Assembly: GCA_011364965.1 (NCBI GenBank)
Contig: RDOB01000007.1
Coordinates: 62,001 to 126,000, forward strand
DNA: 64,000 nt
Direction of reading: 5' to 3'
Source: Candidatus Heimdallarchaeota archaeon
Lineage (GTDB): Archaea; Asgardarchaeota; Heimdallarchaeia; Hodarchaeales; Hodarchaeaceae
Shown: positions 1 through 64,000 of the stretch, piece by piece
Position numbering within the stretch: the first letter of the stretch is position 1
How the letters are laid out: the number at the start of each line of letters is the position of its first letter
Made by a program: the position numbers and the translations under genes
Notes under the pieces: model-generated
What the model saw: only the letters and a program-made list of their open reading frames with translations
Databases searched by the model: none
Told to the model about the DNA's origin: nothing

Positions 1-90
1 CAAAAGGAGCTAAAATATCCAGAAAAATCCTTCCAAGAACCCCGACATGCAAACCATGGAGTCCTGGCTCGTAGAAAATTCCTTTTCTAA
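1..90 (+). CDS. Possible C-terminal end of a gene cut by the left window edge
   Basis: Frame 1 is open from the first base to a TAA at 88-90, giving 29 residues rich in Lys, Arg and His that end in ARRKFLF. A pyrimidine-rich, T-rich stretch follows, as often seen after archaeal genes. The piece is too short to identify and could be chance, since a 29-codon open frame is not rare at this base composition. Confidence 0.25.
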   Translation, partial: QKELKYPEKSFQEPRHANHGVLARRKFLF

Positions 91-585
91 TCAAGAGTCA
101 GGATTCCCTCCCTCCCCCCTCCTTGTGCATTTTTAACCTTTCTTTTCTACATTAAAAACAATTTCGATTTTTTTTACTGTTTCAGTCCCCTAATATAACC
201 CTATCTCCCTATTCGGCCCGTTCAGTGCCTTTTTCTCTTTAATTCCGCCTTTTTTCGAGAGTTTATAATATTACATTCCTCTAATTTTCCAGAAGTAAAA
301 AAAAGGTTTTTTTTCCCCTTTTGGGCTTGACGCCGCATAACCACAATCCACCAACCTGTACCGCCATTATATGAGTCATTAGTATCGTAGAACCGACGTG
401 ATGATAACTAGAATGCTGATTTCTACCTTTTAACTAAAATGATTCAGAGGATTATGCAACATTGCGTGATATGTATTTATCATAGTAAAAAAAGTTAAGG
501 AGTACTGACCCTGTCTTGTTAGAACAATAACAGTGAAAATTAGATCAAATAGTCTCTAAACCAATTATTGTCAATCAGCTTCCCA
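91..585. other. Gene-free stretch, AT-rich with pyrimidine tracts
   Basis: About 500 bases with no convincing gene on either strand. It holds C/T-rich tracts near 108-175 and T-runs near 165-175 and 305-320 that could end transcription of whatever lies to the left. Short minus-strand frames around 330-420 are interrupted and lack a ribosome binding site. No tRNA-like fold was seen. Confidence 0.5.
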
Positions 586-1419
586 TCAGTACTTAGGTGA
601 AATTGGGTAATTACTGATTAGCAATTCAGTATTGCGTTGAACTGTATTTTTCATATTACTGGAAATTATGTAACTATAAACATAATATTCTGAGAAGAAG
701 TCTTGTATAGTTGGAGAATCTCGATTCGAGAGAATCCATAAATTAGTTATGTCATCAAGATATGATTTTAAAGTTCTCCAGTCAATATTATTCATCCCTT
801 TTCCATATAAATTCCCTTTTTTCGATGTGTCAAAATAAGGAGGATCAAGATACCACATTACTTCTTGATCAGTTAAAATTGAAGCACTTCGTTTAAAAAC
901 TTCCGAATAGTCCAGATTGGTAATTTCAACTGGATAACGATTAAGTATCTTATGAATGGATCTCATTTTATCAGGTTTATTAATCTGCCAATTAGAATGA
1001 GCTTTTTTAATGCTATATCCCCCTCCAGCTCCATTAGGAGAACAGCTCAGAATTATTAACTTTTTTATTGCCCGTTCCAAAAGTGAAGTGGGTCTTTTTT
1101 GTTTCCACTGGAAATAATCTTCGCGGGTTATCAGGGGAAGTATTCGAATGTATTCGTTTAATTCCTCTAAAAGGTCAGCATCTTGAATACACTTGAGTAG
1201 TGCAAATATTTCAGGGTCTTTATCATTCAACCAAGCTTCTTTAGCTTTAGGTGAAACTTGGATGAAAAAATTGGCCAAACCTGTGAATGGTTCAATTAAA
1301 AAGGGGATTTCAGGTGGAATTGAACCAAATAAAGCCCAATATTTTTTTGTATTGCTTTTAGCACCAGGATAACTAGCAATAGTTAGTTTTGAAGGGATTT
1401 GCATATTGAAAGCCATCAT
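586..1419 (-). CDS. D12-class DNA adenine N6-methyltransferase (Dam-like)
   Basis: Predicted to transfer a methyl group from S-adenosylmethionine to adenine N6 in DNA. The family signature is in order: PGAK at residues 18-21, the SAM-binding stretch EPFTGLANFF near residue 43, LNDKDPE near residue 64, and the catalytic DPPY near residue 194 in WYLDPPYFDT. At 277 residues it matches the usual size of D12 enzymes. The start is one of two adjacent Met codons. No restriction endonuclease lies beside it, so it may be an orphan methylase or belong to a system left of the window. GTPase- and ESCRT-type genes are far away, so this end looks accessory. Target sequence unknown. Confidence 0.85.
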   Translation of the reverse strand: MMAFNMQIPSKLTIASYPGAKSNTKKYWALFGSIPPEIPFLIEPFTGLANFFIQVSPKAKEAWLNDKDPEIFALLKCIQDADLLEELNEYIRILPLITREDYFQWKQKRPTSLLERAIKKLIILSCSPNGAGGGYSIKKAHSNWQINKPDKMRSIHKILNRYPVEITNLDYSEVFKRSASILTDQEVMWYLDPPYFDTSKKGNLYGKGMNNIDWRTLKSYLDDITNLWILSNRDSPTIQDFFSEYYVYSYIISSNMKNTVQRNTELLISNYPISPKY

Positions 1420-1810
1420 ACGTTGCTTCTTTATTGTTCTTAAAACAATTGCGTTAGAGTAAAGATATCTTTTTTATATTCAAGGTCACTAAATCTTCCC
1501 CAGCTTTTAATTTATTTTCTATGACATACCCTGAATTGTTCCTTGAATTAATTTTTATTACCAAATCATATAGCCTTAAAAAAATATATCTGAGGAATAT
1601 TCAGCTGGAACATTACTGAAAGACCCTTTTGCCTAGGAATAAGCCCATTTGGAAATAAATGGGTATTTTTGATGTATTTAATTTAGATCAAGCAAATCAA
1701 AAATTAAAGCAGTAGGGTGAAGAGGAATGGTTCCCCTTAACGATTCCTACCTTTTACCTATGATAATGTTCATTCATAACAAATAAAACCTAATCATCTT
1801 TTTTGGATTA
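1420..1810. other. Gene-free stretch with one hairpin
   Basis: About 390 bases between two minus-strand genes. A perfect 7-bp inverted repeat (CCCATTT at 1644-1650, AAATGGG at 1657-1663, six-base loop) is followed on the plus strand by TATTTTT. It looks like a terminator, but no plus-strand gene precedes it. Otherwise AT-rich, presumably holding the promoter of the adenine methylase. No RNA gene seen. Confidence 0.5.
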
Positions 1811-2593
1811 CTAAGTCTTTTCTGCAATAAAGAGAGCATATCCAATTCCCTTTTTTCTTACAAATTTCATGATCTCTTGGAATTTTTCTTCGTCTTCCAT
1901 CTCTATTGCACGAACTACTATTAATTTATTTAATAGATTTCGATATTCATCTGAAAAATCGATTACTTGGACGTTTACAAAACCTGCTTCTTTCATTATC
2001 CTTGTATTATCCTCAATACTGATAGCACCACCTACACAATTGCAGTATATTTCATCATCTTCCTTCATTGATCTGGGCAATGGAAGCCATGTGATTACGT
2101 CATGTATAACAACTTTTCCTTTCCCTTTTAGTACCCGTAAGATTTCCGTAAATGCTTTCATTTTATCAGATATTAATGATATAACACACTCGCTAATGAC
2201 CCTATCAAAATAATTGTTAGGAAATTGCAGTTCCGTTGCATTAGTTTTTTGAAATTCAGTCACATTTTCGACGTTGAAAATTTTAGCACTTCTTTGGGCA
2301 GCTTCAATTCCTTGAGATGAAAGATCGACTCCAATTATCCTGCCATTTGGCTTAATTTTTTCAGCAATATTGATAGCAGTTTCGCCACTTCCGCAACCGA
2401 TATCAAGGACTTTCATTCCTGATTGTAAGTTTAGTTCCCTAAAAAGTCTTTCTTTGGCTTTTCCCATCTTCAATTCAGAGTTATCCTTATATTTTGTGTA
2501 GTATTCCCTATCATACTTTTCTTCAACAATATTTTTGATTGATTCATCTGCTTCAATCTCAGCTTTAGGATTACAGCTCGTACATTTCTTCAT
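1811..2593 (-). CDS. ArsM-like SAM-dependent methyltransferase (possible arsenite methyltransferase)
   Basis: A 260-residue class I methyltransferase with SAM motif DIGCGSG at residues 64-70 and an acidic ribose-contact motif GVDLS near residue 88. Cysteines lie where arsenite methyltransferases carry their As(III) ligands: SECVISL (C136), YCNCVGGA (C184, C186), plus an N-terminal CTSC. That points to arsenite methylation to methylated arsenicals, though other metalloid or small-molecule methylation is possible. It is divergently transcribed from a TrmB-family regulator, and a palindrome lies in the shared 127-base gap, suggesting local inducible control. No other ars gene is visible. Confidence 0.72.
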   Translation of the reverse strand: MKKCTSCNPKAEIEADESIKNIVEEKYDREYYTKYKDNSELKMGKAKERLFRELNLQSGMKVLDIGCGSGETAINIAEKIKPNGRIIGVDLSSQGIEAAQRSAKIFNVENVTEFQKTNATELQFPNNYFDRVISECVISLISDKMKAFTEILRVLKGKGKVVIHDVITWLPLPRSMKEDDEIYCNCVGGAISIEDNTRIMKEAGFVNVQVIDFSDEYRNLLNKLIVVRAIEMEDEEKFQEIMKFVRKKGIGYALFIAEKT

Positions 2594-2638
2594 TTTTAGT
2601 TCCTCATATACAATTAGGTGTAGTAATTTTTTTAAATT

Positions 2639-2665
2639 CTACTACTCCTATATAAGAAGTAGTAG
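2639..2665. promoter_or_regulatory. Palindromic operator candidate over a TATA-like core
   Basis: Perfect inverted repeat CTACTACT (2639-2646) and AGTAGTAG (2658-2665) separated by 11 bases that contain the TATA-like core CTATATAAG. It sits in the gap between the methyltransferase (minus) and the TrmB-type regulator (plus). A regulator bound here would cover promoter elements for either direction, consistent with autoregulation. Binding is inferred, not shown. Confidence 0.5.
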
Positions 2666-2720
2666 TAAATTTTTATTAATACTCTCTGCTAGCTACTTCT
2701 AAGAATTTGGTAGAAGAAAT

Positions 2721-3470
2721 ATGATTGAAACTGAAAAATTAATTAATGATAGTTTTATTTCTAAATTGAAAGCCCTTGGATTGTCAACATATGCTGCTAA
2801 AGTATACTTAGCCTTATTATCAAATCCTAACAGTTCCGCTACATTTCTCTGCAATGAAACTGGAATTCCAGACTCTAAAATGTATTATACTTTGAAAGAA
2901 CTGCATAAAATAGGGATGATAGATGTGAGAGAAGGTTCACCTAATACGTATAATCCATTACACCCCAAAATGGCGATTAGTCACCTAAAACAGGAACTTC
3001 TTGAGAATTATTCTCATAAAGTAAAAGAAGCGGATACTCTTATAGCTTCTATATCACCAATATTTGAAAATGCTGAGAATCAGGAAGATATGGAGGTAGC
3101 TTACGTTATAAATGGTCAAAAAAATATTCTTAGAAGGATTATTCATCTAATGTCTAATTCTAATGATGAAATATTAATCATTATTTCAAGTAACAACCTA
3201 TTTCAGACTCTTCTACCAGTACTAAATAATTTGAAAAGTAAAATTACTGTTAAATTTGCTGGTTCTATAGAGATTTGTGAAAATAGTGACCTATTTCAAA
3301 TAAATAACCTTAAGATTTCAACTTGTTCTTGCAATATAGTCCTGACAGATAAAAACACACTCATTACTGTGTCTAGTTGGGAAAACGGGATTGCTATCCT
3401 TACGAATGACAAAGGTTTGGTATCCATGTGTCATGAATTTTATGAAAATCACCTTTGTCAATTAGTTTAG
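2721..3470 (+). CDS. TrmB-family transcriptional regulator
   Basis: A 249-residue protein. Residues 15-85 form a winged helix typical of TrmB (LGLSTYAAKVYLALLSNP, then CNETGIPDSKMYYTLKELHKIGMI). A short helix 90-115 follows, then an effector domain of PLD-like type with NDEILIIISSNN near residue 150. Family members sense a ligand with the C-terminal domain and bind a palindromic operator. The gene is divergent from the ArsM-like methyltransferase with a palindrome between them, so that gene is its most likely target. The C-terminal half has several Cys residues (CENSD, STCSCNI), compatible with metalloid sensing, which is speculative. Confidence 0.8.
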   Translation: MIETEKLINDSFISKLKALGLSTYAAKVYLALLSNPNSSATFLCNETGIPDSKMYYTLKELHKIGMIDVREGSPNTYNPLHPKMAISHLKQELLENYSHKVKEADTLIASISPIFENAENQEDMEVAYVINGQKNILRRIIHLMSNSNDEILIIISSNNLFQTLLPVLNNLKSKITVKFAGSIEICENSDLFQINNLKISTCSCNIVLTDKNTLITVSSWENGIAILTNDKGLVSMCHEFYENHLCQLV

Positions 3471-3677
3471 CTATTTTCAACTGATTATCCAAAATTAACG
3501 GAAGGTCAACGGTTTTTTGGAAGTTAATCCTGTCTATATTGATTAATCCTTAGCTATCTCCACTTCAGAAGGATTAGCAATATAATGGGGTGTTGTTACA
3601 TGGGATTGTTGAATACTCGCTTGCACATCAAGAAATTTTACTCTCACCAAATCAAAGCTGTCATTGGGGGAATATAT

Positions 3678-3809
3678 ATGGTAAAATATAGTCAAAAGGA
3701 AGTTAATATGATTACCGATGTTCTAGAAAGCACTATGATTTTCCAAAAACGATTTGGCGATGAAAAAGTGAAACTTTGCCCTGTTGGGACCGAATTCGGA
3801 TTCAATTAA
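3678..3809 (+). CDS. Small hypothetical protein, 43 residues
   Basis: A short frame starting at ATG 3678 with GGGGG seven bases upstream, reading MVKYSQKEVNMITDVLES and ending FGFN. The longer frame from 3585 adds a Cys-rich N-terminus without a ribosome binding site, so I prefer the internal start. No domain is recognised. It stands alone between the TrmB regulator and a convergent HAD gene, and may be spurious. Confidence 0.3.
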   Translation: MVKYSQKEVNMITDVLESTMIFQKRFGDEKVKLCPVGTEFGFN

Positions 3810-3891
3810 AGTTCTAGTTGATAATTTCTAATGTTTGAAAACCAATAGTAGGTACTGATACTTCTTCAGTCCTGAAGAACGAATTCGTCCC

Positions 3892-4515
3892 TCATTCGAC
3901 CTCATTAATAGAGGAAATGCGTTTAATGTTTTCTTTTTCTTGCACTGACCTGTTATAGGGATGATCAATCAGCCAGAGGAACTGCTCATCCTTTAAAGTA
4001 TTCACAATGTAGGGGTTATCATCAATGAATGTTTTATAGTTAAGAACTGGTTTTTTATCTGGAATATAAACAATAGCTCTGTAATCAATGTTATGAAGAT
4101 CAAGCCATAACTTAATACCATCTAAAGTATGTCGGGATGTAACAATATCAAATGGTTTTAACCTATCGGTAGCTTTCTTAATGTTAGCAATTAAGGGTGG
4201 AATTTTGGTATAGTTATTGTTCCAAAGATGATCTGTTTCAAAAAGAAACTTTTCTAGAGTCTCATTCCATTTTCTCAAACTTGTAAAATCCCAATCAGTG
4301 ACATCATTGATCCGAAATTCTTTCTCATATTCTTTAACCCACGCTGCAAGTATATCTGCTAAAACCCCTTCAAGATCTAATGCTATCACCATTTTCGAAT
4401 CAACACTAGTCAATGAATTACTCTCGTAATCAGCTACTGGCAGAAAACGGAGATTTTTTTTGGGTTTTTTTAGGGTAATCCCAAATATCGTGGAGTTTTT
4501 TGGGATATTCTTCAA
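3892..4515 (-). CDS. HAD-superfamily hydrolase, 5'-nucleotidase-like, with altered motif I
   Basis: HAD fold by motifs: IALDLEGVLAD (motif I, D47 and E49), VTSRHT (motif II Ser/Thr), a Lys near KPVLNYK (motif III) and FIDDNP (motif IV). The helical cap region between motifs I and II resembles the YqfW/5'(3')-deoxyribonucleotidase group. The second Asp of the usual DxD motif is Glu, which in this superfamily can weaken phosphatase activity or change substrate. The first 41 residues are Lys-rich and lie before the domain, and Met42 (base 4392) is an equally plausible start. It stands alone with a TATA-like TATATAAAATATA about 75 bases upstream of the long start. Confidence 0.68.
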   Translation of the reverse strand: MKNIPKNSTIFGITLKKPKKNLRFLPVADYESNSLTSVDSKMVIALDLEGVLADILAAWVKEYEKEFRINDVTDWDFTSLRKWNETLEKFLFETDHLWNNNYTKIPPLIANIKKATDRLKPFDIVTSRHTLDGIKLWLDLHNIDYRAIVYIPDKKPVLNYKTFIDDNPYIVNTLKDEQFLWLIDHPYNRSVQEKENIKRISSINEVE

Positions 4516-4630
4516 ATACTGTTTCGTACTCTGTAGCTAAAAGTGCTTCTTCTAGTAAAACGATTCAATGAAGATCTCTCAAAGTATATATAAAATATAA
4601 GAAGGATAAAAGACTCCAAATCGAGTTAGA

Positions 4631-4852
4631 CTATCCTATCACTGCCAGACTTCCCATAAAAATTGTCCAGCCAATGTAATTCAGATTTTTTGAATATTGA
4701 TATATTTTCGTTGTCCCAAGACCCAGATTATATGCAAAGGAATATAATGCAAGCATTATGATAATTAATCCGATTGTAGAAGCCGTTAAGCCAGGAATAA
4801 ATAAAATCCCGTACGTTGCTGGAACAAATAAGCTGATAACAAATCCTTCCAT
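4631..4852 (-). CDS. Small two-helix membrane protein, 73 residues
   Basis: Hydrophobic almost throughout: helices at about residues 4-40 (possibly two spans) and 57-72, with a short polar loop YQYSKNLN between. No known family. It follows a 48-residue membrane peptide gene with only 8 bases between stop and start, so the two are probably co-translated. They may be subunits of a small membrane complex. Downstream the strand runs into a gap before the HAD gene. Function unknown. Confidence 0.55.
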   Translation of the reverse strand: MEGFVISLFVPATYGILFIPGLTASTIGLIIIMLALYSFAYNLGLGTTKIYQYSKNLNYIGWTIFMGSLAVIG

Positions 4853-4860
4853 AAGCTAAA

Positions 4861-5007
4861 CTACAGCTGGAACCATAATTTTTTTTGAGCTAATAATTCA
4901 GGGTCTTCAAATGGTTTTCTTCGCTTTCTATCAGCCCATAGCCATAAAGGATACGTTATAGCATAACCTGCAATATAAAATAACCAGAGGTTAATAATAT
5001 TTACCAT
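4861..5007 (-). CDS. Small membrane peptide, 48 residues
   Basis: Starts MVNIINLWLFYIAGYAI, forming one transmembrane helix (about residues 4-24), followed by a basic stretch ADRKRRKPF and a short polar tail ending KLWFQL. The positive-inside rule places the tail in the cytoplasm. TTTAGG lies just before the start. It sits 32 bases after the flavodoxin gene and 8 bases before the 73-residue membrane protein, all on one strand, so flavodoxin, this peptide and the next protein may form one unit. The pattern of a tiny one-helix protein followed by a larger hydrophobic one resembles sodium symporter accessory pairs, but I cannot assign it. Confidence 0.5.
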   Translation of the reverse strand: MVNIINLWLFYIAGYAITYPLWLWADRKRRKPFEDPELLAQKKLWFQL

Positions 5008-5039
5008 TCCTAAACATCCAGGGTTTTTTAGCTGAATTA

Positions 5040-5513
5040 TTATACGCTATAATTCTTAAGAATATCATCAGCCCAGGCGTTTGCTCGTTCCAATTCCCCC
5101 TCTTTCAACGGGCCTTTTCGTCCTTTAACAAAAAATGCTTCTGGTGATATTATTAGTCTTCCATTCTTTTTCCTCAAATTATCAGCAATTTTTCCAGCAG
5201 CATAGCCGAAGATTTTGACTAATCTTGTAGATAATCTCGTATCGAACGCAGCAACATTTATATCTTTCATACTAGCCTCTGGAATTTGGTTAAGAAAGTC
5301 TTGTATCGCTTCTGTAGGACTGCCTCCATGCGTTGGTGAACCAATTATTAATAGCTTCAATCCAATTAACTCTGAAAGATTTACACTGTTTACTCGAACT
5401 ATTTTAGTGTCCATTTGGATCTTTATGGCATTTCTAATTGCTTTAGCTATTTCTTCTGTATTTCCATAAACTGAATCATAAATTATCATCGCTTGCATCA
5501 GGATATACCTCAT
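5040..5513 (-). CDS. Flavodoxin-like protein
   Basis: A 157-residue protein with the FMN phosphate-binding loop YDSVYGNTEEIA near residues 12-23, the loop GSPTHGGSPTEAI near residue 58 and the motif AAFDTRL near residue 88, all typical of short-chain flavodoxins. It would carry electrons or act as a small FMN oxidoreductase in the cytoplasm. The true start may be the third Met (MIIYDSVYGN), since the preceding residues are not conserved in the family. A redox partner is not obvious nearby; two tiny membrane proteins follow on the same strand. Confidence 0.82.
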   Translation of the reverse strand: MRYILMQAMIIYDSVYGNTEEIAKAIRNAIKIQMDTKIVRVNSVNLSELIGLKLLIIGSPTHGGSPTEAIQDFLNQIPEASMKDINVAAFDTRLSTRLVKIFGYAAGKIADNLRKKNGRLIISPEAFFVKGRKGPLKEGELERANAWADDILKNYSV

Positions 5514-5600
5514 TTTTACTACTCATAATCTCAATTATGGAGGTAGGAAAATCCTTTTTTAAGCAGCATTATGATAAGAAAATTTTGAATCTGAGTAATT

Positions 5601-6323
5601 TCATTTCATCTGTTCTACTGGGTGGAAAAGGAATGTTTTTTCTATTAAAGTGTAAATAATACTTAGAATTGCCAAGATTGTAAAGCTAATCAATGTTAAT
5701 TCTAATGTATTCGTTAGTATTATAAATATGACAATATAAACATGACCATGGGAAACAGGCTGTGATTCTTGGAATAACCAACTTGTGTAAATAGATATAA
5801 TCGTGAGAAAACCAAGAGAGCTCAAAGTAAGTGCAATTAAAAACCATACATTGAAACCCCATATCTCTGATGTATATGTTGTAATATTTAATCCTGCTCC
5901 AATCCAGAAAAAGATTCCCTTGGCATATTCAAGGACAGAATCCAACCATTCACCTTTTCTGCTACTGCATTGTCGTTTTCTAGCTAATTGTCCATCAATG
6001 CAATCCATCAGTGCGGATAACCAATACAATAAACTTGCGATCACCATATAAGAATAATCTAGGGCTCCTAATACTATTGCTATTGAACTTAGAATGGTTA
6101 GAAGCAAACCAAACCAAGTGATCCTATTTGGTGTAATTAAAGAAAATGGTTCTATAAAGGTTACAATAGGTTCTGCGATTTTCCTATGGAAACCAATAAC
6201 AGGATCTTCCTTCTTATAGCTGTGTCTTGAGCTTTTCTCTCCATTTGCCTTACCCATAGTTAATTTGGAGACTATATATTTCAAACTGTACTTATCATGG
6301 ACTTTCAATAAATCATGTTCCAA
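5601..6323 (-). CDS. CDP-alcohol phosphatidyltransferase family protein
   Basis: Joins a CDP-activated lipid or head group to an alcohol in the membrane. The signature D-x2-DG-x2-AR-x8-G-x3-D-x3-D is present at residues 107-132 (DCIDGQLAR, then GEWLDSVLE), except that the last Asp is Glu132. In this family that last Asp is the proposed catalytic base, so the substitution is notable. About six transmembrane spans follow an N-terminal polar segment of about 55 residues. SSRKGE after the AR resembles eukaryotic choline/ethanolamine phosphotransferases more than bacterial PgsA, but that is by eye. It stands alone; PlsY-type synthesis genes are at 47-50 kb. Confidence 0.83.
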   Translation of the reverse strand: MEHDLLKVHDKYSLKYIVSKLTMGKANGEKSSRHSYKKEDPVIGFHRKIAEPIVTFIEPFSLITPNRITWFGLLLTILSSIAIVLGALDYSYMVIASLLYWLSALMDCIDGQLARKRQCSSRKGEWLDSVLEYAKGIFFWIGAGLNITTYTSEIWGFNVWFLIALTLSSLGFLTIISIYTSWLFQESQPVSHGHVYIVIFIILTNTLELTLISFTILAILSIIYTLIEKTFLFHPVEQMK

Positions 6324-6721
6324 GATAATTTGCCCCTAGTTTTAACGAACGAAAAAAAATTCATTTTCTCTGATTTATAAATCCTCCATTTTAGTATTAT
6401 AAGGTATAATAGCTTATGACTTCACACTTGATTTAACATCAATTTGATTTTGATATCATTGCAATGTTTTGAAATAATAGTTGAAATCCTATCTAAATCT
6501 GTAATATAAAGCATATTTACTTGCTTAAGGACTTTAAATACTAAGTTAAAATACAATGTTGAACACAGGTTTGATTAGGTTTTTACAGGAATCTGGAATT
6601 TTAAAATCAAAAACTTCTTAAAATTTAAAACTATCACTTTTTCAAACCTTTCTCTATGAATTATTTTCATCACAATAATCTTTTTGACATTTAGCCCTTT
6701 TAGAAGGGAAAAGAGAGGAGA
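6324..6721. other. Gene-free AT-rich stretch
   Basis: Roughly 400 bases between a minus-strand lipid gene and a plus-strand gene pair. TATA-like elements (TTTATAAAT near 6370, TATAAGGTATAAT near 6400) may serve the CDP-alcohol transferase. A 65-codon minus-strand frame at 6575-6772 has no ribosome binding site or protein-like composition. No RNA gene recognised. Confidence 0.4.
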
Positions 6722-6979
6722 ATGGGTATGAGTGAGTTTGTAAATGAGTACCTGATACATTGAATTAAACAAACTAGAAAAATCACTTCCTATGAGACTG
6801 CAATTGAGTATGATCGCAAGTCAGGAAAAGTAGTGGGTTATCACATATTTGAACCAGAACCCGTGATTACATCCCAATCCTCGCGAAAAGGTTTGAAACA
6901 ACGATTGAGGGCAAAAAAACTTTCATCTGATGATAATGTTTCTGTTCAAAGTGGATTAGTAGTATGGAAACCTCAATAG
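6722..6979 (+). pseudogene. Small gene with an in-frame TGA at codon 14
   Basis: ATG at 6722 has an excellent ribosome binding site (AGAGGAGA just upstream). It reads 13 codons to a TGA at 6761-6763, then continues open in the same frame to TAG at 6977, overlapping the start of the next gene (ATG 6964). The continuation is protein-like, including YETAIEYDRKSGKVVGYH. The stop is one transition from TGG, so LIHWIK is a plausible ancestor. It may be a nonsense mutation, a sequence error, or two separate frames. The overlap with the following zinc-binding protein gene suggests an ancient coupled pair. Function unknown. Confidence 0.45.
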
Positions 6980-7356
6980 GAACCTTCTTCGCCTTCGATC
7001 CTCAAATGCTAAGTAATCCTCCTCGAAGAGAGTTAGATAAAGTTTTTGAAAAGCCAAGGATGCTAGATCCAAATCCAGATTTAGAGAAATATATGGAAAC
7101 TTTTTTTCAAGATTTTCAAGTAATAGATACACTGAAACGTCGGCGTTTAGTTTGTTCTGTATGTTTGGCGCCGATTGAAGAAGATCAATTCATCGTTTTA
7201 CCCCATCCGCAATATCCTGAGGATCCTTCTAAAGTGTCGTACTTCCATTCTAAAAGGAATTGTTCACTGCGTTCAAAGAAAGTCAAGACCGTAAGAGGCC
7301 ATTGGTTGAAAACACGACTTCAGCAGTCAGCTGAAGTATGTAAGGAGGAGGAATGA
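6964..7356 (+). CDS. Hypothetical protein with a CxxC zinc-binding site
   Basis: A 130-residue protein with no recognised family. The N-terminal half is acidic and helical. The C-terminal half has CSVCLAP (about residue 61), then an FHSKRNC segment about 30 residues later, giving a possible Cys2-His-Cys zinc knuckle, and a basic stretch KKVKTVRGHW. Its start overlaps the end of the broken small gene before it by 16 bases in another frame, which suggests translational coupling. It is soluble with no signal peptide. A nucleic-acid or protein adaptor role is possible but unproven. Confidence 0.5.
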   Translation: METSIGTFFAFDPQMLSNPPRRELDKVFEKPRMLDPNPDLEKYMETFFQDFQVIDTLKRRRLVCSVCLAPIEEDQFIVLPHPQYPEDPSKVSYFHSKRNCSLRSKKVKTVRGHWLKTRLQQSAEVCKEEE

Positions 7357-7474
7357 GTTCTCTATACTAGACTTAAACCATTTTAGAAAGAAAATTAGTA
7401 AGAAGTCTTGAAAATTTTCCATTTCCATGTCCCTGGGGAAATTAGAGAATTGTACCGTTTTGGCACCATTGGGA

Positions 7475-8791
7475 CTAAAAATCAGTGATAACATCCAAGG
7501 AGGTAGAGTGTTTATTATTTGATATAAGCTGGTTTAAAAAAATATATGGGAGAAAAGCGCCAAGAAGAAAACCAATTTCTACAATAAAGAGTAATGGAAA
7601 TGACTTATAAACCATGATTAGACCAGCTATTAAACTAGCAATTGATCTGCCGAAAGTGGATATTAAACCAAAAAAAGCCAAAAGAAATGTTCTTGACTGA
7701 GATTCAGAGCAAATATTCAACATTAAAGTAGTGGAAGGGGTAGTAACAAGTCCTGCTCCAGCTCCGAAGATTCCTATACTTATTAAGAAGAGATTCTGTA
7801 AAGAAATAATATCTGGTATTCCACCTTGGGTTGCTCCTATACCTATGAATGTAACTAAGAGAAGTCCTAAACTTGAAACACATACTCCCAGCAAAATAAC
7901 ATATGAAGTGCTAGTCCGCTTCTCTAATACTAATGCTAATGGGATAAAGATTAAGGTTGTAGTTCCCCATATCGCTGCAACTCTCCCAATATTTCCCTCT
8001 GAGAATGCTAGGATCTTAATTGCGAATGGTTCTAGAACAGCATCCTGAGCAAATAAACCAATCAAAAAGAATAGTAAAAACAAACTCATTAAAATTACTT
8101 GTGAATTCATTACTTGATGAGTTGATAACTGTATCGTCTCACGAATAGGATGTACAACTTCTGATTTGGCTGATTTATCCTCTTTGATTAGTAAAGCAGG
8201 TAGTACTCCCAGAAGTATGCTTAAGAAGCCAAGACTGATGAAAAATCCTTCAAATTTTAAGCTTCCATAAAAAATCGCTCCAAATATTCCACCAAGTGCA
8301 TATCCGAGTAATCTAAAGAATTGAATCGCACCGGCAGCTTGCCCTCGTGATAGTTCATTAGTTTTATCGAGTAAGTAGGCATCTGACATTGTTGCAACAA
8401 TAGCTGAGCCGATAACAAACCCGATCATTCCTATCAAGATTAGAATCGACCCTAATACCTGAGAGATTAGAAATAAACCTAAAGTTTGTATCAATAGCCC
8501 CAACATGACATAAGATCGGCGATTAGATCCAAATAATGGAAAATTATCTCCTAAATATCCTATAACTAATCTAAAAAGCTCAAATAGTGTAGTAATTCCA
8601 ATGATAAATGCTATTGTCGTTGTTTCCCACCCAATAATCGCGAGCTGTGCAGGAATAAATGTATTGATACCAATTACCCCCACACTGACTCCTATATGCA
8701 CAATGGCAATTCCCACTATAGATGATAGGCCTAAGTATTCAGGTTTGGTATTTTGGATCAATGAGGGATGTGAATCATACAAATTAATCAC
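7475..8791 (-). CDS. Major facilitator superfamily transporter
   Basis: A 438-residue protein with about 12 hydrophobic spans, in two sets of six separated by a polar loop (about residues 200-225) containing KEDKSAKSEVVHPIRE. Loop motifs of MFS type such as GYLGDNFPLFGSNRR (after span 2) and RGQAAGAIQFFRLLGYALGG are present. The pattern resembles the BCH/PucC group of MFS proteins, but no pigment genes are nearby, so the substrate is unknown. It lies alone, 178 bases from the threonine deaminase on the same strand. No regulatory site was recognised. Confidence 0.8.
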   Translation of the reverse strand: MINLYDSHPSLIQNTKPEYLGLSSIVGIAIVHIGVSVGVIGINTFIPAQLAIIGWETTTIAFIIGITTLFELFRLVIGYLGDNFPLFGSNRRSYVMLGLLIQTLGLFLISQVLGSILILIGMIGFVIGSAIVATMSDAYLLDKTNELSRGQAAGAIQFFRLLGYALGGIFGAIFYGSLKFEGFFISLGFLSILLGVLPALLIKEDKSAKSEVVHPIRETIQLSTHQVMNSQVILMSLFLLFFLIGLFAQDAVLEPFAIKILAFSEGNIGRVAAIWGTTTLIFIPLALVLEKRTSTSYVILLGVCVSSLGLLLVTFIGIGATQGGIPDIISLQNLFLISIGIFGAGAGLVTTPSTTLMLNICSESQSRTFLLAFFGLISTFGRSIASLIAGLIMVYKSFPLLFIVEIGFLLGAFLPYIFLNQLISNNKHSTSLDVITDF

Positions 8792-8969
8792 GATTCTTTG
8801 AATTCTTAAAGATGATAAAAGTGGTTTGGATAAAACAATAAATCCTTTAGGTTATGAAAACGTAAGTGGATAATAATACAATTAAATTGCATTTAGCTGA
8901 TATTATTATTATAAAATCTTGAGAAAAGCAGTTTGATTTGGAATGATCAATACTTTTTTTGGGAGTTTG

Positions 8970-10175
8970 TTAACTTATCAATTGATAAAATTCCTTTACT
9001 TTTTTTAGTATGTTCTTTGAATGAATTCTGTTCTTTGTTTCAAGAGCAAGATGAACAGCTACATGTCCAAACGGTACGGATGGAGAATACCTATCAAAAT
9101 CAATATCTACCACGTTACCTTCCATAGAGGCTATAATCTTTAATAGCGTCTCTAAACGACCAGGTTTATCTTCCACCAAAGCATTTAGTTCTTGGTATCT
9201 TCCTGATTTAATCAATCCTTGCGTTATGATTCTTCCTAAAATGGTTGTATCGACATTACCGCCACTGACAATTAAAACAACTTTCTCTCCTTCTTTTGCA
9301 ATATTATGATGCAAAAGTGCTGCGAGGGAAACTGCCCCTGCTCCTTCTGCTATAGATTTGCATCGTTCCATTAAAAGCAGTATTGCTTCTGCTATCTCTT
9401 CTTCATCCACAATTACAATATCATCAAGGAATGAGTTCATTATTGTAAAAGTTAATTCACTCGGACTCTTAATAGCAATACCATCAGCAATTGTATTACC
9501 TTTTCCAGTATTGATAAGGATTCCAGCTTTAATAGATTGATAAGCAGCATTCATTTCTTTCGTTTGTACACCTACTACCCGACAGGACGATTTCTTGGAT
9601 TTTATTGCTGTTAATATACCAGAAATTAATCCTCCTCCACCGATAGGACAAATTATTAAGTCAACTTCCGGTAGGTCTTCTAAAATTTCCAATGCAATAG
9701 TTCCTTGTCCTGCAACAACATGATGGTCGTCAAAAGCATGAATTAAAGTCAATTGATCAGTCTTCGCAATTTCAATTGCTTTGGTATATGCTTCCTCAAA
9801 ACTCTCCCCATATAGTATTACCTCTCCTCCATATTCTTTTGTTGCTTCTATTTTTGGTATTGGGGCACCTTTGGGCATGACAATAGTTGAAGGGATATTG
9901 AACATGGAAGCAGCCAATGCAACGCCTTGAGCATGATTACCAGTGCTTACAGCAACAACTCCTTTTTTTCTTACTGTTTCATCTAGGTGAGCGATCTTAT
10001 TATACGCTCCTCGTACTTTAAAAGACCCAGCTTTTTGAAGATTTTCGTATTTCAAATAAACTTCGCATCCAGTCTTTTTAGAAAAAGTAGTTGAATGATT
10101 CAGAGGCGTACGTTTTACTTTCTGCTTCAGGATTTCCTGTGCTTCTAATATAGATTCAAATGTGGGAAAATTCAA
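8970..10175 (-). CDS. ilvA: Threonine ammonia-lyase (threonine deaminase) with ACT domain
   Basis: Converts L-threonine to 2-oxobutanoate and ammonia using pyridoxal phosphate, the first step from threonine to isoleucine, or in degradation. The PLP lysine is K53 in KAGSFKVRGAYNK. The phosphate-binding glycine loop GGGGL lies near residue 180 and SGGN near residue 307. The C-terminal 75 residues form one ACT regulatory domain (ELNALVEDKPGRLETLL). At 401 residues with one ACT domain it matches the shorter biodegradative/TdcB-ACT form common in archaea. The start is the only Met near the family N-terminus. No other ilv genes are in the window. Confidence 0.9.
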   Translation of the reverse strand: MNFPTFESILEAQEILKQKVKRTPLNHSTTFSKKTGCEVYLKYENLQKAGSFKVRGAYNKIAHLDETVRKKGVVAVSTGNHAQGVALAASMFNIPSTIVMPKGAPIPKIEATKEYGGEVILYGESFEEAYTKAIEIAKTDQLTLIHAFDDHHVVAGQGTIALEILEDLPEVDLIICPIGGGGLISGILTAIKSKKSSCRVVGVQTKEMNAAYQSIKAGILINTGKGNTIADGIAIKSPSELTFTIMNSFLDDIVIVDEEEIAEAILLLMERCKSIAEGAGAVSLAALLHHNIAKEGEKVVLIVSGGNVDTTILGRIITQGLIKSGRYQELNALVEDKPGRLETLLKIIASMEGNVVDIDFDRYSPSVPFGHVAVHLALETKNRIHSKNILKKVKEFYQLIS

Positions 10176-10370
10176 TAGTTACACCTTAAATTTGATCATT
10201 TTGAACTAATTTTATCCTAATAATTTCATTTTACATTTATAATATTTTTCAGTTTAAAGAGTGGGAAACTGGGTTTAGAAAATAAGACTGAAAAATCAAA
10301 TTCTTATTCTCCTGAGGTCTCCCTGTAATTCGGAGCGGTTAAAACTCCTTACATCCATAAAACAAATTCC

Positions 10371-10664
10371 TTAGCGGACAACTTTATTGATCTCTGATCC
10401 CAAGATCAATGTCGCGGCAATGTCATCAACAGATTCTCCTAAGGTTTTAAAGTCCTCCATTTTTTCCGACATTGTCTGTTTCATTGCTTTAAAGACTGCA
10501 TATTGCTTATCTATTGAATATTTAGAATAGATACTAGATGTGACTAAAATTGCTGCAATTCGTGCAGTTTTTCTTGGATCTTTCTTATAATTTTTGTCAT
10601 CAGCTTTCATAATTTCTTGTAATTTTTGGAAACGATCGAATACATCTAAATATGCTTCACTCAT
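10371..10664 (-). CDS. Hypothetical small helical protein, 97 residues
   Basis: Predicted all-alpha and cytoplasmic, beginning MSEAYLDVFDRFQKL, with a basic middle (NYKKDPRKTARIAAIL) and an amphipathic C-terminal half. The start is preceded by AGGAGG-type purines (complement of GAGCCTCCT at 10672-10680), a strong ribosome binding site. No family recognised. It lies between threonine deaminase and the divergently oriented E2 gene. It could be an accessory of either or a stand-alone small protein. Confidence 0.55.
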   Translation of the reverse strand: MSEAYLDVFDRFQKLQEIMKADDKNYKKDPRKTARIAAILVTSSIYSKYSIDKQYAVFKAMKQTMSEKMEDFKTLGESVDDIAATLILGSEINKVVR

Positions 10665-10909
10665 ACAAAATGAGCCTCCTATAGAAATTTTTTATGGGTT
10701 TGAACTTGTATGGGAGGAGAGAACCAGACTTTGTGGAAAAGTTTACCTAAGCATAAAAAATTTTATTGTTAAATAGAGAGGATAATTCATTTGGATATAT
10801 GAATAAATCACCTTTCTACTAATGATATCGAACCCTAACTAATTAATCGGAAAACTATAGACATTTATTCCTTAAGTTAACAGTTTAATCATATTAATTC
10901 AGCTCAATT

Positions 10910-11380
10910 ATGCCGGAAAAACCTATGCTTACAGAAGATGAGTGGTTAGATAGACTAGCTATTGAGGCTCAAGAACTGGCTCGTGAACAGCCAACTTTTC
11001 GCCCTGTAAATAACGATTTAACTCATTGGAGAGGGGAGATTTTAGGATCAGGCCTTTATGAAGGTGGAGTCTTTTTTATTGAGATCCACATCCCAAGGAA
11101 GTACCCATTTGAACCCCCAAAAGTGCGTTTCAAAACACCAATTTGGCATGTAAATATTTTCAAAGAAAAAGTTTGCGTGGGTATTTTAGGAAAGGATTGG
11201 AGCCCTGCTTACAGTTTAATCCAAGTAGTGGAAACAATAAGGTTTCTATTGAATAGTCCGAATCCTGATGATCCTCTTAATGCTGCTGCTTCGCGTCAAT
11301 GGAAGCGAAATCGTGAGGCATTTATTGATCAAGTTTCAGACTATATCACTAAATATGCCCACTGGAATCAGAGTTATTAA
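10910..11380 (+). CDS. Ubiquitin-conjugating enzyme E2 (UBC fold, catalytic Cys89)
   Basis: Receives the ubiquitin-like protein from E1 on a cysteine and passes it to a target with or without a RING E3. The whole UBC core is present: YPFEPPKVRFKT (residues 65-76), an HVN in place of HPN (80-82), catalytic C89 in EKVCVGILGKDW, and the C-terminal DDPLNAAASRQW (120-131) that matches eukaryotic E2s almost exactly. At 156 residues it is a minimal class I E2. It is transcribed alone, about 6 kb from the Ubl and E1 genes. Close resemblance to eukaryotic E2s is an Asgard trait, and it differs clearly from the bacterial-type E2 pair at 41-42 kb. Confidence 0.95.
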   Translation: MPEKPMLTEDEWLDRLAIEAQELAREQPTFRPVNNDLTHWRGEILGSGLYEGGVFFIEIHIPRKYPFEPPKVRFKTPIWHVNIFKEKVCVGILGKDWSPAYSLIQVVETIRFLLNSPNPDDPLNAAASRQWKRNREAFIDQVSDYITKYAHWNQSY

Positions 11381-11402
11381 ATGCTGTAAGATTAGCTGTA
11401 AG

Positions 11403-12431
11403 TTATACACCACGATGAATCTCACGCTTAACTGCATATTTTGGTGGGTGTTCTAAACGAGCAAAAACATGTTCAGCACGAGTATCTTCTTGTAATCGTT
11501 TCAACCACGATAAGTCCTCTTCTGATTCTAATCCCCAGACAAACAGTGCTTTTTTATATCCAGTTTGCTCATATAAAACTGAGCTACGAATAGCACGAAT
11601 AAGTTGTTCCCATCCAGAAGTATCTGGTTCTGGATACATGGGGGAATATGGCATTATATGATAGATTACATAACCACTAATTTCGATAATCTTATCTAAG
11701 GAAATGCCAAAATGACGGGTAAAACCTGCATTCCATTCAGTTTCTGGATCAACTGGAACTATCATTCCAACATTGAGTCCAGGTTGTTCGGTTTTAGCAG
11801 TTTCCACAGCTTCACGAAAAGCAGTTGTAATCAATTCCGCACGCCATTCTTCAAACATTTGCATTACATGTGGTGCTTTTTGGATGTCAATATATGTCGT
11901 ATCTAGGCTGACTCCTGAAATTTCAGAAAACTTTCGAATACTCCGTCGTGAAAAAGAATATTCTTGACGAGGGTAAAGAAATTCTTGAAAGTTCAGGGTT
12001 TCTATGGGATGTCGTGAAATTTCCCTCGCGATGTGATTCATATGTTTCCAATAACCTTCCATGGAAGGATCAACATAATCATGCACTTTTGTTCCATCAG
12101 AACGTACGATAGAATAATTACCATCTTGGCCTAAAAACGAATCTCCAAAAGCGTACGCAATTGCATGAGTTCTAATTCCCAGATCGTTTGCTAGTTCAGT
12201 AAAATCCGTAAAAAATTTTTCATAAATTGGATCGCTAGGAGCTGCCCCACTTCGATAGGTAACATACCCATCTTCCTTCTTACAGACTATAGCGACTTCT
12301 TCAAGAACTCCACCATATTCTGCTAGGAATGAGTTGGCTCCAGCAGCAGCAGGAGACTCACGAGCTGTTGGATCGATCACAGGAATAAATTTTTGATTAA
12401 TTAACCCATCAATATTCACTTTCAATAACAT
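11403..12431 (-). CDS. Hypothetical protein, probable TIM-barrel (glycosidase-like) fold
   Basis: A 342-residue soluble protein without signal peptide. Alternating strands and helices, with segments such as GIRTHAIAYAFGDSF, GLNVGMIVPVDPETEW and KKALFVWGLESEEDL, resemble the barrel of putative glycoside hydrolases, but I cannot name catalytic acids or a family with confidence. It is convergent with the E2 gene (22-base gap). An Ala/Gly-rich segment PAAAGANSF lies near residue 28. No carbohydrate genes surround it, so its link to the ubiquitin genes may be only positional. Confidence 0.5.
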   Translation of the reverse strand: MLLKVNIDGLINQKFIPVIDPTARESPAAAGANSFLAEYGGVLEEVAIVCKKEDGYVTYRSGAAPSDPIYEKFFTDFTELANDLGIRTHAIAYAFGDSFLGQDGNYSIVRSDGTKVHDYVDPSMEGYWKHMNHIAREISRHPIETLNFQEFLYPRQEYSFSRRSIRKFSEISGVSLDTTYIDIQKAPHVMQMFEEWRAELITTAFREAVETAKTEQPGLNVGMIVPVDPETEWNAGFTRHFGISLDKIIEISGYVIYHIMPYSPMYPEPDTSGWEQLIRAIRSSVLYEQTGYKKALFVWGLESEEDLSWLKRLQEDTRAEHVFARLEHPPKYAVKREIHRGV

Positions 12432-12847
12432 CCATTGCGAATCCTAATTTTTTAAATCTAATGAGGAAATAAATGCATTTCCGTATCATAAATATTGTTT
12501 GGTCTCGTAAGATAATCTCATTTGTTGAATTAAAGGCAAAATATTCTCGCAGGGATTATCCATAATTATGCTTCTTATTTGTTATTATATTTTATTTATC
12601 TTTTTTATTAGTAAACTAAACTCTACTAATTAGAATTTTTAAACCTAAGTTCTATTATTTAATAAGCAAAAAAATAATTAAATCATTTCTAGTTTCGATA
12701 GAAGTCAATTTTAGTTTGCTAAAATAAAAACCTAAACACAGACTTTTATTTCTCCTCCCTCAACGAAAAGGATTAAAAAATACTCATTCTAAGACAGAGC
12801 GATTAGCATTATATAATACATTTAATTAAGAATAAAGGTGATAACTT
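12432..12847. other. Divergent AT-rich intergenic region
   Basis: A 416-base gap between a minus-strand and a plus-strand gene. It is strongly AT-rich with many TATA-like runs; ATTATATAATAC near 12810-12821 lies about 30 bases before the metallo-hydrolase start and is its likely promoter. No open frame with a ribosome binding site and no RNA fold were found. Confidence 0.45.
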
Positions 12848-13795
12848 ATGAGTAGGATCATAGAATGGAGCCAAGGGGTTTATCGATTTATAGATGACGT
12901 TGGTAAGGGAGGTGAGGAGTATGCCAGCTATTTGGTCCTAGGTGATGATCAAATTGCCCTAATTGACATTCCAACGCGCTCTCTAGGGAAAGATATAATT
13001 TCTTACGTCAAAAAAATAGGACGAGATCCCTCCGCGATTAAATATTTGGTTTTAACACATTCTCATCCTGATCACTGGGCAGGAATCGATTCCTTGGCGA
13101 AAATAAAACCCGAAATCTGGATACATGAGGCGGGGATTAAAGCTTTGACCGAGGGGCAAAAATATATTCTGCAAACCCAGTTCCATCAAGCCTCACGGTT
13201 CAGTTTAGCAATGAAATCCTCTCTATTCTCCAAAATCAGTAAAATTGACGAAAAATTCATCCATCCTTTTTCTAGCAGTGAAACACTTGAGCTTGGAGGG
13301 GAATCACTTATTCTTCAACATACTGGAGGGCATTCTGCTGATTCCATTTTAATTCAAGCATATCGGGGACAATGCACATTTATTGGAGATGAAGGTAATA
13401 TTTATCCTGATCAGCCTGCAGCTTTCTATTTAGACGCAACAGGAGATTCTAAAAAGCGCTTAAAACTTCTAGAACTTCTTAAAAATGTCCGTACAGAAGT
13501 GATTTGTCCTTCTCATCAAAGTCCTGTTCCGAAACCTACCGACATGTATATTCATAACCTAATTTTCGAACATAATCACACAAAAGATACATTATATGAT
13601 CTTTTACTAAGTGTTGGGCAATCAAAAGTACATTATCTCTCTGAGGAGTATCAAAACACCTTGGGAATATCTTGGAAAACGCCTTTCGATGAATTGGGTG
13701 TTGCTGAAACCACTGTTACCGTTTTCATGAATGAGCTGAAAAAAGAAGGAAAAGTGGATTATGAATCGCATAATGAACGCTGGAAAGTAGTGTGA
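12848..13795 (+). CDS. Metallo-beta-lactamase-fold hydrolase with C-terminal winged helix
   Basis: A two-metal hydrolase of the LACTB2/glyoxalase-II-like group. Ligands are visible: HSHPDHW (about residue 72), HTGGHSAD (about 158), the Asp in FIGDEGN (about 180) and PSHQSP (about 223). After residue 240 a winged-helix segment follows (DTLYDLLLSVGQSKVHYLSE, then TVTVFMNELKKEGKVDY), as in LACTB2-type proteins that bind RNA. The start has AAAGGTG upstream. The substrate could be RNA or a thioester. It is convergent with the small RING operon and has no operon partner. Confidence 0.8.
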   Translation: MSRIIEWSQGVYRFIDDVGKGGEEYASYLVLGDDQIALIDIPTRSLGKDIISYVKKIGRDPSAIKYLVLTHSHPDHWAGIDSLAKIKPEIWIHEAGIKALTEGQKYILQTQFHQASRFSLAMKSSLFSKISKIDEKFIHPFSSSETLELGGESLILQHTGGHSADSILIQAYRGQCTFIGDEGNIYPDQPAAFYLDATGDSKKRLKLLELLKNVRTEVICPSHQSPVPKPTDMYIHNLIFEHNHTKDTLYDLLLSVGQSKVHYLSEEYQNTLGISWKTPFDELGVAETTVTVFMNELKKEGKVDYESHNERWKVV

Positions 13796-13807
13796 GAATA
13801 GTACCAC

Positions 13808-14254
13808 TTATTCAGTGAACCAAGCAGATTCTGATACTATATCGATATCAATAGAGATCCATTTTTCTTCAGGATGACCTTTTTTTGTCTCTAATAATAA
13901 TCTGAGATAAATAAAAGTTTCAGGCGAATAAAGGTAAATCTCCCATGAATGCCCAGAAATAATTTTAAACTCTTTATAACCTGTATTACTGATATCTCCA
14001 GATGTAATTGTGAAATGGATTACTTCTCCCTGAATTTCCTCCAATTTAGCTTCAATTACATTGAGAAGTTCAGGAATTAGGTACTCTAGAGGAGTTTCAA
14101 AAGATGGGTGAATATTCCAAGAGATTATTGTATTGTTATTTCTTTGCTTTTTTTTTACCTGATGGGTTCGACTTCTATCGTAATGAAACGAGGCTATTTT
14201 TGATTCGATTATAGTTACCAACTGCTTGATGACGTCTTGTTCATAAGTATCCAT
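13808..14254 (-). CDS. Hypothetical protein, last gene of the RING cluster
   Basis: A 148-residue protein with no recognised family. It starts with a helical segment (MDTYEQDVIKQLVTIIESK), has a basic patch (QVKKKQRNN) and then a mixed alpha/beta region with Trp/Tyr-rich strands (HSWEIYLYSPETFIYLRLL). It begins 11 bases after the RING protein gene ends, on the same strand, so it is likely part of a three-gene unit: coiled coil, RING, this protein. It may be a RING partner or substrate adaptor, which is inference only. Confidence 0.55.
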   Translation of the reverse strand: MDTYEQDVIKQLVTIIESKIASFHYDRSRTHQVKKKQRNNNTIISWNIHPSFETPLEYLIPELLNVIEAKLEEIQGEVIHFTITSGDISNTGYKEFKIISGHSWEIYLYSPETFIYLRLLLETKKGHPEEKWISIDIDIVSESAWFTE

Positions 14255-14265
14255 CTTGGAACCTG

Positions 14266-14586
14266 CTATAAGGGCTGTTTACAATAAGGACAGTACTTCT
14301 TTGTCGCGAGCCATCTAAGCATATGCTCTTGGTGAGCTTTTTGATGGCAATTTGGGCATTCCATAATTTTATCTACATCTTTATAAGAATCTATTGGTTT
14401 CCAACATATCATACAACGAATTTTTTCAAATGGATCCCATTCACCAATTGTTTTTCCTTTTAAAATGAATCTTGTTTGATTTGACTTATTTTTCGTCAAA
14501 CTAGCCCAAAACGACCTATCAGGAGTTGAATTTTTACTCATCAATTGTGAAGGACGTAAAATATATTTATTATTCTTATAAGACAT
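14266..14586 (-). CDS. Small RING-type zinc-finger protein (candidate E3 ligase)
   Basis: The C-terminal 50 residues carry a RING-like cross-brace: CMIC, then MECPNCHQKAHQEHM, then RWLATKKYCPYC. The CPxC end and the H-x2-H centre match RING-H2 fingers and the small RING proteins reported from Asgard archaea. It would bind the E2 and promote transfer of the Ubl. I chose the start MSYKNNKY (14586) because AAGGATGG lies 8-9 bases upstream; an upstream start at 14628 would overlap the previous gene by 38 bases. The N-terminal 50 residues are basic and probably disordered. The preceding gene encodes a coiled coil whose stop is 4 bases from this start. Confidence 0.82.
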   Translation of the reverse strand: MSYKNNKYILRPSQLMSKNSTPDRSFWASLTKNKSNQTRFILKGKTIGEWDPFEKIRCMICWKPIDSYKDVDKIMECPNCHQKAHQEHMLRWLATKKYCPYCKQPL

Positions 14587-14590
14587 TGTT

Positions 14591-14971
14591 TTATCCATCC
14601 TTATCGATCTGATCATGCAATTTCTCAAGTATTATAGCGAGTTCTTCTTTTAATGCAACTAAATCTGCTTTTTCGATCATTAGATAAGATGAAGCTTCTG
14701 ATTGTAACTCTTGCACTTCCTTCTCCTTTTTGGCCATATAATTGACAAGATTGGCTATTGAGTTGCCAATCGAAGACAGGATATCACTTTGTTTGTTAAT
14801 TATTTTATGCAATTCTACTATCTGTTCATTTATTCTTGAGAAGTCTTTTTCAAAATCAGTTGAATCTGGTTTTACTAAATTTATAGCTGTTTCGAGACCT
14901 TTGATCGTAGGTACTTCCCCTTTAGGAGTCTTAAGGGTTTCGATTTCAACTTCTCGGGACTCTTTTACCAT
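14591..14971 (-). CDS. Coiled-coil protein, first gene of the RING cluster
   Basis: A 126-residue acidic, almost wholly helical protein with heptad-like spacing across residues 35-120 (SRINEQIVELHKIINKQSDIL, then EKEVQELQSEASSYL). No catalytic motif or membrane segment. It is the leading gene of a minus-strand unit with the RING protein (4-base spacing) and a third unknown protein. A dimerising scaffold for the RING E3 is a reasonable guess. It begins within GAGTCTTTTACCATTTG on the plus strand, where no clear ribosome binding site is seen, so it may be leaderless. Confidence 0.55.
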   Translation of the reverse strand: MVKESREVEIETLKTPKGEVPTIKGLETAINLVKPDSTDFEKDFSRINEQIVELHKIINKQSDILSSIGNSIANLVNYMAKKEKEVQELQSEASSYLMIEKADLVALKEELAIILEKLHDQIDKDG

Positions 14972-15196
14972 TTGCTTTCAATTTAATACAAAGCTAGTTG
15001 GATTACAAAAAGATAATCTTATTGAGTAAGGGAAAATAAGCTAAGTAAGTTTTTTTCAAAATGCCTTCGAATGGAATTTCTTTTAAACACTGATACCTTT
15101 AATGGTAAATTGAAGCTCAGATATCACTTAATACAGTGTTAAATCCTTTTTTTCGTAAATAATTTTTAAAAAAATCTTATAAGGGTAGATGTATGA

Positions 15197-15766
15197 ATGC
15201 AAAAAAAGACAGATGAAATCTATTCTGTTATTTTACTCGGAACTAGCGGAGTAGGTAAATCTACTATTGCATTCTACCTCGAACATGGCTATCCCCCTCC
15301 AAGGAGCATCCGTCCTACAATTGCTTTTGGAATAACGCATATAGTTATAAATGGAGCGGTTTTAAGCTTAATTGATGTCGGAGGCCAGAGAAAATTTCTA
15401 GATATGCGTTTTCATGAACGATTTGTGAGAAGTGCTGACGGTTTGGTATTTGTAATGGATAGTTCACGGAAGGACTTCAAAGTGGACGAGGAATGGCTTC
15501 ATCATGCTTTAAGTTTAATGTCTCCCGACATTCCAATGATCGTAATTGCTAATAAACAGGATTTACCTTCTGCTTTATCTCCAGATTTCTTGGAGGAACA
15601 CTTACTGCGTGATACCTTGAAAAATCATTTTTATAAGGTTTTTGGAACTGTTGCTGCTGATCCCGGAGGCGTTCGCAGTGGGGAAAACGTAGAGTTAGCT
15701 TTTCATTACCTTGCCACAGAGATGAATTCTAAAAGAAAAATAATCTACCAAAAAGAACAGATTTGA
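15197..15766 (+). CDS. Arf-family small GTPase
   Basis: A 189-residue GTPase. G1 is LGTSGVGKST (residues 14-23), the switch-II motif is DVGGQRKF rather than DxAGQ, which marks the Arf/Sar group, and G4 is ANKQDLP (about residue 117). There is no Gly2 for myristoylation and no amphipathic N-terminal helix, so membrane attachment of the eukaryotic kind is not expected. The gene ends 15 bases before a KaiC-like ATPase and the pair is probably one operon upstream of the Ubl and E1 genes. Arf-like GTPases of Asgards are candidates for membrane-identity switches. Confidence 0.9.
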   Translation: MQKKTDEIYSVILLGTSGVGKSTIAFYLEHGYPPPRSIRPTIAFGITHIVINGAVLSLIDVGGQRKFLDMRFHERFVRSADGLVFVMDSSRKDFKVDEEWLHHALSLMSPDIPMIVIANKQDLPSALSPDFLEEHLLRDTLKNHFYKVFGTVAADPGGVRSGENVELAFHYLATEMNSKRKIIYQKEQI

Positions 15767-15781
15767 TGAGAGGATAGATTT

Positions 15782-16570
15782 ATGTTCGAAAAAGTGCGTG
15801 TAACTACGGGGATTCCTTATCTAGATGCTTTGACCCAAGGAGGATTTATTAAAGGCAGTACTAACCTCGTAATTGGACCTGCTGGAGCTGGGAAAACTAT
15901 CTGTGGACTCCATTTCCTCTTGGAGGGTGCTAAAAAGAATGAAAACGGCTTACTTGTTGCTATGCAAGAACCCCCTTGGGCTATCAGACGAGATGCAAGT
16001 AATTTTACTTTTTTCGATCATAATTACTTTGTTGAACCAGAAAAGGTAGTTATGTTAGATTTCACACCCTCTGGCTGGGAATTATGGGATCCTGACAGCT
16101 TATCATATGCTGAAGGATCAGAAATGATATTAGAGGCTGAAGGAGTACCTTATGACGAAACTTCTCTTCCAACTTTTCTACATAAAGTCTTTTATCACAT
16201 CTCTGAAGTAATTGAAGAAAAGAAAATAGAAAGGGTTGTAATAGATCCCCTGGCTGCATTCCGGTTTTATGATTATGGGAATGATTATGGATTCCTCAGA
16301 AAACTCACTACAGGTTTCCTTACAAATATAGCTTCATTAAATGTTACTACTGTTGCTATTTCTGAATTAGCAAGTAGTTCAGAGCAATCTCTCTTTGGAG
16401 AGGAGTATATTGCAGATTCTATTTTTCATTTAGATATGCTTTCAGTAAGAGGGGAGCTAGTGCGTATCCTTCGTATAAGTAAGATGCGTGGGACAAACCA
16501 TTCCACTAAAACATTGAGGTATAAAATCACAAATAATGGGATAACTTTTATTGAACCAGAAGATGAATAA
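15782..16570 (+). CDS. KaiC-like RecA-superfamily ATPase
   Basis: A 262-residue single-domain KaiC/GvpD-type ATPase. The Walker A GPAGAGKT lies at about residues 34-41 after a TTGIPYLDALTQGG lead-in, the Walker B-like VVIDPLAAF near residue 153, and the C-terminal motif RISKMRGTNHSTKTLRYKIT is the typical KaiC-type hairpin. Such archaeal proteins often act in signalling, binding GTPases, kinases or flagellar parts. The tight spacing to the Arf-like GTPase (15 bases) suggests a functional pair. An insertion at residues 85-125, rich in acidic residues (WDPDSLSYAEGSEM), is unusual and may be an interaction loop. Confidence 0.85.
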   Translation: MFEKVRVTTGIPYLDALTQGGFIKGSTNLVIGPAGAGKTICGLHFLLEGAKKNENGLLVAMQEPPWAIRRDASNFTFFDHNYFVEPEKVVMLDFTPSGWELWDPDSLSYAEGSEMILEAEGVPYDETSLPTFLHKVFYHISEVIEEKKIERVVIDPLAAFRFYDYGNDYGFLRKLTTGFLTNIASLNVTTVAISELASSSEQSLFGEEYIADSIFHLDMLSVRGELVRILRISKMRGTNHSTKTLRYKITNNGITFIEPEDE

Positions 16571-16668
16571 AGATACCCAATAACTAGGGATTTCATTCCT
16601 CATTCAAAGCATTTTAAAAGTAGATATTAGATTTCAATTATCAAATTACTAGACCGAAGGAATGAAAA

Positions 16669-16902
16669 ATGCAAATTACCATTGTTCAAGCCATTGGCGG
16701 CGGAGAAATAACTCTGGATTGTGAAAAAACAAACTCAATTGCTGCGATTAAAGATCAAGTTGCCCGAGAGAAAAAAATTCCTGCTCGCTCCGTCATTTTA
16801 GTATTCCAAGGAAAACAATTAGATGAAAGTGAAACATTGAAATCTGCTGGAATAGAAGATATGGACAAACTTTACATGATCACACGGACAACAGGAGGAT
16901 AG
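16669..16902 (+). CDS. Ubiquitin-like protein ending in Gly-Gly
   Basis: A 77-residue beta-grasp protein aligning with ubiquitin along its whole length: MQITIV against MQIFVK, IKDQVAREKKIP at the helix, LVFQGKQLDES against LIFAGKQLEDG, and a C-terminus RTTGG. It ends exactly with GG, so no peptidase is needed to mature it. K49 matches ubiquitin Lys48 and K28 matches Lys27, whereas the Lys63 position is Asp64 and the Lys11 position is not Lys. R73 matches Arg72, used by E1s. AAGGA lies 8 bases before the start. The E1 gene follows 33 bases downstream, so the two are likely co-transcribed. Confidence 0.95.
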   Translation: MQITIVQAIGGGEITLDCEKTNSIAAIKDQVAREKKIPARSVILVFQGKQLDESETLKSAGIEDMDKLYMITRTTGG

Positions 16903-16935
16903 ATTTTAAAATAGTTTTTTCTCGTCCTACTCCAT

Positions 16936-17931
16936 ATGAGCGGGAGATACCATAGACAACAATTAATTGATAAATGGGATCAAGAAAAGGTTACTGAAAG
17001 TACAGTAGCAATTATTGGGATGGGAGCTTTAGGTACGGTCGCTGCTGCCTCACTAGCCATGGGTGGTGTGGGTCATTTAATTTTGGTTGATTTAGATACA
17101 GTTGAAATAAGTAATTTAAATCGGCAGTTATTCTATCGAAGTACGGATGTAAATAAACCTAAAGTTGAAGTAAGTGCAAAAATTCTAGAGCAGATTAATC
17201 CTGATATTAAAATTACTCCGCTCAACATGCCAATTGAGGAAGTTTCAACAGAAATTTTATCAAAATGCAACGTAATTGCTGCAGGTCTGGACACATTTCA
17301 AACTAGAAGATGGGTTAATTCCTTCGTTGTGTCTCACAACATTCCCTTAGTTTCTGGAGGAATGTATGGCTTCTATGGAAATATTCAGGTTATTATGCCA
17401 AAAGAAACAGCTTGCATAGAATGTCAAACACTCATTCCTGAACATGAATTACAAAAGGCTTGCACACCATTCGGGGAGGTTCGAAAAGCAATTAGAGGGG
17501 AAGAGGAAGTAGATGCATATCAACCTGCTGTATCTAGCGTTTCGTTTGTTATTGGGGGTTTAATGGCTCAAGAAGTATTTAAAATAGTTTTAGGACTAAA
17601 ACCTCTTTCTGAATACTTATTCTGGGATGGAGATGCTGGAGTTTTTACTTCCTTGGCATTACAAAGGCGTGAAAATTGTATTATATGTTCAGATCATTAT
17701 CAACTTCGCGAAACAATAATTCACTCCCCCTCAGACCAAACCCTCCTAGATTTTGCCAATCAATTGCGCTACTCCTTTAATCTTGGTCCAAATATGCGAA
17801 TTCTCTATAAAGCTAAAGAAATCGCTCTTACAAGTGATTACATGAATACAATTTTCCAATCTGGAGCAATTTTTCGTGTAGTTGACCCTTTACTCTCTTT
17901 CCCGGCCAAATTCAAAGTAATTTTGGATTAA
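16936..17931 (+). CDS. Ubiquitin-activating E1-like enzyme
   Basis: Adenylates the Ubl C-terminus and holds it as a thioester. The nucleotide site is GMGALG (residues 28-33), with VDLDTVEISNLNRQ (51-64), the Arg and Asn that contact ATP, and the Lys in NKPK. C160/C163 and a second CIIC near residue 252 form a zinc site as in E1s and MoeB. C176 in KACTPFGE is the likely thioester cysteine, matching the ACT motif of eukaryotic E1s. The last 60 residues (DQTLLDFANQLRYSFNL onward) look like a ubiquitin-fold domain for E2 recruitment. At 331 residues it is a homodimer-type or single-domain E1, close to Uba3/Uba2 but shorter. Confidence 0.92.
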   Translation: MSGRYHRQQLIDKWDQEKVTESTVAIIGMGALGTVAAASLAMGGVGHLILVDLDTVEISNLNRQLFYRSTDVNKPKVEVSAKILEQINPDIKITPLNMPIEEVSTEILSKCNVIAAGLDTFQTRRWVNSFVVSHNIPLVSGGMYGFYGNIQVIMPKETACIECQTLIPEHELQKACTPFGEVRKAIRGEEEVDAYQPAVSSVSFVIGGLMAQEVFKIVLGLKPLSEYLFWDGDAGVFTSLALQRRENCIICSDHYQLRETIIHSPSDQTLLDFANQLRYSFNLGPNMRILYKAKEIALTSDYMNTIFQSGAIFRVVDPLLSFPAKFKVILD

Positions 17932-17955
17932 AATACCCTTACTTTAATCTTTTTA

Positions 17956-18702
17956 TTAGATTAAAGCAGGTAGGAAATAGAATACAATGAAAAAAAATGC
18001 CACAACTGCTCCAATACCATAGGAGTAATATCGATTAAGGAGATGTAAAGATTGTATTCCATTTCCACAATGATAAGCAGAAAGGCCTATAAAGTATAAA
18101 TATATTAAATCAAAAAAAACGTAACTTCGCCAAGTATCTGTACTAATTGTTGATATCCCCGGACCAATAATTCCGATTAATAAACTCACAACCAAGGATC
18201 CCATTATTAGTGGTCCTAAAGAATACCCGACTAGTCTATTGGTAAAACGAAACCCTGCTTTTCCTCCAAGTAATTTTGCTATTAACCAAATTGCAATGCT
18301 GACTGCATACCATCCAAAAAGCGCAAGAGGAAAAAAAGCAATCCAAATTATTAATGGAGCTAATAAAAAATACCAGAAATGAAAATCATGCCATGAAGGG
18401 TTTGCAGCTTTAAGGGCTAATGCTCCTAGCCTCATTGAATAAGTAATTGAGATTAAAATCAGAACAATAAAAATCCCCTTCCTATCAGGATTGACTGCGA
18501 TCTCATTAAAAAGACGTGGACTAAGTCTAGGATCATATAGACTCCGAAAGATGCGTAAAAAGCTTTCCCGAAGCGTAATATTTGTTCTTTCTCTAGCTCG
18601 AACGATTTTAGTCAGGTCGTACCCACAATAAGGACATAGAATATATCCACCAGGACTTCTTTCACTGCAGTTTGGACAGACGATCGATTCGGAACTTGAC
18701 AT
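17956..18702 (-). CDS. Zinc-ribbon Yip1-like membrane protein
   Basis: A 248-residue protein. An N-terminal double-CxxC zinc ribbon (CPNCSERSPGGYILCPYCGYD, broken as CPNC at 9-12 and CPYC at 22-25) is followed by an amphipathic linker ending near residue 75 and then five hydrophobic spans. The order matches Yip1-family proteins that contact Rab GTPases in eukaryotic membranes. Here it lies convergent with the E1 gene and 1.4 kb from a longin-Rab fusion, so a GTPase-membrane link is attractive but unproven. Ribosome binding site: TAAGAGG in the complement just upstream. Confidence 0.72.
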   Translation of the reverse strand: MSSSESIVCPNCSERSPGGYILCPYCGYDLTKIVRARERTNITLRESFLRIFRSLYDPRLSPRLFNEIAVNPDRKGIFIVLILISITYSMRLGALALKAANPSWHDFHFWYFLLAPLIIWIAFFPLALFGWYAVSIAIWLIAKLLGGKAGFRFTNRLVGYSLGPLIMGSLVVSLLIGIIGPGISTISTDTWRSYVFFDLIYLYFIGLSAYHCGNGIQSLHLLNRYYSYGIGAVVAFFFIVFYFLPALI

Positions 18703-18879
18703 TAATCTTACCTCTTAGGGAAGCTTACTACTATTTTTTCGTATTTACTATTCTTAACCATTTCCCAACTGAGTATTTGCCAAACCCTTTCCAGAGAAAC
18801 CTTAAAAGCACTTTTCAATTCTCAATTAATACTTACTTACTTTTGGAAAATTTAACATAATATTTGGAGTGTAAAACAC

Positions 18880-19899
18880 ATGAGTGATTTTCTTTTTGGA
18901 CCTATTGGTGAAAAATTACTGGAATTAATACAAAGCTTTTCTAATCCCGTTTTAGATTTATATTTTGGCATTATTACAACCCTAGGTGATACCCTACCGA
19001 TTCTTATCATAATTATTCTTCTTTATTACACAATTAATAAAGAATTTATAAATAAAGTGATTTATGTACTTATTTTTTCTGCTCATTTGAATACTGTCGC
19101 CAAAATTATCTTTCATAACCCAAGACCGTTTCAATATGATATAAAATACCAAAAAATAACTAACGTGTTCGGTATGGAAACTACGTGGAGTGCTGGGGGA
19201 TATTCTTTTCCCTCAGGACATTCAAACACGCAAGGCGCCTTTTGGGGATATGTTTTTTCCCGCTATAGAACACCAGTATATATAATATTAGGATTCCTCC
19301 TTCTTACCACCATCCCACTTTCTCGAACATATCTTGGAGTTCATTGGCCTAGTGATATACTTATAGGAGTGTTATTTGGATTATTAATAGCTTATTCTTT
19401 CCTATATGCCGAAAAAAGGTATGGTGAGTCTCTCCGCAACCAATCAAATGGAAAAAAGATAATATTAGGTTTTTGCGCAAGTTTTGGATTGTTAATCCTT
19501 GGATTAATTGCATTATTTTTAGGTACAATATTACCATTCAATCAACAGATCTTGATCACTGATCCTTTTGTTTGGGATGAGGCAAATATTGGAACATATC
19601 CTGGAATTCTTGCTGGGTTTATTGCTGGGCAAGTTTTAGAAAAAAAATATGTGGATTTTAAAATCAGAAGAGAAAATAAAAAAATCATTGCTATACGTTC
19701 AATAATTGGTTTAGTCACAGTTATTGTGTTATATTTGGTAGCTGGAAAAATTGAGGATCTTGCTACTGAGTTTTCAGATCAAATTGCTTGGAGTACAACG
19801 ATAGCTAATTATTTCTCATATCTATTGATTGCTTTCTTTTTAGCATTTATAATCCCGTGGATATTTACAAAAATCGAATCTCTTATTTTTTCTGATTAA
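18880..19899 (+). CDS. PAP2-family membrane phosphatase
   Basis: An integral membrane phosphatase of the phosphatidic acid phosphatase type 2 family, probably acting on lipid phosphates or undecaprenyl/dolichyl-type pyrophosphates. The three catalytic motifs are visible: KIIFHNPRP (about residues 71-79), PSGHS (about 111) and SRTYLGVHWPSD (about 148). Eight or more hydrophobic spans are seen over 339 residues, longer than minimal PAP2 enzymes because of three additional C-terminal spans. It is a single gene flanked by a poly-T terminator. Substrate cannot be read from sequence. Confidence 0.87.
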   Translation: MSDFLFGPIGEKLLELIQSFSNPVLDLYFGIITTLGDTLPILIIIILLYYTINKEFINKVIYVLIFSAHLNTVAKIIFHNPRPFQYDIKYQKITNVFGMETTWSAGGYSFPSGHSNTQGAFWGYVFSRYRTPVYIILGFLLLTTIPLSRTYLGVHWPSDILIGVLFGLLIAYSFLYAEKRYGESLRNQSNGKKIILGFCASFGLLILGLIALFLGTILPFNQQILITDPFVWDEANIGTYPGILAGFIAGQVLEKKYVDFKIRRENKKIIAIRSIIGLVTVIVLYLVAGKIEDLATEFSDQIAWSTTIANYFSYLLIAFFLAFIIPWIFTKIESLIFSD

Positions 19900-19940
19900 T
19901 TACCCTTTTCTTTTTCCTTTTTTTAATTTTTATAGTTAAG
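19898..19940 (+). terminator. Poly-T terminator after the PAP2 gene
   Basis: Directly after the stop the plus strand carries several T-runs (TTTTCTTTTTCC, TTTTTTTAATTTTT) with no hairpin, the usual archaeal termination signal. It separates the PAP2 gene from the following GTPase/ESCRT block. Confidence 0.6.
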
Positions 19941-20127
19941 ATTCGGTTTTTTGAATAATTTTAGACCTCTAATTTAATATGTCTCTAATTATCATCACTT
20001 TCGAAAAGAAATACGACTTTTTCTGAAAACTTCACCTGAATTGAATTTTTTAGTAAATGTAAACCCTTAAAGTAGAAAACTGAATATAATCACCTCGAGA
20101 ATAATGTAAAATTAATAACGTTTAAAT

Positions 20128-21378
20128 ATGAATTTAAGCGGAGTTCCTTACCCAATGGACGAAAAAAATTCCTCTAATCAACATGATGAACCCAATAAAG
20201 AACATCCTGTTGAAAAAAGGATTGATGACGACGATCGTTTTGATGAAATGGAGGAATTCGCCCTAAAGGTTCGAGTTGAGCTTGAGGATGCGTTAACAGG
20301 ACGGGATGACTATTTACATCTCCTAGAGGATGTTTATGACCTTTCTGACAAAATGCCTAAAAAATATCGGGATGAATTTCATCGTTTTCGTTTGTTGAGT
20401 GCGGAGAACACTGAAGAAATTCATATGATCTCCTGCTTTTTAAGCAGTGGAAAACCATTATTTGATTACTCTGTGTCAGAAAAAGTGGATCCTGAGAAAT
20501 CTCATGGACTAATATTGAATGCGATTAAAAACTATGTTCGTTATAAGCTAGGTGAATTGTTAGAAATTCTCACATTAGAAACATATTCAATTCACCTGTT
20601 TCTTGCAGAAAAAACATATATAATAAGCATTATTACCTCCAAAAATCTCCCTCGAGATAAAATTGCCCCGCTTGCAATCCAAATGGCTCGAACATTGAAG
20701 TATTATCCTAATGAAACACCTTATACCAATAAAGAATTAAAAGGCGATTTGGATCGTGCAATTAGCGCAACAATTAGTACACTTGTCAAAGAACAACACA
20801 CGCTAAAGATTATCTTAATTGGTGATGGAGCGGTTGGAAAAACTTCAATCAGACGTAGATATCTTGGCGAGGGGTTTAAAGATGATTACCAGATGACCAT
20901 TGGAGCAGATTTAGCAGCAAAAGCTGCACCAACCATTTATGCCGGCGGAAAACAAATCAAATATTTAATTTGGGATCTTGCGGGGCAACCTCGATTCAAT
21001 CACGTCAGAAAAGCTTACTACATGTCTGCAGTTGGCGCCTTGGTTGTTTTTGATATAACTCGACCCGAAAGTTTTCAGAACATAGTAACCTGGATGAACG
21101 AACTATGGAGACATAACGGACGAGGTCCAGTACCATTAGTTGTTTTGGGTAATAAAACGGATTTATGCGAACAAGGTCTCACCTGTGTGCCAGAGGAAAA
21201 AGCTTTTACGTTTATTAGGCGTTTATCAGATCTCTCACATAAATATAAGGGTTTCAAGATTCATTTTCTACCCACAAGCGCAAAGACTGGATTGAATATA
21301 GATAAAGCCTTTGAACTGCTTGGAGAAGCTATTATGGACTTCTTAGGGTCAAGTAAAAACTCAAGAAAACAAATCTAA
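20128..21378 (+). CDS. Longin-like domain fused to a Rab/Ras-like GTPase
   Basis: A 416-residue protein. The first 90 residues are acidic and helical. Residues about 93-185 read as a longin/roadblock-like fold (MISCFLSSGKPLFDYSV, then a helix, then IHLFLAEKTYIISIITS and an amphipathic helix). The C-terminal 190 residues are a small GTPase: G1 GDGAVGKT (232-239), G3 WDLAGQPRF (282-290), G4 GNKTDL (about 341) and G5 TSAK (about 382). The catalytic Gln is kept. No CaaX box. In eukaryotes longin domains pair with Rabs in trans; here they are one chain. It leads the ESCRT block by 89 bases. Met10 (20155) is an alternative start. Confidence 0.75.
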   Translation: MNLSGVPYPMDEKNSSNQHDEPNKEHPVEKRIDDDDRFDEMEEFALKVRVELEDALTGRDDYLHLLEDVYDLSDKMPKKYRDEFHRFRLLSAENTEEIHMISCFLSSGKPLFDYSVSEKVDPEKSHGLILNAIKNYVRYKLGELLEILTLETYSIHLFLAEKTYIISIITSKNLPRDKIAPLAIQMARTLKYYPNETPYTNKELKGDLDRAISATISTLVKEQHTLKIILIGDGAVGKTSIRRRYLGEGFKDDYQMTIGADLAAKAAPTIYAGGKQIKYLIWDLAGQPRFNHVRKAYYMSAVGALVVFDITRPESFQNIVTWMNELWRHNGRGPVPLVVLGNKTDLCEQGLTCVPEEKAFTFIRRLSDLSHKYKGFKIHFLPTSAKTGLNIDKAFELLGEAIMDFLGSSKNSRKQI

Positions 21379-21467
21379 TAATCAGATTGATACAGTCCTT
21401 CCTTATTCTGAGGCTTTATTAAGTGAAATTGGGAAGTTTTCCTCAGATAGAATAATCACGTTAATAT

Positions 21468-22256
21468 ATGTATTCACAAAAAATACTATGTGAATCCGAA
21501 CATTGGTGCAAAAAAATGGATCGAGATTTTATTTTAGCCCGAGAAGCACAACTAGTCTACTCTAATTCTGCTGCTTCTGGCTTTAACCCTGTAGGAGACT
21601 CATTAGAAAAATGGCAAGGAACATTAACTTATACAACGAATCGTGGGCGTAATATGTTCACATTTGAGATATTCTTACCTGAATATTTTCCTAATGTTCC
21701 TCCTGTTGCTACTGCTATTGGATTTATGGATCATCCCAACATAGATAATGATGGATTTGTGCAATTACGGATTCTAGATAATTGGAGAGCGGAGTTTCAT
21801 CTTTATCAGGTAATTATTGCCTTAAAAAACCTCATGTCTAGAGTTCCTCCAACTCCGAGAGGTCAAACTGCCAAAACAGCAAGAGATGTTGTCTCAAGAA
21901 TTACCCAAGCTCCTCCACAGCAGGAACCAGTACAAGCACGAAGTGAAGCAGAAAGTACGGCTCTTCGAATGGAACTTACTGCTATAAATCAGCAACTTAG
22001 AGAAAAAGAAGAAGAGATTGCCAGATTACGTGCGCGACAAGTAATTCATTCCGAACCTTCTTCTACTAGTCGTCCCCACCTTTCTGCTGTCGAAGAGCTT
22101 GAATCTGAAAAAATTGCAACCTCAGATCTACTAGCTGCACTAGAAGATCGTTATGCTAGCGGAGAAATTTCAATTTTTGAATATTCTAGATTGTATAAAA
22201 AATATTCCAAAGAATTATACGTATTGAAAAAAGAACTTGAGTATCTTGGAAGGTAA
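21468..22256 (+). CDS. ESCRT-I TSG101/Vps23-like: inactive E2 (UEV) plus coiled coil plus steadiness box
   Basis: A 262-residue ESCRT-I core subunit. Residues about 15-127 form an E2 fold with YFPNVPPVAT and HPN (89-91), but the catalytic position is Gln99 (GFVQL where active E2s have GxxCL), so it is a ubiquitin-binding UEV and not an enzyme. A Pro/Gln-rich linker (about 127-160) leads to a coiled coil (160-195, ALRMELTAINQQLREKEEE). The last 50 residues (LLAALEDRYASGEISIFEY onward) match the steadiness box of TSG101/Vps23. The Vps28-like gene begins 6 bases after the stop. It probably recognises Ubl-tagged cargo and binds Vps28. Confidence 0.87.
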   Translation: MYSQKILCESEHWCKKMDRDFILAREAQLVYSNSAASGFNPVGDSLEKWQGTLTYTTNRGRNMFTFEIFLPEYFPNVPPVATAIGFMDHPNIDNDGFVQLRILDNWRAEFHLYQVIIALKNLMSRVPPTPRGQTAKTARDVVSRITQAPPQQEPVQARSEAESTALRMELTAINQQLREKEEEIARLRARQVIHSEPSSTSRPHLSAVEELESEKIATSDLLAALEDRYASGEISIFEYSRLYKKYSKELYVLKKELEYLGR

Positions 22257-22262
22257 TATTCA

Positions 22263-22883
22263 ATGAGTTTCCCAGAAAATCTGTCAAAACAATGGACCCT
22301 CGAAGGACAGCTCTATGCCTGCATAGGTACATTAGATTTACTTTCACGTACTTTTGAAAAAGGAGAACTCGACCCGAATATTTTTCATAAACAGCATAAA
22401 AACTTACTTACGAGTATTGTTGCCACTCGTTCAGCTTTATCTGAATATCATTTTGATCTTGACGATTTTATAGAAAAAGAGAATCTACAGCAGCTTTATC
22501 CCCTTGGATTAGAAAAATTACGGAAAACTGAAGGAACCGATGATAATAGTAGAAATCAAATTGATTATTCGCAAATCAAACGCTTACCTGCATTTGCAGC
22601 AGAATTTGTAGCAAATGCGATAGAATTGCTTGATTTACTGAAACTTGAAGCAATTGCCACAGTAGATCGCATTCTTCCATATCTTGATGAATTATTTGCC
22701 ATTTTATCTCAAATATCAGTATATGGAAACTCACATTGGGTAAGTCAAGATATTAATCAATGGATTGAGTGGATGGATAGAAAAAAACCTGGTATTTTAC
22801 TTAAGGAAGATGATCTGAAAAAACTTGAACTTCAAGTTGCAAGATGGCTCTCTGATTTCAGACGTGAATTAAATAATCTTTAA
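22263..22883 (+). CDS. ESCRT-I Vps28-like protein
   Basis: A 206-residue all-helical protein. Residues 10-55 (LYACIGTLDLLSRTFEKGEL, then FHKQHKNLL) resemble the Vps28 N-terminal core that packs against the steadiness box. Residues 115-206 (FVANAIELLDLLKLEAIATV, then PYLDELFAILSQ, WIEWMDRKK and WLSDFRREL) match the four-helix C-terminal domain that links ESCRT-I to ESCRT-II. It starts 6 bases after the TSG101-like gene in a clear operon. Vps37 and MVB12 partners are not visible, so a simplified ESCRT-I is likely. It is convergent with the PH-like zinc-finger gene. Confidence 0.83.
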   Translation: MSFPENLSKQWTLEGQLYACIGTLDLLSRTFEKGELDPNIFHKQHKNLLTSIVATRSALSEYHFDLDDFIEKENLQQLYPLGLEKLRKTEGTDDNSRNQIDYSQIKRLPAFAAEFVANAIELLDLLKLEAIATVDRILPYLDELFAILSQISVYGNSHWVSQDINQWIEWMDRKKPGILLKEDDLKKLELQVARWLSDFRRELNNL

Positions 22884-22899
22884 CTCTCCTCTTTTTCCC

Positions 22900-24354
22900 C
22901 TAATTAAGTAAGTTTGTTTTTCCAGTTCTAATAAGAAGTTCAGTAATTGCCTCATTAATTTTAGCTAATTCTAATTCAAATTCTTTGATGAGCTCAAAAT
23001 AATCTCGACTAGCAACTTTCTTCCGTCCTTCTTTTAGCTCTTGAAGTGCTCTTTCGTTCGCCAGTTTTCGAATTCTTAGGTCTCGGAGTCTATCATCAAG
23101 AACCCCAGTTACAAAATCTGGTTCTTCTTTCATCTGTGAGCTGGAATCCTTCTTACTCTTCCCATCATTCATTTCTGATTGGAAATTAATAGCGGAGAGA
23201 ATTTTTTCTTGAAAAATTTCGGAAGACCAATCTCGGAATGGTTCATGTACATAAATATCACTCGGACGACCATAATAGGCTAATTGAAGAGCATCAAAAA
23301 TCCGCATGAGGGTTTTATGGTCAGATCTAAGTTCATAATCATGTTTAATCGTAGTGATTTGTAAAGTATCCCTTTTAATGAATCCTGAGGTAGCTTTCTT
23401 TTGAACATCGATCAGATCTTCAGGGGGAAATTCATCGTATATCACGGCTTTTTGTCCAACAATATTCGTTCTTTTCTTTTGAAACATAACAATACGATCT
23501 GTTGTAATTGATAGATCAATGGGTGTTTTTCTAATGCGACCATTATGCAATTCAATCCCTGAAAAGAATCCTATACCCAATTCACCTGGAATGAAGAAAA
23601 AAATGTCGAAGTAACGGCCTAATTCTTTAGCCATCTGGTCAAATTCATCACATTTTGTTTCAAGAAGGTTAATCATTTCATGAATAGGTTCCAGTTTATT
23701 CAAAACGGTCTGATCAAAGCTAGTGACCTGTTTTTGGAATAATGAAATTTGAAGTGACAGATTTCGATGATCAGTGAAGGCCTCCTCCAGTCCCATAACA
23801 CTTCGGTATAATCGTTTAAGCTTAGCTGCGAATTCTAGGAACTCAGTTAGAACAAAGCTTTCAATTTTTTTGGTCTCAAGAAATATCTGATCAATTTCAT
23901 TTCTTGGATTTAGGAATTGTTTCTTGTATTCCTTTAATCGTGTATCAAGATGCCCTGTCCGTTTAAGTGCAAGAACTGGCCGATATCCAACCTGTTTCAA
24001 TGATTTTTTTAATTCAAAAATAACTTCCACAGCTTCAGCTTTCGGTCCATTTTCTATTGGAGAAGGTTCTATTTCACTAGAACCACATGGACATTTAAGT
24101 CCCCTGCCATTAATTTCTAAATGGGACGCACATTTCTGACAGAAGGAAGCTCCGCATCGTACGCACTTCTGGGAATCAGATTGACGAATCATAGAACCGC
24201 AAAAAGAGCAGTAAAGAGATATAATTTCAGTGACCAATCTCATCATCACGTGAGTCCCAGTATGAATAATCCTAACTTTGTTATTTTTAAGCATACAAAT
24301 TCTTGTCATGATATGACGAGATACAAATTGGATGAGTAATGTCAGAATTAACAA
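22900..24354 (-). CDS. Zinc-finger, coiled-coil and PH/GLUE-like protein (candidate Vps36 counterpart)
   Basis: A 484-residue protein; Met38 (24243) is a better start because the preceding residues have no domain and no ribosome binding site. A Cys-rich finger opens it (CSFCGS, CVRCGASFCQKC, CPCGS; about residues 48-95). A long coiled coil spans 110-265. Residues about 270-375 read as a PH/GRAM-like beta domain (GIELHNGRIRKTPIDLSIT, DRIVMFQKKR, YELRSDHKTLMRIFDAL), the fold of the GLUE domain of Vps36. A C-terminal helical hairpin ends the protein. It lies inside the ESCRT block on the opposite strand. No EAP30 winged helices are seen, so orthology to Vps36 is a hypothesis. Confidence 0.58.
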   Translation of the reverse strand: MLILTLLIQFVSRHIMTRICMLKNNKVRIIHTGTHVMMRLVTEIISLYCSFCGSMIRQSDSQKCVRCGASFCQKCASHLEINGRGLKCPCGSSEIEPSPIENGPKAEAVEVIFELKKSLKQVGYRPVLALKRTGHLDTRLKEYKKQFLNPRNEIDQIFLETKKIESFVLTEFLEFAAKLKRLYRSVMGLEEAFTDHRNLSLQISLFQKQVTSFDQTVLNKLEPIHEMINLLETKCDEFDQMAKELGRYFDIFFFIPGELGIGFFSGIELHNGRIRKTPIDLSITTDRIVMFQKKRTNIVGQKAVIYDEFPPEDLIDVQKKATSGFIKRDTLQITTIKHDYELRSDHKTLMRIFDALQLAYYGRPSDIYVHEPFRDWSSEIFQEKILSAINFQSEMNDGKSKKDSSSQMKEEPDFVTGVLDDRLRDLRIRKLANERALQELKEGRKKVASRDYFELIKEFELELAKINEAITELLIRTGKTNLLN

Positions 24355-24520
24355 AAGCTCTATAAAATTAAATGAATTACAGGAAAGCTCCCTTAAGATG
24401 GTTATTTGACTCCAAATTAGAATGAGAACTGATATTAGGTATCGAATTCTAAAGGATTATAAATTCAATCGAATATACTTCGTTTGAGATTTATCTCTAT
24501 TCAATAGGATAGCTTGTAAT

Positions 24521-25237
24521 ATGGGATTACGGAATATTGAAGACAAACTCAGTCGAGAGGCCGAGATGAAACGAAAAGGAGCAGAATTGGCAATTAAATC
24601 CCTAGAAGAGATGAGTAAAAAGGTTCAAAACCTCCATAGAGATTTAGAAAAATTAGAAAATAAATTTGAGGCTGATTTTAAAAAGAATCCAGAACTAGCT
24701 CAACATCTTATGTCTATTAGGGAAGAGCTGGGATTACCTCTATCCATCGGACTCTATGAAGTTGGGCCCAAACCTAGTTTTAAAGATCGGCTGACAGGGA
24801 AGGATGAGTTCCATAATTATCTAGCTCTTCGTATTCTGGAAATAGGTAATAAGCTTAGAACGAAAACTGGAGGAATTGTTAGCGCTTCAGAGTTAATTTT
24901 GCGAATAAATGAAGAAAATAAGGGAATAACAATAGGAATTTCGGATCTCATGAAATCCCTAGACCTTTTGAAGCAAAATGGAATGATCCATTCTATTCGT
25001 GAATATTCAGGATTAAGAGTAATTGAATTTATAGATCCGAATCTTTCAGATGATCACCATAAATTATTAGAAATCGGTGCTCGCTTCCGTGGAGAAATAA
25101 GTTTAACTGATTTGATAAGAGAATCAGGGTGGTCTCTAGAGCGAATAAACCAATCCATCAATAGTTTAATAAACCAGAAAATCGCTGTGAAGTCGGAAAC
25201 CCTTGATGGAATTATTATTTCATTCCCTGGCCTTTAA
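24521..25237 (+). CDS. ESCRT-II EAP30-domain protein (Vps22/SNF8-like)
   Basis: A 238-residue protein with the EAP30 layout: an N-terminal basic helical coil (MGLRNIEDKLSREAEMKRKG onward), a middle segment with FKKNPELAQHLMSIREELGL, which corresponds to the PEFRxxF and IGVDP region of Vps22, then two winged helices (about 100-168, FHNYLALRILEIGNKL with GGIVSASELI, and about 178-238). Vps22 with Vps36 and Vps25 forms ESCRT-II in eukaryotes. It follows the divergent PH-like gene by 166 bases and precedes the ESCRT-III pair. Vps36 itself could be missing or replaced by that neighbour. Confidence 0.83.
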   Translation: MGLRNIEDKLSREAEMKRKGAELAIKSLEEMSKKVQNLHRDLEKLENKFEADFKKNPELAQHLMSIREELGLPLSIGLYEVGPKPSFKDRLTGKDEFHNYLALRILEIGNKLRTKTGGIVSASELILRINEENKGITIGISDLMKSLDLLKQNGMIHSIREYSGLRVIEFIDPNLSDDHHKLLEIGARFRGEISLTDLIRESGWSLERINQSINSLINQKIAVKSETLDGIIISFPGL

Positions 25238-25492
25238 GTTATCTGTTTTTCACATTCAATACCTGTTCCAATTTTTTCTTCCTGATTCTTTTCATTCAAT
25301 TCTGGAAACAACGGAGTTATGTTAAGTAAGGCGTTCAAATATGCTACTTATGGGAAGTTTTAATAAGAGCAAAGCTGAGTATAACTTGAAGAGCTACTTA
25401 AAACTTAAAATCAATATGATTACCAATAAATAAAATCAAAAGTTTTGTTACCAAAAGTAATAAAAAACCAAGAATAGTGAGATGAATAAATC

Positions 25493-26155
25493 GTGAAACG
25501 ATTCAAAGGCTTCCTTACTGGAAAAAAACCAAGTTCGTCCACAGAAACGAAAGCTAAATTAAAACGGACAATTAATCAGATGGAAGTGAAAATTAAAAAT
25601 TATAATCGCCAAGCAGATGAACAATACGAGCTAGCACGCAATCTCTTGAAATCGGGGAATAAAACAGGAGCACAACAGGCATTAAAACGACGAGAGTTAT
25701 ATCTAACGCAAATTACAAATACACATGCTAAAATTGCTAATCTTCAGCGTACTATAGATACTTTAGATGTATCTGCAGACAATGTGTCGTTAACACAAAC
25801 TCTTGGGGAAGCTCAAGTTGCAATTGATCAAAATATAGCTTCAGCATCCCCCGAAAAAACTGAAGAAATCATGATGGCTTTGGAGGATTCAATAGAACAA
25901 GTTTCAGATATGGAGGAAGCATTAACAGACACTACAATCACCGAGATAGGGATGGATGTGGAAGTTGATGATCGGATTTCTGCCCAAATGGCAGAATTAG
26001 AAGCTGAAATTGCTTCAGGCTCTCTTCCAAGTACTGGTGTGAGAACATCAGAACCCCCCATTCCAGTAAGTTCTGATACACCGGAAAAGAGGGAAGCTGA
26101 GAAGAAAAAGATAGATGAGATGCGGAAACAGATTGAAGAAGGGTTGAGATCTTAA
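25493..26155 (+). CDS. ESCRT-III protein, Snf7/CHMP4-like (Vps20/32/60 class)
   Basis: A 220-residue charged helical protein. The N-terminal half is basic (MKRFKGFLTGKKPSSSTETK, then a long helical hairpin with AQQALKRRELYLTQITNTHAK), and the C-terminal half is acidic (EVDDRISAQMAELEAEIAS), the charge layout of ESCRT-III. The start is GTG at 25493. The C-terminus (KKIDEMRKQIEEGLRS) is helical and could act as a MIT-interacting motif for Vps4. It stops 2 bases before the second ESCRT-III gene, so the pair is an operon. It should polymerise on membranes and help bud or cut them from inside. Confidence 0.9.
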   Translation: MKRFKGFLTGKKPSSSTETKAKLKRTINQMEVKIKNYNRQADEQYELARNLLKSGNKTGAQQALKRRELYLTQITNTHAKIANLQRTIDTLDVSADNVSLTQTLGEAQVAIDQNIASASPEKTEEIMMALEDSIEQVSDMEEALTDTTITEIGMDVEVDDRISAQMAELEAEIASGSLPSTGVRTSEPPIPVSSDTPEKREAEKKKIDEMRKQIEEGLRS

Positions 26156-26157
26156 AA

Positions 26158-26769
26158 ATGGTATTTGATAAATTCGGAAATTGGTTGAAAGGAGGAAGTA
26201 ACAGCCAGAACACTCGGAAATGGATTGTTCGTCTACGTATGGTCGAGAAACGTATGGTCAGGCAGCGAAACAAGCTGATAAAAGAAGAAAGACAAATGTT
26301 AAAAGAAGTTGAGCATGCTATCGAACAAGGTGATATGTCTACAGCTCGTTTATTAGCTCGTGATGTCGCTAAAAATCGATCCATGGCCCGAGGTTGTCAA
26401 CAAATGGCCAGTCGTGTGAAAGCAATCAAATTTAAACTTGAACAAGCTGCAGCAACCCAAGCCATTGGGAAAGATCTGAAAGGACTCGTCCGTACTCTAC
26501 ACACTATGAATGCTCAGTTGAAAATACCCCAACTTGAAGGTGTTCTACAACAAATGGAAATCGAAACTGAACGTATTGACATTGCCACAGAGGCTATGGA
26601 TGAAGGTTTCGAGATGATGACTACAAGTGAAGAAGAGGATGAAGTGGTGGATAAGATAATAGGAGAATTGAGTGCTTCTAAAGCAGCAACAGCTGATTTC
26701 GGGCTACCTTCCCCTGATATCCGCTCTCAAGAGCTCCAAAAAGAACTTGAAAAGATAAAAAAGGGATAA
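26158..26769 (+). CDS. ESCRT-III protein, Vps2/24/46-like with MIM1-like tail
   Basis: A 203-residue ESCRT-III subunit. A basic helical N-terminus (KWIVRLRMVEKRMVRQRNKLI) is followed by the hairpin and an acidic C-terminal half (TTSEEEDEVVDKIIGEL). The last helix ELQKELEKIKKG resembles the MIM1 motif that Vps2-class subunits use to dock the Vps4 MIT domain. It begins 2 bases after the previous ESCRT-III gene, and the Vps4 gene starts 70 bases downstream. With one Snf7-like and one Vps2-like subunit the system has the two-subunit ESCRT-III set typical of Asgard archaea. Confidence 0.9.
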   Translation: MVFDKFGNWLKGGSNSQNTRKWIVRLRMVEKRMVRQRNKLIKEERQMLKEVEHAIEQGDMSTARLLARDVAKNRSMARGCQQMASRVKAIKFKLEQAAATQAIGKDLKGLVRTLHTMNAQLKIPQLEGVLQQMEIETERIDIATEAMDEGFEMMTTSEEEDEVVDKIIGELSASKAATADFGLPSPDIRSQELQKELEKIKKG

Positions 26770-26839
26770 ATTCCTCCCCTCTCTTTTCCTTTCAGAATTT
26801 CACCTTAATCTCTAAAAAAAATTTATTAGTGGATGAATT

Positions 26840-27985
26840 ATGAGTTCCCCTTTATTCGAAGCAGCAAAGAAGAATGCAGAAAGAGCATATCAGCTCGATC
26901 AAAGTGGCCAGAGTCATCAAGCAGTTAGATATTATGTTAATGCCGCAGAACAGCTTCAACAGCTAATTAATTTTACTGATGATCCTAATATGAAGAATTT
27001 ATACTTTCAGAAAGCAATGGAGTATATTTTAAGGGTAAAAGAAATACGTGGAATTATTGAACCCTCTGAAAACAAACCTAGATCTTCTAGGGCTCCTCCC
27101 GAAGAATCAGATGAGATTTCAGATGCTATTTCGAGTGTAATTGTAAGAGAAAAACCCAATGTGAGGTGGGAAGATGTTGCAGGAATGGAAGAAGCAAAAC
27201 GTGCCCTTAGGGAAGCAATAATCTTACCAATGACACGTCCTGATTTGTTTAAGGGTTCACGTAAACCTTGGAAGGGTGTATTAATGTTTGGACCACCAGG
27301 TTGTGGAAAAACCTATTTGTGCAAGGCCGTTGCATCAGAAGTAGAATCAACCTTTTTTTCTGTCAGTGCAGCGAATCTTATTAGTAAATGGTTAGGAGAA
27401 TCAGAAAAACTCGTGAATGAGTTATACGAACGAGCAGTTGAAGAAGCTCCTTCAATTATATTTTTCGATGAAATCGATGCGTTAGCAAGTGCAAGGGGAG
27501 GAGCATCGGAAAATGAAGCAATGCGACGGGTTAAAACTCAATTATTGCAAGCTGTAGAAGGTTTTGCAACAGGTGATGAGTTACTAGTCACAGTTGGAGC
27601 CACTAATACACCATGGGATATTGATGCGGCAATGAGACGCAGATTTGAAAGAAGAGTTTACATTACATTACCCACTTCAGAAGCTCGAGAAAAAATGTTT
27701 CAGATTCATACACGAGGAGTCGATCTAGCCTCTGGTGTGAATTTTTCTGAGCTATCTTCCTATACTGCTGGATATACAGCTGCAGATATAGCGTTATTAT
27801 GTCGCGAGGCTTTGATGCGCCCGATTCGAGAACTAGATGCCGAAGGTGCACTCAAAGATTTGAGTGTGCAACCCCGGGCACCAGATATTGACGATTTTCT
27901 TCAAGGAATGGAGCACATTAAACCCTCCGTCTCACCTAAAGAGTTAGCAAGATATGAAGATTGGAGAGACCAGTTTGGAGGATAG
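26840..27985 (+). CDS. vps4: Vps4 AAA ATPase with MIT domain
   Basis: A 381-residue AAA ATPase that disassembles ESCRT-III polymers. Residues 1-72 form a MIT three-helix bundle. A Pro/Ser-rich linker follows at about 75-95. Walker A is GPPGCGKT (151-158), Walker B is IIFFDEIDA (DE at 210-211), and two arginine fingers sit in MRRRFERRVY. The C-terminal part (DIDDFLQGMEHIKPSVSPKE) matches the Vps4 beta-domain/C-terminal helix region, and the beta domain is shortened as in archaeal Vps4. The Vps25-like gene follows after 32 bases. Confidence 0.95.
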   Translation: MSSPLFEAAKKNAERAYQLDQSGQSHQAVRYYVNAAEQLQQLINFTDDPNMKNLYFQKAMEYILRVKEIRGIIEPSENKPRSSRAPPEESDEISDAISSVIVREKPNVRWEDVAGMEEAKRALREAIILPMTRPDLFKGSRKPWKGVLMFGPPGCGKTYLCKAVASEVESTFFSVSAANLISKWLGESEKLVNELYERAVEEAPSIIFFDEIDALASARGGASENEAMRRVKTQLLQAVEGFATGDELLVTVGATNTPWDIDAAMRRRFERRVYITLPTSEAREKMFQIHTRGVDLASGVNFSELSSYTAGYTAADIALLCREALMRPIRELDAEGALKDLSVQPRAPDIDDFLQGMEHIKPSVSPKELARYEDWRDQFGG

Positions 27986-28017
27986 GCCTTTTTTTGGATT
28001 TCTAGGAGTACAAGTAA

Positions 28018-28797
28018 ATGGCTGAAGTCCAACGTGAAAGAAAAAAGAAAAAAACCAAGGAAAAAACATCAGAAACAGTCGATACTCTTGCAGCAATATT
28101 GGATGAGGTCACAAAACCCGAGGAACCTAAATTTGAGCCAGATTTAACAAAAATCCAGCAAAAAATAATCCATTCATCCCAATCTAGCCAAAATAAACAG
28201 ATTTCTCTCCCAGAAATTTCTATTCAAGTTTCTTCTGAAAAAGAGGAAATGGAATCTCAACTTGTCCCTGGAAAGGTTGATGTTCGAATAAAACCTATAC
28301 TTCCCTCATGGGTACAAAAACCTTGGAGATGGATGGTACCTGAAGAACCTAATTTGAAACAGCAGTGGCTTTTAACTTGGGGGGAATTTATTTTAGACTT
28401 TTCGCGAGTCCTCAATCTCCATATAATTGATTTACAGGAGATCAGCCTTGTATATCCATTCCAAAATCAGATTCTGAATAAAAAACTTACGCTTCCCCAG
28501 TTGATAATGATTTCTGATCATTTAATCGAAATTGAGAAAGCAAAATGGTGGGATTCGGAAAAAACCCGTCTTCGTGTCTATTGGAAGACCTTAAATTCAT
28601 TTGCAGATGATTTATTTGAATTCGCGTTTCAGAATGGTTATGATATGGTAACTGCCTATGATATAGTCAAGATGAATCAATCGTGGTCAGATTTGCCTCC
28701 TTCTGATGTACGGGTACTTATGCGATTATTAGTTGAGTTGAAACGTGCCTCTTGGGCCGACTCAGATAAGAAAACCATTCAATTTCATTATGAGTAA
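28018..28797 (+). CDS. ESCRT-II Vps25-like protein with long N-terminal extension
   Basis: A 259-residue protein. Residues 1-95 form a Lys/Glu- and Gln/Ser-rich, probably disordered extension (RERKKKKTKEKTSETVDTL). From residue 96 the sequence aligns with eukaryotic Vps25: PWRWMVPEEPNLKQQWLLTW, then the winged helix with PFQNQILNKKLTLPQL, the KAKWWDSEKTRLRVYW strand, and the second winged helix ending QFHYE. Vps25 binds ESCRT-III subunit Vps20 in eukaryotes. The extension, unlike the short N-terminus of eukaryotic Vps25, may recruit Ubl or ESCRT-III. It starts 32 bases after Vps4 and ends before a hairpin terminator. Confidence 0.83.
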   Translation: MAEVQRERKKKKTKEKTSETVDTLAAILDEVTKPEEPKFEPDLTKIQQKIIHSSQSSQNKQISLPEISIQVSSEKEEMESQLVPGKVDVRIKPILPSWVQKPWRWMVPEEPNLKQQWLLTWGEFILDFSRVLNLHIIDLQEISLVYPFQNQILNKKLTLPQLIMISDHLIEIEKAKWWDSEKTRLRVYWKTLNSFADDLFEFAFQNGYDMVTAYDIVKMNQSWSDLPPSDVRVLMRLLVELKRASWADSDKKTIQFHYE

Positions 28798-28808
28798 TTT
28801 TTACTTCT

Positions 28809-28830
28809 ATCTATGAATAGATTTTTTTTC
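28809..28830 (+). terminator. Hairpin plus T-run terminator after the ESCRT block
   Basis: A perfect palindrome ATCTAT-GA-ATAGAT (28809-28822) is followed directly by seven T residues. It lies 11 bases after the Vps25-like stop and before the ribosomal gene uS2, and likely ends ESCRT transcription. Confidence 0.62.
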
Positions 28831-28956
28831 TATTTTACATTTTACTTCTGTTTATTCTGAAAGGGGACAAACTCCAAAACTTCTTAACTCTTTTTTTTGT
28901 TGGATTCTATGAGAATATAAGAGTGATAAGCTGGAACTCTGAGGAATTACTATCAA

Positions 28957-29613
28957 ATGTTAAACCCTGATGATGAAGGGGAGCTATTGGCCCCCTTAGA
29001 GGATTATTTGAAGGCAGGCGTTCATATTGGTACATCTTCTGGGATGAAAAGTATGGACTGGGCAATTTATCGAACCAGGAGTGATGGGTTGTATGTTCTT
29101 GATGTTCATAAAACAGATGAACGCATCCGAGTAGCAGCAAAGTTCCTTGCTAGACAACAGGATATGAAAAGAGTCGTTGTATGCAGTGTACGTGCTTATG
29201 GGATATATCCTGTAGAAATGTTTGCGAAGGTTTCAGGTGCACAATCAATTACTGGCAGATTCATTCCTGGAATATTTACGAATCCTAGTATAAAAGGCAG
29301 AAATGATTATTTGGAACCAACAGCAGTTCTAATCACAGATCCTCACTTTGATCGTCAAGCATTGAAAGAGGCGTCACGTGTGGGAATCCCTGTGATCTCT
29401 CTTGTAGATACAGATAACGTGATTCGGTATGTTGATCTCGCGATTCCCTGTAACAATAAAGGCCGAAATTCTCTAGCAATGATATTCTGGTTGTTAACTA
29501 AGGAAATCCTACGAGAAAAAGGTGAATTAACACCAGAAAAAGACGCACAGCTTCGAATTGAGCTTTTCCGTGCACCTAGAGGACGCAGACCCCTTCAAGT
29601 GGGCGATATCTAA
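28957..29613 (+). CDS. rpsB: 30S ribosomal protein uS2
   Basis: A 218-residue ribosomal protein of archaeal/eukaryotic S2 (RPSA) type. Family stretches are visible: YLKAGVHIGT, MDWAIYRTRSDGLYVLD, FIPGIFTNPSIKGRNDYLEPTA (seen as FIPGIFTNP and YLEPTAVLITDP) and PVISLVDTDN, followed by IPCNNKGRNSLAMIFWLL. At about 218 residues it fits archaeal uS2. It is followed 23 bases later by rpoN, the classic archaeal S2-RpoN neighbourhood. The start is the ATG at 28957, without an obvious ribosome binding site. It is an essential core gene and marks this segment as chromosomal. Confidence 0.95.
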   Translation: MLNPDDEGELLAPLEDYLKAGVHIGTSSGMKSMDWAIYRTRSDGLYVLDVHKTDERIRVAAKFLARQQDMKRVVVCSVRAYGIYPVEMFAKVSGAQSITGRFIPGIFTNPSIKGRNDYLEPTAVLITDPHFDRQALKEASRVGIPVISLVDTDNVIRYVDLAIPCNNKGRNSLAMIFWLLTKEILREKGELTPEKDAQLRIELFRAPRGRRPLQVGDI

Positions 29614-29636
29614 ATTTAATGAGGTGAAATCACACC

Positions 29637-29840
29637 ATGATGATTCCAATTCGCTGTTACACATGTGGGAAAGTCATTGCTCAATATTATGACGATTATA
29701 TCAACGGTTTAAAAGAAGGGAAATCCGCTCAAGAACTTCTGGATGAATTTGGCCTAGAAAGGTATTGTTGTCGTCGAATGCTAATAACACATGTAGAATT
29801 AATAGATGATATTCTTACATTCTCTAATCCGACCCGATAA
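29637..29840 (+). CDS. rpoN: DNA-directed RNA polymerase subunit N (Rpb10)
   Basis: A 67-residue subunit of archaeal RNA polymerase, the homologue of Rpb10. The four zinc cysteines are CYTC (about residues 8-11) and CC in YCCRRM (about 44-45). FGLERYCCRRML is nearly invariant in the family. Ribosome binding site GAGGTG lies upstream. Together with the preceding uS2 gene it forms a short information-processing operon, with a gap of 127 bases before the ATP-grasp gene. Confidence 0.96.
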   Translation: MMIPIRCYTCGKVIAQYYDDYINGLKEGKSAQELLDEFGLERYCCRRMLITHVELIDDILTFSNPTR

Positions 29841-29967
29841 GTTGTTACTCTCCACCTGCTGCTAAGCTAGGGAAGTAATTTATTTACCAATTTATTTTCG
29901 AGTTTATTTACTAATTTCATATAGTATTGGTTGACAAGAAAAGGATAATCCCCGTTAAGGTGTCTTA

Positions 29968-30876
29968 ATGGATCAAATCGGTGTGATGAGCAGAAATCGT
30001 GAGTATTTTCCTACAGCTCAACTTTTAACTGAACTAAGCAGGCGTAAAGATCTCTCTGGTATTTTTTTAGCTACACAGGTGATCTCTCCACTCATTACCA
30101 GTGATTTAGTTGATACTTTGTTTGCTGGACAATCATTACAAACTATTGCTGGAATTATTCCTCGAATAGGGCGGTCTCAGACTGATTTGGGAATGGTGTG
30201 TCTAAAACACTTTGAACTCATGGGACTTCCTACAACGCTTTCATCAAATGCGTTATTTCTAGCTCGCGATAAATTCCGCTGTTTTCAGTCACTAAAAAGC
30301 ATTCCAGGAATTCAATTACCCCGAACGTTACTAATCAATCATACATACGCATTTAAACGAGTCATTAATTCCTTCAAGTTTCCAATCGTTATCAAAATAC
30401 CCAATGCCACTAGAGGAGCAGGAACGATATTAGCTCACAATTCCCGTGTTGCTCAAGAGATCATTGATGCCCTATTCCTCAGGTTTGAATCTCCTGTAAT
30501 TGTTCAAGAGTTTATAAGATCAGGAAGAGGAGTTAATAAACAAGAGGCGATGGATGTCCGAGTTCTGATAATAGGAGATAATATACTTGGTGCGATGGCT
30601 CGTACTGCACAAAAAGGTGAATGGCGCACTAATTACGCATTAGGCGCGGTGTGTACACCATATACACTTAATGCTGAGGATGAAGAGTTGATTAGAAAGA
30701 TTATCGACACGATTGAAGTGGAAGTAGCAGGAATTGATATATTTCCGACAAATGAAGGATCTTATATATTAGAAGTAAATGCCTGTCCAGGGTGGAAAGC
30801 ATTTGAATTCGCGCATCCAAATATACAGGTAGCAAAGCATATTGTCGATTATCTTTTGAAAAAAATACGGTCTTAA
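29968..30876 (+). CDS. RimK/LysX-type ATP-grasp ligase
   Basis: A 302-residue ATP-grasp enzyme that forms an amide bond between a carboxylate and an amine. The glycine-rich loop KIPNATRGAGTIL (about residues 144-156), the strand VIVQEFI, the EAMDVRVLIIGD segment and the metal-binding C-terminal ILEVNACPGW are the family signature. RimK-type enzymes glutamylate protein S6, tetrahydromethanopterin or F420 (CofF/MptN). Proximity to uS2 and RpoN would fit a ribosomal substrate but is not proof. The start at 29968 lies after AAGGTGTCTTA. Confidence 0.85.
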   Translation: MDQIGVMSRNREYFPTAQLLTELSRRKDLSGIFLATQVISPLITSDLVDTLFAGQSLQTIAGIIPRIGRSQTDLGMVCLKHFELMGLPTTLSSNALFLARDKFRCFQSLKSIPGIQLPRTLLINHTYAFKRVINSFKFPIVIKIPNATRGAGTILAHNSRVAQEIIDALFLRFESPVIVQEFIRSGRGVNKQEAMDVRVLIIGDNILGAMARTAQKGEWRTNYALGAVCTPYTLNAEDEELIRKIIDTIEVEVAGIDIFPTNEGSYILEVNACPGWKAFEFAHPNIQVAKHIVDYLLKKIRS

Positions 30877-30989
30877 GCTGTTTAGATTTGAAAAAATAGC
30901 TAAATCTTTAAAAGCGCCAAGTTTCAATTCTTGATTAAAGTGCCAAAACCCCGCGTTCCTCCGTATTAACAAAATACTATGGGATTTAT

Positions 30990-31946
30990 ATGACCAACAA
31001 AGCGGATTATTCCTCGTTAAAGGCGTCTGAGGATATTAAAGAGCGATTGCAAGAAGAATTTCCTACATTGATTTCCCTTGCTGCCAGTCCCCCAGACGAA
31101 ATTGTACGTCGTTGCGAAATTAATAGAAGTACTGCAGAACGATTGGTAAACCAAGCCCGGAAATTACTAGGAAAAGCTGAACCAATCACCGCTGCTGAGC
31201 TTTTAGAACAGAGACTAGCTAAACCCCGAATCACGACCTCTTCCCAACAACTCGATGAAATACTCGGAGGAGGAGTTGCCGTTGGGGCAATAACTGAGTT
31301 TAGCGGAGCATTTTCTACTGGGAAAACTCAACTGGCGTTTCAATTATGTATCAACGTTCAGAGATCATTCGATGAAGGAGGACTTGAGGGAACGGCTCTA
31401 TTCATTGATACTGAAAATACCTTTTCACCAGCTCGAGTGGCTGAAATGAGTTATTCTTTCACATCAGAACCGAAAGAAATTTTGAAAAAAATATTTGTTA
31501 GCCGAGCATATAATGCTGATCATCAAGTACAGATTGTACAAAAATCAGATAAACTCATTCGGTCAAATGATGTGAAGTTAATAGTTGTGGATTCGATGGC
31601 TTCTCATTTCAGAGCAGAATTTCCCGGAAAAGATAACTTACCTCGAAGACAACAAATGCTCATGGCCCATGCTGAGGTATTGCAAAGATTGGCCGAAGCA
31701 TATGATCTCGCTGTAATGACAACCAACCAGATCTTAAGTAATCCAGATAGCTTATTGTCGAATAATATTGAACCAGCGCTAGGATTTGCATGGGGACATC
31801 GTCCAACTCACCGAATCTTGTTACGGAAATCACGAGGTACGACACGAATCGCGCGAATCTTTGATTCTCCTGAACTAGCAGAACGAGAAGCAGTTTTTCA
31901 TATTACAGCACAGGGGATTCGAGATGGCCCTCCCTTGGATTATTAA
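30990..31946 (+). CDS. radA: DNA repair and recombination protein RadA (Rad51 family)
   Basis: A 318-residue strand-exchange ATPase for homologous recombination. An N-terminal helix-hairpin-helix occupies residues 15-60 (DEIVRRCEINRSTAERLV). The RecA core has Walker A GAFSTGKTQ (about 103-112; FST instead of the usual FGS), the Walker B-like LIVVDSMASHF, and the L2 region TTNQILSNPDSLL. C-terminal GFAWGHRPTHRILLRKSRG with RIARIFDSPELAEREAVF is the archaeal RadA signature. Length matches archaeal RadA (about 320). It is a single gene with TTATATG near its start. Confidence 0.94.
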   Translation: MTNKADYSSLKASEDIKERLQEEFPTLISLAASPPDEIVRRCEINRSTAERLVNQARKLLGKAEPITAAELLEQRLAKPRITTSSQQLDEILGGGVAVGAITEFSGAFSTGKTQLAFQLCINVQRSFDEGGLEGTALFIDTENTFSPARVAEMSYSFTSEPKEILKKIFVSRAYNADHQVQIVQKSDKLIRSNDVKLIVVDSMASHFRAEFPGKDNLPRRQQMLMAHAEVLQRLAEAYDLAVMTTNQILSNPDSLLSNNIEPALGFAWGHRPTHRILLRKSRGTTRIARIFDSPELAEREAVFHITAQGIRDGPPLDY

Positions 31947-32083
31947 AAATCCCTCTATCAAGTAAAAATTAGTTTTCATGATCATTTTTTCCAAATAAAT
32001 TGGAATTGTTCCGAAGAAGCAAAGGGAGAGATTGTGCGTGTAAAGGTAGTCAATAAATCACATTGTCGAAAAGGGTCATATGA

Positions 32084-32860
32084 ATGACAATGATGCAATC
32101 AGACAATGGTGGTATGTTTACATACATTCATAAGAAAGCAGATGTGACAATAACAGAACCTGCAGTGATTATACAAGGCCTTCCTGGAATGGGCCTCATT
32201 GGGAAGATTGCAGTCAATTTTCTAATCAAAGAATTTAAAGCTATAGAAGTAGCGCGTGTATATAGCTCTTTCTTTCCTCCCGTAGTTCAAATAGATAGTA
32301 AAACAGGAGTAGGACGTTTATCTAGAATGGAAATCTATATCATCACCGCAACCTCTCCTAATATTATTTTACTTACAGGAGATGCCCAACCACACGATAT
32401 TGGAATAATTCAAGTCTTAAATAATGTCCTAGATTTCCTCATGCAATACAAAGCAGATACTTTGATTTGTTTAGGGGGACTACGAGCACACGATGATGGA
32501 CCAGAAATAGCTGGATTTGGATATAATGAAGAAACTACAAACTGGCTTCAAGAACACGAAATTGAACTGCTAAAAGGTGGGGAAGTAACTGGAGCAGTGG
32601 GAGTTCTTTCCGCATTAGGTGCAGAACGAAATATGCGAAGCTTTGGATTATTAGGTAAGTTAACTTTGGCAGGAGCAGATCCCATCGCAAGTAAAAACAT
32701 CTTAAAGAAACTTGGGGAATTATACAATCTCAATTTTGACTTAAAAGATTTGGAAAGCAGTATTAAAGAAGCTCAAGAGAAAAATGAGCGACTAGCAAGT
32801 TTAGCACAAGACTTCCTAGAACCTGAAGATTCTGGTGAGGATCCAGGGTACTATATCTAA
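32084..32860 (+). CDS. PAC2-family protein (proteasome assembly chaperone-like)
   Basis: A 258-residue PAC2-fold protein. Typical elements are IIQGLPGMGLIGKIAVNFLI, IILLTGDAQPH, CLGGLRAHD and GEVTGAVGVLSALG. Archaeal family members are related to the eukaryotic proteasome assembly chaperones PAC1/2. The start is uncertain: several Met codons lie within the first ten residues. In this window it would link the ubiquitin genes with proteasome biogenesis, though proteasome subunits are not present here. It precedes the pyrimidine operon by 214 bases. Confidence 0.85.
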   Translation: MTMMQSDNGGMFTYIHKKADVTITEPAVIIQGLPGMGLIGKIAVNFLIKEFKAIEVARVYSSFFPPVVQIDSKTGVGRLSRMEIYIITATSPNIILLTGDAQPHDIGIIQVLNNVLDFLMQYKADTLICLGGLRAHDDGPEIAGFGYNEETTNWLQEHEIELLKGGEVTGAVGVLSALGAERNMRSFGLLGKLTLAGADPIASKNILKKLGELYNLNFDLKDLESSIKEAQEKNERLASLAQDFLEPEDSGEDPGYYI

Positions 32861-32924
32861 TCTGAAACATCCAATACATGTTCTGATCATTTTTTTAAAT
32901 TGAAATTGACTTCTGAGAACAGAG

Positions 32925-32975
32925 GAGAGATATTTCCAACCAATAAATATCTAATTTCTAGTTAAAAAATCTCTC
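32925..32975 (+). promoter_or_regulatory. Nested inverted repeats upstream of the pyrimidine operon
   Basis: Two overlapping inverted repeats: AGATATTT (32928-32935) with AAATATCT (32945-32952), and GAGAGAT (32925-32931) with ATCTCTC (32969-32975). They share bases, so only one can form at a time. They lie 100-150 bases upstream of pyrG, near TATA-like AAATTATAAGG (33016-33024). They could be an operator or an RNA switch, depending on where transcription starts. Confidence 0.4.
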
Positions 32976-33074
32976 ACTATCAAATAATGGGTAAAAATTT
33001 AAAAAAATTCTAAAAAATTATAAGGGGATGTAGGTAAGTCACATGAGATCCAGATTCGCTAGTGTTAGCCCTAG

Positions 33075-34688
33075 GTGGTTAAGATCCCTCATAAATATAT
33101 TATTATAACAGGAGGAGTAATGTCAGGATTAGGAAAAGGATTATTAGCTGCCTCTCTCACAAAATTGCTTTCTTCATCCAGTTTTTTGATTCTTCCAATC
33201 AAATTTGATGGTTACTTGAACATTGATGCTGGAACTATAAATCCATACAAACATGGGGAGGTATTTGTACTTGATGATGGAACCGAAACAGATATGGATT
33301 TAGGGGAGTACGAACGCTTTTTAGATCAATCATTGGACTCCTGGTCTTCTCTGACTGGAGGAAAAATTTTTCAACGGGTTATTGAAAAAGAGAGGAAAGG
33401 AGATTATTTAGGACAAGATATCCAGTTTATCCCTCACGTTACAAATGAGATTATTAATTGGATACGTGAGAAAGATAATAATTGCGATATAACTCTAGTC
33501 GAAATCGGCGGGACAGTTGGAGATATTGAAAATGCCTATTTTATAGAAGCTATGCGTCAGCTTCATCTTAAAGTAAATCGATCCGATCTTTGTTGGATCC
33601 ATGTTACTCTGGTACCTGTATTAAATGTAGTAGGAGAACAGAAAACAAAACCCACACAAGCAAGCGTAAAAACACTGCAGGGGATGGGAATTCAGCCACA
33701 TATCTTGTTATGTCGATCAGAAAAACCATTGAAACCAGAAGTACGCGAAAAAATTGGAATGTTTTGCAATATTTCAGTCGATAATGTAATTTCTGGTCAT
33801 GATGTCAGAAATAAATACGAATTTCCATTGTTATTAATAAAAGAACATCTACTACCTCCATTATTTTCACAATTGGGCTTAAAACCAAGATTTGACCAGA
33901 AACTAGCATTATGGAAAAAACTAGTCCATAACATTGAAAATCCTTCAACTTTAGTCAGAATCGGAATCGGAGGAAAATATACTCGATTAAGCGACGCTTA
34001 TATATCTATAACTACTGCATTGACACATGCTGGAGCTAATTTAGGAATCCTCGTGGAACCGGTATTTATTGATACTGATATCAATGATAATCTCGTGAAA
34101 GCTCATTTAACAAAATTAGATGGTTTAATAATCCCTGGAGGATTTGGATCTCGTGGAATAGAGGGTAAAATTAATCTTGTGAAAGAAGCACGGATGAATC
34201 AGAAACCTTTTCTTGGTATTTGTTTAGGTTTACAGTGCGCAATTATCGAATATGCTCGAAATGTGTGTAATTTAAATGCGAATTCAACAGAGTTTGATTT
34301 AAATACTCCGCATCCAGTTATAGATCTACTCCCTTCTCAGAAATCTGTATATCGAAAAGGTGGAACAATGCGTTTAGGTTCTTATACTATAAAAATAATA
34401 GAAGGAACTCTAGCACAGAAAATATACCAACAATCCCTCATTGAAGAACGTTTTCGACATAGATATGAAATTAATCCAAAATATGTCTCTTTACTTAAAT
34501 CAAAAGGATTTAATTTCTCTGGTCTTTCATTAAATGACGAAATTATACATATTGGTGAGCTTCCTGAGCATCCATTCTTTTTAGGCACTCAATTTCATCC
34601 AGAATTCAAATCACGTTTTGAAAATCCCTCAAAAGTATTTGTTGAGTTTATTAAGGCATGTTTACTAGAAAGAGGAGAACTAAAGTGA
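33075..34688 (+). CDS. pyrG: CTP synthase
   Basis: Makes CTP from UTP, ATP and glutamine, and here leads the pyrimidine operon. The synthetase domain starts near the N-terminus with [16 protein letters not shown] and carries [23 protein letters not shown] (seen as [10 protein letters not shown] and NPYKHGE). The glutaminase has its nucleophile in GICLGLQ (about residue 380) and the His-Glu pair in FHPEFKSR. The start is GTG at 33075, chosen because family N-termini begin just before KYIIITGG. Length 537 matches the family. It ends in a 4-base overlap (GTGA) with pyrB. Confidence 0.96.
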
Positions 34689-35644
34689 ATGATTCAAACC
34701 TAGATAAGCGACATATCATTAGGATAAGAGATATGTCAGAGGAGTTTATCCAGACTATTATAGATGAGACTTATCAAATAAAAAACCATCCAAATGATTT
34801 TAATGACGTGTTAAAAGGAAAGATTTTAGCTCTTGCATTCTGGGAGCCAAGTACTCGGACACGATTATCTTTTGAAAGTGCAATGCTTAGACTTGGGGGA
34901 CAAACCATGGGTTTCAGTAGTCAATCTGGAACCTCTATTGAAAAGGGAGAATCCCTATCTGACACAATTACTATGTTAGCAAGTTATGCTCATTGTATCG
35001 TCCTTAGGCATCCCAAACGCGGATCTGGTGTTCTTGCTGCAAAAGTTGCGGATAAATATGGAGTTCCAGTTATTTCCGGAGGTTCAGGAAGTCAAGAACA
35101 TCCAACTCAAGCATTATTAGATATTTTTACAATCCATGAGTATCATAAACGACTCAGTGGTTTGAAATTGGGAATTATGGGTGATCTACGTTATAGTCGC
35201 ACTATCTCTTCTCTTCTCTATGGACTCAGTAAATTTGGCAAGAATGAGATTTATTCGATTTCTCACCCTTCATTGGGTCTTCAAGAGGAGTTATTGTTTG
35301 ATTTGAGTGAAACCCAACTTGAAATAACAACTTCAGCGTCATTAACAGATGTCATTGCAGATTTAGATGTTCTGTATGTAACTCGGCTTCAAAAAGAGCG
35401 TTTTCCTGATCCAATGTTATATAATAAGGTTAAAGGGGCATATCAGGTTCAACTGGAGATGATTAGATTAGCAAAGGATGATTTAATTATCATGCATCCT
35501 TTACCGCGGGTAGATGAAATTCCTTATGGAGTAGATCGATTACCACAAGCCAAATATTTTGAACAAGCTAAAAATGGTGTGTACACTCGAATGGCACTAT
35601 TAAAAAGGATAATTACTGACTCAAAACAAAAAGCAAGAGGCTAA
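34685..35644 (+). CDS. pyrB: Aspartate carbamoyltransferase catalytic subunit
   Basis: Transfers carbamoyl phosphate to aspartate, the first committed step of pyrimidine synthesis. Family motifs are EPSTRTRLSFESAM (carbamoyl-phosphate loop), HPTQALLDIFTIHEY, GDLRYSR and HPLPRVDEIP. I set the start at GTG 34685 because AGGAG sits 7 bases before it and it overlaps the pyrG stop by four bases; a longer frame from ATG 34658 would add a basic tail inside pyrG. The result is 319 residues, close to the usual 305-310. The regulatory subunit follows directly. Confidence 0.94.
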   Translation: MNDSNLDKRHIIRIRDMSEEFIQTIIDETYQIKNHPNDFNDVLKGKILALAFWEPSTRTRLSFESAMLRLGGQTMGFSSQSGTSIEKGESLSDTITMLASYAHCIVLRHPKRGSGVLAAKVADKYGVPVISGGSGSQEHPTQALLDIFTIHEYHKRLSGLKLGIMGDLRYSRTISSLLYGLSKFGKNEIYSISHPSLGLQEELLFDLSETQLEITTSASLTDVIADLDVLYVTRLQKERFPDPMLYNKVKGAYQVQLEMIRLAKDDLIIMHPLPRVDEIPYGVDRLPQAKYFEQAKNGVYTRMALLKRIITDSKQKARG

Positions 35645-36154
35645 ATGCTTATGGAAGAATTAAAAACCAATGAAAAACAACTTATCGTTAAAAAAATAGA
35701 TAATGGTATTGTTATTGATCATATTCGACCTCCTGGCCGCGCTTTTCACCTTCTGAAGGCATTGAATATAGATGAAAATTATCCACACTCTGTCTTTGTA
35801 GCTATCAATGTTCCTTCAAAGAAATACGGGAGGAAAGATGTCCTAAAAATTAGAAATGTATCAGAAGATCTATTACATCAATCACTAGATGTACTTGGCT
35901 TATTAATAGCAGGAAGCAACATTGTTTATATCGAGAATTATGAAGTTGTGAAGAAAGAAAAAATCAAAGCGCCTGAAAGAGCTATTGGATTAATGAGTTG
36001 CCCTGGGATCAGCTGTATTACTAATTTAAGAGAAGATGTAGAGACTGACTTCATAATTCTTCCCATTCAAGAAAGTCTAGAAGGATTGAAGCTACGATGT
36101 ACATATTGTGATAAAATTTTCAATGTCCAAGAGCATATATCTTTACTCCTCTGA
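35645..36154 (+). CDS. pyrI: Aspartate carbamoyltransferase regulatory subunit
   Basis: The allosteric partner of PyrB, binding CTP/ATP and a zinc. The N-terminal nucleotide domain starts near IDNGIVIDHI, with GRAFHLLKAL. The zinc site is C-x4-C at CPGISC and C-x2-C at CTYC, in the expected C-terminal domain. Length 169 is slightly longer than the 153-155 of bacterial PyrI, mostly at the N-terminus. Start and the PyrB stop are adjacent (no gap), so expression is coupled. Confidence 0.93.
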   Translation: MLMEELKTNEKQLIVKKIDNGIVIDHIRPPGRAFHLLKALNIDENYPHSVFVAINVPSKKYGRKDVLKIRNVSEDLLHQSLDVLGLLIAGSNIVYIENYEVVKKEKIKAPERAIGLMSCPGISCITNLREDVETDFIILPIQESLEGLKLRCTYCDKIFNVQEHISLLL

Positions 36155-36167
36155 CTGAGAAAGAACA

Positions 36168-37112
36168 ATGAGCTCACTTAAAATAGCCATTGGAAGCATC
36201 TTGCTAAGAAATCCGTTGATTCTCACAGCTGGAATTCTTGGAACAACTTTTTCAAGTTTAAATCGGTGTTATGCTGCTGGATTTGGCGCGGTTACAACTA
36301 AATCTATAGGAATAGAACCAAGAGAGGGATATGCAAATCCATCAGTCATTTATATACCTGAGATTGATTCAATTATCAATGCAGTAGGATTAGCTAATCC
36401 CGGATATATTACTTACGGGCAGGAATTGAAAAAAATTGATTCTGAAGTGAAGTACATAATGTCAATTTTCGGATCAACCCCTGATGAATTTCAATTAATC
36501 ATTAAATATATTCAATCACGAAATTTAGTCAATCCACCTAAAGCATTTGAACTTAATCTAAGCTGTCCTCATGCAACCAAAGGAGGTATCTCTGTTGGAA
36601 CAGATCCTGAAATTGTATATGAAATTGTCAAAGGAGCAACATCAGTAAGTAGAATACCAATATGGATTAAATTAACACCCAATATAACCGATATAAAATC
36701 AATCGCAGACGCAGGGGTTAGGGGTGGAGCAACTGGCATTGTAGCAATTAATACAGTAAAAGCAATGTTAATCGATATTACAACAAAAAAGCCGATCTTG
36801 GCTAATATTCGTGGTGGATTGTCTGGACGAGCAATTAAACCAATAGGAATTCACGCAATTTATGATTTATATGAATATCTAGGAGCTAAAACACCTCTTA
36901 TTGGAACTGGAGGAATATGGAACTGGCAAGACATCATTGAATATATTCTTGCAGGTGCAACAGCTGTAGGAATGGGTTCCTTGCTTTTTAACTATAATAA
37001 TTTAGAGTTGAGTGTAAATAAGCTCATTACGGGGATAAAGAAATATCTCGAGACTCAAGACATGTCCATTTCAGAAATTAGGGGGCTTGCGCATGAACAC
37101 GCACAAATTTGA
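36168..37112 (+). CDS. pyrD: Dihydroorotate dehydrogenase, class 1B catalytic subunit
   Basis: Oxidises dihydroorotate to orotate with FMN. The catalytic Cys lies in ELNLSCPHATKGG (about residue 131), which marks class 1B rather than class 2 (Ser). The FMN-binding stretches IWIKLTPN, NTVKAM, RGGLSGRAIKPI and LIGTGGIWNWQD are in order. Length 314 fits. The next gene is PyrK and overlaps by 26 bases, as expected for the NAD-dependent PyrDB-PyrK pair, so electrons go to NAD through FAD and an iron-sulfur cluster. Confidence 0.94.
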   Translation: MSSLKIAIGSILLRNPLILTAGILGTTFSSLNRCYAAGFGAVTTKSIGIEPREGYANPSVIYIPEIDSIINAVGLANPGYITYGQELKKIDSEVKYIMSIFGSTPDEFQLIIKYIQSRNLVNPPKAFELNLSCPHATKGGISVGTDPEIVYEIVKGATSVSRIPIWIKLTPNITDIKSIADAGVRGGATGIVAINTVKAMLIDITTKKPILANIRGGLSGRAIKPIGIHAIYDLYEYLGAKTPLIGTGGIWNWQDIIEYILAGATAVGMGSLLFNYNNLELSVNKLITGIKKYLETQDMSISEIRGLAHEHAQI

Positions 37113-37938
37113 TCTACCTCTTGTATTACCCGTTGCTTTTCTAAAATTTGAGACTAAAACTCAAGCAACAATTACTCTTGAAGTGGTAATCCCAAAGCAG
37201 TACTCTCTTTCTATTCAACCTGGGCAATATTTTATGCTCTGGTTACCCCAGATAGACGAAATTCCAATTTCAGTAAGCAATTTTGAGAAGAATCGACTTG
37301 CATTCACAATCTGTTCCAAAGGATACACCTCAAAACAAATGATGACTATGCAAAAGGGTGATTTATTAGGATTACGAGGACCTTTTGGGAAGGGATTTGA
37401 AATCCATCCCGAAAATGTAGCTATTATCGTCGCAGGAGGAATGGGGATCACACCACTTCGGTACTTGATCTATAATTTATTGAAGATAAAAACTAAGCAA
37501 ATCATTTTGCTGCAAGGGGCAAAAACTGCATCTGAATTATATTTTCAGGAAGAATTAAAATATCTCGATATTAAGACGTTTTTCTATACTGATGATGGAT
37601 CCTATGGACAGAAAGGATTTCCTACACAGAAGTTGCTAGCTCTATTAAATAACACTCAAAATCACAACGAACTAGCACTATATGGTTGCGGCCCAGAAAT
37701 CATGCTGAAACAGATCCTAGAAATCGCTAAAACTAATCATATACAGCATCAAGTCCAACTAAGTTTGGCGGATAGATATATCAGATGTGGATATGGAATC
37801 TGTGGATCTTGTTATCTGGACGATATTGGTTTGAGTGTATGTCATGATGGGCCAGTATTTCGTGGTGATATCCTTGAACAAATTAAAGATTTTGGGAACT
37901 TTGGCCGAAAAGCTGATGGATCAAAATATAAACTTTAG
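37087..37938 (+). CDS. pyrK: Dihydroorotate dehydrogenase electron-transfer subunit
   Basis: Carries electrons from PyrD to NAD. A ferredoxin-reductase-like FAD domain (QPGQYFMLWLPQIDEIPISV, seen in two parts) and an NAD domain with GGMGITPLRYL are followed by the [2Fe-2S] cysteines CGYGICGSCYLDDIG and SVCHDGP (four Cys). At 283 residues it is slightly longer than bacterial PyrK (about 250-260). The first ATG lies inside pyrD, giving a 26-base overlap; a later Met is not available before the FAD domain, so the start seems right. Confidence 0.92.
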   Translation: MRMNTHKFDLPLVLPVAFLKFETKTQATITLEVVIPKQYSLSIQPGQYFMLWLPQIDEIPISVSNFEKNRLAFTICSKGYTSKQMMTMQKGDLLGLRGPFGKGFEIHPENVAIIVAGGMGITPLRYLIYNLLKIKTKQIILLQGAKTASELYFQEELKYLDIKTFFYTDDGSYGQKGFPTQKLLALLNNTQNHNELALYGCGPEIMLKQILEIAKTNHIQHQVQLSLADRYIRCGYGICGSCYLDDIGLSVCHDGPVFRGDILEQIKDFGNFGRKADGSKYKL

Positions 37939-37948
37939 GAGATAAGAA

Positions 37949-38725
37949 ATGGACTTTCTTGGACAATTGAATTACAGTAAAAAACAAACAAACAGTCAAA
38001 TTTGCGTTGGACTAGATCTTGCGGAGTATGGGACAAGATCTCATAATACACTAAAAGAAGGAGAAAAGAAATCAGAAAAACTTATTGATTTGGTTGATAA
38101 ACTAGCTCCATACTGTATTGCGTTTAAAATTAATCGCCAATATATTTTAGATATCAGTATGAAAGAAATTCAGGGTATAACAAAACAAATTCATCAACTT
38201 GGAAGGCCAGTGATTATTGATCATAAGATCTCAGATATTGGGTCTACAAATCAACAAGCTATATTTTATTTCCAACGAGAAGGATTTGACGCATTTACTG
38301 CTAGTCCATTTCCTGGAAACGTCAAAGAAATCTGCGAAACAGGACATAAATACGGATTAGCCTCAATAATATTAGTACTTATGTCCAATCCAGAAGCAAT
38401 ATGGATGAAAACCACTCAAACTGCTGAGGGGCTACTGATGTACCAATTCCTTAGTCAAGAAGCAAAAAGGTATGCAGACGGGCTGGTTGTAGGTTCAACG
38501 AACTACATTGAAGAGGATGATTTACGATATATTGCAGATACCAATAAGGGTCAAATAATTTTAACTCCTGGAATCGGCGCTCAGGGAGGAAAATTAAAGC
38601 AAGTCTTAACACTTTTCCAAGATAAAGTGATTTTCAATGTTGGACGAGCTATCATTTATAACGATGATCCTGTAACCTGTTTACAGCAATATAATGATCA
38701 AGTGAATTGCCTCATTGGGAAATAA
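37949..38725 (+). CDS. pyrF: Orotidine-5'-phosphate decarboxylase
   Basis: Decarboxylates OMP to UMP. Catalytic residues are in VIIDHKISDIGST (the D-x-K-x-x-D array), with CVGLD near the N-terminus and GSTN/PGIGAQGG for phosphate binding near the C-terminus. At 258 residues it belongs to the longer (type 2-like) group rather than the about 210-residue archaeal type. AGGAGAT lies 7 bases before the start. It ends two bases before the most likely pyrC start. Confidence 0.93.
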   Translation: MDFLGQLNYSKKQTNSQICVGLDLAEYGTRSHNTLKEGEKKSEKLIDLVDKLAPYCIAFKINRQYILDISMKEIQGITKQIHQLGRPVIIDHKISDIGSTNQQAIFYFQREGFDAFTASPFPGNVKEICETGHKYGLASIILVLMSNPEAIWMKTTQTAEGLLMYQFLSQEAKRYADGLVVGSTNYIEEDDLRYIADTNKGQIILTPGIGAQGGKLKQVLTLFQDKVIFNVGRAIIYNDDPVTCLQQYNDQVNCLIGK

Positions 38726-38726
38726 A

Positions 38727-39965
38727 TTGAGACTTGTAAATGGGAGAATCTGGGTAAAACGAAAATTAATAGAAGGAGACATTGTTATTGACGAAGATCA
38801 GGGTATTATTACGTATCTAGGAAAAGATTCCCATCATATTACCTACGAAGCTCCTTATGATCTTAAAGGCAAAATTGTTGTCCCTAGTTTGATTGATATT
38901 CATTGCCATTTAAGAGACTTTCAAGAGAGTCACAAAGAGACATTTGAAAGCGGAGCGAATGCAGCAGCCGCAGGAGGATACACTCATCTATTCGATATGC
39001 CAAATAAGTTCCCTCCAGTGAATTCAAAGATAATGGTTGAAAAAATCTCTGATAAAATAAAGAAAATCTCTTCATGTATTATTACTCCATATATTCTACT
39101 GAATTCTAAAACTGAACGACCCTTAATTTATGAATATCCCTACATTAAAGCATATATGGGATATACAACAGGAAATTGCCTTACAACGCAAGAAGAGTTA
39201 AAAGAATTTCTTTTGAAATCAAGCACATTTCTTTCTATTCATTGTGAAGATAATGAAACTATAGCGAATAACAAAAAAAGATTTAAAGATTCCTTGGAAA
39301 ACCATTGCGAAATTAGAGGTTCAGAAACCGAGCTGAGATCACTAGAAAAGGTCAAGTGGCTTCTTAATGATTTAAACCTCCAAAAACACCCACATATAGC
39401 CCACGTGACTTTAGAAAAATCAATAAAACTCATATCTAAGCTAAATTTAACATTTGAGGTCACACCACATCATTTATTATTAAATACAGACGATTATAAA
39501 AAATTGGGAATATGGGGGAAGATGAATCCTCCATTACGTCCAAAGGAAGATCAATTGAAGCTTTTAAAACTCTTTTTGGAAGGTTTTATTCCAGTAATCG
39601 CAACAGATCACGCACCTCATACGATGGTAGAAAAGGAGGTACAACAGCTTAGTGGGGTACCAGGATTGGAAACTTCATTATCAACAATACTAAACACACT
39701 TCAACCACTCACCCCCGAGAAAATTAATCTGATTGTAGAAGCATTTTCATTGAATCCCCGCAAATTAATGAATATCAATAGTACTAGTAAACTACAACAA
39801 GGTGAGGTAGCAGATTTAACTATAATTGATCCTAACCTGAAAACCAATGTAAAAGGAGAATTATTACATACTAAATGCAAGTGGAGTCCCTGGGAAGGCC
39901 AAGAATTACAGGGTTGGCCAGTTATGACAATTCATAATGGAATAATAACTCATTCAATTATCTGA
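38727..39965 (+). CDS. pyrC: Dihydroorotase
   Basis: Cyclises N-carbamoyl-aspartate to dihydroorotate using two zinc ions. Ligands are visible: DIHCHLRD (HxH), the carboxylated Lys region KAYMGYTTG, SIHCEDNE, VTPHHLL and ATDHAPH. At 412 residues it is the class I (long) form usual in archaea and Gram-positives. The start is TTG 38727, two codons of choice existing (TTG 38715 would overlap pyrF by 11 bases); the downstream one gives the family-like N-terminus MRLVNGRIWV. It ends eight bases before pyrE. Confidence 0.92.
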   Translation: MRLVNGRIWVKRKLIEGDIVIDEDQGIITYLGKDSHHITYEAPYDLKGKIVVPSLIDIHCHLRDFQESHKETFESGANAAAAGGYTHLFDMPNKFPPVNSKIMVEKISDKIKKISSCIITPYILLNSKTERPLIYEYPYIKAYMGYTTGNCLTTQEELKEFLLKSSTFLSIHCEDNETIANNKKRFKDSLENHCEIRGSETELRSLEKVKWLLNDLNLQKHPHIAHVTLEKSIKLISKLNLTFEVTPHHLLLNTDDYKKLGIWGKMNPPLRPKEDQLKLLKLFLEGFIPVIATDHAPHTMVEKEVQQLSGVPGLETSLSTILNTLQPLTPEKINLIVEAFSLNPRKLMNINSTSKLQQGEVADLTIIDPNLKTNVKGELLHTKCKWSPWEGQELQGWPVMTIHNGIITHSII

Positions 39966-39973
39966 CAAAATAG

Positions 39974-40549
39974 ATGAAAAAAATGAAAAAATTACCAATG
40001 GAACAAAAGAGACGTTTTGTAAACCTCCTAAAAGAAGTTGAAATTATAAAATATGGTAATTTTATCTTAAAAGATGGGTCAGAATCAAGTGTGTACATTG
40101 ATCTGCGTATTCTCCCAAATTTTCCTGCGATTTTTAAGGAAATTATTAAGATAACAGCTCAATATTTCATACAAACGAGATTAGTAGAGACATTTGATGG
40201 AATTATTACCCCTCCCTTAGCAGGAATACCTTTGGGGGTTGCATTAGCCCAAGAACTGAATAAAGCGTTTTATCTAGCAAGAGAAAAACCAAAAAACCAC
40301 GGCCAACGAAAATTAATAGAAGGGGAAATCGCCTCTAAACGTATATTAGTAATAGACGATGTAATTACTTCAGGTAGTAGCAAAATAGGGATTTTTAAGG
40401 CGATAAAAGAACATAATGGACAACTTGTAGGATTATTTGTATTTATAAATCGGATGACTTCCCCTAAAAGATTGGATGAAATATTAAAAGAGTATGGAAT
40501 CCAATTCTTCTCTCTTCTATCTCTAAATGATCTATTGTTACAGGAATAA
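39974..40549 (+). CDS. pyrE: Orotate phosphoribosyltransferase
   Basis: Makes OMP from orotate and PRPP. The PRPP signature is ILVIDDVITSGSSK (about residues 119-132), with the flexible catalytic loop REKPKNHGQRKLIEGEI before it and an ITPPLAGIPLG loop near residue 76. Length 191 is typical. It starts 8 bases after pyrC and closes the operon; a convergent gene follows 10 bases after its stop. The operon therefore contains all steps after carbamoyl phosphate plus CTP synthase, but not carA/carB. Confidence 0.93.
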   Translation: MKKMKKLPMEQKRRFVNLLKEVEIIKYGNFILKDGSESSVYIDLRILPNFPAIFKEIIKITAQYFIQTRLVETFDGIITPPLAGIPLGVALAQELNKAFYLAREKPKNHGQRKLIEGEIASKRILVIDDVITSGSSKIGIFKAIKEHNGQLVGLFVFINRMTSPKRLDEILKEYGIQFFSLLSLNDLLLQE

Positions 40550-40559
40550 ACTTGGTTAT

Positions 40560-41240
40560 TTAATCTAATTTTATTATATTCTTACGATGCACAGTTACGA
40601 ATATTATTCCAGTACAAATTAAGAAAAATGGACTAAATGAGATCGAAACAGAATGATGTGATTGAAGATACTGATAAAATATCAAATCTTCAGTTCCACA
40701 ATATAGAACTTCGAGTTTAACATAACTGCTACTTACTTTGGCAGTTGTATACCATTGCAATTTAGCAGTAAATGTGCAATAAGCATGATTTGCAGCTGCA
40801 AAACTTTCATACGAATCCTCCCATACTTTCCCCTCTGTCATGGAAGTTATGGTTTCAAAATTAAAGGAAGAATTGAATGTTGAATTATCACCAATTTGTT
40901 GCTTAAAACAATAATAAGAGTTTGAATGAATCACATTATCGATATTATATACATAAGTAGCTAAGAAATGAAAAGTAACATTACTTTGGGCTTGGAATTC
41001 CTGAACATCAACAAAAATATACCCTGTTAAATTATAAGGAAATAGATCCAAGATGCCGTGCCATTCGGATACTTTCAGCTCAATACCATCATAATCCGCG
41101 TTATTTAAGTTAAAAGCAAATAAAAAACTTTTTTCTATGGGGTTACGAGCTGAAGGGTAATTCTCGCTGTCACATGGTGATAATAGAAGAATTAAAACAA
41201 ATAAACAACCAATTAATCCTTGAAATGAAACTTGTTTCAA
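40560..41240 (-). CDS. Secreted, membrane-anchored hypothetical protein
   Basis: A 226-residue surface protein. A signal peptide (MKQVSFQGLIGCLFVLILLL) is followed by a beta-rich domain with many Asn-x-Ser/Thr sites (NLTGYI, NVTFHF, NSTFNSS), suggesting N-glycosylation in an exported protein. One C-terminal hydrophobic segment (SISFSPFFLICTGIIFVTV) ends in a basic tail KNIIKLD, an anchor with a cytosolic tail. Four Cys residues may form disulfides. No family recognised. It is convergent with pyrE and precedes the E2 pair operon on the same strand without being part of it. Confidence 0.55.
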   Translation of the reverse strand: MKQVSFQGLIGCLFVLILLLSPCDSENYPSARNPIEKSFLFAFNLNNADYDGIELKVSEWHGILDLFPYNLTGYIFVDVQEFQAQSNVTFHFLATYVYNIDNVIHSNSYYCFKQQIGDNSTFNSSFNFETITSMTEGKVWEDSYESFAAANHAYCTFTAKLQWYTTAKVSSSYVKLEVLYCGTEDLIFYQYLQSHHSVSISFSPFFLICTGIIFVTVHRKNIIKLD

Positions 41241-41357
41241 ACTAATCCATATTATATTAAATATTATAACTTAAAAACCTTAGTAAGTAAGAGTATTCAA
41301 TGAAAAACTGTACTCCCATAATTAAAAGCTAGAAAAAAATTAGTTTCTATACTTATG

Positions 41358-41765
41358 TCAAGCTTCCTCCCATGCCCAAACACCTACTTTTCGCCAACGG
41401 CAATACGCCCAAATCCAGGTTTGAATCATCAGAGCTGCATCGTAAGCAGTGAAAGAGAAATGCCAGTCTTTTTGTGGTCTTAAATAGCAAATTTCAGTAT
41501 GGCCATATTCATCGGTACCATACACATGGTGAGTCTTCGCAGCTATTCGTGGTTTTGTAATCCAGGCCCTAGGAGGAGCGGTAGGATAGTTATGGGGAAA
41601 TTCAATCAAGACATGAAAAGTACCACAGGCAAAGCTTCCAGTAGTGACATATTTCACCTTTACACAGATATTACCGTTTTCTAAACGATAAAAATCATCC
41701 CGAGTTAACCCAGGAAATACTCCTTGTAATTCATGTAGTTCCTGTTCAACTGTACGATCATACAT
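41358..41765 (-). CDS. Bacterial-type E2 (UBC-like) protein B, catalytic Cys93
   Basis: A 135-residue E2-fold protein close to its neighbour. Shared elements: FACGTFHVLIEFPHNYPTAPP (central strands), HHVYG, the catalytic EICYLRPQKDW (Cys93) and the C-terminal helix WIWAYCRWRKVGVWAWEEA. The motif CYLRP-x2-DW and the Trp-rich tail are typical of bacterial E2-like proteins encoded beside E1 and JAB genes, not of eukaryotic E2s. It is the last gene of the operon, 17 bases after E2 A. Both copies keep the Cys, so both may be active, perhaps with different targets. Confidence 0.83.
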   Translation of the reverse strand: MYDRTVEQELHELQGVFPGLTRDDFYRLENGNICVKVKYVTTGSFACGTFHVLIEFPHNYPTAPPRAWITKPRIAAKTHHVYGTDEYGHTEICYLRPQKDWHFSFTAYDAALMIQTWIWAYCRWRKVGVWAWEEA

Positions 41766-41782
41766 TTTGATTCATCCAATTT

Positions 41783-42238
41783 TTATAGAAAATGGTTCCA
41801 GAATCCTGCTTCTGGAAAACCCCAAGAACCCGTTTTTGTCCAGCGACAGTATGTTTTGAGCCAAACCTCAACCATTTTTGCAGTTTCATACGAAGTATAG
41901 GATAAATGCCAGTCTTTTTTGGGACGTAAGTAGCATATGAGGGCATGGCCTTCTTTATCCCATTCATACACATGAGGTGTTTTTTCGGGGATTTTAGGTT
42001 TTTGTACCCAAACCTTAGGAGCATTAATAGGATAATTATATGGGTATTCAATAAGAACGTCAAAATAACCACATGCATATTTACCTGTGGTAATAAAGCT
42101 AATTTGAACGCAGTAATTACCATTTGCCAATTGCTGAAAGTCCTGCTCCTTAACACTGGGAAAAAGCTTTTGCAAGGGTTTCAATTCCCGATCTGAAATT
42201 CTTTGGCGTAATGACAAGTTTGAAGCTCCATAGCTCAT
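41783..42238 (-). CDS. Bacterial-type E2 (UBC-like) protein A, catalytic Cys102
   Basis: A 151-residue E2-fold protein, a tandem paralogue of the next gene. It has YACGYFDVLIEYPYNYPINAP, HVYEWDKEGHALICYLRPKKDW with Cys102, and WLKTYCRWTKTGSWGFPEA. The start codon overlaps the E1 stop (TAATG), so translation is coupled. Relative to the E2 at 10.9 kb it lacks HPN and the DPLN tail, and the family is different. Which modifier it carries is unknown, as no Ubl gene is adjacent. Confidence 0.85.
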   Translation of the reverse strand: MSYGASNLSLRQRISDRELKPLQKLFPSVKEQDFQQLANGNYCVQISFITTGKYACGYFDVLIEYPYNYPINAPKVWVQKPKIPEKTPHVYEWDKEGHALICYLRPKKDWHLSYTSYETAKMVEVWLKTYCRWTKTGSWGFPEAGFWNHFL

Positions 42239-43497
42239 TAATCAGGATTGTTAATATCTGAAGAGAAATTAGGAACTGACGATGTGCTGTGAAAAGGACA
42301 GGTAGGATCAGTGGTCAAATCCTCATAATAATAAAGCTCAAGACCATCATACTTAATGGCAGTTTGATCTGAAGTTTTGATAGTACGATTATACCACATA
42401 TAGAAGTTGTAAGGAAAATGATACAATCCATGGGGAATTCCTGTTAAAAGTAAATCCAAACAGAATTTTGCTAATAGTAAGGTTAAGTTATCCACATCTA
42501 ATCCCAATCCTGGTTGGGCAAGCTGTTCTTGCAAAGTGCGGTCGTATGTAATTTTGTGTTCTAATTCGATAGTGGTCGGTATAGAGCTAGAACCAGTCTC
42601 AGGTTTGGCATAGACACAATGATAACAATAATCTCCTTTCCGCGGGTCAACCTTAAACATTAAACCTCCTTTTACTCCAGCAAATGTTCCTGCATATACT
42701 AGGGGAATGGCTAATTGATTGGTATGAACGAAATCATTGATCGCATAATTGACATCGTGCTCTCCAGAAACAGCAGCGATTAAATCTATTCCTTGGAGTG
42801 ACTCAAGGAAGAAATCAAAGTCTTTTTTGGTATGTAAAACGAACTTCTGTTCTATAGTTTCAATTTGAACATCAGGAATTCGAGCTAGGATATAATCTTT
42901 CACTGCTCGAGTTTTAAAGCGACCAAGTTGGGACAGATCGCAAATATGACGAATAATATTGTGAGTCTCAAGCAAATCGTCGTCGATAAAGATAAAGTTT
43001 TTCACTCCAGACTTAGCAAGATATAATGCTAAAAGCGATCCTCCAGACCCCATACCAATGATAGCTACTTTTTTCTTCTTCAACTCTCCTAAGGGTGTTT
43101 CTTTTTGATCAATTCGGACAAATAAGCGATCTAAATTCACAAATTCGAATTCAACTTCAGTATTACCTTCTGAGAGATAAAACCTGAATTTAAGATTGAT
43201 AAAATCTTTAGTACTAGTTGCATGAAGAAAAGGAAAATTAAAAATCGATTGAAGCTTAGAAACATCAAGAGGAGAGTCCTCTAAAGTTAAGACACCGATC
43301 GATTGGGGAGATTGGACAGTAGTCAAGCCAGTAACATGATAGAGAGTATAATCATCAAAATATCGGCCAGAAAGCCACAATGTTGAACTTTTAGCAATCT
43401 GTTTTCTTTTAACTTGATAATCATGTTTAAATGACGGATAAACTAGAATTTTAAGAGGTTTAGCAAAGGTCAATTCAACCCCTCCATTATTTTCCAT
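42238..43497 (-). CDS. ThiF/E1-like activating enzyme with N-terminal domain
   Basis: A 419-residue E1-like enzyme. The first 135 residues form a separate beta-rich domain of unknown function. The adenylation domain has AIIGMGSGGSLLALYLAKSG (148-153 glycine loop), FIDDDLLETHNIIRH with the ATP-contacting Asn-x2-Arg, GRFKTRAVKDYI, and a half zinc motif CYHC near residue 288. A catalytic Cys is not obvious. This form matches E1s of bacterial E1-E2-JAB gene clusters rather than the eukaryotic-like E1 at 16.9 kb. It overlaps the JAB gene by 28 bases and E2 A by one base. Confidence 0.87.
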   Translation of the reverse strand: MENNGGVELTFAKPLKILVYPSFKHDYQVKRKQIAKSSTLWLSGRYFDDYTLYHVTGLTTVQSPQSIGVLTLEDSPLDVSKLQSIFNFPFLHATSTKDFINLKFRFYLSEGNTEVEFEFVNLDRLFVRIDQKETPLGELKKKKVAIIGMGSGGSLLALYLAKSGVKNFIFIDDDLLETHNIIRHICDLSQLGRFKTRAVKDYILARIPDVQIETIEQKFVLHTKKDFDFFLESLQGIDLIAAVSGEHDVNYAINDFVHTNQLAIPLVYAGTFAGVKGGLMFKVDPRKGDYCYHCVYAKPETGSSSIPTTIELEHKITYDRTLQEQLAQPGLGLDVDNLTLLLAKFCLDLLLTGIPHGLYHFPYNFYMWYNRTIKTSDQTAIKYDGLELYYYEDLTTDPTCPFHSTSSVPNFSSDINNPD

Positions 43498-44435
43498 AAA
43501 GGTTCGGATAATAATTCCAAAACTTCACCTTCAAGAGAAGCTTTGAGTGAAAGTAAAAATGGATGGAGTAAATCCGGGTCTACCAGTAAATTTGCCGGAT
43601 GTTTTTCAACAGTAAAGTTCCGAGACATATCAGAAGATGAGATATCTATGTATAATTGACCCTCAGGAAAATTAGACGGAAAAGAAAGAAGAACCAAAAC
43701 ATTCACAGAAAGTTCACTCCCCTCAACGATAATAGTAAATTTATAGGGGAATGAGATAATTTTTTCTCCCCGAGTAGATCCAGGAAACTCCTGAATGTCG
43801 TTTAAAGTAAAAGTAGTGTCAAATACTTCAATTAAAGCTTCTTTTATGGGAAGAAGTTGTTCAGGTAAGATTCCTATCGGTTTTAGCGGGGAAATCTCCA
43901 TACCCGCGGACATAATTCTGATATTCGACACAGGAATCCGTAATGTTTCAAAATTAGCACTACTAGGTTCCGTTGCCAAAGCTTGGTCTCTTCGATATAA
44001 TTCAATGATTACTTCAGGATCTGAATCTGGAAGAAAATCCACTATTAGGGCAAGAATTAGGTTCCTATGAGGATTCAACATAAAAAAATCACTAATTTCC
44101 CCATGATCCCTATGACTGGGCCCTCCATATCCAAGATGTTTGTGCCAATTCCCTAAATATAGTGTTGTTTCTTGTTCTAGGAGCTGTTTTGCATATTCGG
44201 GATCAATTTCGAAATACATATGTTCTCGAACAGCAAGATTGTCGGGTGGTATTTCCATCCTCTCAATGCAGATATCTAATCCCCCATTAATATTTCGAAT
44301 GGTTCCAAATAGCATTCCTCCAGTTTCCCTTCCTACCCATTTGGTTGCTTCTTCAATAATCTGGTCATAGATATCTTGACTTAAATATAGAAAAATACTG
44401 TCCTCTGGTTCAGGAAACATCAAAACTACCCTCAT
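43470..44435 (-). CDS. JAB/JAMM metallopeptidase fused to an RWD/UEV-like domain
   Basis: A 321-residue predicted deconjugating peptidase. The JAMM zinc site is complete: Glu37 in RETGGMLFG, H98-x-H100, S107 and D110 in WHKHLGYGGPSHRDHGEI. After residue 180 a second domain looks like an RWD/E2-related fold (FPYKFTIIVEGSELSVNVLV, then LSFPSNFPEGQLYIDIS), which could bind the E1 or an E2. A start at 44420 (MFPEPEDS) is possible because GAGGG lies upstream of it. It is the second gene of the operon, 38 bases after the peptide gene. It may mature a modifier or remove it. Confidence 0.85.
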   Translation of the reverse strand: MRVVLMFPEPEDSIFLYLSQDIYDQIIEEATKWVGRETGGMLFGTIRNINGGLDICIERMEIPPDNLAVREHMYFEIDPEYAKQLLEQETTLYLGNWHKHLGYGGPSHRDHGEISDFFMLNPHRNLILALIVDFLPDSDPEVIIELYRRDQALATEPSSANFETLRIPVSNIRIMSAGMEISPLKPIGILPEQLLPIKEALIEVFDTTFTLNDIQEFPGSTRGEKIISFPYKFTIIVEGSELSVNVLVLLSFPSNFPEGQLYIDISSSDMSRNFTVEKHPANLLVDPDLLHPFLLSLKASLEGEVLELLSEPLWKIMEGLN

Positions 44436-44473
44436 TGGTCTAGAGTGTATATCAAGGAAAGATAAGAAAGAAT

Positions 44474-44575
44474 CTAGTAATGCTTTGAGATTGGAACTGT
44501 ATCTACATTCTTTTCAGCATCTTCAGTCGCATTTTCTTTTGTTTCAGTATCTACGCGTTTAACAGGTCGAGGCAT
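44474..44575 (-). CDS. Small 33-residue peptide leading the JAB-E1-E2-E2 operon
   Basis: A 34-codon frame with ATG at 44575 and TAG at 44474-44476. A strong ribosome binding site AGGAG (complement of 44584-44588) lies eight bases upstream. The peptide begins MPRPVKRVDTETKENA, continues acidic (TEDAEK) and ends PISKHY, with no Gly-Gly tail and no transmembrane segment. It is 38 bases before the JAB gene. Its position suggests a substrate or accessory of the conjugation genes. It is too short for a beta-grasp fold and I recognise no family. It could alternatively be a leader peptide controlling the operon. Confidence 0.6.
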   Translation of the reverse strand: MPRPVKRVDTETKENATEDAEKNVDTVPISKHY

Positions 44576-44616
44576 ACTTTTACACTCCTAAAAATTGCAG
44601 GTATACAAAAAAATTC

Positions 44617-44634
44617 TGAATTTATTAAACTTTA
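44617..44634 (-). promoter_or_regulatory. TATA-like promoter of the second conjugation operon
   Basis: On the minus strand CTAAAGTTTAATAAATTC lies about 45-55 bases before the 33-codon gene. A purine-rich BRE-like AAAG followed by TTTAATAAA is a good match for an archaeal promoter. A start about 25 bases downstream would leave a leader of about 25 bases holding the AGGAG site. Confidence 0.4.
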
Positions 44635-44727
44635 GATATGAGACGAGGTGATTGCAGAGAAATGAACGCAAAGGCCTCCATAATTTCAGCAGTTATGAGA
44701 AAAATGTTTCTAACGAGAGAAAAAAGT

Positions 44728-46234
44728 TTATACCAGCTTCTTGCGACTTCTGTAATTTAGAAGGATTATAAGAAGAATAAATATTAGAAGAAACAATATT
44801 CCCTCCAAAAAATAGAGAGGTTCCTCCGAGAAAGGAGGAATGATTGTAGGGGAACAAGAACAAAGGAAGAAAATATTTATACACGGAAAAGAATAAGAAT
44901 TTTGAGCTTCTCCAGGAATTTGATAAGCAGAATCTATAATTCCATCATTATTATTATCAATTGCGATCCAGTCATCCCAGTAATTGCAATAAAAAGAGTT
45001 ATTAGTACCATCATCATATCCCTGAACAGGGTTACTCAAAAAAGCGTAGAAACAGATTATATTATTACTAGAAAGAGAATCAATAAATTTACCTGGATCA
45101 GTACTATTGACAATAATATTATCAGAAATTAGGTTTACGCTAGAGGAACGTAAAATTATCCCTTCATTCTTACTTGTATTAACAATGTTCTCTCTTAAAA
45201 GGCATTCATTAGAATTTAAGAGTTGAATACCCCTATAAGTACACAAGAGAGAATTATAGGTGACATTGATTTGCGTGCAAAATAGAATCGTGACACCATA
45301 AGAATTACACAAACTCTGATTTGTAATTGCGATATTCACACAATTTAATAGGACAATCTGCCCCATATTGGGTGGAACAGAAAGATTAGCTTACTCCAGC
45401 CAGAAAATGATTAGCTGACCATTAAAATAATTATGACAAACTTCAAGCTGACGAATAAAGGAAAGATCGGAACCTAAGATCATAAATCCACTCTGAAGGA
45501 ACTTATTATTCCGAATCGTATTATTTGCTGAAAGTGAAAGATAAAGCCCTAAAATGTCATTAAAAAGAAATGAATTGTTAGTAATCAAGTTATAATGGCA
45601 TACTAGAAGGTTAAAACAACAATTACCACACCCTGATATTGTATTATTGATAAAAGAAAGATTAGATGCTAAGGTGGCACTTACACCAATATAAAAAGCC
45701 TCAGAAACTAAATTATCCATAATAGTAATATTATATCAAGGTCTTAGCTCAATCCCTACAAAACATTCAATGAAAGAATTATTGCAAATCAACGAATTAT
45801 TGACCCCAATAAGGTTCACATCAGTGCTACTATAAGAGAGATCAAAATAATTAGAAGAAAGTCCACCATGAGTGCAATTCGCAAGATAGACCCCAGGATG
45901 TTCTCCAAAATAACACTGGAAGAAGTGAAAATAGATATCCACATTCACCAAGGTTATCATATTGCCAGAACCGTCTGAAAAAGTTCAATCCTGAATAAGA
46001 ATAGGAGCTTTAGCAGAACCATTACCTTACCAGCCTTCAATTTGCGCCATGGATATGAAATAATCATTACCATTGATAAATATGGTAGAATGAACTTGAT
46101 AGGAAGAGGAGGAAGATTGAGTAAGGGTAGATCTTTTTAAAAAAGGAAAATATTGAGTTGAGAACGCTGAAGAATGGATAAGAGATAAAAAAAATGACAA
46201 GAACGAGAAAACAAGAGATATAGAAACGTTTCAT
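44728..46234 (-). pseudogene. Broken right-handed beta-helix (NosD-like) surface protein gene
   Basis: One frame of about 500 codons encodes a signal peptide, parallel beta-helix repeats rich in Asn (NNSFLFND, NNTIRNNKF), a terminal domain (YCNYWDDWIAIDNNNDGIID) and a C-terminal transmembrane helix with a basic tail. It is interrupted by in-frame stops TAA 46027-46029, TGA 45985-45987, TGA 45736-45738 and TAA 45391-45393. A one-base deletion in the run after ATG 46234 is needed to join the start. All stops are one transition from Trp or Gln codons and no other indel is seen. It may be recent decay, or consensus errors. Intact relatives would be cell-surface proteins. Confidence 0.72.
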
Positions 46235-46448
46235 ATATCTCAATCTTTACTCTCAAGCTACCTAAATATTCATCCATGACTTGCAATAACAATACAAAAC
46301 TCAATTAGCAGAATTGTTTGTCTAGAGAAGATGAAACGGAAGCAAACCAGAGGTTATAGATGATCTTACGATAATTTATTTAATTACATATTTATAGATG
46401 GGGTGTTAGTGTTTAATAAAACATAAAGACGGGAGATTTTATTACCAT

Positions 46449-47228
46449 TTGGCATCCACGATAGATAATGATCACAGCGAGCCTTCTCAAACTGGAAAAG
46501 GACATCCATTAGTATTATTACATGGCTATTCAGGAAATTCTGAGATACACTGGAAAAATCAAATAAATAACTCTCTAATAAGAGCAGAATATCATATAAT
46601 TACTCCTAATATGTTTAGTTTTACGAATAAAAACCGAATGGAAATTCAAACAAAAACAAATTCGACGAATGAGGTTAAAAAGCTTAGATATTTCTTAAAA
46701 AAGCATATAAAAATATCTAAACCCTTATTTTTAGTTGGATACTCTATCGGAGGAGCACTTGCATTAACATACGCCTCATTCTTTCCTCAAGATGTACTAG
46801 GAATAATTCTTGTAAGTCCACTTGCGTTCTTGAATTCCTTTATTCCTACTGTCCCCACACTTCCGAAACGGACCATTACTAAAAATTTCACTAGAAAAGA
46901 AAGCTCATTTTACAAAGCAACTTGGGTTGTTTTCAAACGTATTATCAAAACTCTGTCTACTCTGAATCTGAAATTAAATGATGAAAGAGTAGTGAAATCC
47001 CTAAAAAACTTGCATCTACTAAATATTCCAATTTTACTCACATACGGTCTGGAAGATAGCATTAATCCATCACAAAACTATGAATTATTAAAAAAATATC
47101 TACCATTGAGGACTCAAATTGTCCCATTCCAAGGAGATCATAGTTTTCATGATACAGAACCTGAAAAATTTAATGAAGTCCTCTTATCGTTCTGTAAGGA
47201 TGTTCGCAGCAAAAAAAACAAACATTAA
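46449..47228 (+). CDS. Alpha/beta hydrolase
   Basis: A 259-residue serine hydrolase fold. The nucleophile elbow is VGYSIGGALAL (Ser near residue 99), the oxyanion HG motif is LLHGYSGNSE near residue 25, the catalytic Asp is likely in GLEDSINP and the His in GDHSFHD. Substrate could be an ester or thioester; a lipid is possible given that fatty-acid kinase and PlsY genes follow. The start is TTG at 46449, preceded by GGGAG eleven bases upstream. Its stop is 140 bases before the FakA gene, so it is not clearly in that operon. Confidence 0.8.
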   Translation: MASTIDNDHSEPSQTGKGHPLVLLHGYSGNSEIHWKNQINNSLIRAEYHIITPNMFSFTNKNRMEIQTKTNSTNEVKKLRYFLKKHIKISKPLFLVGYSIGGALALTYASFFPQDVLGIILVSPLAFLNSFIPTVPTLPKRTITKNFTRKESSFYKATWVVFKRIIKTLSTLNLKLNDERVVKSLKNLHLLNIPILLTYGLEDSINPSQNYELLKKYLPLRTQIVPFQGDHSFHDTEPEKFNEVLLSFCKDVRSKKNKH

Positions 47229-47368
47229 TAAGGGGTTGAAGTTCACTTCCGTAATCATTCCTTTTTTCAAGGTAAGATAAGCTTTTAGAGATAAGCTATT
47301 TAAATCTGAATTGATCGGAATTCGGATAAACTAGAAATCCTCAAGAAAAGTATAAGCTAGAGAAGTAA

Positions 47369-48400
47369 GTGGTATATGAGATGTCAGAGGATGATTTTAC
47401 TCTAATGGATTATAAGATATATCCAGAGGTCATTCTCCCCTCTGAACTCGTTTTCATGTTGCAAAACTCCTTAAAAAAACTAGAACAATATCGTAGCTTA
47501 TTAAATTCCATAAATGTTTTCCCAGTGCCTGATGGGGATACAGGAACCAATTTGGTGCAAACATTCCGATCAATTATTCATGAACTTTCGAATGTTGGCA
47601 TCAAAAATAATTGTGGGGAAATTATTTCGTTTGCATCGCAAGGTGCATTCACCAATTGCGCGGGAAGTTCAGGAAGTATTTTATCCGAGTATTTTAGGGG
47701 ACTAGAAATAGCTTGGAAAGACCAAAAGACGCTCAGCAATCATGATCTGGTGACAGGCTTAAAAAAAGGAGCAGAATTTGCATATAAAGCAGTAGTACGA
47801 CCTCGGGAAGGAACAATATTAACAGTCGCGCGACAGATTGGAGAATCAGCAGCAATCCTAGAGGAAACAGTAACAACCCCATTTGAATTACTATTGCTAA
47901 TTTTTGAAGATGCTAAGGTCGCTTTAAAAAATACCCGAAATATACTCAAAGAAGCAAAGAAAGCAGGAGTTGTTGACGCGGGAGCAATGGGATTAGTAAT
48001 CATGTTTGAAGGATTTCTCGAAACATTGAAGGATATTTATGCAGCTAAAATCAGCATTACTCCCGTAAGTGAAGATATCAGTGATTATCTAAATCCTGAA
48101 TTGCCCACGGACGAAATCCAGAAAGAATATGAAGTAATAATACAGATAACAGCATTAAAATATCCAATAAGTGTATTAATCGCAGAATTGCACCAACTTG
48201 GGAAAGCACTCGTTATAAATAAAACAAATCAGGAAGCAGTAATAAAAGTCCATATTCATTGTAAGGATCCAAAAGAGGTAATAAAAAAGATAGGACATTT
48301 AGCAGAATCAGTTATTATCATATCGATACAATCAATACACGAACAGGCCATGGAATTTATGAGAATATCAAATCAGGATATAGGAGAGACACCTGGTTGA
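47369..48400 (+). CDS. FakA-like fatty-acid kinase, DhaL-domain subunit
   Basis: A 343-residue protein. Residues 35-230 form a DhaL (Dak2) ATP-binding domain with NVFPVPDGDTGTN (Asp55/57), AGSSGSILSEYFRG, REGTILTVARQ and AGVVDAGAMG. A shorter C-terminal part resembles the middle domain of bacterial FakA, whereas bacterial FakA runs to about 550 residues, so this form is truncated or ancestral. FakA phosphorylates a fatty acid held by FakB. The DegV/FakB gene overlaps its end by four bases. GTG 47369 or ATG 47381 could be the start. Confidence 0.83.
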   Translation: MVYEMSEDDFTLMDYKIYPEVILPSELVFMLQNSLKKLEQYRSLLNSINVFPVPDGDTGTNLVQTFRSIIHELSNVGIKNNCGEIISFASQGAFTNCAGSSGSILSEYFRGLEIAWKDQKTLSNHDLVTGLKKGAEFAYKAVVRPREGTILTVARQIGESAAILEETVTTPFELLLLIFEDAKVALKNTRNILKEAKKAGVVDAGAMGLVIMFEGFLETLKDIYAAKISITPVSEDISDYLNPELPTDEIQKEYEVIIQITALKYPISVLIAELHQLGKALVINKTNQEAVIKVHIHCKDPKEVIKKIGHLAESVIIISIQSIHEQAMEFMRISNQDIGETPG

Positions 48401-49284
48401 AAATAGGTATAGTTACGGACTCTATGAGCGATCTGCCAGCTCAAATAGCTGAAAAATATCAAATAAAGATAATCCCAGGAGATATCTATATTAACGAGGA
48501 CAGGTACAAGAGTGGAATCGATTTAGATACAGAAGAATTAACAAAAATAATAACCGACAAAAATAAATCTTTTAGAACAGGAGCACCGTCACCCGGGGAG
48601 TATTATACTGCTTATAAAGAAATTCTAAATGAAGTAGACCTCATAATTAGCTTACATCCGCCAAGAAGGCAATCTGGAGCCTTGAATTCAGCTAACATCG
48701 CCCTACAAAGGGTTCCAGATGCCTCAAGAATAAAAATATTCGAAACGGGGGTAGCAACTCTGGGACTAGGGTTAACAGCCATTGCGACCGCTATAACAGC
48801 GCAAAAAACAAGCAATCAAACCGAGCTATTGACTCAAGTCCAAAAATACTGTGATCAAATTCAAGTCATAGGAACATTAGATTCGCTAAAATATGTAAGT
48901 AAAACAGGACGAATCAGTATAAAAATAGCCACAATGATGGCAGATGCATTATCCATCAAACCAATCCTAGTAATGAGAAATTCAGATATCATCCTAGCAG
49001 AAAGACCCAGAAAAAGATCAACTGCAATACACACAATAGTAAATATGCTATCAGAAACTTTGGATAGAGAGTTAATCCCCTCAATCATTGGCATAAGCAA
49101 CTTCCTATGTGAAGCAGATGCTCAACTGATGAGGCAGGAAATAGAAAAAGAATTTCCCAAATATCTAATTATCGAAGGGAATGCAGATCCCATGATTGCA
49201 GCAAACACTGGGCCTGGGTTATTATTAGTGGCTTGTTTTGCAGCTGCAAATAAGCAAATTGGAGGTAGAAAAATTAATTTTTGA
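48397..49284 (+). CDS. DegV-family fatty-acid-binding protein (FakB-like)
   Basis: A 295-residue DegV protein. KIGIVTDSMSDLP at the N-terminus, FRTGAPSPGEYY near residue 67, the SGALNSANIA loop and LKYVSKTGRIS are the family marks, with the fatty-acid carboxylate contact in the TGAPS/SG loops. FakB presents fatty acids to FakA for phosphorylation to acyl phosphate. It starts with TTG overlapping the FakA stop and its end overlaps the PlsY start by 47 bases, so the three are a tight unit. Confidence 0.88.
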   Translation: MKIGIVTDSMSDLPAQIAEKYQIKIIPGDIYINEDRYKSGIDLDTEELTKIITDKNKSFRTGAPSPGEYYTAYKEILNEVDLIISLHPPRRQSGALNSANIALQRVPDASRIKIFETGVATLGLGLTAIATAITAQKTSNQTELLTQVQKYCDQIQVIGTLDSLKYVSKTGRISIKIATMMADALSIKPILVMRNSDIILAERPRKRSTAIHTIVNMLSETLDRELIPSIIGISNFLCEADAQLMRQEIEKEFPKYLIIEGNADPMIAANTGPGLLLVACFAAANKQIGGRKINF

Positions 49285-49927
49285 ATTACTGTTAGGTGGA
49301 GGAATAGGATATCTCATAGGCTCTGTATTTATCACATATATTTGGGGGCAAATAAAGGGAATTGACCTAACACAAGAAGGAACAGGACAGTTAGGCGCTA
49401 CAAACGCGGGGCGGTTACTAGGCTGGCCATTATTGATAATAGGAGGGATATTTGATATTCTAAAGGCATATACTGCTCTAGTTCTAATTTACACTGTTTT
49501 TGGACTCTGGCTTAAAGTAAACTATCTGGAAATAATGTTAGCCAGTGGAAGCATAGGAATCCTGATAGGCCATATAAAATCCATCTGGATATGGATTGAA
49601 AAACATCAATGGCACGGTGGAAAAGGAGGTGCACCACTAGGTGGGATACTCCTATTCTATTCATGGCAAACGTTTCTCTTCCTCTATATTGGCCTGATGA
49701 CCTTGATGCAAATCATCAAAAAAATCATAACAAAGGAAAAAACATATGAAAACTTCATAACAAATAGCGTCGTTTTTGTGTGTATCCCCCCTATAATTTT
49801 CCTGTTCACCAGTAATATCTTCTATTTTGGATTAATACTACTTCTCGAAGGGATAATAATATATAGCGAGAGGGAAAAACTTTGGAGCATAATCAAGCAA
49901 GTTAAAAACCCCCCTCCTACAAAATAG
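49238..49927 (+). CDS. plsY: PlsY-like acyl-phosphate:glycerol-3-phosphate acyltransferase
   Basis: A 229-residue integral membrane acyltransferase. Motif 1 is GYLIGSVFITYI with EGTGQLGATNAGRLLGW (Asn/Gly-rich GATN as in bacterial PlsY), motif 2 is HGGKGGAPLGG, and several hydrophobic spans follow. PlsY transfers an acyl group from acyl phosphate to glycerol-3-phosphate to begin bacterial-type phospholipids. The upstream FakA and FakB would supply acyl phosphate. In a classic archaeon, whose membranes are ether-linked isoprenoid on glycerol-1-phosphate, this is out of place. The start at 49238 lies inside the DegV gene; a start at a later TTG or ATA cannot be excluded. Confidence 0.87.
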   Translation: MQLQISKLEVEKLIFELLLGGGIGYLIGSVFITYIWGQIKGIDLTQEGTGQLGATNAGRLLGWPLLIIGGIFDILKAYTALVLIYTVFGLWLKVNYLEIMLASGSIGILIGHIKSIWIWIEKHQWHGGKGGAPLGGILLFYSWQTFLFLYIGLMTLMQIIKKIITKEKTYENFITNSVVFVCIPPIIFLFTSNIFYFGLILLLEGIIIYSEREKLWSIIKQVKNPPPTK

Positions 49928-50025
49928 ACTCATAGATCATCAGAAATGCATCATAGAACAATGTTCGGATAGTTTCTCTGGTAACATTTTTATGGTCTCA
50001 ATCATAGAAAGAATAGCATTCTGGA

Positions 50026-50664
50026 ATGTCGTCGGGAAAAACAATGAGCTTTTTTGAGATTAAAGACGATTTATATAAAGTCTGTCTGATCGGGGACGGG
50101 GGTGTGGGGAAAACGGCTATAGTAGAGCAACTCCTAGGAAAAGGCTTCTCCTCAACCTATAACCTAACAATAGGAACAAATATCTGTACATGTGCAGTTG
50201 AAATTGATGAGCGAAGGATCAAATACCAAATTTGGGATCTAGCGGGACAACAACGTTTCGAATTTGTCCGAGCGTCTTTTTATCGCGGATCACACGCTAT
50301 AGTAATGGTATTTGACGTTACCAACCCAAATTCCTTTATAAATTTACGTGAGTGGAAATTTGAAGTTCTTCAGAACCTAAGAAAAAATCCTCCCAACATT
50401 CCAGTCTTATTATTAGGAAATAAATGCGATTTACAAGAAAAACAAGTGATTGATTCATTAACGATAGAAAATTTTAGAGAAGAACTGAAGTTCGATTTTC
50501 AATCGGGAGAACCAGGGTTTCTATATACTAGCGCCCTCTCAGGGATGAACGTATTGGAAGCATTCGAAATCCTTGGCCATCAGTTATTGAAAAATAAGAA
50601 AGCAACCCCCTATCTAAATAGAGCACCAGATATAGTACCGGGGTCACTTGAAACAGTAGAATAA
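50026..50664 (+). CDS. Rab/Ras-like small GTPase
   Basis: A 212-residue GTPase. G1 is GDGGVGKT (23-30), G2 Thr in NLTIGTN, G3 WDLAGQQRF (about 70-78) with the catalytic Gln kept, G4 LGNKCDL (about 130) and G5 TSALSG (about 166). The effector region resembles eukaryotic Rabs. There is no C-terminal Cys for prenylation, so membrane contact must be indirect. The frame could begin at Met1 or Met7. It is convergent with a large membrane protein. Unlike the longin-Rab at 20 kb it is a stand-alone domain. Confidence 0.9.
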   Translation: MSSGKTMSFFEIKDDLYKVCLIGDGGVGKTAIVEQLLGKGFSSTYNLTIGTNICTCAVEIDERRIKYQIWDLAGQQRFEFVRASFYRGSHAIVMVFDVTNPNSFINLREWKFEVLQNLRKNPPNIPVLLLGNKCDLQEKQVIDSLTIENFREELKFDFQSGEPGFLYTSALSGMNVLEAFEILGHQLLKNKKATPYLNRAPDIVPGSLETVE

Positions 50665-50724
50665 TTTCTCCAATTGTTTTGCTGTATAGAGATTATAGTA
50701 GTAATGCTTAGATCTATTCAATAC

Positions 50725-53367
50725 CTACTCCTCTTCCGAATAAGGACTTAAAATTCTTTCAGAATTGGAAGTATCCACATACTCCTCTTGAGGAGGAGAT
50801 ACAACGGTCGGAGGAGTCTTCTTCTTCGGAGCTTTACGGATACGATAAATAAGCAATATTAGAATTAAACCTAATGAAAAACCAAGGGTTTCAAGAGCAT
50901 CTGAGATCATAGCAACGAGCAGGAGAATGGAAAAGGGATCACTTAGAATGACACTAAAAGGAAAGCTCGGAACCCCCAGAGGGATAAGTAATAGGAGATG
51001 TAAAGTACGTAGAAAAATCACGAACATCCCTAAAAGAAACAACCCAATCCGAATGAGGATTTTAGCTAGGCCAGATCCAGACATAATACGTCGAATCACA
51101 GAGGGAAAACTAGTATAAATCACCCAAGCAAAAAAAATACCTTGTAATTCAAAATACAGGCCATATAAAACAGATGTACTAATAAACGTCTCTTGACTAA
51201 TCCAAGTAACCAGTTGATGCCACCAAGGGAGCTCAGAGAGTTGGATAAAGAAAAAAGTAGGATTTTCAACAAAAAAATAAGAAAGGAGGAAATTAAAGAG
51301 GTTAGAAATAACCCGATACAGCTCAAGGAGAAGGCTAATACCTAAAATTATGGTTTTATAATTCCAGTGGCTTTTAGACGCATCCAAAGGGCGAAAAATG
51401 TTACGTACCGAGGTACCGCCTGCAAAATTAAGAAGAAACATATAACAAATAAGAGGAAGACTAAAAACAATAAAAAGAAGCTCTAAAATTCCTAACTGAG
51501 ATAAAAGGATAAATTGATTAGGAGAAGGAGGAGTAGAAAGATCTGTAGCAAAAAAAGTCTGAAAAAGAGTTAAAAGATCAGGAAGAAAAGTAGAATTAGA
51601 GATAATGGGTTCAAAAAAGATAAGAAGTTGCACAAAAAAAAGCCAAAGAGCAAAATAAATCCCAAAAATAATAGAGATTTTCATAAGAAAAAGAAAACCA
51701 CGTCGAATCCATGATCGGTGAGGGGGCATTGATGGAGAACGAATGCGATCACGAGTCCAGAAGAAGAACGATAAGAGAGAACCAAGGAAAATAAGCGTAA
51801 TCGCAAGGAAGAAGAGTCGATATCCAAGATCCACAAAACTCTTAGCTGTTAAAAATGATACCTGATTCAAAAATTTTTCCCGACTGAGTTCACTAAACAA
51901 AATCACCATGAAAAAAAGCACGAAACTAGAAAAAAGCCACTCAATAAACCCCACTTGGACAACAATTGGAGGAGAAACCTTAGGAAGAGACTCAGAAATC
52001 ACATCCTCTAAACTTTCCTGTGCTAATTGTGCCTGCAGTTTTTGATGCTTCTTAGTCAAACGACGATTTTCCCAACGCAGAACAAGAAAGAACATAAACG
52101 GTAACCCAAGAAAGATGAGGAAATTGATGGATAAAGATAAAACGGGTAAATAGGAAGCAATAGGGGTATCATCAATCCAAAGGGAGTAAAAAGAACTACT
52201 AGAAAAACCCGTGTTGATCTGAATTACCAAAAGCTCAACAGCTAAGGGAATTGGAATTTCTACAACATAGGGAAAAGCGTTAGGAAGATAAGCAGAGGAA
52301 CTAAAAGCTCTAGCACCTGAACCTGCCATGAAATTCGCGAAAGTAATCTCTTTCGTGAGATTCACGCGGCCTTCGAGATCAAATATCTGAATACAAACTC
52401 CTGGAAGATGAGTTTGAATAAAAACCGTACTAGTAGTTCGAATCGCTGAACTAAACAGATACACATCCGTTTGATCCTCTAAACCCGTGACTAGTTCGCT
52501 AACAGTTCCGATAATCCATGAACGCCCCTTAATATGAGTATGAGCGATTAAAGCGGTCTCTAGATCATCAGGGGTATCAGTAGCTAAATCACCAAATTGT
52601 AATGAGGCACCCATTAAACTATTAGTCGGTAACAAAGGATTTGTATCCAATAAAAATTCAAGATAGTCAGATAGACCGTCATTGTCCGAATCAGGAGACA
52701 AATCAGCACGAACAGTGAACTGATAGTACAAACCCGCCCAATTTCCTGCAAGGTCACTCGCATATAGGTACAAATCATGACGACCCTCTTCCCGAGGAAA
52801 CACGAGAAGATAGGGTTCTTCTAAACTTTGATTGCCTCCAGTATCCCACTGGTAAATCACACGATCAAGAAAAGGTTCATCAATCAGAAGCTGAAATAGA
52901 GTATCAGGAATCTGTATACTGTTATTCATAATAGGATCTAGGAAAATAAGAGGAGGAGAATCATCAGTAATAAAGTGGAAATGTTTATACTCCCAGGTAT
53001 CAGCAACATCACGCGCATAGACATGAAGAATATGAGGGCCGTCACCTAAAGGTAAAGTAACGACATAGGGGGAAAAAAATGTCATATTAGGCTGAAAATC
53101 CCAGTGAAACGTGACCTCAGATAAAGAAATATTCCAAATAGTTAAATGGATTTCCGTACCAGATCGAAGAATCGAATTATTAGCAGGTGCGTCTAGAAAA
53201 ATAGAATCTTCAGTAACTGAAAGAATCTTAAACTCCAGTTGGCTAGTTAAATCTCTGAGAGGAGAATAAGAGTCCTCTGCGGGTTGAAATAATTCGAGAT
53301 GGAAGAAAAAAGGAGAAGAAAGCAGGAGGAATACAAACAATAACATAACTACAGGTTTTTTCACCAA
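50725..53367 (-). CDS. Large surface-exposed membrane protein with Ig-like and TSP3-like segments
   Basis: An 880-residue protein. A signal peptide (MLLFVFLLLSSPFFF) leads to a beta-rich extracellular part of about 400 residues: two Ig-like repeats of about 90 residues with a similar layout (FHWDFQPNMTFFSPY and YQWDTGGNQSLEEPY), then a calcium-binding DSDNDGLSDYLEFLLDTNP motif of thrombospondin type 3 kind. About eight hydrophobic spans follow, with a basic, Pro-rich tail (KAPKKKTPPTVVSPP). It may be an anchored adhesin or a sensor. No enzymatic motif. It is convergent with the Rab-like GTPase. Confidence 0.72.
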   Translation of the reverse strand: MVKKPVVMLLFVFLLLSSPFFFHLELFQPAEDSYSPLRDLTSQLEFKILSVTEDSIFLDAPANNSILRSGTEIHLTIWNISLSEVTFHWDFQPNMTFFSPYVVTLPLGDGPHILHVYARDVADTWEYKHFHFITDDSPPLIFLDPIMNNSIQIPDTLFQLLIDEPFLDRVIYQWDTGGNQSLEEPYLLVFPREEGRHDLYLYASDLAGNWAGLYYQFTVRADLSPDSDNDGLSDYLEFLLDTNPLLPTNSLMGASLQFGDLATDTPDDLETALIAHTHIKGRSWIIGTVSELVTGLEDQTDVYLFSSAIRTTSTVFIQTHLPGVCIQIFDLEGRVNLTKEITFANFMAGSGARAFSSSAYLPNAFPYVVEIPIPLAVELLVIQINTGFSSSSFYSLWIDDTPIASYLPVLSLSINFLIFLGLPFMFFLVLRWENRRLTKKHQKLQAQLAQESLEDVISESLPKVSPPIVVQVGFIEWLFSSFVLFFMVILFSELSREKFLNQVSFLTAKSFVDLGYRLFFLAITLIFLGSLLSFFFWTRDRIRSPSMPPHRSWIRRGFLFLMKISIIFGIYFALWLFFVQLLIFFEPIISNSTFLPDLLTLFQTFFATDLSTPPSPNQFILLSQLGILELLFIVFSLPLICYMFLLNFAGGTSVRNIFRPLDASKSHWNYKTIILGISLLLELYRVISNLFNFLLSYFFVENPTFFFIQLSELPWWHQLVTWISQETFISTSVLYGLYFELQGIFFAWVIYTSFPSVIRRIMSGSGLAKILIRIGLFLLGMFVIFLRTLHLLLLIPLGVPSFPFSVILSDPFSILLLVAMISDALETLGFSLGLILILLIYRIRKAPKKKTPPTVVSPPQEEYVDTSNSERILSPYSEEE

Positions 53368-53507
53368 AGAAGACCTCCTATGAGGTTAACGAGACACCCA
53401 GAATCTTCACTTATCTTAGCTTATCTACCCAACCAAGACTTAATTAAATTGATGGCCAAACATTATCGTGACTAACCAAAGAAAACAGTACAATTCAGGT
53501 AGATAAT

Positions 53508-53540
53508 AAACAAAAAAGGAAAAAAAAGAAATAAAAAAGC
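53508..53540 (-). terminator. Poly-T terminator of the ArsR-type regulator gene
   Basis: Plus-strand A-runs (AAAAAAGGAAAAAAAAGAAATAAAAAAGC) read as T-runs on the minus strand, about 20-50 bases after the stop of the regulator gene at 53559. No hairpin is needed, as is usual in archaea. Confidence 0.5.
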
Positions 53541-53558
53541 GTGAAATCGGTGTTGCGT

Positions 53559-54449
53559 TCAATCAGCAATGGGAGCATAAAGATCTAACACAAAAGTATT
53601 GGGATCCATATTATGAGGATTGATATGATGCTCTAGCCATTGATGAGTCTTCACAAGCCTATATTTGGAAGCTTCAACACGTTTTACTAGCTTGCTCCAA
53701 GTAGGGCCAATATTTTCAGCCCCGCGGCAGGTCATCACCGCATATAATCCCCCATCAAAGGATTTGACTGGTAAATCTGCATCCACTTGGAAATCATCAT
53801 CAATCGTAATCCAGAATTCATAACCATAGCGAGGATTATCTTTAGTGGGGTTGGGATTATTGAAACCATAGATTTGATGTTTATCAGGCCGATCAAATAA
53901 GCCTTTAGGTTTAGCCCAAGCTTCTAACCTGCCCCAAGCATCAAGTTCAGGGGATTCACTATCCTGCGCGTGAATGGATATGACACGCAAAGGAGGAAGA
54001 CGAACAATTTTCAAAACTTCTTTTTCTTGAACCATAGGAGTAACCTCAATGTCAGGATAGGGAGAGGTCTTCCCTATCATCTGTAACAACTGCTCCAGTC
54101 GCGCCTGCTCACGAAACTTGGCCTCCAGAAAGCTATGGGCAATCCGCTCCAATAAATCATCCCCATCAAGTGTAATTTGATAAACTCCTTTCTCGGTCTT
54201 CTCAACCAAAGATTTATCCACTAAGACACTCAAATGATGGGCTAAAGCACTTTTTTGGAGATCAATTTGCTCCTGCAACTCCTTAAAGGAAATAGGCCGA
54301 CCACCAAGCATGTATAGTAGCAGCTCCATACGTCTTGGATGAGCTAAAGAATTGAGGAGATCCAGAATACCATCCAGTGATTGCAACATAAATTCTCGAA
54401 GCTTTGCTTTCGAGGTAAAGGGTGAATCAGAGGCAGTCATATGAAACAC
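53559..54449 (-). CDS. ArsR-type winged helix fused to a GyrI-like ligand-binding domain
   Basis: A 296-residue regulator. Residues 20-110 form a winged helix (LNSLAHPRRMELLLYMLGGR, then LQEQIDLQKSALAHHLSVLVDKSLVEK). Residues about 135-296 form a GyrI/SOUL-like effector domain (VLKIVRLPPLRVISIHAQDS, then GRLEAWAKPKGL, EFWITIDDDFQV and GGLYAVMTCRG), seen in bacterial regulators that sense drugs or dyes. Similar architecture is known in archaea. The likely target is unknown; the divergent neighbour at 54.6 kb is a candidate. Confidence 0.82.
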   Translation of the reverse strand: MFHMTASDSPFTSKAKLREFMLQSLDGILDLLNSLAHPRRMELLLYMLGGRPISFKELQEQIDLQKSALAHHLSVLVDKSLVEKTEKGVYQITLDGDDLLERIAHSFLEAKFREQARLEQLLQMIGKTSPYPDIEVTPMVQEKEVLKIVRLPPLRVISIHAQDSESPELDAWGRLEAWAKPKGLFDRPDKHQIYGFNNPNPTKDNPRYGYEFWITIDDDFQVDADLPVKSFDGGLYAVMTCRGAENIGPTWSKLVKRVEASKYRLVKTHQWLEHHINPHNMDPNTFVLDLYAPIAD

Positions 54450-54643
54450 ATTCCCAATATTCTAAAGCCTTGTTCCCGGAATATAAGTAGTTTTGGATTT
54501 CAAGCGAATCCAACTTCCAGTAAATAAGTAGAGGACGGAGGCCAAAAACAAACGGAAGATTTGAACAAATAAGATAAAACAGGAAAAATGAAGGAAAGAA
54601 AAACTCGAATACATTCAAAAGGTAAAACGAATTCGGAACTGTT

Positions 54644-55090
54644 ATGTCACTCAAAGAGTACAATTACGGACATTGTGGAGTGTTCTGTGAAATGTGCCCC
54701 ACAGGGAATCAGAAGATCGCAACACTGGCCATGGAGTTGCAAAAACTGACACAAGGAGAGTATGAATGGGCACAAGACAGTGTAAACTTTAGGTTTGAAG
54801 ACTTAACAAAAGGATTGGACTGGCTATCGAAAGTTAACTGCCCAGGATGTCATCACATCACTGAACCGTGGTGTGAAGTGCTAAAATGTCGAAAAGCAAA
54901 TACCCTATCTAGTTGTTTGCTGTGTTCAGACTTCTTAAAGTGCGAGCGGACAGAATACCATCGCAATCGGTATCCATTCGTAGTAGAACATCATGCTCGG
55001 GTAAAAGAGGTAGGATTAGAACAGCATCTAAAAGAAGAACGATGTAAAACCCAAAGAGGGGTTCAGCTGATCGATATCAGAAGCTTCTAA
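54644..55090 (+). CDS. DUF3795-like cysteine-rich protein
   Basis: A 148-residue protein. Cysteines occur in the DUF3795 pattern: GHCGVFCEMCPTG near residue 10, NCPGCHH near 65, CEVLKCRK, CLLCSDFLKCE. This suggests a metal or iron-sulfur site. The Trp/Phe-rich middle part has no other signature. It starts at 54644 in the region upstream of the divergent ArsR-type regulator. Function is unknown in the family. Confidence 0.78.
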   Translation: MSLKEYNYGHCGVFCEMCPTGNQKIATLAMELQKLTQGEYEWAQDSVNFRFEDLTKGLDWLSKVNCPGCHHITEPWCEVLKCRKANTLSSCLLCSDFLKCERTEYHRNRYPFVVEHHARVKEVGLEQHLKEERCKTQRGVQLIDIRSF

Positions 55091-55109
55091 GGATTAATCA
55101 CTCCACTAT

Positions 55110-58100
55110 TTAACGTCTCTTTCTACGAATGATTACTAAAAAAATACAGCAGAAGATTTGTATAGACCCTATAGGCCAAAGGACATTTTTTGTTGTCAGG
55201 GGAGTACTACTAGAAGTTCGAGTAGTAGAGGTGGAGGTTGGTACTAACAGGGTAAAAGATACTTCAGCAGAACCCAAATTCCCCGCAAAGTCAACAACCT
55301 CAATTCTAAGAGTATATATCCCAGAAGTGGAGATTTCCACAAGATCAGAACCATTTAATTTAAATCCAATATCAATATTGTTTAGAAAGACAGTAAGAGA
55401 ATAATTATACACTTCAACGACAGTATAGCATAGCTTAATGGGGATATCAGAGGTATAATATATACTACCATCTGCAGGAGACATTATTGTTACCCCAGGG
55501 GCAGTTAAATCAGATGATAACGAAAAAGTGGCCGAATCAATAACGATATTCCCTTCAGCATATAATTTCATCTGATAATATACCTCAAAACCATATACAC
55601 CATCCGATAAATCATAGAATGCAGCGATACCATCAAAATCAGAAGTAACATTAGAAATGAAGGAACCATCGATATGATAAAGACTGACCATCATACCAGC
55701 AAGATTAGTAGCCTCGGAGACATCGGAAATTTGAACCTGAAGATCAGCAGCATCTCCCTGTCTATCATAGTTATCAACCCGAGTAAAAATAGCTAACTCA
55801 ACCCCATCAGTCATAATCTGGCCTGAACCGATTGTACGAGCATTATAAATCGCTTCCCAAGCACAGAGACCATCAGGGAGGTCAAAATAATTATAAATCC
55901 CGTCAACATTACTATAACCTGAAGAAAATATTGTACCATTGAGAAATCGCAGAATAATCTGAACATCTGAAATAGGAGAGTAAACAGGAAACATAGAACT
56001 GTTATAAAAATTAATAAAGCAATCATCATTGTCCAGCTCTTCATCCAAAAGACCAATGGAGACTATTGTAACAATGCCAGTCTGTGTATCCAAGGATTGA
56101 GTTGATTCCGTCTCGATTGAATACTGAATTAAAGAACGCTTAGAAATGAAATTTAATCGAGTTACAGCACCAAATCCTGCAGTATAACTCTCATCCCCGA
56201 TGTAAAGATTTGAATCACCTCCTATAAAACCAACCCAACGTTGTGGGTGTTGATCCTGATTTTTAGTAACTTGAACCCAATGTTTCGCATAATCATATAA
56301 TTCATATAAAGAAATTTTGGCATTATTGTCGTCATCAGCAGTATCCGCGTCATAAAAAGGATCTAATGCGCGTTTGGTTGCACGAGGCCAATAAGAATGC
56401 TCATAAAACGCATGTGCAATCTCATCCCATTTACAGGAGGTATAAATAGCCCGATTGGACTCCCCATCTAATTTCCCAATCCAATAACCAGAATGACAAG
56501 GCCCGAGGAATATATACATACGATCACAAGTGATACCATCAATCAAGGTATCAAATGCAGTTCCAGTGATTGTGTCACCATTTAGGGTGAAAGAACCATC
56601 TAAAATGGCAGCAGTAGTCTGATGAAGACTAAAACCCCCATGACCTGTCCACCAGATTAAAACTTCATCCTCACCGTCCGCTTTTGAGGCAATATCATTA
56701 ATAGCCCATGTTAAAGTCGATAGACTGGAGATGGCATCATAAGGAACAGGTACATTAGCAACCCAATCCATCGCTTCACAGGTCAAAAGATAGGTGTTCT
56801 CAGGAGTAAAACCATAATAATTAGTTAGGGTAAGATACATCCCACGGGCATCATGGGTGAATCGATCCTCGGTTCCTCCACCAACAATCAACGCAAAATG
56901 CTCCTCTATGCCATTACCCCCAGGAACAACTAGTGGAAAGTGTAGAACATGAAAATCACCTGCAATATACGTTGTGAAATTCTGATACTGCCATTCATAC
57001 CCACCAGTGATAACACAAAATTCATAGACTCCTACAGGCAAGTTGTTAAAACGCCGAAAACCAGTATTATCACTCATATACACTGAACTCCAAGGCTCAG
57101 AGTTCCAGCGGTAACGAATCCAACCTTGATAGGGGTCACCAGTAAGAGCCTCTGTAATATAGACCTCAACATCATAAGTCGCACGGTAAAGATAAAGACT
57201 GGCGGCGCTAGAATCGCCAGCATAATCAATCGAATGGTAAACAAAAGTATCCACAAATCCCGAATGTTGGGCAGTTACCTCGTACATACCAATATGGAGG
57301 CCCGTAATATTGACAAAACCATTCTCATCAGTGATGCCTGAATAATACACATCATACTGACTTTTGGCAGTCACATAACAGGAAGGAATGGGACCCACAT
57401 TGAATTCATAGACAGTAAATTCCATATACCCCGATGTGTCTATCTGCTCCGTAACCTGATCAGCATAAATAGAGTTCACATCCCCCAGCCAATTAATGCT
57501 ACTACTATGTGATTGAATACCCTCCTCAGAATAAATATCAATAATATAATCTCCAATAGCAAGATTAGGAATTGAAAACGACCCAGAAGAACTGAAACCT
57601 GAAAAAAGGAGTTCTTCATTAGCATTACTGACAGTTATAAAGGAATTTGCAAGAGAATAGATATTTATAATCCCTGTACCAGCCGCGGGGATAAATTTAT
57701 GGGAAATACCTTCATTAAACTCTTTGAAAGGATTAACATTAAAAAACCATTTCTTTTGAAACCCTGATTTTGAAATTTCAAGATTATATATGTCTAAAGG
57801 AAGATCAGAAAGCGTTACCATGCCAGTATCGTCAGACCAACCAGCTTGAACAAAAATATTATTAGAATCATAAAGCTTGACGAGAGCTCCACCAACAGGA
57901 CGATTATAGGGGTCAGCAAGAGAAATCTGGAGAGGTATAACGCCCTCACGGTTAGTTAGGGAAAAATCTAGGGCTCGCGAATCATTGATCCAGCGAATTA
58001 TCACCTCTTGTGTTTGATCAAAATAAAGAGGTGCACTCACTGAAACACGATACATACCAGTTTCTAACGCAGAGAAGCTATAAGTACCAAAATCATTGGT

Positions 58101-59228
58101 GGAACCAGTCCGAAGAAATGTATCATCTGAAGCATATAAATCCACTACCGCATTGATGATCGGAGTGGCATCCTCAGTAAGAACTTTGACAGTAATCGCC
58201 CCCTGATTTAAGGAACTGGATGTTAAAGACACATACAGACATTCAGAATCCAAGGGGTAATGGAGCTTGACTAATTTTTCTAAATCATTATAACTGTCCA
58301 AGTGGAAGAAAACAGAATATAATCCCATGTCTAAATCAGTAATATTGACAAATCCCAAATCATCAGTCTGCTGATTAGCCACTATGTGGCCGAATTGATC
58401 CTGAACCTCAATGAACACGAAAGGTAACGTAGCTTTAGAAAAAATATCTCGAATATACATTTCAATAAACGCAGAGGCGGTATTAGCAGGAGATAGACAC
58501 AGGGGGATGCGTATAGACTGGCCAAACCATTCAACCTGAAAAGAGTGACTTTGATTTTGGAATCCAGTCTTGGAAGCAATAATCGTATACGTACCAACCG
58601 ATAACGGAGTGAAGATAGTAAAACCTGAAGAATTAGTCCAATCAGAAGAAATAATTCCTAAATCCTCATCGAAGAGGGTAACCAATGTAGCCTCCAACGG
58701 AATTTGTTCTAAATCCTGAACCAGTACCTCAACAGCGGCCTTAAGAGCAGAATAAGGAATCAAAAAGATAGTTAGCTGTTTAAATTCTCCCTCAACGTCA
58801 AAAATTACCAGTTTTTTCTCAAGAGAATAAATCCGAGAATAACTCACCTCCACACGGTATTGCCCCAACTCCAAATCCGTAATATTAAGAAAACCATTCA
58901 TATCAGTGAGACCAGAAGCCACCGAATTATCTGAAGCATTAAAAACCTCCACAAAAGCAGAGGCAAGTAAACTCGAATTAGTTGCATCCTTAACAGTAAT
59001 TTCAAGAAAAGGTGGTTTAGATAAGACACTAGAGGTGTGAGCGGAAGATCGCATTAAAGAAGCAGAGGGAAAAATATATTCAGTCTCAGTAGGTGCAGAT
59101 ATACTCACAAGAAAAGGAGTGGACGAATACAAGACACAAAATCCAAATAAAAAGAAAATTAAGAAAACAGAGCTTTTACTAAACAAAAAAGTAATCCTAT
59201 AACGGGGCAAAATATCTTGGAGGGACAT
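55110..59228 (-). CDS. Giant surface protein with carboxypeptidase-regulatory repeats and a legumain/caspase-like domain
   Basis: A 1372-residue cell-surface protein. A signal/anchor segment (VFLIFFLFGFCVLYSS, about residues 20-36) precedes about nine beta-sandwich repeats of carboxypeptidase-regulatory type (each with a motif like VEVFNASDN then GFLNITDLELGQYRVEV). Residues about 790-1030 form a clan CD cysteine peptidase of C13 type, with His863 in WTGHGG and Cys911 in LGPCHSG. Two further repeats, an Ig-like domain, a Thr/Ser-rich linker (STSTTRTSSSTPLTT) and a C-terminal transmembrane helix end it (IFCCIFLVIIRRKRR). The peptidase is probably extracellular. Substrate and activation are unknown. 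Confidence 0.8.
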   Translation of the reverse strand: MSLQDILPRYRITFLFSKSSVFLIFFLFGFCVLYSSTPFLVSISAPTETEYIFPSASLMRSSAHTSSVLSKPPFLEITVKDATNSSLLASAFVEVFNASDNSVASGLTDMNGFLNITDLELGQYRVEVSYSRIYSLEKKLVIFDVEGEFKQLTIFLIPYSALKAAVEVLVQDLEQIPLEATLVTLFDEDLGIISSDWTNSSGFTIFTPLSVGTYTIIASKTGFQNQSHSFQVEWFGQSIRIPLCLSPANTASAFIEMYIRDIFSKATLPFVFIEVQDQFGHIVANQQTDDLGFVNITDLDMGLYSVFFHLDSYNDLEKLVKLHYPLDSECLYVSLTSSSLNQGAITVKVLTEDATPIINAVVDLYASDDTFLRTGSTNDFGTYSFSALETGMYRVSVSAPLYFDQTQEVIIRWINDSRALDFSLTNREGVIPLQISLADPYNRPVGGALVKLYDSNNIFVQAGWSDDTGMVTLSDLPLDIYNLEISKSGFQKKWFFNVNPFKEFNEGISHKFIPAAGTGIINIYSLANSFITVSNANEELLFSGFSSSGSFSIPNLAIGDYIIDIYSEEGIQSHSSSINWLGDVNSIYADQVTEQIDTSGYMEFTVYEFNVGPIPSCYVTAKSQYDVYYSGITDENGFVNITGLHIGMYEVTAQHSGFVDTFVYHSIDYAGDSSAASLYLYRATYDVEVYITEALTGDPYQGWIRYRWNSEPWSSVYMSDNTGFRRFNNLPVGVYEFCVITGGYEWQYQNFTTYIAGDFHVLHFPLVVPGGNGIEEHFALIVGGGTEDRFTHDARGMYLTLTNYYGFTPENTYLLTCEAMDWVANVPVPYDAISSLSTLTWAINDIASKADGEDEVLIWWTGHGGFSLHQTTAAILDGSFTLNGDTITGTAFDTLIDGITCDRMYIFLGPCHSGYWIGKLDGESNRAIYTSCKWDEIAHAFYEHSYWPRATKRALDPFYDADTADDDNNAKISLYELYDYAKHWVQVTKNQDQHPQRWVGFIGGDSNLYIGDESYTAGFGAVTRLNFISKRSLIQYSIETESTQSLDTQTGIVTIVSIGLLDEELDNDDCFINFYNSSMFPVYSPISDVQIILRFLNGTIFSSGYSNVDGIYNYFDLPDGLCAWEAIYNARTIGSGQIMTDGVELAIFTRVDNYDRQGDAADLQVQISDVSEATNLAGMMVSLYHIDGSFISNVTSDFDGIAAFYDLSDGVYGFEVYYQMKLYAEGNIVIDSATFSLSSDLTAPGVTIMSPADGSIYYTSDIPIKLCYTVVEVYNYSLTVFLNNIDIGFKLNGSDLVEISTSGIYTLRIEVVDFAGNLGSAEVSFTLLVPTSTSTTRTSSSTPLTTKNVLWPIGSIQIFCCIFLVIIRRKRR

Positions 59229-59351
59229 TGATATTCCTCAGCGAAACAATAAATCCCTCTGTTAATGACGAGAGACTATAAATCATTTTACATTTCCAAA
59301 AAGAAACTTTATATCAGGGAAGAATGATGCAGATCGTATTTCAAGGTATGA

Positions 59352-59933
59352 ATGAGGATGAAACGATTGCGAAAACTTCCCCTATTTTTAAGTATACTCA
59401 TACTAGGAAGTGTATTTGGAACAATACAAGGATTAAGTGAACCAAGGGCTAGAATACCAACAGAAAGGATCGCACGAGACCCCAGTATCTTAATCTGGTC
59501 AGAAAATGGAAACATGGATTTAGAATTAACAGGTATTCAAACAAATGCCACTATTTGGGGATATAGCATCAGGACAAACGAAGGTATCTTAACCCAAGAC
59601 ATCCTAGAAGAAGTAGTAGTACTGATCGTGAATGTACCACTATATCTAACAGTGACTCAAATAGTAGATATTGTGGATTGATATAACGAGGTATCAGGCA
59701 GTACCATCTGGATCATAGGAGATTCAGACTTTGGGGGATACTGGTATCCATGGGGAACCACTGCAGAACCACTGGGTGTAAACCACCTGATAATGGAACT
59801 AGGAGGACATATCTATCTGCAAGATGATGCAATGGAAGACCAAGTGATAAATGATAACGCTTATTATCGTGTGATAGCCAATGTCCCCAATACTACTGAA
59901 AATCCCGCTAGAACTATCACTAAGAAGTATTAG
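59352..59933 (+). pseudogene. Truncated secreted protein gene with one in-frame TGA
   Basis: The frame starts at ATG 59352 with a signal peptide (LPLFLSILILGSVFGTIQGL) and is open to 59933, apart from TGA at 59679-59681. The text around it (TQIVDIVD, stop, YNEVSGSTIWIIGDSDFGGYW) fits Trp at the stop, since WYNEVSGS gives a natural strand. The stop is one transition from TGG. Related proteins in archaea continue much further, so the remaining frame is a 5' fragment. It lies between the giant protein and a small membrane protein. It is either a pseudogene or a sequence error. Confidence 0.55.
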
Positions 59934-60185
59934 GGAAGATTTGGGTGAATTGAAGGAATAAGCGAGCTATAGGATCGATTTTGCTAACCATCCATGAGGA
60001 GATTTCAAGGAGATTTCAGGATTATTTCAGGGGTACTCTGTAATTATGGACTCATTTCACAAACTAGACTAAGAACAATCAGTCTATTCCCAATAGTATG
60101 GAAACAACTAAATACAAGAAGTCAGGTAAAAAACAAGAATGTTGCGTTTAAGTTAACAGACAAGCACTCAAGGATATGAAAAATT

Positions 60186-60644
60186 ATGACACAAATGCAG
60201 GCTGGAAGGTCCAAAACATTGTCCATCGTAAAATATCTAAGTATATTAGCATTTCTAGTGCTTATCCTCGGGATAATGATTTATGACTACTTCTATTATG
60301 AGACAACTCTACTATATAGCGCATTAATGCCGTTCTCAGTGCTGGGAACTCTCATCCTGGTGCTAATTATGGCCTATTCAATCCGCCTGACCCATCCCAA
60401 GTGGAGAAATCGGTGGAGTCTATTCCTCCTAATACTCGGATTCCTGCTGATCTTACTTGCCGTCTCAGCAGAAAAATTATTCTTGGGACTCCTATTACAG
60501 CTAGTGGTACTTGATGTAAATCTAGCAACAATGGTCACAGAAAAGCTCCTACCAATGCTAGGAAATTTCATCTGGATAGGAGGTGCCATAACAGCCCTCG
60601 GAGCACTAACATATCAACGTCATCGGTATGGAGGAAAATTATAA
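60186..60644 (+). CDS. Small membrane protein, four spans
   Basis: A 152-residue hydrophobic protein with four predicted transmembrane segments (about residues 14-32, 40-63, 75-93 and 115-145) and a basic C-terminus (YQRHRYGGKL). The start is ATG 60186; an in-frame Met at codon 4 is an alternative. No motif for an enzyme or a transporter family is seen. It follows the broken secreted-protein gene by about 250 bases and precedes the TFIIB leader. Function unknown. Confidence 0.6.
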   Translation: MTQMQAGRSKTLSIVKYLSILAFLVLILGIMIYDYFYYETTLLYSALMPFSVLGTLILVLIMAYSIRLTHPKWRNRWSLFLLILGFLLILLAVSAEKLFLGLLLQLVVLDVNLATMVTEKLLPMLGNFIWIGGAITALGALTYQRHRYGGKL

Positions 60645-61115
60645 GACTAAATCTCTCCTGAAAAACCAAAACACCCAATGCACACTCTGAGAACAAGTGC
60701 ACTTAATAATAGCTAGAGAAATCCTTACATTTCGAAAATCCCAGCCTCAACTTTAAAAAGCCCTCACTTGTAGAAACGCAGAGAAATGCTCAGAGAATCC
60801 AACTAGGGAAAAATACACCCCGTAACAGCCCCCAAAGGACAAAAAAGTCGAATTTCCAGATGTAAATACTTCATCACTATATAAACTTTGCGAAAAGGTT
60901 TATAAGGGTGAAAGGAAAAAGTCTATCTATCGGATGTAGAGCGAAGCGAACGGTCTCGGTGACACTGATTTTTCTTGCTGAATGAATTTTTATAAGCAAA
61001 TGCTATCCCGCGAAGAGCGGAAATGTAATAAATTACACTCCCTGCAGCAACCCCAGCAAGCCAGCATACACTACGACCAGACGAGCGCTCAAAAACAGAG
61101 GAGCAACCGAATAAT
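60645..61115 (+). promoter_or_regulatory. Long intergenic leader region upstream of TFIIB
   Basis: A 471-base gap before the TFIIB gene. TATATAAA at 60878-60885 is the best promoter core, with TTTATAAGG at 60898-60906 and TTTTTATAAGC near 60987 as alternatives. If the first is used the leader would be about 200 bases, long for archaea. A CCGC-GAAGA-GCGG hairpin lies near 61007-61019. A 78-codon frame from 60982 overlaps the TFIIB start and lacks a ribosome binding site. No named RNA family was recognised. Confidence 0.4.
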
Positions 61116-62084
61116 ATGGCACTTATCAAAGGGGAAAAAAGTAAACCCCAGAAAAAAAGCTCGGCAGAAGAAGAAGATGAAGTCCTCGAATGCAAAAACT
61201 GCGGGTCAACAGACATAGTAGCAGATGAAAACCGGGGAGAACTGATCTGTGAAAAATGTGGATACGTCCTGGAAACACGCTTGATCGATGAAGGACCCGA
61301 ATGGCGAGCATTCAACTCAGAAGAACGTGATAAACGGAGCCGAGTCGGATCCCCCTCCACATTCTCAGTACACGACAAAGGGCTGTCCACAATCATAGGA
61401 TACGAAAACCGAGACACATTCGGAAATAAATTGACAGCATCCCGCCGCGCACAAATCTACCGCTTACGCAAATGGCAAATACGTACCCGCGTCCATTCTT
61501 CAATGGATCGTAACCTGGCATTCGCCATGAGCGAAATGGATCGGCTGGCATCCCAGCTGGGCATCCCCCGCAATGTAAAAGAAACAGCTGCTATCATCTA
61601 CCGAAAGGCGATAGAAAAACGCTTGGTTCGAGGACGATCGATAGAAGCCATGGTGGCAGCAACAATCTATGCATCAGCACGTGTACGCCGAGTACCCCGA
61701 ACTCTGGACGAAATCGCCAAAGAATCCCGGATCACAAAGAAAGAACTGGGCAGATGTTACCGACTCCTCCTACGAGAACTATACCTGAATATCCCCTTGG
61801 CATCCCCCATAGACTATCTAGTGCGCTTTGGGACAGAACTCCGCCTTTCAGGAGTCTGTCAACGCAAAGCAGCCGATATACTGAAACGCGCCAAAGCGGC
61901 AGGACTAACAGCAGGCAAAGATCCAACGGGCCTCGCAGCCGCCGCCATCTATATCTCAGGCATCATCAACGGGGAACGACGGACGCAACGGGAGATAAGC
62001 GAGGTAGCTCATGTTACGGAGGTAACTGTCAGAAACCGTTACAAGGAATTGGTCCGAAAACTGAGTATTGAGATCACTGTTTGA
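61116..62084 (+). CDS. tfb: Transcription initiation factor TFIIB
   Basis: A 322-residue basal factor that recruits RNA polymerase to TATA-bound promoters. The zinc ribbon is CKNCGS (about residues 25-30) and CEKCGYV (about 44-50). The B-reader SPSTFSVHDKGLSTIIGY follows, then two cyclin-like repeats (AFAMSEMDRLASQLGIPRNV and DYLVRFGTELRLSGV). C-terminal basic helix motif HVTEVTVRNRYKEL is typical. Base composition is visibly richer in G and C than the flanking AT-rich genes. Start ATG 61116 follows AATAAT. Confidence 0.96.
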   Translation: MALIKGEKSKPQKKSSAEEEDEVLECKNCGSTDIVADENRGELICEKCGYVLETRLIDEGPEWRAFNSEERDKRSRVGSPSTFSVHDKGLSTIIGYENRDTFGNKLTASRRAQIYRLRKWQIRTRVHSSMDRNLAFAMSEMDRLASQLGIPRNVKETAAIIYRKAIEKRLVRGRSIEAMVAATIYASARVRRVPRTLDEIAKESRITKKELGRCYRLLLRELYLNIPLASPIDYLVRFGTELRLSGVCQRKAADILKRAKAAGLTAGKDPTGLAAAAIYISGIINGERRTQREISEVAHVTEVTVRNRYKELVRKLSIEITV

Positions 62085-62108
62085 ACAATCATTTGAGGAG
62101 AAGGGAGT

Positions 62109-62150
62109 ACACCCGTTTTAGGGTGCTTTACTTTTTCTTTTTTACTTTTC
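62109..62150 (+). terminator. Hairpin and T-rich terminator after TFIIB
   Basis: CACCC (62110-62114) pairs with GGGTG (62121-62125) around GTTTTA, followed by CTTTACTTTTTCTTTTTTAC. It lies about 25 bases after the TFIIB stop and is a convincing end of transcription. Confidence 0.65.
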
Positions 62151-62261
62151 ATTTTTCTAGCTAACATTCTTTTGCTTTAGTATACTCGCAATTCTTGGGT
62201 TATTATAAACTAATTCTTTATTAAATTTACAGGATTGGTGTATTTGGTTATTTAAGGTTAA

Positions 62262-62669
62262 TTGATGATAAATATGGTCCCTGTAGAACCAGATGATTCA
62301 GAATTTGTAACAATAGTTTATTTTCATAAAAATTCTTCCATTAAAGATGGATTAATTATGAGAAATGAAGTTAAATTAAAGGAGTGGATTTTAGAAGAGA
62401 ATATTTCTCAATATTTACAATTTAAGCCCGAATTTTTCATTAGTTTTCATAATTGGATTGATTCTACAAATTCATTTGAAAAAATTCACAATTTTTTATT
62501 AGAACAGGTTAATGCTTTAAAACAGATGGAAAAATGGCGTAATCAAGGTGATCTTATTGTTACGCACATTGAAGAAAGACCTAGTATGATTTTCTTTGAT
62601 GTATCTCCAAGGATCTTTAAGAAAGTCTTACATTCTAAAGGGATCGCTTTCTCTGTAAAAGAAGAATAA
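62262..62669 (+). CDS. Hypothetical small acidic protein
   Basis: A 135-residue protein with AAGG eight bases before ATG 62262. It has no recognised family. The text mixes strands (FVTIVYFHKNSSIKDGLIM) and helices (FEKIHNFLLEQVNALKQMEKW), ending KGIAFSVKEE, and has no membrane segment. It stands alone between TFIIB and a minus-strand LAGLIDADG-like gene. Confidence 0.55.
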   Translation: MMINMVPVEPDDSEFVTIVYFHKNSSIKDGLIMRNEVKLKEWILEENISQYLQFKPEFFISFHNWIDSTNSFEKIHNFLLEQVNALKQMEKWRNQGDLIVTHIEERPSMIFFDVSPRIFKKVLHSKGIAFSVKEE

Positions 62670-62734
62670 AGTATCCCGAGGTATTTTGAAATTATAAAAA
62701 AAGAAAAAAGGAAGGGAAAAAGAATTAATGACTT

Positions 62735-64000
62735 CTAGATTCGATTTTTTTTCTTCTGTAATTGCTGATGCTTTTGCAGAAGGAGTTTTAAATCAGAGCG
62801 TCGATAGAACACCTGCCTAGAAAATCCACCTTCTTTTGCAACATTTGATGGAGTTAGTTCAATATTTTGGGCTATACATTGATAAATTGCAGTGATTGCA
62901 ACATCTGTTGTAATATCTTTTCGTTTATATGATTGTTTATGATTACGCTTTCCGAAATTCGCCAAAAATATCTCTTGAGCCTGCGTAAATGAATATTTTT
63001 CAGGCATTTTCCAGAATTTTGGTCGTTTTGACTTACCGTTAGGTTTGACCTCGATAAACAAACGTAGTTTCTGGAGCGATCTGATTCGATCTTTGAATAA
63101 TTTTGCTCCAGTCTCTGTAGATTTGTGATAAAGAGGTTGAATTAGTGGTTTTATCGATGGATGGTTATTAAGCTCAAGAGTTGATCGGATTTTATGATCG
63201 CTCATTATTGAGAGTAGTTGAATATTGACTTGAGTGGCAAGCTTGTTCGATTCTAGTCGTTCATTGGATACATTATTAACAATTTCACGTATTTTTCTTC
63301 GCTTCGACCAAAGACCTAAATAAAAATTGCTGATAGAATCATCACAGATTTTCCTCAGGTCTTTATCAAACGATTGAATTCCTTCTGAGAGGAGTCTAAA
63401 ACTCCAAACCTTGTCTCGCTTATGAAAATACAGCTCATTTGGATTTTTATAGTTTAACTGGTTACACAATTGTTGAACTAATTTCAGCTTTTCTGATGAA
63501 GACTGAAAATAATTTATTACATGATTTACTCCTGCATCATCTAATGCAAATGCTGCAAGAAACTGAACTTTGTAGTCTTTGAATTCCATTGGCAAATCTA
63601 TGATAAATTGGATAAATTTAGGTGTACGTAAGTCATCTAGTATCAATGTAGGAATTGCTCCTATTAAGGCATAACTAAGAGCTTTGGGATAGTTGACATT
63701 ATTCCCTTTACCATAAGGTCTTCGAGAAAGCTTTTCCAATAATGCACGCATATAACATTGCGTTTTAGGTGGTAAATCAAATCGAAAGATTTCTTTTTTT
63801 GATCTTAGCTGAGTCCAGCGGAGATCAGGATAGGCTCGTCCTTTTTTATGCACATTTCCATCACCAGATATATGACAGAGTGCCCTCCAAGCAGAAATGT
63901 CCATTTGAAATGGGAACTGAATGTATTCCAGTTCACCTGACATATTGAATCGTACAGCCTTCACTGATGCCTCAATCCCTGTAGGATCCAAGTTGACTGT
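62735..64000 (-). CDS. LAGLIDADG-like homing-endonuclease-type protein, N-terminus cut by the window edge
   Basis: The minus-strand frame is open from the window edge to its stop at 62735, with at least 420 codons visible. Residues about 30-60 of the visible part (WRALCHISGDGNVHKKGR) resemble the first LAGLIDADG helix and acidic site, and FLAAFALDDAGVNH, about 110 residues further on, resembles the second. The C-terminus carries a helix-turn-helix (VAKEGGFSRQVFYRRSDLK). Such proteins act as homing endonucleases, maturases or repurposed regulators. The host gene, if any, is outside the window. The apparent TTG start at 63991 is probably internal. Confidence 0.55.
   Translation of the reverse strand, partial: TVNLDPTGIEASVKAVRFNMSGELEYIQFPFQMDISAWRALCHISGDGNVHKKGRAYPDLRWTQLRSKKEIFRFDLPPKTQCYMRALLEKLSRRPYGKGNNVNYPKALSYALIGAIPTLILDDLRTPKFIQFIIDLPMEFKDYKVQFLAAFALDDAGVNHVINYFQSSSEKLKLVQQLCNQLNYKNPNELYFHKRDKVWSFRLLSEGIQSFDKDLRKICDDSISNFYLGLWSKRRKIREIVNNVSNERLESNKLATQVNIQLLSIMSDHKIRSTLELNNHPSIKPLIQPLYHKSTETGAKLFKDRIRSLQKLRLFIEVKPNGKSKRPKFWKMPEKYSFTQAQEIFLANFGKRNHKQSYKRKDITTDVAITAIYQCIAQNIELTPSNVAKEGGFSRQVFYRRSDLKLLLQKHQQLQKKKNRI

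Follow-up and report, generated by a model that had tools for sequence, protein, structure and literature searches.

What does a ubiquitin-like conjugation operon conjugate when no ubiquitin-like protein is encoded next to it? Textbook E1-E2 cascades carry proteins of the beta-grasp fold and, to our knowledge, there is one exception, Cap2, which joins a whole nucleotidyltransferase. The question is raised by a minus-strand operon at positions 41358-44575 of the window, i.e. the whole 64-kb stretch of Asgard DNA analysed here, from 62001 to 126000 of its contig, in which open reading frames for a 33-residue peptide, a JAB protease, an E1-like enzyme and two E2-like enzymes (E2a and E2b) follow each other in tight order (Table 1). 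A sequence-only reading of this DNA had described five coupled genes headed by a 33-codon frame with an AGGAG ribosome binding site, and all frames as well as the site are found where it had placed them. The peptide and JAB genes are separated by 38 bp, JAB and E1 overlap by 28 bp, E1 and E2a overlap by 1 bp, and 17 bp lie between E2a and E2b. The AT-rich box upstream of the operon, BRE/TATA-like in its sequence, is a probable archaeal promoter; it is kept in all seven cassettes considered below, where the sequence farther upstream of the box does not align, and the GGAG of the peptide's ribosome binding site is likewise kept in 7/7 relatives.

Table 1. Features of the peptide-led cassette, with positions counted along the window
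Feature	Position	Strand	Basis or remark
AT-rich box TAAAGtTTAATAAAtt	44619..44634	-	44-59 nt upstream of peptide start
Ribosome binding site AGGAG of peptide gene	44585..44589	-	sequence
33-residue peptide MPRPVKRVDTETKENATEDAEKNVDTVPISKHY	44474..44575	-	33 codons, AGGAG-led
JAB/JAMM metalloprotease, 321 aa	43470..44435	-	Prok-JAB, JAMM residues
E1-like adenylating enzyme, 419 aa	42238..43497	-	ThiF E 4.5e-25
E1 domains			N-terminal ~1-120; ThiF from ~137 onward
E2-like enzyme a (E2a), 151 aa, putative active Cys102	41783..42238	-	PADLOC CBASS E2 7.5e-9
E2-like enzyme b (E2b), 135 aa, putative active Cys93	41358..41765	-	PADLOC CBASS E2 1.5e-9

The enzymes had been taken to be of the bacterial gene-cluster type and different from the eukaryote-like set at 10-18 kb of the window. 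They belong to the type II CBASS kind, with a Cap2-like E1, CBASS E2s and a Cap3-like JAB: PADLOC CBASS models match all four of them (E1-E2 8.6e-29, JAB 1.2e-8, and the values in Table 1 for the E2s). The E1 separates from the host's Ub-type E1. In Pfam, Prok-JAB and ThiF score above cut-off, and the UQ_con/RWD/Prok-E2 matches of the two E2s are weak. The JAMM residues E37, H98, H100, S107 and D110 of the JAB protein are invariant in the seven relatives, and a Foldseek search with the protein retrieves BRCC36, Rpn11 and CSN6. Its C-terminal domain may be RWD/E2-like, a suggestion that comes only from predicted secondary structure and for which profile comparison is not significant; predicted secondary structure similarly hints at a JAB-like N-terminal domain in the E1, to which profile comparison gave no support. 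The JAB relative in genome G175 is an ordinary lone JAB. An alignment of 14 E2s shows the motif ICYxRPxKDW, including its cysteine, to be invariant, and E2b is the most conserved of the four enzymes (pN/pS 0.16). The nearest solved structures of the E1 are ThiF, PaaA, MccB and Cap2, BubCD also being among its Foldseek matches, and its adenylation core is intact. The only cysteines invariant among the seven relatives are C291, C294 and C400, which, taken with H403, resemble a zinc site. A catalytic cysteine is absent from the crossover loop, which reads SSSIPTT; the same loop holds ACTP in the host Ub-type E1, a protein that also has CxxC, and the predicted C513 in E. coli Cap2 (PMC10097602).

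Some Asgard archaea bear a second ubiquitin-type enzyme set beside an ordinary ubiquitin system. In the window, the host ubiquitin gene (16669-16902) and the Ub-type E1 gene (16936-17931) lie about 25 kb from the cassette, and ubiquitin-family genes are found in all 12 genomes of the genus, with or without the cassette. An E1 tree gathers the seven cassette E1s with that of a remote Asgard genome (G077), a Bradyrhizobium CBASS E1 and three Asgard Cap2s. Support for the split between these cassette/Cap2-type E1s and three ThiF-family proteins of the host, the Ub-type E1 among them, is 100/100; placement inside the cassette/Cap2 group is weak, and row L004, a 35-residue fragment, was disregarded.

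That the short frame is a real gene, functionally linked to the cassette, we regard as virtually certain. Among the seven cassettes the peptide is 85-91% identical to the window copy (85-100% pairwise), and the enzymes are less so (JAB 43-49%, E1 56-63%, E2a 62-75%, E2b 77-79%). Over codons 2-33, 25 of the 31 variable nucleotide columns fall at codon position 3 (binomial p 9e-8), and the other two forward frames across the gene are closed in nearly all copies; a chance open reading frame was rejected on the grounds of this conservation, third-position variation and closure of alternative frames. The peptide is the slowest-evolving product of the cassette: its mean pN/pS is 0.08, compared with 0.16-0.44 for the enzymes, and its pN is 0.04 vs 0.13 to 0.32, pN being the safer comparison because synonymous sites in the enzyme genes are near saturation. 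Both ends, N-terminal MPRPVKR and C-terminal DTVPISKHY, are invariant in the seven copies, and positions 8, 12, 15, 22 and 24 vary. The start codon is TTG in one copy. The stop follows directly after Tyr33 in six genomes, and in the seventh (G047) one serine is added (...HYS). The peptide is without any glycine residue.

A search of 228 Asgard genomes with the E2a protein recovered the whole cassette in 7 of the 12 genomes of the same genus, the Ca. Hodarchaeum group, and in none beyond these. When the peptide was searched separately against the 228 genomes, the same seven were retrieved (E 1e-17 to 4.3e-14) and no further copies, the next best match having an E value of 0.07; the five remaining genomes of the genus are without cassette and without peptide. 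The peptide gene precedes the JAB gene in 7/7 cassettes, although these occupy four genomic contexts, four of them sharing a downstream MoxR-type neighbourhood and three lying elsewhere. No other small open reading frame (28-150 codons, within ~3.5 kb) is common to different contexts, which leaves the peptide gene as the only small one to accompany the enzymes in every case. Flanking genes vary from context to context, and there is no cell-killing effector in the operon. Searches with the E1 and E2 proteins of the cassette found no viral contigs encoding them, and a search for plasmid relatives with E2b of the window retrieved none. The absence of a beta-grasp modifier beside the operon, already noticed in the sequence-only reading, extends from the window to the relatives. 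That reading had also named two findings that would speak against it, relatives without the peptide frame and a ubiquitin-like gene linked to the operon in close relatives. Both were looked for and neither was found: every enzyme-bearing relative has the peptide, almost unchanged and at the same place, and none of the seven genomes has a ubiquitin-like gene beside the cassette.

Three alternatives had been left standing by the same reading, namely a modifier encoded elsewhere, the 33-residue peptide as modifier or substrate, or action on another protein. The peptide branch is favoured here, because the peptide co-occurs with the enzymes, is absent without them, and no Ubl is linked. As a constant, nearly invariant partner of the E1, E2s and JAB it should, by the logic of known systems, be the E1's substrate. 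We therefore propose, as the most likely account, a self-contained ubiquitin-like conjugation system in which the peptide, and not a beta-grasp protein, is activated and conjugated, a proposal that we consider to have an even chance of being right. The Cap2/MccB-like E1 would adenylate the peptide at its C-terminal carboxylate, on Tyr33 (...TVPISKHY), after which one or both E2s would take over the acyl group on their active cysteine. With no conserved cysteine to spare in the E1, this step would probably run straight from the adenylate to the E2 cysteine. The peptide would subsequently be joined to amino groups of target proteins or other molecules, and JAB would remove it or trim its end. 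The scheme would parallel what Cap2 and Cap3 do in type II CBASS, except that here the tail would be a peptide of its own instead of a CD-NTase end. What the sequences show is a real and extremely conserved gene, its constant linkage to enzymes of known kinship with intact catalytic motifs (E2 cysteines, JAMM motif, adenylation core), and no linked Ubl; we infer adenylation, thioester formation, conjugation, deconjugation and the targets. By analogy, the E1 could accept such a peptide, given that relatives in its family act on C-termini that are not beta-grasp: Cap2 on the disordered CD-NTase tail, MccB and PaaA on short peptides.

The main doubt concerns the C-terminal tyrosine (Tyr-Ser in one relative), which differs from the ends of known E1 modifiers. 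Cap2 requires Gly or Ala, and cGAS ending in Ser, Val, Arg or Trp is not conjugated (PMC10097602). Either the cassette E1 has a different pocket, or trimming alters the end, or the peptide has a role that does not involve its conjugation. In a rival explanation that we find unlikely though serious, the peptide serves the enzymes as a small subunit, scaffold, pseudo-substrate inhibitor or acceptor, and what they conjugate is a protein from another locus, e.g. host ubiquitin or another protein tail. Besides the unusual C-terminal residue, this explanation can draw on the N-terminus being as invariant as the tail, so that the peptide may work by binding, and on the presence of ubiquitins throughout the genus. 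However, across the four contexts only the peptide gene has been kept with the cassette, and the ubiquitin gene stands 25 kb off beside its own E1, which belongs to a different E1 group, and is also present in genomes that lack the cassette.

In a pathway of the RiPP kind, the ThiF-type enzyme would modify the peptide into a small bioactive product, like MccB for microcin C7 or PaaA for pantocin A. The cassette does pair a ThiF enzyme with a short ribosomal peptide, and solved structures of both MccB and PaaA rank among the closest to the E1. Nevertheless, the near-invariance of the peptide across species, the presence of two E2s and an intact JAB, and the fact that no transporter or immunity gene was recognised on reading the flanking open reading frames make this pathway quite improbable. 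It could also be that the cassette is what remains of a type II CBASS module, decayed or incomplete, whose target (a CD-NTase or some other protein) is encoded at a different locus; the short frame would then be a leader peptide controlling translation. All cassette enzymes are indeed CBASS-like, the remote Asgard relatives are true CBASS loci, and the peptide frame comes first after the conserved promoter-like box. We nonetheless give this explanation only a slim chance: the enzymes are intact, no CD-NTase is encoded in the operon, and the Pfam SMODS model has no match in 6 of the 7 cassette genomes, a negative limited by the incompleteness of these MAGs (the seventh has a SMODS CD-NTase on another contig). 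Moreover, a leader would not need conserved amino acids with free third positions, and the frame is without the codon runs typical of attenuators.

Short open reading frames ending in tyrosine also occur next to more remote relatives. In G077, which is another Asgard, an E2-E1-JAB set matches the Hodarchaeal proteins in profile comparison (E 9e-27 for E1, 3e-12 for JAB, 3e-10 for E2) and is preceded, just before the E2, by a 47-codon frame with GGAGG that ends in ...FKHQVWY. On a Mesorhizobium plasmid, an annotated 57-aa protein ending in ...NLGGEY lies directly before an E2 gene, followed by a second E2-like gene, ThiF, JAB and an MBL-type gene, the E1 being split by a frameshift. The Hodarchaeal, G077 and Mesorhizobium peptides all end in Tyr. 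Homology of the three was considered and is not significant (p 0.1 to 0.9); with one genome each, the two remote cases are suggestive, a lead and not a result. Of the plasmid loci inspected for relatives of that remote Asgard E2, most are short CBASS with a CD-NTase, not peptide cassettes. A ubiquitin-like cascade with a free, unstructured, Tyr-ended peptide modifier that also represents a wider, so far unrecognised peptide-tagging kind, in which a short Tyr-ending gene precedes a Cap2/Cap3-like set in archaea and bacteria, is a tentative idea that may well prove wrong.

In the open-access papers covered here, none was found to describe an E1-E2-JAB cassette with a free short peptide for its substrate. 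A 2025 review names Cap2 as the only known system of this type that activates a protein other than a beta-grasp one, and expects more (PMC12355090). The enzymes of the cassette belong to a known kind, of which they form a variant; what would be new is a peptide in the role of modifier. If a cascade were indeed dedicated to a 33-residue peptide, this would mean that the enzymes need a tail only, and not a fold, and would provide a minimal, synthesizable system for studying the origin of E1/E2 chemistry. Hodarchaeales, the host lineage of the cassette, have been proposed to be close to eukaryotes (PMC12077186), and the cassette occurs in cells that also hold eukaryote-like ubiquitin.

Among known systems, the cassette resembles type II CBASS Cap2/Cap3 in having E1, E2 and JAB proteins related by sequence and no beta-grasp modifier, and like Cap2 its E1 would be expected to handle a flexible C-terminal tail. 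It differs in that the operon has neither a CD-NTase nor an effector, that E1 and E2 are separate chains, with two E2s, whereas Cap2 is an E2-E1 fusion, and that the candidate substrate is a free 33-aa peptide ending in Tyr and not a protein ending in Gly/Ala. The 6A-MBL systems (NF058523), whose E2-E1-JAB operons correspond to type 6a of Iyer 2006 (PMC1779556), also combine E2, E1 and JAB without a linked Ubl, but model matches to the cassette are weak, far under the NF058523 cut-off, and in them a single protein fuses all three enzymes and is accompanied by a gene of the metallo-beta-lactamase fold, whereas the cassette has separate genes, a second E2 and the peptide, and no MBL. The E1-E2-JAB logic is common to the cassette and to Bil, Bub and polyUbl, which in contrast encode beta-grasp Ubls; of the features of canonical Ubl systems, the E1 adenylation core and the E2 cysteine are present in the cassette and the Gly-ended beta-grasp modifier is absent. 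MccB of microcin C7 and PaaA of pantocin are ThiF-fold enzymes acting on short ribosomal peptides, but these systems are without E2 or JAB and their product is an antibiotic. Pupylation (Pup-PafA-Dop) shares with the cassette a short, presumably disordered peptide as a possible protein tag. Pup is about twice as long as the 33-residue peptide and ends in Gln/Glu, and PafA and Dop are glutamine-synthetase-like enzymes, whereas the enzymes of the cassette have the ThiF, UBC and JAB folds and its peptide ends in Tyr.

Among the copies of the 33-residue peptide, that of G047, one of the seven cassette genomes, is alone in being extended by one residue and ends in ...HYS (L023:6856-6957); it thereby provides a natural test of whether the Tyr is necessarily terminal or is instead exposed by trimming. 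In another Asgard genome, G077, a remotely related E2-E1-JAB cassette lies immediately downstream of a 47-codon ORF (L050:318-461), accompanied by GGAGG, whose product ends in ...KHQVWY; a gene opposite the cassette (L050:4396-5214) has a product that apparently combines a zinc ribbon with a pair of E2/RWD-like domains. On a plasmid of Mesorhizobium AR10, a gene for a hypothetical protein of 57 aa with the C-terminus LGGEY (L099:3887-4060) is immediately followed by E2, E2-like, ThiF, JAB, MBL and patatin genes. A frameshift splits the E1 of this cassette.

The window also contains a eukaryote-like ubiquitin neighbourhood.

Features of the eukaryote-like ubiquitin neighbourhood (window 10910-22256)
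Feature	Position in window
E2	10910
RING-type protein	14266
Ubiquitin	16669
E1	16936
Second E2-like protein, tail coiled-coil-like	21468

Type II CBASS loci, each comprising a CD-NTase, Cap2 and Cap3, are found in three Asgard genomes: G084 (L085), G127 (L086) and G119 (L087). Cysteine is also absent from their Cap2 crossover loops. The CD-NTases end in FGV, YGEE and FGN, none in Gly/Ala, and may therefore require trimming.

Follow-up and report, generated by a model that had tools for sequence, protein, structure and literature searches.

The accepted view of ubiquitin-type cascades is that the protein they handle ends in a small residue and is either a beta-grasp protein or, as in CBASS, a large enzyme. 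Archaeal ubiquitin operons, such as the Ub-E1-E2-RING-Rpn11 operon of Caldiarchaeum, carry a beta-grasp ubiquitin or ubiquitin-like protein (Ubl) ending in or near Gly. The modifier Pup is about 64 aa long, has a C-terminal GGQ or GGE, and is ligated by PafA, not by E1 and E2 enzymes. In CBASS, Cap2 (E1/E2) uses a lone C-terminal Gly/Ala to conjugate the non-ubiquitin protein cGAS, which the JAMM enzyme Cap3 takes off again; conjugation was lost when the terminal Gly of E. coli cGAS was changed to Ser, Val, Arg, or Trp (PMC10097602). The enzyme MccB activates a heptapeptide that ends in Asn; if the final residue is Gly instead, the acyl-AMP is open to direct capture by thiols (PMC13255007).

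The window analyzed here, the whole stretch of 64,000 nucleotides, corresponds to bases 62001-126000 of contig C16 in a 2.97 Mb genome of the Hodarchaeales. This order belongs to the Asgard archaea; no prokaryotes more closely related to eukaryotes are known. The Hodarchaeales have been reported as the eukaryote sister group (PMC10307638). The window contains an operon with the following features:

44474..44575, minus strand: gene of a 33-aa peptide, product MPRPVKRVDTETKENATEDAEKNVDTVPISKHY; open reading frame with ATG, 33 codons, and TAG; first in the operon
44585..44589, minus strand: Shine-Dalgarno sequence AGGAG, 9 nt before the ATG
44620..44636, minus strand: probable archaeal BRE/TATA promoter, AAAG-TTTAATAAA with the element itself at 44621-44633, ~50 bp upstream of the ATG
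43470..44435, minus strand: JAB/JAMM metalloprotease with a C-terminal RWD/E2-like alpha/beta region (Prok-JAB, E=1.5e-5)
42238..43497, minus strand: E1-like ThiF adenylating enzyme with an N-terminal JAMM-like domain without catalytic residues (ThiF, E=4.5e-25)
41783..42238, minus strand: E2-like enzyme a (E2a), catalytic Cys102 in ICYLRP (UQ_con, E=0.0012; PADLOC E2 models, E to 7.5e-9)
41358..41765, minus strand: E2-like enzyme b (E2b), with the same Cys invariant (UQ_con, E=0.00046; PADLOC E2, E=1.5e-9)

The enzymes are recognisably of the E1-E2-JAMM kind, and the peptide may be what they conjugate. The JAMM motif (E37, H98xH100, S107, and D110) is invariant in all seven aligned copies. 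The model of the JAMM protein (mean pLDDT 71) matches most closely Caldiarchaeum Rpn11-Ub (Z 14.6) and also Cap3 bound to CD-NTase (Z 13.8); most of the coverage of this structure search fell on residues 7-181, and the C-terminal part, in which the order of helix, strand meander, and helix appears by eye to be that of RWD or E2 domains, rests on fewer matches. The nucleotide-binding motif of the E1 is present, with GxGSGG, D172/D174, N180, R183, and K195 invariant in the alignment. The crossover-loop cysteine, which the genome's four other E1s all have, is missing from all seven operon E1s. Three invariant cysteines (291, 294, and 400) look like a zinc site (CxxC...CPxH). In the E1 model (mean pLDDT 63), the adenylation domain matches Uba1 (Z 11.2) and Cap2 (Z about 10; 10.1), while the N-terminal domain (residues 10-190) resembles MPN/JAMM proteins, namely chain B of the KIAA0157/BRCC36 complex (5cw3, Z 10.1) and a COP9 signalosome chain (Z 8.8); the search covered mainly residues 128-328, and the N-terminal domain rests on fewer matches. 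When the E1 profile was compared with PDB sequences, ThiF, PaaA, MccB, and Cap2 were the closest solved relatives. Cys102 in the motif ICYxRP is invariant in all 14 copies of the two E2s. As a side observation, the operon JAMM and the E1 with its inactive MPN-like domain could pair like Rpn11 and Rpn8.

The peptide is present in 7 of 12 genomes of one Hodarchaeales genus, including Candidatus Hodarchaeum mangrovi and other Hodarchaeota/Heimdallarchaeota genomes. Relatives of the JAMM gene were found in 7 of the 12 genomes, each with the same peptide directly upstream, and this co-occurrence in seven of seven genomes speaks for a modifier role. Gene order and strand (peptide, JAMM, E1, E2a, E2b) are constant in the seven loci, and the only genes common to all of them beside the peptide are those for the JAMM, the E1, and the two E2s; no exporter or immunity gene is among them. 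The five genus genomes in which the operon is missing are mostly incomplete. Neither the peptide nor the JAMM gene was found in the other genomes searched in the class, the peptide had no convincing match in any other of the 227 genomes searched in the phylum, and no homologue of it was found outside the genus. Phylum-wide peptide matches with E of 0.01-0.04 were of partial coverage, lay inside longer frames, and were judged to be due to chance. Virus or plasmid cargo was rejected since viral contigs contained no relative of the peptide or the E2, and plasmids gave only weak ThiF matches of the E1. Identity to the window proteins is 85%-91% for the peptide, 43%-49% for the JAMM, 55%-63% for the E1, 62%-75% for E2a, and 77%-80% for E2b. 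No other protein of the operon is as conserved as the peptide, a pattern usual for a modifier, which has to fit an E1, an E2, a protease, and targets.

Judged from its substitution pattern, the frame at 44474-44575 (minus strand) is a genuine protein-coding gene. In the alignment of seven copies, 28 of the 33 residues are invariant, and the 32 variable nucleotide columns are distributed over codon positions 1, 2, and 3 as 6/1/25 (chi-square P=3e-7). Pairwise comparisons with the window copy revealed 12-15 synonymous and 5-6 nonsynonymous changes, which corresponds to dS of 1.0-1.9, dN of 0.07-0.085, and dN/dS of 0.04-0.07, synonymous sites being near saturation. The same number of changes placed at random would be expected to alter ~12-13 residues versus the 3-4 observed, and to introduce a stop codon about every second time; no frameshifts or internal stops were found in the seven copies. 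The check on relatives for random substitutions or frameshifts, suggested in the sequence-only reading, was thus passed by the gene. A tblastn search of the frame against the related loci gave E to 2.5e-17. One copy starts with TTG. Since the length floor of Prodigal is 90 nt, a frame of 102 nt is penalised but not excluded by its length.

The C-terminal sequence VPISKHY is invariant and is followed by an extra Ser in one copy (ending KHYS). Glycine occurs nowhere in the peptide, in agreement with the earlier view that a modifier of this sequence would not be of the Gly-Gly type. The residues F, W, L, C, and G are all missing, and there are 6 K+R and 7 D+E. Because of this composition and a length half that of a beta-grasp domain, the peptide is probably disordered and would thereby present its C-terminus. 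A beta-grasp Ubl was ruled out on the grounds of length (33 residues versus about 65-75), composition, the lack of a ubiquitin-family match, and the lack of a Gly or Gly-Gly tail. No Pfam family matched the peptide at the gathering score; a match to DUF5633 (E=0.064) was below the family cut-off and was attributed to chance. Searches of solved structures gave chance matches only, and a search of PHROGs gave none.

The GGAG site and the AAAG-TTAATAA box keep their sequence and distance nearly unchanged in the seven aligned loci. The genes upstream of the operon differ, with a similar membrane-protein gene in three loci and other genes elsewhere. Since the promoter and the ribosome-binding site are kept despite different upstream genes, the peptide gene stands out as the first gene of its own transcription unit. 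Most of what the sequence-only reading had stated about this region holds: conservation in seven loci bears out a real short gene tied to the JAB/JAMM operon, TTTAATAAA preceded by AAAG stands where a TATA-like element had been placed ~50 bases upstream, and the tight spacing to the JAB gene amounts to 38 bases from the peptide stop to the JAMM ATG. The AGGAG was also correctly identified, but lies 9 rather than eight bases before the ATG. Upstream of the operon, at 44728-46243, a NosD-like beta-helix region is split into several frames and probably represents a decayed surface-protein gene.

The operon resembles type II CBASS in that an E1, an E2, and a JAMM act, or in the Hodarchaeales are proposed to act, on a C-terminus that is neither Gly-Gly nor part of a beta-grasp protein, and in that the folds of its JAMM and E1 match Cap3 and Cap2, respectively. 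Unlike type II CBASS, the E1 and E2s are encoded by separate genes, the partner has only 33 residues and a C-terminal Tyr, the E1 lacks the crossover cysteine, and neither a CD-NTase nor an effector is present among the operon genes; no nucleotidyltransferase (CD-NTase) match was found among the operon proteins, for which PADLOC gave only E1/E2/JAB-type matches. The same enzyme set occurs in the Caldiarchaeum operon and in the Ubl-E1-E2-JAMM cluster L073 of the window genome. However, these archaeal operons carry a beta-grasp Ub or Ubl and the ubiquitin-type E1s of the window genome have the crossover cysteine, whereas the 33-aa peptide takes the place of the Ubl in the operon described here. 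Pup is similar as a short, probably unstructured modifier, the role proposed for the peptide, but the latter has no GG[QE] tail and the ligases of its operon are of the E1/E2 type.

The operon contains no beta-grasp ubiquitin or Ubl, and its E1 lacks the crossover cysteine; both oddities point to the peptide as the E1 substrate and hence as a modifier. According to the reading we favor, to which we give an even chance, the peptide is a protein modifier, an unstructured non-glycine tag: a cysteine-less, MccB-like E1 would adenylate it, an E2 would take it over, and the JAMM would remove it. This proposal builds on features read from the sequences, namely coding selection, operon membership, intact JAMM and E2 residues, the absent E1 cysteine, and the absent beta-grasp partner in the operon, and from them we infer adenylation, transfer, conjugation to targets, and release of the peptide. 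The E1 would adenylate the C-terminal carboxylate of the VPISKHY tail, as MccB does with MccA, and the acyl-AMP of the peptide would pass straight to the conserved E2a or E2b cysteine. We know of no described route in which an E1 without a catalytic cysteine feeds an E2. One of the E2s would then attach the peptide to a target, and the JAMM would cut it off and may also trim a precursor residue, as the copy ending in KHYS suggests. A bulky C-terminal Tyr would be unusual, given that bulky residues blocked conjugation in E. coli CBASS, which counts against a modifier; either the E1 pocket differs, or the tail is trimmed first.

Ordinary ubiquitin systems are also encoded in the genome, which has at least four Ubls, and each of its three ubiquitin/Ubl-type E1s has a Ubl of its own next to it. 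At 16669-17931 of the window, a 77-aa ubiquitin ending in TTGG (16669-16902) is followed by its E1 (16936-17931). A RING-finger-like protein is encoded nearby at 14266-14628 (minus strand). Locus L073 (3167-4062, G000:C1) is a Ubl-Ubl-E1-E2-JAMM cluster in which the tandem Ubls end in PHSTAG and PVSTAG, and locus L074 encodes a Ubl ending in IKGG with an E1. The second tandem Ubl has an extra Tyr in the window genome (STAGY) and an extra Leu in another (loci L073, L077-L085); the tandem Ubls thus have a single-Gly tail with extensions that a JAMM enzyme could trim. The likeness of the VPISKHY tail to IPVSTAGY of the genome's Ubl (P-x-S six residues from the end) is marginal (shuffle P ~0.03-0.045).

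These Ubls bear on the main rival explanation, that the enzymes conjugate an ordinary Ubl encoded elsewhere, and that the peptide serves a JAMM-E1-E2 complex as a small non-covalent subunit or regulator, comparable in role to Sem1/Dss1 in the proteasome lid or CSNAP in the COP9 signalosome. Several Ubls are available for such a role, but each of the others sits with its own E1, and the five genus genomes without the operon still have Ubls. An active JAMM together with an E1 resembling inactive MPN proteins makes an MPN+/MPN- pair plausible, and constant operon membership and strong conservation would fit any obligate partner. However, the peptide is not acidic like Sem1 and CSNAP, judging from its near-equal numbers of basic and acidic residues, and its C-terminal residues are as conserved as any, which suits C-terminal chemistry. 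We regard this explanation as unlikely, at about one chance in a few.

The peptide could also be a RiPP-type precursor, the C-terminus of which is modified by the E1-like enzyme, with the JAMM releasing a small product. The arrangement is reminiscent of microcin C MccA/MccB, where a cysteine-less ThiF/E1-like enzyme is encoded beside a very short peptide gene with a non-Gly C-terminal residue, and the ThiF-like enzymes MccB and PaaA, which act on short peptides, score among the top PDB matches to the E1 profile. MccB operons, however, have no E2 or JAMM, and their product is an antibiotic peptide-nucleotide, while the Hodarchaeales cluster encodes a pair of E2s and contains none of the exporter, immunity, or other biosynthesis genes expected of an MccA/MccB-type RiPP. 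Moreover, conservation spans the whole peptide, beyond a core or leader, and no relative was found in other lineages, in plasmids searched with the E1, or in viral contigs searched with the peptide and the E2. A RiPP precursor therefore appears improbable.

A leader peptide or attenuator, whose translation rather than product regulates the operon, had been offered as an alternative in the sequence-only reading. The gene is indeed short, lies directly before the JAMM gene, and has a promoter directly upstream. But amino acids, those of the VPISKHY tail included, are under strong purifying selection and codons are free to vary, as indicated by the low dN/dS relative to the window copy and the near-saturated synonymous sites; the bases separating the peptide stop from the JAMM start show poor conservation in the seven aligned loci, there is no run of regulatory codons, and no terminator-like stem was found in 44400-44800. 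This alternative was rejected on the grounds of selection at the amino-acid level, and its probability is very small. A chance open frame has a negligible probability: the size of the frame alone is unremarkable, because 113 frames of 25-70 codons occur in the 14 kb between 38 and 52 kb of the window, but among these controls only the peptide frame is conserved in related loci without overlapping the E1, E2, or JAMM gene, and this control, the tblastn matches, and the codon-position pattern rule chance out.

Other short frames stand at the head of a related E2 or E2-E1-JAMM set in three distant Asgard genomes:

L039:318-461 (G076:C192): 47-aa frame ending in FKHQVWY that has a GGAGG site and opens an E2-E1-JAMM operon
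L041:1611-1772 (G044:C341): 53-aa frame ending in ITIQGGQFA, immediately followed by a 278-aa protein whose C-terminal domain is E2-like
L061:5127-5528, within 5127-7885 (G205:C76): 133-aa protein with three ~40-residue repeats VVYIDEEGNVIS...AIRDNLGEF, directly before E2-E1-JAMM

A single copy of the VVYIDEEGNVIS repeat unit is present on the E2-E1-JAMM contig of a fourth genome (G217, L090, about 406-555), so that this unit is common to G205 and G217. The putative 133-aa protein resembles a polyubiquitin-like precursor that would give a short non-ubiquitin peptide. The E1s of the operons in G076, G205, and G217 also lack the crossover-loop cysteine. Homology of the Hodarchaeales peptide to the short peptides of G076, G044, and G205/G217 was not detected, and the recurrence of a short-peptide-first arrangement in distant Asgard operons is suggestive.

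No description of such a peptide was found in the literature searched, which mostly did not extend to subscription journals, and there is no mention of it in the retrieved passages of the Asgard ubiquitin-ESCRT paper. We tentatively propose, with somewhat less than even confidence, a Hodarchaeales cascade with a 33-residue, glycine-free, unstructured modifier, a cysteine-less E1, and direct transfer of the acyl-AMP to an E2, possibly one of several Asgard short-peptide systems, one of them with a polyubiquitin-like tandem-repeat precursor. If this is true, an E1-E2-JAMM cascade would need only a tail and not the beta-grasp fold, it would be found in the Hodarchaeales, whose genomes also hold ordinary ubiquitin systems, and the operon would provide a clean test case for E1-to-E2 transfer without an E1 thioester.

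Follow-up and report, generated by a model that had tools for sequence, protein, structure and literature searches.

In this study we describe three adjoining genes of an Asgard archaeon that encode a FakA-like fatty-acid kinase, a FakB-like carrier and a PlsY-family acyltransferase, and that probably form an acyl-phosphate relay, in which a fatty acid would be converted to acyl phosphate and its acyl chain then passed on to an acceptor. Their conserved order, a gene fusion in sister lineages and their joint distribution support one functional unit. We infer all of the chemistry from these observations, together with the genes' domain content and the residue changes found in their products. 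The window, meaning the whole stretch of 64,000 nucleotides that we analysed, covers positions 62001-126000 within a 126-kb contig of an assembly of 2.97 Mb (16 contigs, 87% complete), and our genome-wide statements are based on family searches. Asgard archaea are archaeal relatives of eukaryotes. We assign the source to them because the window carries Asgard-type genes, namely Ras and Arf GTPases, two ThiF genes, a gene for a JAB protein, a Vps4-like AAA gene with a MIT domain, and RadA; within them it probably belongs to the class Heimdallarchaeia. A search of a plasmid collection gave no match.

A preliminary description of the sequence had proposed a FakA-FakB-PlsY trio at this place, in this order and on the plus strand, and this reading was borne out (Table 1). 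The Pfam families agree: FakA matches Dak2 (E 4.4e-33) and, in its middle domain, FakA-like_M (4.3e-8), FakB matches DegV (E 8.2e-48) and PlsY matches G3P_acyltransf (E 4.9e-22). The NCBIfam equivalog cut-offs were missed by all three, FakA reaching 164.7 bits where 975 are needed, and FakB and PlsY staying below the cut-offs for FakB1 and PlsY. The trio thus consists of divergent family members, and for the same reason we call the kinase 'FakA-like'.

Table 1. Features of the Fak-PlsY locus (positions are those of the window)
Feature	Positions	Strand	Remarks
Alpha/beta hydrolase	46449..47228	+	Abhydrolase_1 E 3.6e-20; GYSIG nucleophile motif, residue 97; beside FakA in sister species G004 too
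FakA-like fatty-acid kinase	47369..48400	+	Dak2 and FakA-like_M, no FakB-docking domain; NVFPVPDGDTGTN and HxH kept; Cys240 replaced by Glu255
FakB-like (DegV) fatty-acid carrier	48397..49284	+	Thr61, Ser93 and Arg172 kept; GxHxGPG His replaced by Asn
PlsY-family acyl-phosphate acyltransferase	49277..49927	+	Start uncertain: TTG 49238, TTG 49259 or ATT 49277
PlsY codon at Aquifex His177 position (Glu)	49868..49870	+	Residue alignment
PlsY codon at Aquifex Asn180 position (Lys)	49877..49879	+	Residue alignment

The kinase contains the Mg/ATP motif NVFPVPDGDTGTN of the DAK2 kinase domain, and its HxH motif (His295, His297) is directly followed by a new cysteine in both species of the genus that carry the trio (HIHC). 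The column of Cys240 holds Glu255 in the window's genus and Cys in the PlsY-FakA fused relatives and in other families; among bacterial FakA proteins an Asp stands here in 15/80, mostly Chloroflexota. A dihydroxyacetone kinase was considered and rejected because the protein has the FakA middle domain, its gene adjoins a DegV gene, and the score of the DhaL model is far lower. The preliminary description had noted that part of the bacterial C-terminus is lacking. The loss is real, but it is not specific to this gene: the whole FakB-docking domain (FakA-like_C) is gone, none was found in 14 genomes of the order, and it is missing from every FakA examined in the class. As a separate gene, FakA_C was likewise not found in the order, and the matches in other families overlap or look like DegV genes. 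In Staphylococcus aureus the two-domain FakA_NL, without the docking domain, is an active kinase whose KM for FakB is roughly tenfold higher (0.99 versus 0.09 uM, PMC9136124). FakB keeps Thr61, Ser93 and the Arg172 needed for phosphorylation, and the His of its GxHxGPG motif is Asn in the window and in the sister species and His in families f2 and f3. The S. aureus FakA/FakB system (with PlsX and PlsY) hence shares with the archaeal proteins the DAK2 Mg/ATP motif, the HxH middle domain and a DegV carrier with an essential Arg. It differs from them in having the docking domain, and from those of the window's genus also at Cys240 and the FakB His; moreover, the Asgard unit lies in an operon or is fused with PlsY, and PlsX was not found in the genome.

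The FakA/FakB overlap of 4 nt (48397-48400) had been described before and is kept in 4/4 carriers of the order. The 47-nt overlap given at the same time for FakB and PlsY holds only if PlsY starts at TTG 49238; with ATT 49277 as the start it shrinks to 8 nt. In the sister species (G004) no ATG, GTG or TTG was found in the PlsY frame ahead of motif 1, because a TAG sits immediately upstream. Since the usual start codons are lacking there, the real start may be the shared ATT 49277 (AUU), or ribosomes may enter the PlsY frame through a frameshift (+1 slip). The ATT codon is common to both species, lies directly before the FakB end TTT TGA, and has a GGAGGT upstream of it in the window.

In the sister species the order hydrolase-FakA-FakB-PlsY is identical and FakA and FakB again overlap by 4 nt; between the two species dN is 0.20-0.35, well under a saturated dS of about 2 or more. 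In the sister family f2, two genomes from different genera (G012 and G013) have PlsY joined to the N-terminal end of FakA in proteins of 585 and about 600 aa, where Pfam places PlsY, Dak2 and FakA-like_M within one frame each, and FakB follows the fusion with a 4-nt overlap. The three genes adjoin as separate genes in six genomes of family f3, in one of which (G021) a TAA lies inside the FakB frame. In families f4-f7 they are mostly dispersed, and in several f5 genomes PlsY and a DegV gene are about 2-3 kb apart. Of the 14 genomes of the order, the four that have FakA are exactly those that have FakB (chance 1/1001, kinship ignored), and PlsY occurs in these four and in one genome with unlike copies. 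The earlier idea of a compact, linked Fak-PlsY unit in an archaeon is therefore upheld by the conserved operon, by the PlsY-FakA fusion and by joint presence and absence. Among bacterial FakA loci, FakB adjoins FakA in 21/80 and PlsY was found within 4 kb in 0/80. The fusion in the sister lineages suggests a working hand-over of acyl phosphate. Only 2/12 genomes of the window's genus have the trio, and as the other ten are without it, it is not essential.

In the FakA tree (45 rows) the Asgard proteins are all separated from the 27 sampled bacterial rows (support 95/96), and the exact placement of the f1 and f2 proteins within it is unsure because their branches are long. In a scan for bacterial donors over named genomes, the matches listed were from Bacillota and Chloroflexota, with no archaea among them. 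The PlsY proteins of the four carriers (f1 and f2) form a single clade (100/99), so that the ancestor of the order probably already had the Fak-PlsY unit, which would then have undergone a single fusion or fission.

The fold model of PlsY (pLDDT 89) matches the Aquifex aeolicus enzyme (5xj7, TMt 0.83), and its significant matches in the PDB are to PlsY only. The proteins of the order share with the Aquifex PlsY (PDB 5xj5-5xj9) the seven-helix fold, motif 1, the glycine loop, Arg45, His92 and Lys104, and they also keep Thr41; they differ from it by a five-residue insert ahead of the glycine loop. Further differences lie on the acceptor side. His177 is replaced by Glu (f1) or Asp (f2) and is thus acidic in 4/4 carriers of the order, Asn180 by Lys, Ser or Thr, and Ser35 by Thr, and Arg45 and Lys104 alone are kept of the G3P pocket (Ser35, Arg45, Lys104, Ser142, His177, Asn180). 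At position 142 almost every copy of the class has Asn. Among the other PlsY copies listed, which come from families f3-f7, nearly all retain both His177 and Asn180, and the PlsY of the f3 trio has a complete pocket apart from the Ser142 position. In Aquifex both residues bind G3P, and no side chain tried could replace His177 (PMC5700162). Since the residues that read the 2-OH and part of the phosphate are changed, the identity or the stereochemistry of the acceptor may differ from the bacterial one. An acyl-glycerol-3-phosphate product, as it had been proposed, is unsupported in that form. In vitro, bacterial FakAB and PlsY make lyso-PA from G3P and G1P alike (PMC13400652), so finding PlsY does not by itself tell the backbone stereochemistry, and the altered pocket makes it even less predictable.

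That Asgard genomes carry mixed lipid genes had been pointed out before and is true here as well. The own genome has two G1PDH-family proteins, whose best NCBIfam match is G1P dehydrogenase (under the equivalog cut-off), and a CarS above its cut-off, as well as a glycerol kinase above the NCBI equivalog cut-off (704.7 bits) and one PlsC-family protein under the subfamily cut-off. Of the genes whose search had been recommended, G1PDH homologues, CarS and a PlsC-like gene were hence found and GpsA was not. Neither GpsA nor PlsX was found by family search in 38 genomes, both with positive controls, and as no PlsX was found, no source of acyl phosphate other than FakAB was detected for PlsY. GGGPS was not found in the own assembly (PF01884 and an alignment of relatives), which is 87% complete, and is present in 8/11 other genomes of the genus. 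A PAP2-superfamily protein, a candidate lipid phosphatase, is encoded at window positions 18880-19899.

In the proposed relay FakB would bind a free fatty acid, for which the hydrolase encoded upstream, as an accessory, is a possible source. FakA, with its kinase and middle domains only, would phosphorylate the FakB-held fatty acid using ATP, and the unstable acyl phosphate would be handed straight to the membrane enzyme PlsY, which would move the acyl chain onto a small acceptor. The coupling would be translational (by the 4-nt overlap) and, in the sister family, covalent. A glycerol phosphate probably serves as the acceptor, either G3P, of which glycerol kinase is a possible source, or G1P via G1P dehydrogenase. 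As far as the sequences can be read, the Fak-PlsY route of bacteria takes a variant form here, in which Asgard archaea achieve coupling through fusion and the acceptor site has been remodelled. Against such a relay stand the lack of His177 and Asn180 in PlsY, Glu for Cys240 in FakA, Asn for His in FakB, the missed NCBIfam cut-offs and the ten genomes of the genus without the trio. We also know of no ester phospholipid from these organisms, which likewise counts against it.

Several other explanations have to be weighed. The families of the trio are mainly bacterial, and a bacterial contaminant had been named early on as a possible source; contamination or a binning error is nevertheless extremely improbable. 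On its 126-kb contig the trio is flanked by a Ras GTPase gene and by ThiF/JAB genes, the GC3 of FakA, FakB and PlsY (0.29, 0.30 and 0.36) lies within the range of 0.22-0.38 seen in 14 further genes of the window, and homologous operons exist in independent assemblies. We rejected contamination on these grounds, and the separation of the Asgard FakA from the bacterial rows also speaks against it. It might be possible that FakAB merely activates exogenous or recycled fatty acids for salvage or signalling, with PlsY as a minor remodelling enzyme and no bulk ester lipid. The patchy distribution in the genus, the ether-lipid genes in the genome and the hydrolase upstream of FakA would fit this explanation, which we take seriously although we do not expect it to be right: a conserved fusion of kinase and acyltransferase points to acyl transfer as the principal use of the acyl phosphate.

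The nature of the acceptor separates the remaining alternatives. If the route were the canonical bacterial one, PlsY would acylate G3P from glycerol kinase and the PlsC-like protein would add a second chain to give an ester phosphatidic acid. The glycerol kinase and the PlsC-family protein are at hand and the f3 trio has its nearly complete pocket (Asn at the Ser142 position); however, the loss of His177 and Asn180 and the change of Ser35 to Thr in the order, the lack of any GpsA match in the 38 genomes and the low score of the PlsC-like protein make this rather unlikely. To the same extent we doubt that PlsY has given up glycerol phosphate for a different acceptor, such as a headgroup that is uncharged or bears an amine, or an intermediate of archaeal lipid synthesis. 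Such a switch could account for the acidic position 177 and for Lys, Ser or Thr at position 180 on an enzyme that retains its acyl-phosphate side (His92, Lys104, glycine loop), but the phosphate clamp of Arg45 and Lys104 is retained too, suggesting a phosphate acceptor, and the trio has no linked gene for an acceptor. More speculative still, and in our view improbable, is a channelled kinase-acyltransferase, evolved by Asgard archaea of this class, whose acceptor site has been re-tuned from G3P to G1P or another archaeal lipid precursor and which would make chimeric ester lipids. Such lipids would lie on neither side of the lipid divide. We keep to the acyl-phosphate relay, probably onto a glycerol phosphate.

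PlsY and PlsC homologues have already been reported in Loki-, Thor- and Heimdallarchaeota (PMC6431249, PMC6737245), where bacterial-type acyltransferases occur, as here, alongside archaeal ether-lipid genes. In PMC6431249 no archaeal PlsX was found and a role in membrane lipid synthesis was judged unlikely; in contrast to this picture, the Asgard PlsY described here is physically linked to an acyl-phosphate source. The archaeal acyl-phosphate gap left by the missing PlsX is filled by a fatty acid kinase that both an operon and a fusion tie to PlsY, and the three proteins make ester lipid synthesis in some Asgard archaea a testable question. In Bellilinea and Thermanaerothrix, PlsY-DegV (FakB) fusions have led to a proposal of acyl phosphate channelling (PMC5700162). 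There too PlsY is covalently joined to part of a fatty-acid kinase, but in the archaeal fusion the partner at the C-terminus of PlsY is the kinase FakA instead of the carrier FakB. It complements the published fusion and, as a natural PlsY-FakA fusion, bears on acyl phosphate channelling, and the altered PlsY pocket may reveal what sets the choice of acceptor. In the open-access papers searched we found no report of Fak in Asgard archaea or of a PlsY-FakA fusion; the only one of them to speak of Asgard archaea as well as of fatty acid kinase is PMC13400652, which in its available text reports no Fak in these archaea.

Related proteins occur outside the trio as well. One genome of the same genus without FakA and FakB (G010) encodes two PlsY-like proteins (L024, 5152-5931 and 6898-7704) in which Arg45, Lys104 and the HRxN motif are missing. 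Family f5 has DAK2-only FakA-like proteins of about 214-261 aa (L044-L048, L050-L054, L152, L153); its genomes each encode 9-15 DegV proteins, and in some of them a DegV gene lies close to PlsY. In family f3 (e.g. G021, G014, G015) single genomes gave up to 13 PlsY-family and 24 DegV-family matches. Elsewhere in the window, a JAB-domain protein, an E1-like ThiF and a 151-aa protein without a Pfam match, perhaps E2-like, are encoded at 41783-44435, which looks like a ubiquitin-type modification locus. At 25493-29613 a Vps4-like AAA gene with a MIT domain lies amid further small genes in what is likely an ESCRT-type cluster.
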